A DNA stretch of 28,946 nt from a virus. The translations under genes were made by a program, and so were the position numbers. The notes under the pieces were generated by a model. That model ran no database searches and was not told the DNA's origin. It saw only the letters and a program-made list of their open reading frames with translations. How positions within the stretch are numbered: position 1 is the first letter of the stretch; every line of letters starts with the position of its first letter. Below are positions 1 through 28,946 of the stretch, in pieces. The stretch is from IMG/VR virus record IMGVR_UViG_3300045999_010956, positions 1 through 28,946 of that record, one strand, 5' to 3'.

Positions 1-51
1 TACTTCTTCATCTTTAAATGTTTTGTAGGTAATTTTCTCTTTTACTGCCAT
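1..51 (-). CDS. Partial CDS, N-terminal 17 codons of an unknown protein
   Basis: The minus strand reads from an ATG at 51 (MAVKEKITYKTFKDEEV) and runs off the left edge without a stop. It starts 5 nt after the stop of the upstream GMP reductase-like gene on the same strand, the tight spacing seen between co-transcribed genes here. Nothing about function can be said from 17 residues. Confidence 0.6.
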   Translation of the reverse strand, partial: MAVKEKITYKTFKDEEV

Positions 52-56
52 TATTG

Positions 57-1145
57 TTATTTATGAAATCTCCTGAATGAATTTTCTGTAATGAATATAA
101 AATTAGCTTTTTCTTTTAACTCTTCCAAATTTGCACAATTCAAATAACTCATTGTAGTTTTCAAATAGTCATTGAAATTTTCAACCCATCCATCAAAAGT
201 ATATTCAACTTTATTCCATTTGGCAATACCTTCAGATGTTTTGAGTTTATAACTACCCCAAACTTTTTGAATTTCTTTTGTGGACATACCAACATGTCTT
301 TTATATAAAGAAAATTTATTTCTATAAAGCCATTGAGCCAAATCCATATTGGTAATCTTAATTTTTTTCCAAAGATAAGGATGGGAATCGGAATCCAAAC
401 ATTTATTTAAAATTCCACCAAGCATTATATAATCTGCTCCAAGAGCAAGACCTTTGATGATGTCTGAAAAATTTTTAAATCCACCATCAGCAACAATTTT
501 AGATTCATGTCTATTTGCTTGTCTTATACTATTACATTCATAAATTAATGAAGCCATTGGGTAATGAACAGAAGCGTTAGCACTAGTTGTACACACACTA
601 CCTCCACCAATGCCAATACGACAATAATGGACACCGATTTTAGAAAATTCATCATATGTATATGGATTAGCAATGTTACCAATCATTAATTTTTTATTAG
701 GAAAGTTCTTAATAAACAATTTAGATAAATCAAGTAGTTTCCGCATATGTCCATTAGCAATATCAACTAATATACATTCATCTTGTAATATTAATCTTTC
801 AAATAATTTAAAGTTGATTTCAATCAATTTAAAGTCTTGCAATGATATTGATTTAAACATTGATTTGTTAAGACTGCTATGCTTAAAGAGTTCGATATAT
901 CTGTTGTACTCATAACCTCTTGGAATACAGACCATCATTTCTTTGAGTAAAGAATTTAAAAATTCTTCATTAAACCTGTCTTTTTTTCTAATTGAAATAA
1001 CAGAGTTCATTGGAGATGCAATTAAAGGAAAGAGTGAGGGTAAATTAATTTCACTTCTTGATTCTATTCTACTTAGAATAGATGGCACTAAAGAGATATC
1101 ATTAAAGTCAAACTTTGGTGACTCTAAATTATTAATAAATGTCAT
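57..1145 (-). CDS. GMP reductase / IMP dehydrogenase-family enzyme
   Basis: 362 residues, close to the usual ~345 of GMP reductase (GMP + NADPH to IMP + ammonia), with no CBS pair as found in most IMP dehydrogenases. Seen: N-terminal DFNDISLVPS and SRSE block (residues 13-33), ILVDIANGH (125-133), the nucleotide loop GIGGGSVCTTS (178-188) with catalytic Cys185 and Thr187, ADGG (219-222), GADYIMLGG (236-244), GMS (286-288) and SEG (304-306), whose Glu305 matches the catalytic Glu of GMP reductase. Oddities: family GPGS is GGGS, the Arg after CTT is Ser, and there is an insertion of roughly 15-20 residues between MLGG and GMS. A cytosolic purine-nucleotide enzyme is inferred; GMP reductase is favoured over IMP dehydrogenase, but the direction cannot be settled by eye. 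It overlaps the upstream 53-residue gene by 1 nt (TAATG). Confidence 0.85.
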   Translation of the reverse strand: MTFINNLESPKFDFNDISLVPSILSRIESRSEINLPSLFPLIASPMNSVISIRKKDRFNEEFLNSLLKEMMVCIPRGYEYNRYIELFKHSSLNKSMFKSISLQDFKLIEINFKLFERLILQDECILVDIANGHMRKLLDLSKLFIKNFPNKKLMIGNIANPYTYDEFSKIGVHYCRIGIGGGSVCTTSANASVHYPMASLIYECNSIRQANRHESKIVADGGFKNFSDIIKGLALGADYIMLGGILNKCLDSDSHPYLWKKIKITNMDLAQWLYRNKFSLYKRHVGMSTKEIQKVWGSYKLKTSEGIAKWNKVEYTFDGWVENFNDYLKTTMSYLNCANLEELKEKANFIFITENSFRRFHK

Positions 1146-1306
1146 TAATCTTCGTTTTTAGATTCAACAGATTGATTTTTAGCTTCCATAATTTTACGGT
1201 AATTATCTAAAAACTTTTTAGTCATTCTTTTAGAATCATCTAACATTTTGTTAGTTCTTGATTTACTTTTTTGTTTTTGATTTTTTCTTTGTTTTGAAAC
1301 TGGCAT
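1145..1306 (-). CDS. Small basic hypothetical protein (53 aa)
   Basis: ATG at 1306, TAA at 1145-1147, encoding 53 residues beginning MPVSKQRKNQKQKSKSR. The first 20 residues are strongly Lys/Arg/Gln-rich and the remainder is helical and charged (KRMTKKFLDNYRKIMEAKN). The stop overlaps the start of the GMP reductase-like gene as TAATG, which suggests translational coupling. The start codon lies inside a perfect 8-bp hairpin (1302-1324). The basic N-terminus could contact nucleic acid, but no family is recognised. Confidence 0.7.
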   Translation of the reverse strand: MPVSKQRKNQKQKSKSRTNKMLDDSKRMTKKFLDNYRKIMEAKNQSVESKNED

Positions 1307-1324
1307 AAAATTAAAATTTATGCC
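1302..1324 (-). promoter_or_regulatory. Hairpin occluding a start codon
   Basis: GGCATAAA (1302-1309) and TTTATGCC (1317-1324) are perfect inverted repeats of 8 bp around a 7-nt loop. In the minus-strand transcript the ATG of the 53-residue gene (1304-1306) is in the 3' arm. T4 is known to hide some start sites in such stems to restrict translation to one class of transcript. That role here is inferred. Confidence 0.45.
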
Positions 1325-1335
1325 TTAAATATAAG

Positions 1336-1536
1336 TTAAAAACCTAATATTTTCATAATTTTTTTAAAAATATTATTTTTCTCCTTGATTTTTAACTGAT
1401 TAAAATTTTTAACTTCTTCAAAGATATCTTCAGAACGGACTTGTTCTTTTAATTTATTTGAATAACCTTTCCAAAAATGCTCTTCTTGTTGTTCTTCTTT
1501 TTTAAGAGCATTGATTTCTTCTTCTTCTTTAGTCAT
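1336..1536 (-). CDS. Small charged hypothetical protein (66 aa)
   Basis: 66 residues, MTKEEEEINALKKEEQQEEH at the N-terminus and a basic-hydrophobic C-terminus (KEKNNIFKKIMKILGF) that could form an amphipathic helix. The first half is very Glu-rich and likely coiled coil or disordered. It overlaps the upstream 89-residue gene by 8 nt, so the pair is probably translated from one message. No family recognised. Confidence rests on packing and strand, not on homology. Confidence 0.6.
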   Translation of the reverse strand: MTKEEEEINALKKEEQQEEHFWKGYSNKLKEQVRSEDIFEEVKNFNQLKIKEKNNIFKKIMKILGF

Positions 1537-1798
1537 CTGACAAATCCAATTCTTTTTTAAGTTCTTCTAATTTATTTAAATATTTTTCAATATTAAACAT
1601 TTCAATTTCGCTACCTAAATATGAATTGTCTCTATCGTCAACAATAATAATATCAGGTTTATTCATCCATTTACTTTCAATTTCTTTAAAGAAATCTTCA
1701 GCATTATGATTAGGATATAAATCAGCTTTAATATCGGTTAGATAATAAATTGCTTTTGGTCTTTGTTCGTAAGTAAAGTATCTTGCTTTCATGTTCAT
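1529..1798 (-). CDS. Small hypothetical protein (89 aa)
   Basis: 89 residues. The centre reads as a small alpha/beta fold: strands ARYFTYEQ, AIYYLTDIKA and PDIIIVDDRDNS, with a Glu/Lys-rich helix at the C-terminus (IEKYLNKLEELKKELD). The IIIVDDRDN segment is an exposed acidic strand end of the sort that binds metal or nucleotides in many folds, but no complete motif is present. It starts in an ATGA overlap with the stop of the upstream 143-residue gene and overlaps the next gene by 8 nt. An in-frame second Met at codon 3 is an alternative start. No function assigned. Confidence 0.65.
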   Translation of the reverse strand: MNMKARYFTYEQRPKAIYYLTDIKADLYPNHNAEDFFKEIESKWMNKPDIIIVDDRDNSYLGSEIEMFNIEKYLNKLEELKKELDLSDD

Positions 1799-2226
1799 TT
1801 AAAAAATAAAAAATATAAATTTAAAAATTCTTTTAGTTCTGTTGTGTTTTTTTCTTTATAAATAAAGAATTTTTCTTTTATAATACGCAATAAATTTACA
1901 AGTAATGTATTTAAATCAACATCTTTTGTAATTATTTCATTAGAATACGTTGTAAAATATGATAATAATTTTTCTTGATTTGAAAAGTCAAAATTATATA
2001 TTTCATTATATTCTTTACAGTTTTTATTGAAACACCATTTAATATAATCATTAATCTGTTCTTGATTATCAAAAGCATCTAAACCTAAAAAAGAGTTTAT
2101 GAATAACTTAGTATAGTCACTCATAAACTCTTTACATATTTCTACTTTTTGGTAGTTTACATTTTCAGTAAATAAAAGATAGTAGCTATCTTTTGATATT
2201 TTATTTTTGTCTTTTAAATCCATCAT
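1795..2226 (-). CDS. Hypothetical protein (143 aa)
   Basis: 143 residues, predicted mostly helical, rich in Lys, Asn, Phe and Tyr. No signal peptide or clear membrane segment, although the C-terminus is hydrophobic (FLNLYFLFFK). It begins 1 nt after the stop of the 816-residue gene and ends in an ATGA overlap with the 89-residue gene. The whole 4678-to-57 stretch therefore looks like one transcription unit led by the large protein. A MetMet start (2226 or 2223) leaves the exact first residue open. I do not recognise the family. Confidence 0.65.
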   Translation of the reverse strand: MMDLKDKNKISKDSYYLLFTENVNYQKVEICKEFMSDYTKLFINSFLGLDAFDNQEQINDYIKWCFNKNCKEYNEIYNFDFSNQEKLLSYFTTYSNEIITKDVDLNTLLVNLLRIIKEKFFIYKEKNTTELKEFLNLYFLFFK

Positions 2227-2227
2227 A

Positions 2228-4678
2228 CTAAACTAAGTAAACTTTCTTACTATCGGTTGAGTAAAGAAGTTTCTTGTTTAATACTTTTGCATTAAAGTTT
2301 TCAGATAAAGTTTGACCTAAACCCTTGTAAGTTAATTCTTTACAGCCGACTAATTTATTTTCATTGACCATTTCAATGACATCGTTTGCATCAAATATAA
2401 CAGGTTTTTTTCTATTATCCTCATCAACGTAAAAAGATTGGATTTGGTCTAAAATATTATTTTCTTTTACGAGATTAAAATTTGAATTTTCTTTTAAAAC
2501 TTTATCTGATTGTTTAACTTTAGGAAGGTCTCTTTGTAAAAGTGCTGCTTTATTTGTACCAAGTTTATTTTTATTTTTAAATTCAATTCTTTTTTGTGAA
2601 TCTTTAAATGCTTTAGAACCAACTTCTTGTGTACTCATTAATGCTTCTTTTCTTGCTAACCATTGTGCATCAACTTCACCATTAGGACCATTTTCAGGTT
2701 GAACATCTTCTAATCCTCTGTGAATTTTTTCAAGATATTCTCTTTGTGCTTCAGATTGGTAATCATATTTTGGAATATCTTTTCTTTGTCTAGAATCTTT
2801 ATCATATGTTAAACCATCACCTACACCTTTTTGAACAAGCATTGTTGTAGTTTTATTACTAGCATCTTTCTTGTAGTAATTGTTAGAATCTTTTTGGGTT
2901 TGATTCTTTAATCTTTCAATATCAAGCAATGCTTTTGGTTTAGCTTCTTCATTTACTAAATCAAGTCTTTGAACTAATCTATTATAATATTCATTTAAAG
3001 TTTTTAATGATAAAGTATTAAATTGTCTTTTATTATAGAACTCAGGCAATTCATTACCTTGATTTTTCAATAAAAATTCAATAATAGACTCTCTATTGTT
3101 TTCTCTAATTAATTCAACTTTTGGACTCTTAAAATTATTTTTATTAGTTTCTAATTTAATATATTGAATATCATCATTCATTAAAGCATCTAAATCAACA
3201 AGACTTTCAGTTGCTTCATTTATTCTTTTTGGTTTTTTAAGGTATTTAACATTTTCACCACCACCAAAATTATGTGATTTAGTATTAGGATGTACAATAC
3301 CTGTTGAATAATCAACTTCCATACCTTTTACTTTTTTCTTACCCTTTTTGAAAACAGGATGAGAAAAATCTTGAAAATCTTGAATACTTCTTTTTACACT
3401 AGGAAGCATATTTTCAGCATCCCACATATTTTGATTTTTCTTCGGACTAAATCCTCTCCTTTGACCATCACCATAAACTTTATAATGAGGATTTGCTACA
3501 GGAATACCACCATTAGGAAATGCACTTCCAACATCACCACCAAAATCTTCATCAATAGTATCTTTTCTAACATATACTTTGTAGACTTCAGAACCTAGAT
3601 TATCAATATCATTACTTCTTCTAAAACCTAAACCATCTTCTTCGCTACCACCATAAAAATTAGCATTACCAACTTCAGATACAACTTCTTCAATAAATTT
3701 GTCTAATTTTTGTTCATCTTCATCACTTAATCCACTAACATCGCCATTAATCAATGCACTCAATGCCCAATCTGGTACTTCATATTCATAAATGTTATCA
3801 TCCATTTCTTCATCAATCATTTCATCCATTTTGCTTCCGTAATATGCTTCATTGATTAACCCAACCCAATTAGATTCATTTAATGAATCATTAATACCTA
3901 GATTATTAAGTTTTTCAACTTTAACAATTTTAATATCTTTAGGTTCAATTTCAGAACCATAAACTCTTGAGATTTCTTCTAAGAAAAATTCTTTTTTATT
4001 ATTATTTAATTCTTCTTGACTTATATCTGAATAATTAAAACCATGTAGGATATGATTTGTTTCTTTTAGTAAAGCGACATGGGTAAAGTTATATTTTTCC
4101 CAATTCTTTTTTAATGATTCATTTAAATTTCTTTTATAAAGATTTTCTTTTGTTACAACAGTAACATCATTTTCATTTAAGAATGGATATTTTGTTATTA
4201 TATCTTTAGTAAAATACTCATCCTTATATGTTTTCAATTCATCATGGTCATAACCTTCATAATTCCAAGATTCTAGAATTTTGTTAGTATTTTTGTTAAT
4301 TGCAAAATGTGTATTTTTGCTTTCTTTAATTATTTTTCCCATTGTATTTTCTTGTACTTTTTTCTTTTTATCAAATTCATATCCTTTATTTACAGCATCT
4401 TTAATCTTTTTATACATATCAAATAATTTCTTATTTGGTTTTACATATTTATGAAATAATAAGATGTTCAAGATTTCATTATAATGATACCCTAGTTTTT
4501 CTTGAGCATTAACCGCTAATGTATCATATTTGGTTTTTAAAAATGAAACTCTGTCAACCAATTCTTCCATTGATTTCAAAGAAAATGTTTTGCGGTTTTT
4601 AAATTCACGCTTTTTTTTCTTAGCAACTGTATTAACTCTGGTGTCAATAGGTTGAGGTTGTAATTGTTGTTTTTCCAT
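2228..4678 (-). CDS. 816-aa multidomain protein with duplicated domain, probably virion/prohead-associated
   Basis: Residues 1-110 are basic and helical. Residues 121-190 and 197-267 are two copies of one domain (THFAINKNTNKIL / THVALLKETNHIL, then NYxxxxxxEL, KxE(Y/F)F, DVTVV/DIKIV, and N(L/D)xL ends). Residues 297-370 resemble a small widespread phage/bacterial domain with (P)DWALxxLINGDxSGLxDE followed by a NDIDNLGSEVY segment. The rest (380-816) is polar and low-complexity, ending in KLLYSTDSKKVYLV. Sites fitting the T4 gp21 cleavage rule occur at domain borders: IKES 117-120, LNES 185-188, LNES 266-269, INEA 275-278, INEA 486-489. This suggests a processed head protein, by inference only. 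It heads the minus-strand unit behind a promoter-like motif (4687-4700) divergent from the 4729 gene. Confidence 0.75.
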   Translation of the reverse strand: MEKQQLQPQPIDTRVNTVAKKKKREFKNRKTFSLKSMEELVDRVSFLKTKYDTLAVNAQEKLGYHYNEILNILLFHKYVKPNKKLFDMYKKIKDAVNKGYEFDKKKKVQENTMGKIIKESKNTHFAINKNTNKILESWNYEGYDHDELKTYKDEYFTKDIITKYPFLNENDVTVVTKENLYKRNLNESLKKNWEKYNFTHVALLKETNHILHGFNYSDISQEELNNNKKEFFLEEISRVYGSEIEPKDIKIVKVEKLNNLGINDSLNESNWVGLINEAYYGSKMDEMIDEEMDDNIYEYEVPDWALSALINGDVSGLSDEDEQKLDKFIEEVVSEVGNANFYGGSEEDGLGFRRSNDIDNLGSEVYKVYVRKDTIDEDFGGDVGSAFPNGGIPVANPHYKVYGDGQRRGFSPKKNQNMWDAENMLPSVKRSIQDFQDFSHPVFKKGKKKVKGMEVDYSTGIVHPNTKSHNFGGGENVKYLKKPKRINEATESLVDLDALMNDDIQYIKLETNKNNFKSPKVELIRENNRESIIEFLLKNQGNELPEFYNKRQFNTLSLKTLNEYYNRLVQRLDLVNEEAKPKALLDIERLKNQTQKDSNNYYKKDASNKTTTMLVQKGVGDGLTYDKDSRQRKDIPKYDYQSEAQREYLEKIHRGLEDVQPENGPNGEVDAQWLARKEALMSTQEVGSKAFKDSQKRIEFKNKNKLGTNKAALLQRDLPKVKQSDKVLKENSNFNLVKENNILDQIQSFYVDEDNRKKPVIFDANDVIEMVNENKLVGCKELTYKGLGQTLSENFNAKVLNKKLLYSTDSKKVYLV
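3878..4318 (-). repeat. Tandem protein-domain duplication inside the 816-aa gene
   Basis: Copy A is encoded at 4109-4318 and copy B at 3878-4090. They align over ~68 residues with shared TH(F/V)A, K-TN-IL, (W/F)NY, EL, K-E(Y/F)F, a V-rich strand and an N-(D/E)SL end. DNA identity is low, so the duplication is old. A shorter, weaker match is present in the scaffold-like gene at 17014-17181. Confidence 0.65.
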
Positions 4679-4686
4679 TAAAGGTT

Positions 4687-4700
4687 TTTATTAAATAGTT
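4687..4700 (-). promoter_or_regulatory. Promoter-like motif before the 816-aa gene
   Basis: Read on the minus strand this is AACTATTTAATAAA, 8 nt before the ATG at 4678. It is the ACTAWTTAWAWTAAA motif with part of its centre deleted, back to back with the plus-strand copy at 4708-4722. Confidence 0.5.
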
Positions 4701-4707
4701 AAAAACA

Positions 4708-4722
4708 ACTAATTATATTAAA
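4708..4722 (+). promoter_or_regulatory. Promoter-like motif before the 63-aa gene
   Basis: ACTAATTATATTAAA, an exact match to the recurrent ACTAWTTAWAWTAAA motif, ends 6 nt before the ATG at 4729. Confidence 0.6.
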
Positions 4723-4728
4723 GTTTAA

Positions 4729-4920
4729 ATGACTAAAGACACAGAATCTTTAAAAAAAGAAATTATCAAAGAGTTAAAACCTTTTATTGAAAAGGAATTA
4801 AAAAAAGTGGTAAAAGATAAATTTACTGAAGAAGAAATAAAGAAAGTTACTGTTAAAACTTTAACTAATTTGTTCAGAGTTCTTTGGAATAGAAAAGGAA
4901 CTTGGAGTGATGCTGTTTAA
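4729..4920 (+). CDS. Small hypothetical protein (63 aa)
   Basis: 63 residues. The first 45 are alternating Lys/Glu helix (KKEIIKELKPFIEKELKK), and the C-terminus is a distinct TLTNLFRVLWNRKGTWSDAV stretch with two Trp that looks conserved rather than random. It is a single plus-strand gene between two minus-strand units, with its own promoter-like motif. Its stop overlaps the stop of the convergent 148-residue gene (TTAA at 4917-4920). Function unknown. Confidence 0.65.
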   Translation: MTKDTESLKKEIIKELKPFIEKELKKVVKDKFTEEEIKKVTVKTLTNLFRVLWNRKGTWSDAV

Positions 4921-5363
4921 AACAGCAATAAAAATAATGTAAGACATATAGTTGAACTTCCCAAAAAAGAGATTATAATATTCTTTTTATTAATTTTATC
5001 TTGCATTTTATTGATTGACTCTTCTTGTTTAATATTTAAATTAACACTTTTATCATATCTTTTACTACAAGTATCCAATAAAACACTTGTTGATTTATTA
5101 ATAATATTTAAATTATCTATAATAGAGTCTTGTGATACAATAATGGAATCTTTATAAAGATTCTTTTTTACAGAAATATCATATAATAATTTTGTTTCGT
5201 ATAGATATCTTGTTTGAAGAAAGTTAAAACCATAAATAACATTACCATCTACTTTTGTAAATGATACAGGTTTTAATGTGTTAGTATGGAGTTTCTGAGA
5301 GTAACCTATAAAGGGTACTATCATCAATATTGTCAATAATAGACTTAACTTTTTTCTCATCAT
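4917..5363 (-). CDS. Exported membrane-anchored protein, possible outer partner of a spanin-like pair
   Basis: 148 residues. MMRKKLSLLLTILMIVPFIGYSQ is a signal peptide with a probable cleavage after GYS, before QK, typical of Bacteroidota exported proteins. The middle is periplasmic and charged with coiled-coil character (residues 70-120), and the last ~20 residues (ISFLGSSTICLTLFLLLF) form a C-terminal membrane segment. Its start lies 83 nt inside the preceding 109-residue gene in another reading frame. This is the overlapping arrangement of phage Rz/Rz1 spanins, which join inner and outer membranes at lysis. Against a classic Rz1: there is no lipobox Cys after the signal, and there is a C-terminal anchor. 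A spanin-like role is therefore plausible but unproven. Confidence 0.6.
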   Translation of the reverse strand: MMRKKLSLLLTILMIVPFIGYSQKLHTNTLKPVSFTKVDGNVIYGFNFLQTRYLYETKLLYDISVKKNLYKDSIIVSQDSIIDNLNIINKSTSVLLDTCSKRYDKSVNLNIKQEESINKMQDKINKKNIIISFLGSSTICLTLFLLLF

Positions 5364-5610
5364 TTTCTAAATCTTTTAATTTTTGTTGGAATGTAATAAT
5401 TTTTACGTTTTGTTTATCAATTAAAATAAACATAGAATCATTTATTCTTTTTAAAGTTTGATATTTAAATTTAAAATCACTAGATTCTTTTTTAATTGTT
5501 TGTACTTCTTCAGTATATTTTTCTGTCTTATCATTTATAACATATAAAAAATAAGAAAGTATACTTGTAACAAGTAGTAAAAGAAAAATAATTCTAGTAT
5601 TTGGTGACAT
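5281..5610 (-). CDS. N-anchored coiled-coil membrane protein, candidate inner-membrane spanin (Rz-like)
   Basis: 109 residues. An N-terminal membrane segment (IIFLLLLVTSILSYFLYVI, about 7-25) is followed by a long charged coiled coil (26-95), the layout of i-spanins (Rz), type II inner-membrane proteins with a periplasmic helix. The last 83 nt overlap the signal-peptide gene downstream. It starts directly after the stop of the 148-residue acidic gene (TAAATG, no gap). No holin or endolysin is adjacent, so lysis function rests on architecture only. Confidence 0.55.
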   Translation of the reverse strand: MSPNTRIIFLLLLVTSILSYFLYVINDKTEKYTEEVQTIKKESSDFKFKYQTLKRINDSMFILIDKQNVKIITFQQKLKDLENDEKKVKSIIDNIDDSTLYRLLSETPY

Positions 5611-6057
5611 TTATTTTTCTTCTTTCTTCTTTTCGCTTTTCCAAGTAGGATAATATTCTTTAATTTTTTGTAATGTTGCAATAGCATCATCATCTAATTC
5701 AAGTTCATCACTAATTTTAACTGTTGGTTTTTCTTCTCCAACATCATATGTAAATTCTAACTTACCATCAAATTTTTCACCTTTAACTATTTCATCTGAC
5801 ATTTCGGTTACTTTTGAATCATTAGTTGCTTTTTCAAACTCGCTTTGTTCTGTAGTTTTTGCATTTTCTTCAGGTGTTGGATTTGATAATGCTTTATCTT
5901 CAGGTGCATCAACAGGCATGTTAAGAGTGGGGTCTTCAGCTTCCTTTAAATAAGAAACATTGCTTTGACCTGATTTTTTAATTCCTTTCATTATTGAAAG
6001 TAATTTTTTAACTTCACTAGATTCCCTATTTGCTGTTTTTTGATTAAATCTAAACAT
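5611..6057 (-). CDS. Acidic hypothetical protein (148 aa), possible prohead component
   Basis: 148 residues. The N-terminus is basic (MFRFNQKTANRESSEVKKLL), then comes a Pro/Glu/Asp-rich disordered stretch (40-85) and a compact acidic segment (GKLEFTYDVGEEKPTVKISD, ending in a helix). LKEA at 37-40 fits the T4 gp21 cleavage rule at the border between the basic and acidic parts, as in prohead core proteins whose N-terminal piece is removed. It has its own promoter-like motif on the minus strand (6063-6077). Function is not recognised; the head role is inferred from the site and composition. Confidence 0.65.
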   Translation of the reverse strand: MFRFNQKTANRESSEVKKLLSIMKGIKKSGQSNVSYLKEAEDPTLNMPVDAPEDKALSNPTPEENAKTTEQSEFEKATNDSKVTEMSDEIVKGEKFDGKLEFTYDVGEEKPTVKISDELELDDDAIATLQKIKEYYPTWKSEKKKEEK

Positions 6058-6062
6058 AAAAT

Positions 6063-6077
6063 TTTATTATAAATAGT
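6063..6077 (-). promoter_or_regulatory. Promoter-like motif before the 148-aa acidic gene
   Basis: Minus strand ACTATTTATAATAAA, an exact match to ACTAWTTAWAWTAAA, 5 nt before the ATG at 6057. A weaker copy (TCTAATTATATGTATAAA, 6083-6100) faces the plus-strand gene at 6115. Confidence 0.6.
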
Positions 6078-6114
6078 TTTTTTCTAATTATATGTATAAA
6101 ATACGATATTTCAA

Positions 6115-8358
6115 ATGAAAGGTGGTAAAGCAGATAAATTAACATTGCCTCAAATAGCTAAAAAACATGGTGTGCCTATTGAAGATTTAATGTCTCAATT
6201 TAAATTGGGCATTAAAACAGAAATGGAACATACTGACAATAAAAAACAAGCAAAAGAAATTGCTTCAGACCATTTGGCTGAAAATCCAAAGTATTACACA
6301 AAACTTAAAAAAGCAAAGTTGGAAGAAGCAATTGCTAAATCTCTTGTAACAGCAGCATTAGGTTTAGGTTTGATGGGAAATCCATCAGTAAGTAAAGGCA
6401 ATCAAGCTATACCAATAGCACAACAACAACAGCAAAATCAAGATAAATTACCTAAAAAAGTAAGTTTTAGTCGTTCTGAATCAATATCAAACCCTGATTT
6501 AGATTTAGTTCATGGTGCGTTGGGTTCAAAAAGATTAAAAGAAATGGGTGAACTTGATTTTTCACAAGTAGTTAATAATGAATTAAAAAAACAATTTAAT
6601 CAAGGAAAAAAAGCTGATGTATCTAATATAAAAATAAGTACATATGTTCAAGGTAATCAAATTATAACTGAGGCTAGTTGTGATATAGTTGAATCTACCG
6701 ATGGAATTGCTTATACTGAATTTACAACAAGAGGTTCAATTGGTAGTAATTATGAAAGAAGACATGATGAACAAGTAGATGGATTGGTTGATAGATTAAA
6801 AAATAAATACGGTGTTGCTAAACAACTTGATATAATTTATAATAATGAAGAGGGTGATAAAGTTGTTGATAAATCTGCTGTTATTACATTTAAGATAGGT
6901 GGTCGTGATGTTTCTTATAAACAAAGTTTCTTTGTTGCATCAGATTCTAAACAACCTCAAATGCAACAATCACAACAACCTCAGACAATTAGTGGTAAAG
7001 ATTTTGCCGATTTAAGACAAAAATTAAAAGACCAAACAAAAGATATTTCTATAGACCTAAATAGTATTGAAATTGATATGGACAATTATTCAGTTTCATA
7101 TAAACTTGGAGATGAAAAAATAAAAGTTATTTCTTTAATTTATGATAATGCAGGTCAATTAGAAACTAGATTGATTAGTGTTAAAAATCAAAATCCAACT
7201 TTAGAAGTATTAGAAAAGGGTAAGAGTGGAAATGTTGATTGGGCTGTTAGTATAATATTAGCAGATGAAATTTTAAAAGAAAATTTAAATTATCCAATAG
7301 AGTTAAAGAGAAAGAAAAAAATAAGTAATATAGGTTTTGGTGGTTATAGAGAACATACTATTGGTAAAGTTAATTTAAGCGATTTGAAAGTACTTGATAA
7401 TGGAATTGAGATTGCAAAAAATACTTTAAAAAATGATAAGACATTTAAACCTTCAAATAAACCTATTACTGTTGGTGTTGATATAAGTACAGGAGAAAAA
7501 CAATTATTAGATGGGTATCATAGATATGTATCTAATGATGGTCAAGGTATCATGAATGCTTTTTTTATACCAATGAAAAATGGTGATATAATTTCATTTG
7601 ATGAGATAAATGATTCTTCGATTGAAGAAGAAGCATTACCAAAAAAATTAAAATCAGATATTGAAATAGAATATCATAAAAACTTAAATCCACAATTTTG
7701 GTTAAATAATCATTTAAAAAGTGGCATTAGAAAAAATCTTTTAAATCTTGCTAAATTTTATTTTAAACAATTAGATTTAGGTGTTGAACTTAAAGATGTA
7801 ATTTTTACAGGTAGTTTAGCAAATTATAATTATACAAATTTATCTGATGTTGATTTACATCTTATAATTGATTATAAAAAATTAACTAATGATGATGAGT
7901 TTGCAAAAGAATTCTTTAGTAATAAAAGAAGTATTTGGGCTGATTCCAATGAAATTAAAGTAAATGGATTTCCTGTTGAAATTTATGTTCAAGATGTTTC
8001 TGAACTTGATGATAAAGGTATGGGTTCTATGTACTCATTGCTTAATAATAAATGGATTAAAAAACCAAAATATAAATTACCTCAAGTTGAAAAACATTTA
8101 ATAACTACAAAAGTGAATAAATATTTAGATATTTTAAATAAAATATCAATGATGGATGATTCAATAAAAAAGGTTGAGGCATATAACAAAGTATTTGAAA
8201 AAATGAGAACGGATAGAAAAAAAGCAACACAAAAAGAGGGTGAATTTTCTGTTGATAATCTTGTTTTTAAAGTATTAAGAAACAAAGGAGTGTTTGATAT
8301 AATAAAAAATAATAAAAAAGAAATAGTAAATAATTTGTTTTCTATGAAAACTAACTAA
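6115..8358 (+). CDS. DUF5661-like / ParB-like / nucleotidyltransferase fusion protein
   Basis: 747 residues. Residues 1-65 match the small phage domain DUF5661 (GGKADKLT, IAKKHGV, GIKTEMEHT, AKEIASDHLAENPKYYTKL). Residues 69-72 (LEEA) fit a gp21-type cleavage site, followed by a hydrophobic/Gly stretch (77-90) and a poly-Gln linker. Residues ~115-275 are an unrecognised alpha/beta region. Residues ~405-490 contain VGVDISTGEKQLLDGYHRY, resembling the DGxHR core of ParB/sulfiredoxin-type domains. Residues ~560-650 are a DNA polymerase beta-type nucleotidyltransferase: GSLANYNYTNLSDVDLHL with Asp578 and Asp580, and a third acid in VEIYVQD (Glu622 or Asp627). The NTP-transfer chemistry is well supported; the substrate is unknown. 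Position upstream of the head genes and the cleavage site suggest a virion-associated enzyme. Confidence 0.75.
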   Translation: MKGGKADKLTLPQIAKKHGVPIEDLMSQFKLGIKTEMEHTDNKKQAKEIASDHLAENPKYYTKLKKAKLEEAIAKSLVTAALGLGLMGNPSVSKGNQAIPIAQQQQQNQDKLPKKVSFSRSESISNPDLDLVHGALGSKRLKEMGELDFSQVVNNELKKQFNQGKKADVSNIKISTYVQGNQIITEASCDIVESTDGIAYTEFTTRGSIGSNYERRHDEQVDGLVDRLKNKYGVAKQLDIIYNNEEGDKVVDKSAVITFKIGGRDVSYKQSFFVASDSKQPQMQQSQQPQTISGKDFADLRQKLKDQTKDISIDLNSIEIDMDNYSVSYKLGDEKIKVISLIYDNAGQLETRLISVKNQNPTLEVLEKGKSGNVDWAVSIILADEILKENLNYPIELKRKKKISNIGFGGYREHTIGKVNLSDLKVLDNGIEIAKNTLKNDKTFKPSNKPITVGVDISTGEKQLLDGYHRYVSNDGQGIMNAFFIPMKNGDIISFDEINDSSIEEEALPKKLKSDIEIEYHKNLNPQFWLNNHLKSGIRKNLLNLAKFYFKQLDLGVELKDVIFTGSLANYNYTNLSDVDLHLIIDYKKLTNDDEFAKEFFSNKRSIWADSNEIKVNGFPVEIYVQDVSELDDKGMGSMYSLLNNKWIKKPKYKLPQVEKHLITTKVNKYLDILNKISMMDDSIKKVEAYNKVFEKMRTDRKKATQKEGEFSVDNLVFKVLRNKGVFDIIKNNKKEIVNNLFSMKTN

Positions 8359-8368
8359 TTATAATAAA
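8354..8368 (+). promoter_or_regulatory. Promoter-like motif before the 188-aa gene
   Basis: ACTAATTATAATAAA, an exact match to the recurrent motif, overlaps the stop codon of the preceding gene and ends 8 nt before the ATG at 8377. Confidence 0.55.
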
Positions 8369-8376
8369 AAAATCTT

Positions 8377-8943
8377 ATGAAAGAAAGGGAATTCAAAAAA
8401 TTGGTATTTGAAAATTTCGTTCAAGCTAAAAAAGAACTGATTAGAGAAGGTTATATTAAAAGAAGTGATAACCTTAATTTTGAAGATGTGTTTAGTGAAA
8501 CTAAAAAAAGAGTTCTTGAAGAACGTGTTAAATCACTTCAAAGAGAAAATGAAATGCTAAAGAAGCAAATAAAAAGAAAAGGCTTGAGAGAAGCAGGTGT
8601 AAGTAACCCAACTGGTTATGGAGAAAGGGGTAGTGATGCATTGGACAACCGATTTAGACAATTTGGTATGAAATTTTTTGATAATCCAACGGATAAGTTA
8701 ACTGATGTTGCAGTCAAATTAGGTATTAAAAGTAATAGTAGAGAATTCGATAGATTAAATGCTATGTTGGGTGATTTTATTAAAAAGGATAAATTAAACT
8801 CACCTGAAAAAATAGAAAAAGCTATTGAATTAATCAATAAATTGGATAGTCAAGAGCCAAGTGATTATTATTCTGCTTTAGTAAGTGGTATAGATATGAT
8901 TTCTAAACCACAATTAACTGAAAACAGAAGGAGAAGATATTAA
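8377..8943 (+). CDS. Hypothetical protein (188 aa), possible prohead-associated
   Basis: 188 residues. The N-terminal 68 are a basic coiled coil (KKRVLEERVKSLQRENEMLKK). Then comes LREA at 70-73, which fits gp21-type cleavage, and a second domain starting VSNPTGYGERGSDALDNRF that is largely helical (residues 85-175) and ends in RRRRY. The layout of a charged helical delta-like segment, a cleavage site and then a compact domain is what one expects of a head-packaged protein, but no family is recognised. It has its own motif upstream and lies 33 nt before the 413-residue gene. Confidence 0.7.
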   Translation: MKEREFKKLVFENFVQAKKELIREGYIKRSDNLNFEDVFSETKKRVLEERVKSLQRENEMLKKQIKRKGLREAGVSNPTGYGERGSDALDNRFRQFGMKFFDNPTDKLTDVAVKLGIKSNSREFDRLNAMLGDFIKKDKLNSPEKIEKAIELINKLDSQEPSDYYSALVSGIDMISKPQLTENRRRRY

Positions 8944-8976
8944 TAAATAATAAAAAAAATCAAACTAAATAAAAAA

Positions 8977-10218
8977 ATGATTAAAAGGGCAGACGCAAGT
9001 GGTATCAAAAGAGAAGTAGCAACTAAAGAACAGATTGCTGAAAACTTTAAAAGATTGGCTATTGATAGTTCTAAAAAAGTAGAATTAAAACCATCATTAT
9101 TAAAGACTGTTAAAACTTTAGATGGTAAAACTTTTGGTATTATTCACGAAAATAAATCTTATTACCTTAAATATACAGTAAAACAAGGAAGTGAAAATCC
9201 TATTGATTTTAAACATTTAGATGGGTTAAATTCTAATTTTAGTATTGAAAAATATAATAATTTTCAAAAAGCAGTAAATAAGTTAACATTTATTTGTGAG
9301 GCACAAAATAATGCACATAAATTAAGATTATTAACTGAAGCAGAAGAGGAAGAAACAGAAGAAACGCCAAAAGAAAAAGTTGTAAGTAAAACTGACCAAG
9401 ATAAACTTTTAAAAGATTTAGATACAAAAAAGGACCAAGCTGCAACTCCTGCTGCACCTGCTGCTGATATGGGTGGCGAATTGCCTCCTGCTGAAGCACC
9501 TGCTGCTGATATGGGTGGCGAATTGCCTCCTGCTGAAGCACCTGCTGCTGATATGGGTGGTCAAGCACCTGCTGCTGATGCACCTGTAGATACAACACCT
9601 TCAGGTCAAGGTGTTGAAAGTCCAGAAGCTATATCTGATGAAATTTTAGATAATATGAATAAGCCTGAAGCAGGTGCTGAACCTGCTGCTGCTGAAACTC
9701 CTGCTGCTGAAACTCCTGCTGCTGAAACTCCTGCTGCTGAACCTGCTGCTGCCGAAACTCCTGCTGCTGAAGAACCTGTTGAAGAAGAAGACCCTAAAAA
9801 AGAATTTCAAGAAGCTGTTGGTAAACTTGGACAAGTAATTAATACTCTTCAAGACCAAAAAGCATTTGATGTAAAAGACATTAAGAATGTAATGAACAGC
9901 GTTATTAGTGCAATTGGTAAAGAAGGTTTTAAAGAAGTTGGTGATAATGTTGTTGATTCATTTATTAAAAAAATAAGAGGTTCTCAAGAATCCATCAAAG
10001 TTGATGATACAGAAGAATTACCTGCTGAAGAAGCACCTGAAGAATTACCTGCTGAAGAAGAACCTGCTGAAGAGGAAGGTGAAGAAAAATTAGATGAAAA
10101 CTTTTTAAGGAGTCTTAAAAAAGAAGCTAAACAATTACTTAGAGAACAATTAGAACAAGAACTTATCAAAAGAAAAAAACATATTTTAATTGAACAAATT
10201 AAAAGAAAATTAAAATAA
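8977..10218 (+). CDS. Ala/Pro/Glu-repeat protein (413 aa), possible prohead core component
   Basis: 413 residues. Residues 1-118 are a folded-looking N-terminal part (KTFGIIHENKSYYLKY, FQKAVNKLTFICEAQ). LTEA at 119-122 is identical to the gp23 cleavage tetrapeptide of T4. Residues 122-275 are acidic low-complexity repeats, a 14-residue unit APAADMGGELPPAE and a 5-residue AAETP unit. Residues 275-330 are a helical segment (LGQVINTLQDQ, NVVDSFIKKI), followed by a further Pro/Ala/Glu-rich stretch and a basic C-terminal helix (residues 385-413). Acidic composition, cleavage site and position just before the terminase suggest a scaffold or core protein; this is inference. It is followed after 1 nt by the membrane-protein gene. 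Confidence 0.7.
   Translation: MIKRADASGIKREVATKEQIAENFKRLAIDSSKKVELKPSLLKTVKTLDGKTFGIIHENKSYYLKYTVKQGSENPIDFKHLDGLNSNFSIEKYNNFQKAVNKLTFICEAQNNAHKLRLLTEAEEEETEETPKEKVVSKTDQDKLLKDLDTKKDQAATPAAPAADMGGELPPAEAPAADMGGELPPAEAPAADMGGQAPAADAPVDTTPSGQGVESPEAISDEILDNMNKPEAGAEPAAAETPAAETPAAETPAAEPAAAETPAAEEPVEEEDPKKEFQEAVGKLGQVINTLQDQKAFDVKDIKNVMNSVISAIGKEGFKEVGDNVVDSFIKKIRGSQESIKVDDTEELPAEEAPEELPAEEEPAEEEGEEKLDENFLRSLKKEAKQLLREQLEQELIKRKKHILIEQIKRKLK
9454..9561 (+). repeat. 42-bp direct repeats in the 413-aa gene
   Basis: Two identical 42-bp units at 9454-9495 and 9496-9537 and a partial third to 9561, encoding APAADMGGELPPAE. Perfect DNA identity indicates recent expansion by slippage or recombination. 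The region is GC-rich relative to its surroundings. Confidence 0.85.
9691..9765 (+). repeat. 15-bp tandem repeats (AETPA coding)
   Basis: Five 15-bp units, gctgaaactcctgct and variants. The first three are identical (9691-9735), the fourth encodes AEPAA and the fifth differs by a synonymous change. Confidence 0.85.
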
Positions 10219-10219
10219 T

Positions 10220-10636
10220 ATGTTAACTACATTATTGATACTATTACAAGCATTCCCTGTAACAGAATTAATCTTTACAGGACTATCGGCTATTGTTGGT
10301 ACAATATTAACTTATGTATTTATAATACCTGTATTACAAAATAAAATTAATGCTTTAGAGGAAGAAAGAAAACTTCAAAAAGATACTTTTGATAGGATAG
10401 GCGATGATGTATATGAAATTAAGACAAGAATCGCAATTTTAGAAAGTTCTGATAGTAAAATAAATAAATTAATTGATGAATTATTTGATTCTGAAAAAGA
10501 AAATAATGAAAAGTTTCAAATAATGATTCAAAAAAATACAGAAGCTATTACTAAGTTAGAAGCAACACTTCAAAACTTGAATGAACATACTAAAAAGTTA
10601 GACGATTTTTTCACAAGGTTCTTGGAGAAAAAATAA
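10220..10636 (+). CDS. N-terminal membrane, C-terminal coiled-coil protein (138 aa)
   Basis: 138 residues. Residues 1-40 are hydrophobic (TTLLILLQAFPVTELIF, LSAIVGTILTYVFIIPVL), enough for one or two membrane segments. Residues 41-138 are a continuous charged coiled coil (INALEEERKLQKDTFDRIGDD ... LNEHTKKLDDFFTRFLEKK). Similar layouts occur in holin-like and spanin-like phage membrane proteins and in host-membrane anchors, and the sequence alone does not decide. It is in the plus-strand head operon, starting 1 nt after the preceding stop and ending 16 nt before the next gene. Confidence 0.65.
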   Translation: MLTTLLILLQAFPVTELIFTGLSAIVGTILTYVFIIPVLQNKINALEEERKLQKDTFDRIGDDVYEIKTRIAILESSDSKINKLIDELFDSEKENNEKFQIMIQKNTEAITKLEATLQNLNEHTKKLDDFFTRFLEKK

Positions 10637-10652
10637 TTTATTTTTAGTTTTT

Positions 10653-11090
10653 ATGGAAAAAGAATATATCAATATCGAACCTATTAAGGTTCAAGAAGAG
10701 GATTTAAAATTAGTTTATGTAAATCCTGTTGGTGAAACACATAGTGGTTCACAAAAATTAGAATTCATCTTTTCAAACAATCCTGATGATTGTATTGGAC
10801 CTCAATGGGAAGACCCTTGTGATTTGGGTGTATATCCACCAAGAAAAGGATTTATCAAAAAAGTAATGGAAGTTACATCAAAAAGTATTGAGTTTGATTG
10901 CATTGTTGATTCATCTGAATTCAGAATGCTTGATGCTGTATTTGGTGTTGTTGCTCTTGCTTGGGAATCAGTTGAGGATTATAGAAAAATGTCATCCCTT
11001 AATAAGAGTCTTATTATTTTTAGATACGGTGATTTATATTATAATGTTCGTGAAGTTTTGAGAACTAACGACATAGAATTCACTAGTTAA
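10653..11090 (+). CDS. Conserved-looking hypothetical protein upstream of terminase (145 aa)
   Basis: 145 residues, mixed alpha/beta: LEFIFSNNPDDCIGPQWEDPCD, then a strand-rich middle (KKVMEVTSKSIEFDCIVDSSEF) and an AWESVEDY segment. Its position directly before the large terminase is where T4 has the small terminase gp16, but it lacks the helical coiled-coil look of gp16, so I do not call it that. The stop lies 11 nt before the terminase ATG. Function unknown. Confidence 0.7.
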   Translation: MEKEYINIEPIKVQEEDLKLVYVNPVGETHSGSQKLEFIFSNNPDDCIGPQWEDPCDLGVYPPRKGFIKKVMEVTSKSIEFDCIVDSSEFRMLDAVFGVVALAWESVEDYRKMSSLNKSLIIFRYGDLYYNVREVLRTNDIEFTS

Positions 11091-11096
11091 ACTAAA
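11082..11096 (+). promoter_or_regulatory. Variant promoter-like motif before terminase
   Basis: ACTAGTTAAACTAAA differs from ACTAWTTAWAWTAAA at two positions. It includes the stop codon of the preceding gene and ends 5 nt before the ATG at 11102. Confidence 0.35.
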
Positions 11097-11101
11097 GTCT
11101 T

Positions 11102-12880
11102 ATGACTAAACATGAGTTAATGATGGAATACGCAAAGTGCGCTATTGATATAGAGTACTTTGCAAGAAAATATTGTAAAGTTTGGGATAAGAAAAAACAA
11201 CAATATATTAATTTTGAATTGTTACCACAACAAATTCAAGTATTAGAAAAATACAAAGAAAGTAATAGGGTTTTAGTTGCTAAGTATCGTCAAGGTGGTA
11301 TTACTACTGTAACTTGTTTATATTTAGCACATTCATTAATATTTAGAAAAGATATTAAAGTTGGAGTTGCAGCTAACAAGTTGAAACTTGCAAAGGAAAG
11401 TATCTTCTATCAGATTGCATCCATTATCAATAATCTTCCAAAAGAAATATTCAATAGGATACCTACTGAATCAGATACAAAAGAAATTAAGATTTATAAC
11501 AATGGTGCAACATTACAGGCTTTTGCTGCATCTGCCGATGGTCTAAGAGGTTTTACTCCTGATATACTTTTTATAGATGAAGCAGCCTTCCTTGAAGAAG
11601 GTGAAGAGTTTATGTCATCTGCATCGGGTACAATGTCAGCAGGTGGACAGATTATATTAAATTCAACACCAAGAGGACTTGACCCAACATATTATGCTCG
11701 TTATGAAGGAGCAAGAACTGGAAGGAATAACTTTAAAGTTGTTGAAATTAATTGGTATGAAGACCCAAGATATAATGAAGATTTAATTTGGGTTAGAGGT
11801 GATGAATTTATTGAGGAAAAAGAAGCTATAAAGTACAATGAATTAAAAGCAAAAGGTTATAAACCTTCTTCTTCTTGGTTTAGAGATATGTGTCAAACTT
11901 TCAATAATGACCCAAGAAAAATTGCTCAAGAGTTAGAGAATAAGTTCTTAGGTTCAGGTGGTAACCTTGTTGATGAGGAAACTATTATGAGAGTTGAAAA
12001 AGCTTGTAAACAACCGATTAGAACTGAATATGATAATAATTTTTGGGTTTGGGAAGACCCAATTGTGGGATATGATTATTATTTATCATGTGACGTTGCA
12101 AAAGGTAGTGGTGATGGTGACTATTCAACTATTCAAATATTTAAGAATGATGCAGTAAATATGTTATTAATACAAGTGGCTGAATATCAATCAAGAGTAC
12201 CACTTGAAGTAATGGGTGAGTTATGTTTAGATTATGGTAAAAAATATAATAATGCATATGTTATTGTCGATGTGAGTGGTGGTTGGGGTATATCTGTTGT
12301 TAGATATTTAATTAATAATAAATATAAAAAAATACACTATGATAGACCAAGACAAAATGATTTAAAAATACAATTAAAATCATTTGCTAGAGGAGAACTA
12401 CAACCAGGTTTTACAATGAAAAATGGTGCTATCCGTGATTATGTTTTAAGAGAGTTTGAAAGAAGATTAAGAGAAGGTGAAGCATTGGTTTATTCAATAA
12501 GATTGTTAAGTGAGATTAAAACTTTCGTATTCAATGATAATACAAATAGATATGACCATATGCGTTCAGCACATGATGACTTGTTGATTGCTACAGGTAT
12601 GTTATTTGCAGTTTATATGCATTCAAAAACTATTGGAAATGAATTGAATATTTATCTTAACTATGCTAAGTCAGCAATTGTAAGAAAGGGTGATGAATTT
12701 ATGGAAGCCAATAGAGATTTCCAAGAAAAAATGATAAGTAGAGATGGTCAAGATAAAAATTATGAAAGAATAAGTGATGCAGCAAGACCAAAAGATTGGT
12801 ACACAAATGGTCAAGCTAACCCATTTCCTGAACATGAAAAGCCAAGAACAAATAATAACCCATTTATCTTTGTAAGATAA
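11102..12880 (+). CDS. Terminase large subunit (T4 gp17-like)
   Basis: 592 residues (T4 gp17 is 610). The ATPase domain has a Walker A-type loop KYRQGGITT (61-69), Walker B ILFIDEAAF (155-163, Asp159/Glu160) and the coupling motif NSTPRG (187-192). The RNase H-like nuclease domain shows Asp331 in SCDVAKGSGDGDYST, Asp390 in VIVDVSGGWG and Asp492/493 in HDDLLIATG. Role: the ATP-driven motor that docks on the portal, cuts concatemeric DNA and packs it into proheads. The Walker A lysine of the usual GKT is replaced (GGITT); a Lys precedes the loop at position 61, as in other terminases with displaced lysine. Unlike T4, no tail sheath or tube genes separate it from the portal gene. Confidence 0.95.
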   Translation: MTKHELMMEYAKCAIDIEYFARKYCKVWDKKKQQYINFELLPQQIQVLEKYKESNRVLVAKYRQGGITTVTCLYLAHSLIFRKDIKVGVAANKLKLAKESIFYQIASIINNLPKEIFNRIPTESDTKEIKIYNNGATLQAFAASADGLRGFTPDILFIDEAAFLEEGEEFMSSASGTMSAGGQIILNSTPRGLDPTYYARYEGARTGRNNFKVVEINWYEDPRYNEDLIWVRGDEFIEEKEAIKYNELKAKGYKPSSSWFRDMCQTFNNDPRKIAQELENKFLGSGGNLVDEETIMRVEKACKQPIRTEYDNNFWVWEDPIVGYDYYLSCDVAKGSGDGDYSTIQIFKNDAVNMLLIQVAEYQSRVPLEVMGELCLDYGKKYNNAYVIVDVSGGWGISVVRYLINNKYKKIHYDRPRQNDLKIQLKSFARGELQPGFTMKNGAIRDYVLREFERRLREGEALVYSIRLLSEIKTFVFNDNTNRYDHMRSAHDDLLIATGMLFAVYMHSKTIGNELNIYLNYAKSAIVRKGDEFMEANRDFQEKMISRDGQDKNYERISDAARPKDWYTNGQANPFPEHEKPRTNNNPFIFVR

Positions 12881-12890
12881 AATATTTATT

Positions 12891-12905
12891 TCTATTTAAG
12901 AAAAA
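12891..12905 (+). promoter_or_regulatory. Weak promoter-like motif before portal
   Basis: TCTATTTAAGAAAAA matches 12 of 15 positions of the recurrent motif, 16 nt before the ATG at 12922. In such AT-rich sequence this is weak support alone. Confidence 0.25.
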
Positions 12906-12921
12906 CGTATTTTAATTAATT

Positions 12922-14745
12922 ATGGCAGAAGATAATAAAGGTCTATTTTCAAATATTAATACTTTCTTTAAAAGAGCAACTGATGCACTAGATGCAACAA
13001 ATAATAGATTTGAACCACCGCAAGAAAAACAATTTATTAAAGCGGCATCTCAAGATGATGCGACAAAAACTGCTGTTGAAGATGGTGCTTTAAAATTTTA
13101 TAGAAATCAAAGTACTAAAATTGATAAAGGTAACGACCAAAGAAAATTAATGTACGAGTCGAGCAGAATGATGCTCTACTATGATTATCTTTCAATGGAT
13201 GGTTATCCAATTTTAGGAGCAGCACTTGATTTACTTTCTGAAGAAGCAACAACAACTAAAAGCGATACAGGTCAAATCTTAAATATTTATTGTTCATCTG
13301 ATAAAGTTAAAAAAGAACTTGAAAGGTTCTTTTATAAAGTTATGGATGTTAATACTAATTTATTTTATTGGTGTAGAAATATGTGCCAATATGGAGATAA
13401 TTTCGTATTCCTTGAATTATCAAAAGATAGAGGTGTTGTTGATTTTAGACAACTTGCATCACAATTTGTTGAGAGAAATGAAAAATACGATTCAAAACAA
13501 AGATTTAGAGCATTCTTTAAATATAAAGACCCTAACTCAGGTGGTGAAGAAGAATATTTGGATTATCAAGTAGCACATTTTAGATTATTAGGTACAGGTG
13601 ATAGACTTCCATATGGTTGTAGTGTTTATGAAAAAGTAAGAAGAACTTACAAACAACTTTTTATGATGGAAGATGCGATGATGGTTTATCGTATCACAAG
13701 AGCAGCAGAAAGAAGAATATATAAAGTACCTGTTGGTAATGTTCCTCCTGAAGATGTTCCACAAATTCTTGAAGCATTTGCAAACAATGTAAAGAAAAAG
13801 AAATTGGTTGACCCTAAAACAGGTGATATCAATTTTAAATATAATATTGCTTCAATGGATGAAGATATCTTTGTAGCAGATAGAGGTAATACTTCAGGTA
13901 ATTTTGTTGATACACTTCCAGGAGCATCTAATCTTGAAGCTATATCAGATATTAATTATCTTCGTGATAATTTATTTACAGGATTAGGTATTCATAAAAC
14001 ATTGCTTGGTTTTTCATCTGACCAAGCATCAGGAGAAGGTAAAAACTTATCAATGCTTGATATTCGTTTTGCAAGAAAAGTAAATCGTATTCAACAAGCA
14101 TTACTTGGTGAACTTAATAAAATAGCAATTGTACATTTAGGTTTACTTGGTGGTGATTATGAATCATATATTGATGATTTTAAATTATCACTTAATAATC
14201 CATCAACCGCTTCTGATTTATTACAACTTGAGATTTGGAAGTCAAAGTTAGAAGTATACGCACAAGCAACAACTCCAAATCAGAATTCAGGATTAAAACC
14301 AATGTCAGAACTTATGGCTAGAAAGAAATTTTTCCATATGTCTGAAGAAGATATTATTAATGACCTTCAAGAACAAATGCTTGAATCTAAAATTGGTGAA
14401 GAGGTTAAAGGTGCAGGAATGCTTCTTAAAACTTCAGGTGTCATGGATAAAATGATTAAGTATAAGAATGCAGGTTTTAAAATGGAAGGACAACCACAAC
14501 AAGGTGCTGAACAACAAATAGACAATAGTTTAGGTGGTGGACTAGGTGGTGGTGCTGACATGGGTGGCGGTGCGCCTCCGATGGGTGGCGGTCCTGAATT
14601 AGGTGGTGGTGCGCCTCCGATGGGTGGCGGTCCTGAATTAGGTGGTGGTGCGCCTCCTTCAGGAGGTGGTGCAGGTGGTGCAGGTTTTTTAAGTGAAGAA
14701 ATAATTAAAAAGACTAATGAATTGGATAAACTCTTAAAAGAATAA
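12922..14745 (+). CDS. Portal protein (T4 gp20-like)
   Basis: 607 residues (T4 gp20 is 524). Seen: DYLSMDGYPILGAALDLLSEEAT (about 89-111), WCRNMCQYGDNFVFLEL (about 150-166), ERRIYKVPVGNVPPEDV (mid-protein), VDTLPGASNLEAISDINYL and GEGKNLSMLDIRFARKVNRIQ, all in the order and style of T4-like portals. Twelve copies would form the vertex channel for DNA entry and exit and the neck attachment site. The C-terminal ~80 residues are an added Gly/Pro-rich tail with a 13-residue repeat, ending in a charged helix. LSEE near the end may be a processing site. Neighbours (terminase before, protease and capsid after) support the call. Confidence 0.92.
   Translation: MAEDNKGLFSNINTFFKRATDALDATNNRFEPPQEKQFIKAASQDDATKTAVEDGALKFYRNQSTKIDKGNDQRKLMYESSRMMLYYDYLSMDGYPILGAALDLLSEEATTTKSDTGQILNIYCSSDKVKKELERFFYKVMDVNTNLFYWCRNMCQYGDNFVFLELSKDRGVVDFRQLASQFVERNEKYDSKQRFRAFFKYKDPNSGGEEEYLDYQVAHFRLLGTGDRLPYGCSVYEKVRRTYKQLFMMEDAMMVYRITRAAERRIYKVPVGNVPPEDVPQILEAFANNVKKKKLVDPKTGDINFKYNIASMDEDIFVADRGNTSGNFVDTLPGASNLEAISDINYLRDNLFTGLGIHKTLLGFSSDQASGEGKNLSMLDIRFARKVNRIQQALLGELNKIAIVHLGLLGGDYESYIDDFKLSLNNPSTASDLLQLEIWKSKLEVYAQATTPNQNSGLKPMSELMARKKFFHMSEEDIINDLQEQMLESKIGEEVKGAGMLLKTSGVMDKMIKYKNAGFKMEGQPQQGAEQQIDNSLGGGLGGGADMGGGAPPMGGGPELGGGAPPMGGGPELGGGAPPSGGGAGGAGFLSEEIIKKTNELDKLLKE
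14572..14657 (+). repeat. 39-bp direct repeats in the portal C-terminus
   Basis: Two identical 39-bp units, 14572-14610 and 14611-14649, and the start of a third, encoding APPMGGGPELGGG. GC-rich against an AT-rich background; likely prone to slippage. Confidence 0.85.
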
Positions 14746-14753
14746 TAATTTAT

Positions 14754-14768
14754 ACTATTTATATTAAA
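14754..14768 (+). promoter_or_regulatory. Promoter-like motif before the 257-aa gene
   Basis: ACTATTTATATTAAA, exact match to the recurrent motif, ends 10 nt before the ATG at 14779. Confidence 0.6.
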
Positions 14769-14778
14769 CAAGAAAAAA

Positions 14779-15552
14779 ATGGTAAATTTTGGTAATGTCA
14801 AGTCAAAATTAAATAAAGCATATTCTCAAGATTTAATTGATAATACTACTAAGTATACAAAAATCTATGAATCTTTTTTAGGTACAGTTAAATCTTCACC
14901 AATTCTAATGTTAGAATATACGATTTATGAGAATTTAAGAAAAACAAATCTTGAGTATAATGAATCTTTGAGATTTATTGAGGCTAATATTTCTGCTTTA
15001 TCTAAGATTGATAAAAATGAATTGCTAAAAGAAAACAAAAAACTTGAAAAGTTTGACCTTAAAGAAATTAATTTATCTGAGGATAAACTTACACTAAATA
15101 AAAACATTGAGAATGTTATAAATGAAAGTGTTTTCAAAAAAGTTACTAATGTTAATAGATTACATGAATCAGTTAATTTTTTAATTGAATCATTAACAAG
15201 GAAAGAGGAAGAAAAATTAGTAAAAACCGATAAAAAATTTAATGTAAATAATATTTTTTTATTAGCCAAGAAAAAATTAGAAGAAAAGTTTTCAAACCTT
15301 CAAACAGATGAAATGGAAATTATTTCAAGTTTTATTAAAGGTGATGAAAAAAATAAAAAAACAGTATTTGAAAATTATAAAAAAAGTACAAAAAATTTCT
15401 TGCTTAAAGAAAAAGATAGTATTAGTTCAGAAGTATTATCGGAATCTTTTAATTTCATTGACTCCTTAGAATATACAAACGATACAGCATTAAATAATTT
15501 GTCCAAACTTTTTGAAATTAAAAATTTAAATTCAAATAATAGTAATGAGTAA
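14779..15552 (+). CDS. Hypothetical protein between portal and protease (257 aa), candidate prohead core protein
   Basis: 257 residues, almost entirely charged helix (Lys/Glu/Asn/Leu-rich), no Trp. It carries several [L/I]xES sites: INES near 113, LHES near 128, LIES near 135 and LSES near 220, fitting the T4 gp21 rule. In T4 the two small core proteins gp67 and gp68 lie in the same interval between portal and protease, so this is a positional analogue, although much larger and without visible similarity. It overlaps the protease gene by 8 nt, suggesting coupled translation. Confidence 0.7.
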   Translation: MVNFGNVKSKLNKAYSQDLIDNTTKYTKIYESFLGTVKSSPILMLEYTIYENLRKTNLEYNESLRFIEANISALSKIDKNELLKENKKLEKFDLKEINLSEDKLTLNKNIENVINESVFKKVTNVNRLHESVNFLIESLTRKEEEKLVKTDKKFNVNNIFLLAKKKLEEKFSNLQTDEMEIISSFIKGDEKNKKTVFENYKKSTKNFLLKEKDSISSEVLSESFNFIDSLEYTNDTALNNLSKLFEIKNLNSNNSNE

Positions 15553-16246
15553 TATACAACTACTAACAGAAGGACAAGAAGGGTACGGTTTACTAGTAGA
15601 AACTGATGCAGGTCTTATAAGTAGCGATTTAACAAATCGTAATAGAAAAATTTTTGAGGACTTAAACCTTAGAGCAAAAAGAGATGACTTTGATGGTCAT
15701 TTTTATATTGATTGCAAACTTCAAGAAGCAGATGTGCTAAATAGAAATGGAAGGGTATATCCTAGAGCAATATTAGAAAAACAAATAAATGAATATCAAA
15801 AATTAATTAATGACTATGCTGCAATTAATGAAGCCGACCACCCCGAATCCGTTACAATATCATTACAAAACATTTCTCATAGGATTGCAAAAACATGGTG
15901 GTCAAATAATGCTGTTTATGGAACACTTGATATTATTGTTAGTGATTCATTTCTAAGAGAAGGTCTTGGTTGGACCATTGGCGATAAGATTGCTCTTTAT
16001 TTACAAAGAAATCTTAAACTTGGTATTTCATCAAGAGGGTTAGGTAGTGTAAAAAAAGTAGGTGGAAAAAATATTGTTCAAGATGATTTTGAACTTATAT
16101 GTTTTGACCTTGTTGCTACACCTTCTACACCTAATGCTTATCTATTTTTAGAAACAAAAGATGATACATTAAAAGAATCTGTTCAAGAATCAAACAATAA
16201 TGTAAAAAAATATGATGATTCGATAAGAAAAATTATTGGTAACTAA
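15545..16246 (+). CDS. Prohead maturation protease (T4 gp21-like)
   Basis: 233 residues (T4 gp21 is 212). Substrate-cleft motif NRNGRVYPR (66-74), catalytic His99 in EADHPES, Ser162/163 in LGISSRG, and a likely third residue Asp188 in ICFDLVATPST fit the T4 gp21-type herpesvirus-assemblin-like serine protease fold. It would be built into the prohead core and would cleave core, capsid and packaged proteins after [L/I]xE. Two sites of that kind are in the protein itself: LTEG (7-10) and LKES (209-212), consistent with self-processing at both ends. It follows the 257-residue gene with an 8-nt overlap and precedes the scaffold. Confidence 0.93.
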   Translation: MSNIQLLTEGQEGYGLLVETDAGLISSDLTNRNRKIFEDLNLRAKRDDFDGHFYIDCKLQEADVLNRNGRVYPRAILEKQINEYQKLINDYAAINEADHPESVTISLQNISHRIAKTWWSNNAVYGTLDIIVSDSFLREGLGWTIGDKIALYLQRNLKLGISSRGLGSVKKVGGKNIVQDDFELICFDLVATPSTPNAYLFLETKDDTLKESVQESNNNVKKYDDSIRKIIGN

Positions 16247-16253
16247 TTTTTTT

Positions 16254-16268
16254 ACTAATTAAATATGA
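16254..16268 (+). promoter_or_regulatory. Weak promoter-like motif before the scaffold gene
   Basis: ACTAATTAAATATGA matches the first 11 positions of the recurrent motif and diverges after; it lies 13 nt before the ATG at 16282. Confidence 0.3.
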
Positions 16269-16281
16269 ATAATAAAATAAA

Positions 16282-18849
16282 ATGAGTAATAAAAAATCTT
16301 TATTGCAAGACAGTTTGCAAGAACTTGAAAATATCAAAAACGAATCTTTGGAATTAGCCAAAGAACAGTTGATTAATGAAAGTGCTGACTTGCTAGAAAA
16401 AAAATCTGCTGCACTATTTGAAAAATTAATTTCTGAAGAAGTTGGTGAGTTTGGTGATATATCTGATGATTATGATGAAGATGAATCTGATGATTATGAT
16501 GAAGAATCTGATGATTATGATAAAGAATCTGATGAAGAACCATTTAATATTGATGAACCTGAAGAACCAGAAATGTCTTTAGATGAAATGTTAGAAAAAT
16601 TAACAGAACCAAAAGAAAAAACTCTTGATGAAATCTTAGCCGAAATTAAAAATTCTGAAGGTATGTATGATGATGAAGAATCTGAAGATGATTCTTCTGA
16701 GGAAGAATATGATGATGAATCTGAGGATGATGAAGAAGAATCTATGGATGATGAAGAAATGTCTTTAGAAGATTTAAAAGATGCTGCTGAAAGAATGGGT
16801 CTTAAATTAGTAAAAGATACTGAAGATGGTGAAGAAGAACTAGAAGATAGTGAAGATGATGAAGAAGAACTAGAAGATACTGATATTGAATTCGATGATG
16901 AAGAATCCGATGAAGATGATGAAGATGATGAATTCATGGATGTTGAAGTTGATGATAAAGTATTAGCAGAATCAAAAAATAAAAAAAGTGTTGATGCTTC
17001 TTACTTAAAGGATGTAGATAATTATAAATGGTTTATTGTTGATGAAAAAAAGAAAAAAGCAGTAAGCGGATGGGAATCTCAATCTGATGCAAAAGATGCA
17101 CTTTCTGATTACGATGGAGACCCTAACTTCAAAGTTGTTGCTTTAAAAACTTTACTTTCTAAGGGCATTAAAGACCCAAGACCAGATTTTAAAAATCCTA
17201 AAAAAATAAATGAAAATAAAAATATGAAAAATAATAGAAAAGAGGCTCTTAAAGATTTAAGAGATGTTAGTTTTAATAGACTTGTTGAGGCATATTACAA
17301 TATGAATGAAAGTGATGCCTTTATTGTCAAAGAAGGAGAGGATGATTTTTATGCACCTGACCCTGATTCAGCATATGAAGATAGATTTGATATTGGTCAT
17401 GAGCATGAAGGTAGTTGGATGGATGAACCACAAGATGATGATGACTATGAAGCGGATGAGCCAGAAGATGAGGATGAAATGGATGAAATGTATGGCATGG
17501 ATGAAATGTATGGCATGGATGAAATGAATTACATGGATGAAGAAGATACTCTTTATGAAGTTAATTTCCCTGAAAGTGAACCACCATCTTTAACTGATGA
17601 AGAACTTAATGAAATGCTTGCTGACATGGATATGGAAGAAGGAATGGATATGGAAAGAGGAATGGGTATGAGAGGTAAAATGGGTATGGAAAGAAATAAA
17701 GGAAATCGTAATGATGATTTTATGGAAAAAGATATGTTTGAAGACCTTACTATGGAAGAACTTGAAGAAATTAAAGAAATGCTTGATGGAGATGATATGG
17801 AATCGAAAGGTTCTCATCAAGGTAAAATGCATAGCCCAAAAGATGATTTTTCGAGTGAAGAAGATATTGAAAGAATGATTTCTGAAATGGAAGCAGATGA
17901 AATGGAAGAATCAAGTTTAAGAAATGATGCTACCAAGAAAAACCGTGGTAATCGAGGTGCTATGCCCCCTAGTGGTAGACCTCATCGTCAATCAGGAATT
18001 CTTGAAGAAGAAATGATGGATGGAGATGAAGAACAACTTGATGAATTTTTTAGTGGCTTAAAAGGTGCTTTTGGACAAGCTGCTGCTGGTATTAGTAAAC
18101 TTGGTTCAACAGCTAAACAAGCTGTTGGTAAATATGCTGCCGAAATTGGACAAGCATATAATAGTGCTGAAGTTAGTAATGAAGTTAAAAAACTTGAAAC
18201 TCTTGCAATGAATTTGGGTAAACAAGTTGGTGCTTTAAATTCTAGACTTCAAAAAGCAGGAAAACAACCATTACCTGCTGCTAGTTTGCTTATGACACTT
18301 ACTAATCAAATTAGAAGTGGTGGTAATATTTCACTTGCAAGTAAAAATATTGGGCAAACACAAGCACAACCACAAGGTCAAGCACAAGGTCAACCAATGC
18401 AAGAAGATGGTGACTATACATTACAAGAACAAGTTAAAAAACTTAAACAAGAAAATAAAGCCTTAAATGAAGGTTTTGTGAATAAAGTTAAATCATTAGA
18501 GAATAAAGTCTATGATGTAACAATTAGTGCATTGAAAGCAGGATTTGTAAACAAGTTTTTACTTGAGCATCCTTTAAGAGAAAACGAAAAATTAGAAATT
18601 ATTCATCGTTTCTCAAACGCACAAACTAAAGAACAAATTAAAGAAACTTATATTTCATTAACAAATGAGTTTGCAAAAGGGCAAACAGTTAAAGATGGTT
18701 CAATGTTGAATGAATCAGTACAAAATAAAGTTGGTAAAGTTCATAGAACTGACAATGCAGTTGTTAGAGAAAAGAACTTAATGAACGAAAATGATGAATC
18801 CAATAGGTTTAAACAATTACTTAACTATAATTTTAATAAGAAAAAATAA
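16282..18849 (+). CDS. Very acidic prohead core/scaffold protein (T4 gp22 position)
   Basis: 855 residues, about three times T4 gp22 (269). Residues 1-50 are helical with INES (31-34). Residues 55-225 are Asp/Glu/Ser tracts. Residues 245-300 hold a small domain (YKWFIVDEKKKKAVSGW ... NFKVVALKTLL) resembling the repeat in the 816-residue protein, preceded by LAES (228-231). Residues 340-545 are Met/Asp/Glu-rich with an 18-bp repeat. Residues 585-700 are Ala/Gly/Gln-rich helix. Residues 715-800 are a coiled coil (EQVKKLKQENKALNEGFVNKVKSLE) typical of scaffolds. LNEG (728-731) and LNES (809-812) are further candidate cleavage sites. Location between protease and capsid gene is that of gp22, the major core protein degraded during head maturation. 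Orthology is by position and composition. Confidence 0.8.
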   Translation: MSNKKSLLQDSLQELENIKNESLELAKEQLINESADLLEKKSAALFEKLISEEVGEFGDISDDYDEDESDDYDEESDDYDKESDEEPFNIDEPEEPEMSLDEMLEKLTEPKEKTLDEILAEIKNSEGMYDDEESEDDSSEEEYDDESEDDEEESMDDEEMSLEDLKDAAERMGLKLVKDTEDGEEELEDSEDDEEELEDTDIEFDDEESDEDDEDDEFMDVEVDDKVLAESKNKKSVDASYLKDVDNYKWFIVDEKKKKAVSGWESQSDAKDALSDYDGDPNFKVVALKTLLSKGIKDPRPDFKNPKKINENKNMKNNRKEALKDLRDVSFNRLVEAYYNMNESDAFIVKEGEDDFYAPDPDSAYEDRFDIGHEHEGSWMDEPQDDDDYEADEPEDEDEMDEMYGMDEMYGMDEMNYMDEEDTLYEVNFPESEPPSLTDEELNEMLADMDMEEGMDMERGMGMRGKMGMERNKGNRNDDFMEKDMFEDLTMEELEEIKEMLDGDDMESKGSHQGKMHSPKDDFSSEEDIERMISEMEADEMEESSLRNDATKKNRGNRGAMPPSGRPHRQSGILEEEMMDGDEEQLDEFFSGLKGAFGQAAAGISKLGSTAKQAVGKYAAEIGQAYNSAEVSNEVKKLETLAMNLGKQVGALNSRLQKAGKQPLPAASLLMTLTNQIRSGGNISLASKNIGQTQAQPQGQAQGQPMQEDGDYTLQEQVKKLKQENKALNEGFVNKVKSLENKVYDVTISALKAGFVNKFLLEHPLRENEKLEIIHRFSNAQTKEQIKETYISLTNEFAKGQTVKDGSMLNESVQNKVGKVHRTDNAVVREKNLMNENDESNRFKQLLNYNFNKKK
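17482..17535 (+). repeat. 18-bp tandem repeat (DEMYGM coding)
   Basis: Two identical 18-bp units gatgaaatgtatggcatg (17482-17499 and 17500-17517) and a diverged third (17518-17535) in the scaffold gene. Confidence 0.8.
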
Positions 18850-18866
18850 AAAACAGAATTTTTCTT

Positions 18867-18881
18867 ACTATTTAAATTAAA
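18867..18881 (+). promoter_or_regulatory. Promoter-like motif before the major capsid gene
   Basis: ACTATTTAAATTAAA, exact match to the recurrent motif, ends 11 nt before the ATG at 18893, followed by an A-rich leader with no Shine-Dalgarno sequence. Confidence 0.65.
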
Positions 18882-18892
18882 CAAAAAAAATT

Positions 18893-20668
18893 ATGTACGG
18901 AATTACCGAAATTTTAAATTCAGGAAAAGTTGGACAGGAGTACAAGCAACTTCGTGAACAACGTGAATTGATTACCGAAAAATGGAATCAATTCGGATTG
19001 CTAGATGGCCTTGAGGGGTCTATGGCAGAAAACATCGCTCAGTTATATGAGAACCAAGCGTCTTACCTAATCAATGAATCAACTGATGCTACATCTTCAG
19101 GTTCATTTGAGACAGTTGCGTTTCCAATCATCAGACGAGTTTTCCAAAAATTGCTTGCAAATGAAATCGTATCAGTTCAGGCTATGAATATGCCAATTGG
19201 TCGTTTGTATTTCATTAACCCTAAAATCTCTGTTAGAACTAACAATAACACCCAACATAGTGCATTTGATGGTGTTTATTCTAATGCTGCTGCTAACTAT
19301 AATTCAACTTTCCCTTATGCAAAATCAGCAGGTACTACTTACCAAACCACTTCATTGTATGATTCATTCTACAATAATGGTAGTGATTTTGATGATATTG
19401 GTGGTCTTTTTGACAGAACTAAAGGTAGAGTTAATCCTAGGTCTATTGCTGCTGCTACAATCGTTTCAGGTACTCCAGGTGGTGCAAATGGTTCACCAAG
19501 AGTTTTAGTTAAATTCTCAGGATTTACTATTACCAATGAAGGTAAGTTATCAGGCCCAATTGGTAATCCTGTTGATACTGAATCATTCTTAATGAGTTTA
19601 AAAATTACAGCAACTTCTGCTTTAACTTCTCAGGCTGATGGTTCAACTATCATTGCAGCAGGTGACCCAATTCCTTTTAGACTTCCAATGCAAGCTTATG
19701 CAAAAGAAATCGTTGCTAAAGGAACTGATTTTATTATTGTTGAGTTAATTCTTAACTCACCTATAAGTGGTGGAACAGTTTATGGTTCAAATACTTATGG
19801 TACAGGTACTTTTACAGGTTTAAAATCTGCGGCTGCATTTACTGCTGCTAACCTTACTGCTACTTGGAAAGAATACTCTTCTATGGAAGAAGATGCTGAA
19901 ATTCCTCAAGTAACCTTTACTTTTGATTTCATTGACGTTTCTGTTGAAAAGAGAATGTTAGGTGCTACCTTCACTCCTGAACTTCAGCAAGACGTTAACG
20001 CTTTCCACTCAATTGATGTTGAGGCTGAATTAACTGCTCTTCTTTCTGAAGTTGTTTCAGGTGAAATTGATAGAGAAATTCTAAGAGACCTTCGCAAATC
20101 TGCTTCACATGTTGAAGTTTTTGATTACGCAGCATTTGATAGAAGATTTAATAATGTTGGTGCAGGTTTTGCAATTACTCGTAAAGATTACAACCAAGAG
20201 TTGATTACTAAGATTAATCAAATCTCTGCTCGTATCATGAAATTTACTCTTCGTGGTGGTGCAAATTGGGTTGTATGTTCTCCTGAAATTGCTGCTGTTC
20301 TTAATGACCTTGAGTACTTCCATGCTACTGATGCTTCTGCTGAAGAAACTAAGTTCTCTTTAGGTATTGAAAAAGTTGGTTCAGTTGCTAACAGATACAC
20401 AGTATATGTTGATGCTTATGCTCCTGCTGGTGTTGTTCTTGTAGGACACAAAGGAGATTCAATCTTCCACGCAGGTTACATCTACGCTCCATATGTACCG
20501 TTGATGCTTATGCCTAAAACCATTAACCCTGCTGACTTCAAACCTGTAATGGGCATCATGACTCGTTATGCGAAGAAAGTTGTTAACAACAGGTTCTATG
20601 GTAAAGTATTGGTACAAGGTTTACCAAGTGCTTCTCCTTCTGAATTCATGTTAGATACAATTAACTAA
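18893..20668 (+). CDS. Major capsid protein (T4 gp23-like)
   Basis: 591 residues (T4 gp23 is 521). Seen: LLDGLEGSMAENIAQLYENQ (about 36-55), FPIIRRVFQKLLANEIVSVQ (about 77-96) then AMNMPIGRLYF, and FTPELQQDVNAFHSIDVEAE with LTALLSEVVSGEIDREIL, all classic gp23 signatures. LINE-S at 59-63 aligns with the known gp23 cleavage LTE-A at residue 65, so the mature protein probably begins at Ser63. Extra length lies mainly in the 110-310 region, possibly an insertion domain. Compared with neighbours it uses more C-ending codons (aac, atc, ttc, tac), as expected for the most abundant virion protein. It has its own promoter-like motif and a terminator right after. Confidence 0.96.
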   Translation: MYGITEILNSGKVGQEYKQLREQRELITEKWNQFGLLDGLEGSMAENIAQLYENQASYLINESTDATSSGSFETVAFPIIRRVFQKLLANEIVSVQAMNMPIGRLYFINPKISVRTNNNTQHSAFDGVYSNAAANYNSTFPYAKSAGTTYQTTSLYDSFYNNGSDFDDIGGLFDRTKGRVNPRSIAAATIVSGTPGGANGSPRVLVKFSGFTITNEGKLSGPIGNPVDTESFLMSLKITATSALTSQADGSTIIAAGDPIPFRLPMQAYAKEIVAKGTDFIIVELILNSPISGGTVYGSNTYGTGTFTGLKSAAAFTAANLTATWKEYSSMEEDAEIPQVTFTFDFIDVSVEKRMLGATFTPELQQDVNAFHSIDVEAELTALLSEVVSGEIDREILRDLRKSASHVEVFDYAAFDRRFNNVGAGFAITRKDYNQELITKINQISARIMKFTLRGGANWVVCSPEIAAVLNDLEYFHATDASAEETKFSLGIEKVGSVANRYTVYVDAYAPAGVVLVGHKGDSIFHAGYIYAPYVPLMLMPKTINPADFKPVMGIMTRYAKKVVNNRFYGKVLVQGLPSASPSEFMLDTIN

Positions 20669-20692
20669 TCTAATTTAGAATAAAAAATTAAG

Positions 20693-20720
20693 AGGGTGGA
20701 TTTATTCCACCCTTTTTTTT
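20693..20720 (+). terminator. Intrinsic terminator after the major capsid gene
   Basis: An 8-bp perfect GC-rich stem AGGGTGGA / TCCACCCT (20693-20700, 20706-20713) with a 5-nt loop and a run of eight T (20713-20720), 24 nt after the capsid stop codon. Confidence 0.92.
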
Positions 20721-20722
20721 AT

Positions 20723-20737
20723 ACTATTTACAATAAA
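20723..20737 (+). promoter_or_regulatory. Promoter-like motif right after the terminator
   Basis: ACTATTTACAATAAA, one mismatch to the recurrent motif, begins 2 nt after the terminator T-run and ends 2 nt before the ATG at 20740. A new transcript starting here would be nearly leaderless. Confidence 0.6.
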
Positions 20738-20739
20738 AA

Positions 20740-21138
20740 ATGATTAAGATAACATACTCAAAAAAACTTGATGATTTAAATCCTGCTAAATTTAAGCATA
20801 TATCGACATTTTTAAAATTTTGTAGAGATGAGTTAGATATAACAAATGACATACAAGTTTTTTTAATGAGGAAAGAAAATCATTTAAATATAACAACAGG
20901 AGGTTATAATCCAACGGATAAATGTGTTTATATTATTTTTCAAAAAAGACAAATTGCTGATGTATTAAGAACAATTGCACATGAACTTGTTCACCAAAAA
21001 CAAGATTTGCAAGAAAAAATTGTTGGTGATATACCTGACATTGGGGGTGTAATAGAGGATACTGCTAATGCTCTTGCAGGTAGATTAGTTAAGATGTATG
21101 TAAAAAAATTTGAGGCTAGAGAAATTTACTCTCTATAG
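20740..21138 (+). CDS. Small zinc metalloprotease-like protein
   Basis: 132 residues. HELVH (81-85) in the context TIAHELVHQKQDL is the zincin HExxH motif (His81, Glu82, His85), and IEDTAN (105-110) supplies a likely third ligand Glu106, the gluzincin-like arrangement of small phage SprT/IrrE-like proteins. No signal peptide, so it acts in the cytoplasm or is packaged. It is separated from the capsid gene by a terminator and has its own promoter-like motif, so it is independently transcribed. Its last 13 nt overlap the convergent membrane-protein gene. Peptidase activity is inferred from the motif; the target is unknown. Confidence 0.75.
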   Translation: MIKITYSKKLDDLNPAKFKHISTFLKFCRDELDITNDIQVFLMRKENHLNITTGGYNPTDKCVYIIFQKRQIADVLRTIAHELVHQKQDLQEKIVGDIPDIGGVIEDTANALAGRLVKMYVKKFEAREIYSL

Positions 21139-21419
21139 ATTATAAATGCACTTATTCCTTGTGACAAAAATATATAATACCAAGGTATAGAAAGATAAAG
21201 TGAAAATATTAAAAATATAAAAAAACAAACCCATACTGAAAAACATTTAATGCATGTTCCAAGAGGTTTTGCTAATTTTTTTGATATTGGTTCTACATAT
21301 TTTAATAATAAAATATAATACCAATCTAATATATTTCCTTCATTAAAGGAAAAGTCAGCTACCTTGGTTATCTGAGCAGAGCAGAAACCAATTACAATTG
21401 ATAAAAACAAATTTTCCAT
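21126..21419 (-). CDS. Small membrane protein with CxxC motif (97 aa)
   Basis: 97 residues. Hydrophobic segments at about 1-18 (MENLFLSIVIGFCSAQI), 30-40, 64-75 (WVCFFIFLIFSLYL) and 78-93 (PWYYIFLSQGISAFIIY), with GTCIKCFSVWV (about 54-64) giving a CxxC followed by Trp at the membrane edge. This G-x-C-x-x-C-x3-W pattern resembles small phage/bacterial membrane proteins of unknown function (DUF1360-like), and a holin-like role is possible but unsupported. It starts in a TAATG overlap with the 23-residue gene. Confidence 0.65.
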   Translation of the reverse strand: MENLFLSIVIGFCSAQITKVADFSFNEGNILDWYYILLLKYVEPISKKLAKPLGTCIKCFSVWVCFFIFLIFSLYLSIPWYYIFLSQGISAFIIYRE

Positions 21420-21490
21420 TATCTTCTAGGTCTTTTGATGATTACTGATGGTTTTTTAGTGCCACCACATCCACAACTTTTATTTTCCAT
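21419..21490 (-). CDS. Cys/Gly microprotein (23 aa)
   Basis: ATG at 21490, TAA at 21419-21421, product MENKSCGCGGTKKPSVIIKRPRR. The CGCGG core and basic tail look like a metal-binding or nucleic-acid-binding mini-protein. It fills the only gap between the gp14-like gene (stop 1 nt upstream) and the 97-residue membrane protein (TAATG overlap), so the spacing supports translation. Confidence 0.5.
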   Translation of the reverse strand: MENKSCGCGGTKKPSVIIKRPRR

Positions 21491-21491
21491 A

Positions 21492-21986
21492 TTAAATCAT
21501 ATTTTTTAAGTTATCAGGCAATCTATAATCTTTTACATATGTTGCTGTAACATCATTATAGAATGCTTTATAGTTATACATTTGATTAGCTGTTTTTAAA
21601 TTAGTTACTGTATTAATTTCATAAAATCTTTTAGTATTATTATCATCATATGAAAAATAATCACCTCTTTTAACATCAATACCTAATTTTTCCAATTCAT
21701 CAATATAAATACCTAATTTAAGTGTTTCAACATTTTCATTAACTAACATACTACCGCCAATTTTTGTTTTTTCTCTAGGTGGTATTGAAATATAAACATT
21801 TAGTTTGTAAGGGCCAAGAAATTCTTTTTCATTTGGCATGCTTTCACCATATATATCTTTTTTTGATTCAACTATATTAATTGAATAGAGATATATTGAA
21901 ATACCCATATCATCTGCAATATATTCCTTAGACATTCTAATGTCAGCTTCAAAATCTTTTTGATTATAAAATGAAGTTCTATTCAT
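21492..21986 (-). CDS. Probable neck protein (T4 gp14-like)
   Basis: 164 residues. Seen: DMGISIYLYSINIVESKKDIYGES (26-49), PYKLNVYISIPP, ETLKLGIYIDELEKLGIDVKRGDYFSYDD and FYEINTV. The xYGES, tl.i.i...eL...gi...GDyf and yEi.tV pattern is what I recall of T4 gp14-type neck proteins in distant T4-like phages. Role: part of the collar that seals the filled head and receives the tail. It follows the gp13-like gene by 3 nt, the same pairing as T4 13-14, which raises confidence. Confidence 0.55.
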   Translation of the reverse strand: MNRTSFYNQKDFEADIRMSKEYIADDMGISIYLYSINIVESKKDIYGESMPNEKEFLGPYKLNVYISIPPREKTKIGGSMLVNENVETLKLGIYIDELEKLGIDVKRGDYFSYDDNNTKRFYEINTVTNLKTANQMYNYKAFYNDVTATYVKDYRLPDNLKNMI

Positions 21987-21989
21987 GGT

Positions 21990-23114
21990 TTATTTCCAAA
22001 TTATACCTGTTTGAGGTGGAGTATATTGTAATACTTTATTTAAGTTTTCACCAATAATTGCTTTCTTTTCCATTATTTTAGCATATGTAAATTCTGATAA
22101 TTGGTCAATAAGTTCTTTAAATATTAAATCTTTTTCCTTTTCATAATCATCGGCAAAGTACTTGTAATCAATCTCCAAAGTATCATCCCTTGTTGGTAGT
22201 TTAACTTTACCTGATGATTTTGCCCAAATGGTTGCAAGATATTTTTTAATATATGCTACTGCTAATCTTCTAACTTTATTTTTAGAAGGTGCATTTAAAT
22301 TATCCCATTTTTTAATTCTAATAGGAACATCAGATGGTAATTTAACAACATCTTCATTCTCTTCTAAACATAAATCTCTTTGGTTATTATCTAATGTATC
22401 ATAATAAAAGTACCATACTTTAGCACCATCTTGTGTTTTACCAAATTTACCTACAATTTCATCTCTACTACCAGGAATTGGATATAGATATAAATTTTTT
22501 GTTTTATTTGGACCAGGAGTTATTCGATATGTTAATTCACTTTGAATAATCTTTTTCTTTTGTAATCTATCCATAGTGGATAGGATTAGTGAAAATGATG
22601 GTAACATAGTTTGTGCAGGTGTATTACCATAATACCAACCCGAAGGTGCGCCAAACCAACCACCACCTATACCAATTGGGTCAAGAATATTAGTTGCAAT
22701 TTGAGATGGTGTATACCAAAGAACTTCATTGATTTCTCTTCCTGAAGGGATTGAATATACTTGAGTATTAGCTGAAATAGTTACAAAATCACTTTTAAGT
22801 TCCCAATCACCTAATGTAGAGATACCTGTTTGTTTTCCATATGCAATGGCAAATGATTTTTCAAAATCTAATGATTTTGTTGTGAATGCTTCTACAAAGT
22901 TAGCTGAACCAATATCTAATCCTTCCAATGAAGACCATTGTTGTTCTATTAACCAATTATCCAAATAAGAGATATAGTCTTCTAAAGCCATTTCAACATG
23001 AGTATCAATAATATCTTCTGTAACCCAATCTCCGTAATCACGGACAGGTTCACCTATTGATACTCTAATTTGCCTATAAAGTTTTTGTTGCTCTTGTGAA
23101 TCTTTAAAAATCAT
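21990..23114 (-). CDS. Probable neck/head-completion protein (T4 gp13-like)
   Basis: 374 residues (T4 gp13 is 309). The N-terminus YRQIRVSIGEPVRD, then VEMALEDYISYLDNWLIEQ (to about residue 65), matches the gp13 pattern of a short helix, LGxPV, an acidic strand and an amphipathic VEDALxxYxxY helix. The C-terminal helical part (VRRLAVAYIKKYLATIWAKSSGKV) also fits. Role: portal-adjacent ring that closes packaged heads. The middle region has Gly/Trp-rich insertions (GGGWFGAPSGWYYG). A promoter-like motif at 23124-23138 precedes it, inside the tail of the upstream gene. Call is from pattern memory, not alignment. Confidence 0.6.
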   Translation of the reverse strand: MIFKDSQEQQKLYRQIRVSIGEPVRDYGDWVTEDIIDTHVEMALEDYISYLDNWLIEQQWSSLEGLDIGSANFVEAFTTKSLDFEKSFAIAYGKQTGISTLGDWELKSDFVTISANTQVYSIPSGREINEVLWYTPSQIATNILDPIGIGGGWFGAPSGWYYGNTPAQTMLPSFSLILSTMDRLQKKKIIQSELTYRITPGPNKTKNLYLYPIPGSRDEIVGKFGKTQDGAKVWYFYYDTLDNNQRDLCLEENEDVVKLPSDVPIRIKKWDNLNAPSKNKVRRLAVAYIKKYLATIWAKSSGKVKLPTRDDTLEIDYKYFADDYEKEKDLIFKELIDQLSEFTYAKIMEKKAIIGENLNKVLQYTPPQTGIIWK

Positions 23115-23120
23115 TATGAC

Positions 23121-23591
23121 TTATTTATTATAAATAGTCATGATATCATCTATGTTTTTTAATTCATTCACTTCTTCAATCTTTTCTACAATCTCATTTT
23201 TAGGTTTTTTAGATGTAGTTGTTACACCACGAAGAGAATTAATCTTTTTACTGATTGTTTCTTCAAGTTGTCTTTTTTCTTGTTCAACTTTTTGATTTAA
23301 TTCATTAATCATTTTTTCTTTTTCCAAGAATGTATTTTTGATTTGAACCAAAATATTAAAAAGTTCATCGGTGTGTTCAACATTTTTTAAAAGAAATTGA
23401 TAGATATTATATTTTCTACCATTATCTTCAAATGTCTTTTTGGGGTTTTCCAATATGTAAACCTCATTTTCATCATAAAATGGTGTTATATCCCAATCAG
23501 ATGGGAATGATACATATAAATCGACAAAATCATCAAAGTTGATTTGTACGATGTATTCTCTTAATTCTTCAATTATTTTTTTAAATTTCAT
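23121..23591 (-). CDS. Hypothetical protein (156 aa) with coiled coil
   Basis: 156 residues. The N-terminal half is globular (LREYIVQINFDDFVDLYVSF, DITPFYDENEVYIL). Residues ~85-120 form a Lys/Glu/Gln coiled coil (FLEKEKMINELNQKVEQEK), and the tail is Lys/Glu-rich. No family recognised. It starts in an ATGA overlap with the 67-residue membrane gene and ends 6 nt before the gp13-like gene. Its last codons contain the promoter-like motif for that gene. Confidence 0.65.
   Translation of the reverse strand: MKFKKIIEELREYIVQINFDDFVDLYVSFPSDWDITPFYDENEVYILENPKKTFEDNGRKYNIYQFLLKNVEHTDELFNILVQIKNTFLEKEKMINELNQKVEQEKRQLEETISKKINSLRGVTTTSKKPKNEIVEKIEEVNELKNIDDIMTIYNK
23124..23138 (-). promoter_or_regulatory. 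Promoter-like motif before the gp13-like gene
   Basis: Minus strand ACTATTTATAATAAA, exact match to the recurrent motif, 9 nt before the ATG at 23114 and inside the 3' end of the upstream coding region. Confidence 0.6.
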
Positions 23592-23791
23592 AGTATGATA
23601 AATGTTAATAAATAAGTTATTGCTAAATAAAAATATTGTTTTTCTTTTTCAGTTAGTGATTCAGATAATTTTTCAATTTTTATTATACATCTTATAAAGA
23701 TATATAAGACATAAATACTGAATATTAAAGAACCGCAGAATAAAAATATTGGTAAAAAATTACCTAAAAAAAATGTTATTAATTCTGTCAT
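23588..23791 (-). CDS. Small membrane protein (67 aa)
   Basis: 67 residues with two hydrophobic segments: about 2-32 (LITFFLGNFLPIFLFCGSLI, then IYVLYIFIR) and 51-67 (YFYLAITYLLTFIIL), joined by a charged Lys/Glu loop. Two-segment layout and size would fit a holin, but no lysis genes are adjacent and no family is recognised. It starts in a TAATG overlap with the 255-residue gene and ends in an ATGA overlap with the next, so it is translationally embedded in this cluster. Confidence 0.6.
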   Translation of the reverse strand: MTELITFFLGNFLPIFLFCGSLIFSIYVLYIFIRCIIKIEKLSESLTEKEKQYFYLAITYLLTFIIL

Positions 23792-24558
23792 TATATTATT
23801 ATACCTCTTGAGGTTATTATTTTCTTATTACTTTTTATTGTTCTTAATTTACTAATTCTATTAGTATTTATTAATTTTTGTTCTTTTGTGAGTTCAATTA
23901 CTTCAGTTATTTTATATATATTAGAATTAATAGCAACCACATCACCGTTTAATATCTCAAAAGTTTTTTTAACTTTATTAATTTTTATTTTAAAATAATC
24001 TTTTAATGCATCTTGTTCTGTTTTAGAACATTCAAAAAATCTAAAGTCTCCTGTCAAAGCATTAAAAAAAGATATTTTCAAATAAAACGTATCAGCAGTT
24101 GTTGGTATAAAATACGATGGAATATAAATATTCGTGTGTTCTTTAACGATTTTTTTGAAATAAAAATTTATGTCAGTTGTTGTAGCAGTATAAATTTTTG
24201 TTAATTTAACAAAATTTCTTGAAAGTAATAATTGATTTGTATTTGAGTAATTATCAAATAAATCAAATATATAAAAACTTTCATCTGTATAATTATTTCT
24301 TCCTGTTGTTCCTGTAAAACCTGCTGCTTCATAAGTTGCAGTATTATTGAAATATGGTCTTATTACAAAATCTTTACTTGGTTTGAAAGATATGTTTTCT
24401 TGGTCTTGATTTGTTGCTAAAGATTCTTGAATAACTTTTTCAATTTCTGAATTAATATATTTATAAATTGATTCACTTTTTGGGCCAAAATCATGCTGTT
24501 GATTTATGTCAATATTCAAAGTGTAACTACTTAAATCCTGTGTTGTAATACTTAACAT
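23791..24558 (-). CDS. Hypothetical structural-type protein (255 aa)
   Basis: 255 residues, Tyr/Phe/Asn/Thr-rich and beta-strand-rich, opening MLSITTQDLSSYTLNIDINQ and with FVIRPYFNNTATYEAAGFTG near 70-90. The C-terminus is basic (KLRTIKSNKKIITSRGIII). Composition is that of virion tail or baseplate components, and the neighbouring genes look alike, but I recognise no family. It overlaps the 484-residue gene by 7 nt at its start and the 67-residue gene by 1 nt at its end. Confidence 0.65.
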   Translation of the reverse strand: MLSITTQDLSSYTLNIDINQQHDFGPKSESIYKYINSEIEKVIQESLATNQDQENISFKPSKDFVIRPYFNNTATYEAAGFTGTTGRNNYTDESFYIFDLFDNYSNTNQLLLSRNFVKLTKIYTATTTDINFYFKKIVKEHTNIYIPSYFIPTTADTFYLKISFFNALTGDFRFFECSKTEQDALKDYFKIKINKVKKTFEILNGDVVAINSNIYKITEVIELTKEQKLINTNRISKLRTIKSNKKIITSRGIII

Positions 24559-26006
24559 ATAGTTTTTCTTTTAGGGGCAATTTTTATATTTGCTCTATTC
24601 AATTTAAAGTTTCTAACCTCAAAATTAGTTGCAAAATCATTAAGCAATGAAACAGTATTTTTATCTGATAAATTTGGTTTTAAATAAAGATTAATATCAT
24701 TAAAATAATAATGTTTATTATTAATAAATGGTAAATCATAATTATTTGGGTCTCCATAAACCATTAAATCTCTCCAAACATATCTATTGTTATCATAAAT
24801 AGCATTATCAGGTGGTGTTACAAAAGATAAAGTATTATCAAATGTTACATCATTTGTATTAAGGTATTTTTTTAATTCTATCTTATGAAATGGATTATAT
24901 ACAAAAGAAAAATCTACCTTTATTGTATTATTTACAACACTATATGTAAATGAAGAATAATAAAGATTTTGATAATCTTGAAAACTTAAATCAGATGGTG
25001 TAGTTTGTACATATGTATCTTCCAATGTTAATTGTAATATATATTCTTTTTTAACTGATTCATTAAATAAATAATTTGTTTTATCAAATTCAATCGTATT
25101 ACCACTTAAAGTAGGTTTTGTTGTATCTAATAAAACTTTTTGATTATAATCACCATTACCCATATTAAGATAATTTCTTATAAATCTTAAATTTTTATTA
25201 ATATTATCACTTGTTATTTTTATATTATAATAACTTAAACAACTAATTAATTTATCATAAAAATATTTTCTAAATTCTGCTGCATTATAATTTGTACCAT
25301 TTATAATAGTATTAGCGATATTCAATGTCATACCTGTTATTGAAAATCCGAATATTGTATTAGGATGTAATTCATTTAAATAATAATCGGTTGATAATAC
25401 TTTTTCATAAGCTTCATAGGTTGTCATATTTTTGGGAATAAATCCTAAATACACATTATTATCATAAATAAAATCATTACCTAATCTAACTAATTTATTT
25501 GGGTCAACATTTATATTATCAAATTTAAAATTATAAAGTTTTTCATTGTAAATATTTCTTGAAAAACCAAAATAACTTAATTTAAAACTATTATCATCTG
25601 TTATTGCTGTTAATAATTCCGTATAAAAATAACTTGTTGCACTAATTGATGTGTTTGGATTTGTTGTTGCTGTTTTTGATATTTGAATATCGGTTAGTCT
25701 AAATAATTTTATATCAAAATAATCTTCAAAATTAAAACCTGTTGTTAGATAATCATCATTAAACATATCAACAATTTCAGTTGGCATTGTTTTTTTATTT
25801 CTCAAAAAAGAAACATAATTTATATTACCATAAATCCTATAATTCTTTGAATCGTTTCTTTCTTTTGTAAATAAATCAGCTAAAGAAATAACTCTCGTAT
25901 TATTAAATTCATTTACATCACTTAAATTTTGTTTTAATGATATATTTAAATTTAAATCCTCATCTTGAGCAAGTAAATATCTTTTATTAGGTTTTATGTG
26001 TTCCAT
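24552..26006 (-). CDS. Hypothetical structural-type protein (484 aa)
   Basis: 484 residues, Asn/Tyr/Phe-rich with repeated strand-turn patterns (FNFEDYFDIKLFRLTDIQIS, SFVYNPFHKIELKKYLN, INNKHYYFNDINLYL). No signal peptide, membrane segment or catalytic motif is visible. It overlaps both neighbours (1 nt upstream, 7 nt downstream) and is probably translated as part of the same message. A tail, baseplate or fibre component is the best guess from composition and from the neck genes downstream. Not recognised by family. Confidence 0.65.
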   Translation of the reverse strand: MEHIKPNKRYLLAQDEDLNLNISLKQNLSDVNEFNNTRVISLADLFTKERNDSKNYRIYGNINYVSFLRNKKTMPTEIVDMFNDDYLTTGFNFEDYFDIKLFRLTDIQISKTATTNPNTSISATSYFYTELLTAITDDNSFKLSYFGFSRNIYNEKLYNFKFDNINVDPNKLVRLGNDFIYDNNVYLGFIPKNMTTYEAYEKVLSTDYYLNELHPNTIFGFSITGMTLNIANTIINGTNYNAAEFRKYFYDKLISCLSYYNIKITSDNINKNLRFIRNYLNMGNGDYNQKVLLDTTKPTLSGNTIEFDKTNYLFNESVKKEYILQLTLEDTYVQTTPSDLSFQDYQNLYYSSFTYSVVNNTIKVDFSFVYNPFHKIELKKYLNTNDVTFDNTLSFVTPPDNAIYDNNRYVWRDLMVYGDPNNYDLPFINNKHYYFNDINLYLKPNLSDKNTVSLLNDFATNFEVRNFKLNRANIKIAPKRKTIC

Positions 26007-26674
26007 TAAATTATTCCCGAACCAATTAAAAATTTAATAACATCATTGTTGTTTGTTGATTTTAAAAAATAATAAAGATTATCATCATTCCAAGTAGGTG
26101 AAGCAGGGTCATTATTTTGTCTTTCTTGATTGGTTATGTTGAATTTTACTGGACCATTTCCTGAAGTAATATTACTTTTTCTTTCATAATTATTGGGGCT
26201 TTTTAACATACTTTTATCATATGCAAAACCATTATCAGGATTACCATAAAAATTAACAATATCGGTTTTATCTAATTTTATAAATTTTGTTTGAATATAA
26301 TCACCATTAGCAAACCATTTACTATTCCTTTGTTTACCACCCAAAAGGTCATTATTATCTTTTAATCTATTTGGTGTCATAATATGTGAACATACATATT
26401 TATCATTTAAAGCAGTTGCCCATGAATTATTATAATCTGTAGCATATTTCGTTGCAATTATTTCTGTTGCTGCTATTGCAAGACCAACAGGATTTAAAAC
26501 CAATGGTGCATATCTATAAAATTGCACAACTCCTTTAAAAACAGGATTTTTTAAAAGTTTTCCAACTGCTGTATCTGCAAATGGTTTTGAAGTATTATAC
26601 ATAAAGTTTATAAAATAAACACTCATGTTTAACCATTGATTTTTTATTGCGTATGCGTATGTGTGGTCTGCCAT
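26006..26674 (-). CDS. Hypothetical protein with hydrophobic segment (222 aa)
   Basis: 222 residues. A long hydrophobic/amphipathic stretch (about 45-78: VFKGVVQFYRYAPLVLNPVG followed by LAIAATEIIATKYA) could insert in or contact membrane, and the C-terminal half is polar, Asn/Asp-rich, with WFANGDYIQTKFIKLDKTD. No family recognised. It could be a tail-associated membrane-active protein or just an amphipathic virion protein. It lies 16 nt after the stop of the large upstream gene and overlaps the 484-residue gene by 1 nt (TAATG). Confidence 0.62.
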   Translation of the reverse strand: MADHTYAYAIKNQWLNMSVYFINFMYNTSKPFADTAVGKLLKNPVFKGVVQFYRYAPLVLNPVGLAIAATEIIATKYATDYNNSWATALNDKYVCSHIMTPNRLKDNNDLLGGKQRNSKWFANGDYIQTKFIKLDKTDIVNFYGNPDNGFAYDKSMLKSPNNYERKSNITSGNGPVKFNITNQERQNNDPASPTWNDDNLYYFLKSTNNNDVIKFLIGSGII

Positions 26675-26690
26675 AATTTATTATTTATTA

Positions 26691-28946
26691 CTAAACTGTA
26701 AGAAAATTATTGTTTGTTGAAGAACCATAATAAGTTTGAAAAGTTCCACTATAAAATGTAGTACTATCTGAACCTCTTTCAGAATTTGCATTAATTCTTG
26801 TTTCAATATTCCAATTTGTTATTGTTGGGTCTGAAGAACCTGCTGGTATGTTTTGATGCCATTCTTTGAAATAATAAAGATTAAATGCAAGTATTCTAAA
26901 AACAAAAACAAATTTACCATCAATATATGTACTAAAGTAATTAAACATATTACTACCATCAACTTCTTTATTTACTACTAAATATTCACCATTTACATCT
27001 TCATTACCATCACTATCTAAAAGATTATAACCATATGAATTAAAATCAGTTTTTTGTGAAGGGTCTGAAATTTTTATTCTAAAACTCCAATCTTCATCAT
27101 TTAAAACATCTCCAATACTATCAACAACAAAATTCTTATCTAATTCAATAGTAAATGTTAATTGATATGTATCTTTATTATTATCTATCATATCATAAAT
27201 GTTTATACCTAACTTTTCTTTTGATGGTATTATGTCACTTACAGGTGGGGTTGAATCTGATTGATAAAATTTAATAGCTAATGGTGTATTTACAGGACCA
27301 TGATATGTTGGTGACATTGTTGTATTATAGATACTAGAAAATGTTGATATATATTCTGTGGTTGGGTCTGACGCTTTTCCTGCAATAAAAGTCCAGTTTG
27401 TTATTTCACTATTGTTTGTAAATGAAAACCAATTTTTAAAATTAATTGGGTCAAATCTTACTTGAAAATATTTAACTTTATATGGCGCACTTCCTCCTAT
27501 TTCATAATTACGATATGGTGCTAAATTTTGAATTGATACTAAACAATCATTATTTGGCCCTAATAATTGAGTATCTAAAAAACGATTTTGAAACTCAGAT
27601 AATTGTGTCGGATTTGGTTTTATTTGGAAATCCCATAAATCATTTGTGCTTGAAACATAAGTGCTATTTAATAAAATTGTTATAAAAAGATTAACATAAT
27701 CATTTGGATATGTCACGTTATAATTATAAATATTTAAACCCTTTATAGCAAAATTAGCATTTTCCCAATTAGCCGAATTTTCATTTATCCTATAAAATCC
27801 AACAAAACTTGGTATATTAACTGGTAAGTCTACAACACCAATAGTAGTAGTATCACTATCACCATTATCAATACCTGCTAAATTACCATCAATACCTAGA
27901 TAAGTTAAATGATTATAAAATGATGTATATTCAAGGTCTGAATTATTATTTCTATTATATGTTGATGGTGAATATGTGTCATCAGGAGTATTAAAAGCAC
28001 CTGTAAATAATATATTAGTTTGTTCATCCCAACCCTTTAATTTGCCAGGTTTTAACATATCATCATCACCACTTTCTTGATTTTTGTCAAAATTAGCAAA
28101 TCTAACTTCATTATATTGTGCTACACTATATATCTCACCAAAATCAAAAGTAAAGTGTTTCCATATCCAAGTAATTGGATTTTTGTTATAATCAAAATAT
28201 TGTGGTATTTTTAGTTTAATTCTAGCAGTTCTATCTCTTGTAGGTGGGTTATCGGGTTCTTCTTTATGTGAAAGAAGAAAATAACCTCTAAATTGTGTAA
28301 ATATACCAATATCTGAATTTGGGTCAACTTCTATTAAATCACCCTCTTCATTTGTAATAACTTTTTTTCTATTTGGTGGCAATAATACAACAAAATTACC
28401 ATCATTAATATATTTTATATATTTATTGCTTTGTAATAATTCAATATCACTATCACTATCATATTGTGTTGATATTGTTGTATCCCCTACAGGTAAATTA
28501 TTTAATTTATCACAAATTGCGTCAGGTACTGTATTTTTTATTGACATTACTTTAATGTCAATATCACCTCTTTTATGTTTATCTAAAAATAAAGTATCAG
28601 TTATTTCTCCACCTAATATCTTTAATGCTTCCGCTCTTGTGCAAACACCCACTAATTTAAATCTAAAATCAAAAGGTTCAGAATTAACTTTACCACCTCT
28701 TAAAGTACAGTATCTTTTTTGAAAGAAAAGAAAATTAAAAAATGGTACTATGTATTTTACACTAACACCCAAACACAAACTAATACCACATTTGTCACCA
28801 AATTTTCCATCAGGATGGTTTAAAACATTTATTGACCAACTTATTAACGTAAAATCAAAATCCCTATTGACAACTCTAACACATAGTTTTATTCTAATAC
28901 CAGCATAAAGTTCAATAAAATTATTATCTGTAGCAGGTTTACATCC
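26691..28946 (-). CDS. Large structural-type protein, 5' end outside the window (at least 751 aa)
   Basis: The frame is open from the stop at 26691 to the right edge. No ATG start is convincing: the first in-window candidate is a TTG at 28778, while the 56 codons upstream of it (GCKPATDNNFIELYAGIRIK and on) read as ordinary protein, so the gene starts beyond 28946. The visible part is Asn/Asp/Ser/Tyr/Phe-rich and mostly beta (PSFVGFYRINENSANWENA, WTFIAGKASDPTTEYIS), with a Cys-containing N-terminal region (CDKLNNL, CTRAEALKILGG). Likely a tail, baseplate or fibre protein from composition and context; no family recognised. Confidence 0.7.
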   Translation of the reverse strand, partial: GCKPATDNNFIELYAGIRIKLCVRVVNRDFDFTLISWSINVLNHPDGKFGDKCGISLCLGVSVKYIVPFFNFLFFQKRYCTLRGGKVNSEPFDFRFKLVGVCTRAEALKILGGEITDTLFLDKHKRGDIDIKVMSIKNTVPDAICDKLNNLPVGDTTISTQYDSDSDIELLQSNKYIKYINDGNFVVLLPPNRKKVITNEEGDLIEVDPNSDIGIFTQFRGYFLLSHKEEPDNPPTRDRTARIKLKIPQYFDYNKNPITWIWKHFTFDFGEIYSVAQYNEVRFANFDKNQESGDDDMLKPGKLKGWDEQTNILFTGAFNTPDDTYSPSTYNRNNNSDLEYTSFYNHLTYLGIDGNLAGIDNGDSDTTTIGVVDLPVNIPSFVGFYRINENSANWENANFAIKGLNIYNYNVTYPNDYVNLFITILLNSTYVSSTNDLWDFQIKPNPTQLSEFQNRFLDTQLLGPNNDCLVSIQNLAPYRNYEIGGSAPYKVKYFQVRFDPINFKNWFSFTNNSEITNWTFIAGKASDPTTEYISTFSSIYNTTMSPTYHGPVNTPLAIKFYQSDSTPPVSDIIPSKEKLGINIYDMIDNNKDTYQLTFTIELDKNFVVDSIGDVLNDEDWSFRIKISDPSQKTDFNSYGYNLLDSDGNEDVNGEYLVVNKEVDGSNMFNYFSTYIDGKFVFVFRILAFNLYYFKEWHQNIPAGSSDPTITNWNIETRINANSERGSDSTTFYSGTFQTYYGSSTNNNFLTV

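Follow-up and report, generated by a model that had tools for sequence, protein, structure and literature searches.

A candidate head-targeted, multidomain phage protein carrying a Pol-beta nucleotidyltransferase domain, encoded beside a T4-like head operon

The window, the whole 28,946-nucleotide stretch of viral DNA analysed here, carries a 747-residue open reading frame (NT747) ahead of a series of phage head genes. The features used in the analysis are as follows.

2228..4678, minus strand: g816 (DUF6926), a probable second prohead-core or cargo protein
6115..8358, plus strand: NT747, ORF with ATG start, 747 aa, laid out as DUF5661, alpha/beta region, ParB-like motif segment and Pol-beta NTase
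6151..6312, plus strand: DUF5661 domain, residues 13-66 (PF18905), kept in all close relatives
6319..6327, plus strand: LEE (69-71) before Ala72, a gp21-type [LI]xE site after DUF5661; KLEE[AT]I in all close relatives
6553..7269, plus strand: exchangeable middle, alpha/beta region, residues 147-385, AlphaFold2 (AF2) pLDDT mostly 75-90; missing from L006, L008 and L010
7273..7281, plus strand: LKE (387-389) before Asn, an [LI]xE site marking the swapped cassette's left edge
7357..7584, plus strand: segment with DGYHRY (466-471; 7510-7527), ParB/Srx-like by this motif only; an unrelated domain stands here in L003
7621..7629, plus strand: IEE (503-505) before Glu, an [LI]xE site directly ahead of the NT domain; [IL]xE there in most close relatives
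7666..8355, plus strand: Pol-beta superfamily nucleotidyltransferase (NT) domain, residues about 518-747, from AF2 pLDDT 91.4, fold matches and phrog_36119
residues 566-570: GSLAN motif of the NT domain
7843..7863, plus strand: SDVDLHL (577-583) with catalytic Asp578 and Asp580, invariant in 63 sequences
7975..7995, plus strand: VEIYVQD (621-627) with the third acidic residue Glu622, invariant in 63 sequences
8377..8943, plus strand: g188, prohead-core-like, rich in [LI]xE, 19 bp 3' of NT747
8977..10218, plus strand: g413, prohead-core-like, with Ala/Pro/Glu repeats
11102..12880, plus strand: terminase large subunit (TerL; PF03237 2.5e-10, phrog_2 1.3e-37)
12922..14745, plus strand: gp20-type portal (PF07230 2.8e-67)
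15545..16246, plus strand: gp21-type prohead protease, proposed to do the processing (phrog_207 3.9e-42)
16282..18849, plus strand: scaffold-like acidic protein, rich in [LI]xE
18893..20668, plus strand: gp23-type MCP, predicted cut LINE-S at residue 62 (phrog_138 3.6e-67)

TerL and, further along the same strand, the portal (gp20-type), prohead protease (gp21-type), scaffold-like protein and MCP (gp23-type) identify a T4-like head operon, and NT747 lies just upstream of it, where an earlier note on this DNA had placed it. Among isolates, Flavobacterium phage Immuto has the closest TerL, at 28.9% identity, from which a Bacteroidota host was guessed; the T4-like phage probably infects Bacteroidota. 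The gene order g148b-NT-g188-g413-g138-g145-TerL-portal is kept in twelve near relatives. The head-operon position is also kept in nine far-diverged relatives, several retaining the order NT-g413-g145-TerL with an NT identity of about 35%. Elsewhere in the window an IMPDH/GMP-reductase-like gene (PF00478 5e-35) lies at 57-1145 on the minus strand. In the near relative L006, in-frame insertions interrupt the portal gene (11018-14191; 462 residues) and the prohead protease gene (14991-16148; 151 residues). They begin in an intein-like manner, with CLSLDTKIKL and CHRETAEV, and their flanks are 93-100% identical to the window proteins.

The DUF5661-like N-terminus that the earlier note had proposed was confirmed by a Pfam search, which matched PF18905 to residues 13-66 with an E of 1.4e-15 and 57.8 bits against a gathering cut-off of 27. 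Behind it the proposed gp21-type site is present as a motif, KLEE followed by Ala at residues 68-72, and is kept in close relatives, giving the same predicted mature start at Ala72. The NT domain is the only enzymatic assignment in NT747 of the window, the middle having no Pfam match, and Pfam matched neither an ART domain nor a peptidase (an embedded zincin metallopeptidase, present in some relatives) in NT747. Used as a query in the sequence scan, the alpha/beta middle retrieved near relatives only. The segment that follows had been called ParB-like: the string DGYHRY does stand at residues 466-471 but a ParB profile match is absent. Neither PF02195 run against the window nor a Pfam search with the segment gave a match, and the ParB/sulfiredoxin resemblance of residues 415-490 is one of motif only. 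The segment was in effect unmodelled by AF2 (pLDDT about 30) and had no relatives in the viral sequence scan.

In the C-terminal part, phrog_36119 (function not assigned) covers residues 515-739 of NT747 in a PHROG search (E 5.6e-45), and a Pfam match to an MTPAP-like central domain (E 0.014) is a mere hint of a nucleotidyltransferase. The polymerase-beta-type active site had been described as intact, and its motifs are indeed present, with G566, S577, D578, D580, H582 and E622 invariant in 63 aligned phage sequences together with W529, S641, W647, P651, R701, E710, N715, K719, L721 and R722. The structure prediction suggested as a check gave, for the NT domain modelled alone with AF2, a pLDDT of 91.4 and at the level of the fold a predicted assembled Pol-beta domain, so that the unassembled structure named as a refuting outcome did not appear in the model. 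The best match to this model by VIA-align was 2rff (Z 7.3, rmsd 5.0, 106 aligned), followed by 1ylq (Z 6.8) and by TUTases (Tailor), FAM46, MNT antitoxin, AadA and CD-NTases at Z about 5.5-6.5; a Z below 8 is weak singly, but the rows for the catalytic half are mostly Pol-beta NTases. An independent profile search also found 2rff with the GS and DxD motifs aligned, and Foldseek matched the model to CdnE, AAD(9), ANT(6), CCA-adding enzymes, CutA and MNT. The dN/dS of the NT part was about 0.2-0.33 in most pairs and 0.09-0.49 across valid pairs, L041 pairs being left out, and on these sequence comparisons the domain is under purifying selection. Taken together the invariant residues, the phrog_36119 match, the spread over at least 590 viral contigs (see below), the dN/dS values and the fold matches put the active site beyond chance. 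Membership of the Pol-beta nucleotidyltransferase superfamily is secure, with transfer activity predicted. With MNT antitoxin, AadA/ANT, TUTases and CD-NTases the domain shares the GS and DxD motifs and a third acid on a Pol-beta palm but matches them at a Z of only about 5-7, and its C-terminal helices have no clear counterpart there. A subfamily could not be assigned from structure since the TUTase, MNT, AadA and CD-NTase matches were tied, and the absence of a family from the fold-match lists does not exclude that family.

The viral sequence scan found relatives of the NT domain on at least 590 viral contigs, while 84,980 bacterial and archaeal genomes held 21, all in MAGs and many on short contigs; by this distribution of sequences the family is a phage family. 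Exactly one copy was present in each of nine large phage contigs. More than half of the NT-bearing ORFs (78 of 138, a redundant count) are over 60 residues longer than the domain. TerL lies at most 6 kb downstream of 19 of 119 unique NT genes, nine of the 19 being far from the window's family, and in L119, L125 and L133 the NT gene has an FKxWxLNE-like leader and lies 2.6 kb before the prohead protease and 4.7 kb before the MCP gene. Two contigs filed under bacterial genomes, which are probably prophages or phage contigs, encode an ART-PolyVal-like domain fused to an NT domain (L159 5623-8454 and L160 5446-8415), and in both a portal gene follows 2-3 kb further on.

The gene stands at the same place in near relatives that include L003, L005, L006, L007, L008, L010, L041, L043 and L067. 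What stays constant in them is an initial stretch of some 75 residues, with KAKLEE(A/T)I at its end, and a final one of some 245, while the middle varies. In the window the middle consists of the alpha/beta region and the DGYHRY segment, in L007 and L005 of the alpha/beta region alone, in L003 of the alpha/beta region with a different domain and in L008 of another domain, while L010 (322 aa) and L041 (335 aa) have no insert between DUF5661 and NT. In DNA comparison of the window with L003 the flanks are mostly 98-100% identical against about 42-51% for residues 384-505 or so, which on sequence is a clean cassette replacement, with the LKE and IEE sites as its edges. The g188 gene is hypervariable, being 58% identical to that of L003 against 99.8% for TerL, with a second replaced DNA stretch. 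In L043 (1183 aa) and L067 (901 aa), which come from different samples, extra domains stand ahead of DUF5661 in one frame, namely a PolyA_pol/CCA-adding head (3.1e-22 in L043) together with its RNA-binding domain, and HD. In L069, DUF5661 and a diverged NT (40% identical) form a single 1111-aa protein, an independent sign that DUF5661 and NT belong together. At least two biochemically disparate domains in one chain are clear in L043, L067 and L069.

The specificity of the prohead protease in this lineage was read from the MCP, in which SYLINE-STDATS of the window aligns with KQIVSE-ANVTG of Immuto; the LINE-S cut also aligns with the end of the T4 gp23 propeptide. A hand-chosen set of head-cluster proteins from the window contains 46 [LI]xE[ASGN] sites against 16.5 expected, with 0 of 300 shuffles as high. 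The remaining window proteins contain 11 against 9.8 expected, and control motifs were at most slightly in excess. An unselected ranking of the 156 ORFs of a 170-kb relative has among its top nine g816, the scaffold, g257, g188, the protease and g413, which surround the NT gene. The relative of g816 ranks highest of all ORFs in the 170-kb genome for [LI]xE[ASGN] excess.

Within NT747 there are seven [LI]xE sites against 8.0 expected, and in its L067 relative 15 against 11.1 (p 0.15), such that the density of sites was rejected as proof of cleavage. Three of the seven stand at breaks in the architecture (69-71, 387-389 and 503-505), and in L043 and L067 LNE is present at both new junctions (NLNE-NES or KLNE-NES; GLNE-KQ). 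L041 and L067 are without a strict [LI]xE directly before NT. Across 30 non-redundant N-terminally extended NT proteins, sites peak 9-14 residues before NT (17 against 0-7 in other bins). The fraction of linkers before NT with a site was 0.67 against 0.52 for composition-shuffled linkers, with 1 of 500 random windows as high, an excess above random windows but not clearly above shuffled linkers. The placement of [LI]xE at the NT747 junctions is suggestive of predicted protease cuts.

Of five isolates examined, four have DUF5661 within a head-gene cluster. It is part of gp080 of Immuto a few genes upstream of TerL, stands in S-SRM01 and DSL-LC02 between the genes of the small and the large terminase subunit, and in Vibrio phage VPs20 is fused to DUF2213 between the TerL and DUF2184 genes. 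The exception is Caulobacter phage Cr30, in which DUF5661 and NT are separate genes in the replication region. DUF5661 also occurs in one archaeal control genome. The literature search found no paper naming DUF5661 and no virion proteomics bearing on NT747.

Packaging of NT747 in the phage head is suggested by the head-operon position, the occurrence of DUF5661 in head clusters, the junction sites, the core-like neighbours and the NT fusions, and we consider the case for and against it about evenly balanced. The fuller reading, in which NT747 is a 'polyvalent' protein that is targeted to the head, is processed by the prohead protease and delivers a Pol-beta NT, is similarly poised, with roughly an even chance of being correct. 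From the same evidence we infer a possible course of head entry, cleavage, injection and function. NT747 would be synthesised along with the head proteins and DUF5661, as the first 71 residues, would take it into the prohead core as a propeptide. The gp21-type protease would then cut after LEE (69-71), at LKE (387-389) and at IEE (503-505) to release the middle modules and, as a fragment of about 242 residues, the NT. These would exit the head together with the DNA, and early in infection the injected NT would put a nucleotide on a target of the host or the phage. A more ambitious version, which we hold to be possible but doubtful, is that T4-like phages maintain a dedicated polyprotein cargo locus by the terminase operon, with DUF5661 for entry, exchangeable effector cassettes between protease sites and a constant Pol-beta NT, and that the head protease, in place of an embedded metallopeptidase, would free separate injected enzymes while the head matures.

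Comparable systems are known. In T4, gp21 cuts Alt at ITE-6 and LTE-619 (PMC5694885), and ARTs are often packaged in myoviruses (PMC9503650). NT747 resembles T4 Alt and the internal proteins in its T4-like head-gene neighbourhood, in an N-terminal segment ending in [LI]xE and in an enzyme cargo predicted to hit the host. It differs in having an NT in place of an ADP-ribosyltransferase, in its extra internal sites and in a DUF5661 segment of about 71 residues against a leader of 6-20 residues, and its packaging is a prediction. Propeptides of 111-130 residues occur in SPN3US head proteins (PMC7411985). Polyvalent proteins are packaged, injected and multidomain, with processing by a zincin peptidase common (Iyer et al. 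2017; PMC5512222). They share with NT747 a place near head genes and exchangeable modules; several unrelated enzymatic domains per chain are a feature of its relatives, and ART-PolyVal is joined to NT in L159 and L160. NT747, by contrast, is without an embedded metallopeptidase, has prohead protease sites instead and combines a DUF5661 propeptide with a larger, phage-borne Pol-beta NT, whereas the Pol-beta NTases of polyvalent proteins are minimal, NTox45-like and restricted to conjugative elements (PMC5512222). Since injected multidomain phage proteins and these Pol-beta domains have been published, the suggestion of a 'new effector type' was too strong.

As to the target of the NT, an RNA 3' end or tRNA is the choice we tentatively lean to, at somewhat below an even chance, with a protein, or a small molecule or nucleotide signal, each a little less likely. 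The fusion partners of NT across the family comprise HAD 5'-nucleotidase-type, cytidylyltransferase-like, ligase-like (KTDGQ), Zn-protease, M91, DUF192 and ART-PolyVal domains, and as a whole lean to RNA or nucleotide chemistry, although fusion is no proof of a shared substrate. One specific proposal, which concerns the target and overlaps with the preferred explanation, is that the NT, injected or not, restores 3' ends cut by host anticodon nucleases in the manner of RlaP or CCA-adding enzymes. Repair of this kind would fit the fusions with the CCA-adding enzyme and HD, with ligase-like KTDGQ/KLDGQ domains (L098 and L082), with RegB-like domains and with HAD, and phage NTases have been proposed for RNA repair (PMC7824862). 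However, RlaP (PF10127), a Pol-beta superfamily member common in large phages, gave no match in the window at E <= 10, the structure matches are equal to protein-, RNA- and drug-modifying NTases, and polyvalent fusion partners need not share a pathway. On balance repair is a tentative proposal, less probable than not.

The main alternative to packaging is that NT747 is a late cytosolic enzyme, the NT being co-transcribed with head genes but never in the virion, with a late task in the infected cell such as RNA or nucleotide metabolism, and DUF5661 having some other role. Many stand-alone NT relatives lie in replication regions and most are without a leader, and phrog_36119, while of the same NT family (E 5.6e-45), is likewise stand-alone and often in a replication region. 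Fourteen of the 119 NT genes lie beside a phage DNA polymerase, such that the family is not intrinsically virion-borne. A T4-type leader (MKxYxxFIxE-like) was sought on stand-alone NTs and occurred in 9 of 96 of these and in 34 of 931 neighbours (p 0.014), a weak signal given the location of some such NTs in replication regions. Nucleotide or RNA chemistry would fit the occurrence of HAD 5'-nucleotidase-type domains fused to the NT or encoded next to it, and the separate DUF5661 and NT genes of Cr30 also speak for this alternative. Set against this, DUF5661 is in the head clusters of the four other isolates, prohead-core-like genes flank NT747 on both sides and the cassette junctions coincide with protease-type sites, which leaves a cytosolic role unlikely, though of some weight. 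That DUF5661 makes NT747 a part of the prohead core or scaffold that head building requires, with the NT acting during assembly, would accord with the DUF5661-DUF2213 fusion of VPs20 and the core-like neighbours, but purifying selection on a catalytic domain and a middle that is so drastically swapped are unlike a scaffold and make such a role improbable.

If delivery of the NT by a head-targeted, processed NT747 is correct, a very common but unnamed phage NT family on at least 590 viral contigs would gain a role in early infection, and DUF5661 would be a head-entry domain from which injected proteins could be predicted in many phages. The prohead protease would also release effectors from polyproteins, and the swapped cassettes would amount to a list of candidate anti-host enzymes.

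Three further arrangements of DUF5661 were observed. The same RegB-like domain, with a weak match to Pfam RegB (0.004), stands behind DUF5661 in L069 (3778-7113) and in Immuto gp080 (L063 13189-13947); it is a further candidate cargo of DUF5661 and may be an RNase. In L016 (9566-10391), at the end of the locus, a ParB-like GNTR-motif segment is followed by a TINE-S joint and then DUF5661. Two cyanophage proteins encoded between gp16 and gp17 (L065 4881-6710 and L066 4857-6854) are made up of small basic modules, DUF5661 and DUF6321 among them, split by [LIV]xE and are polyprotein-like.
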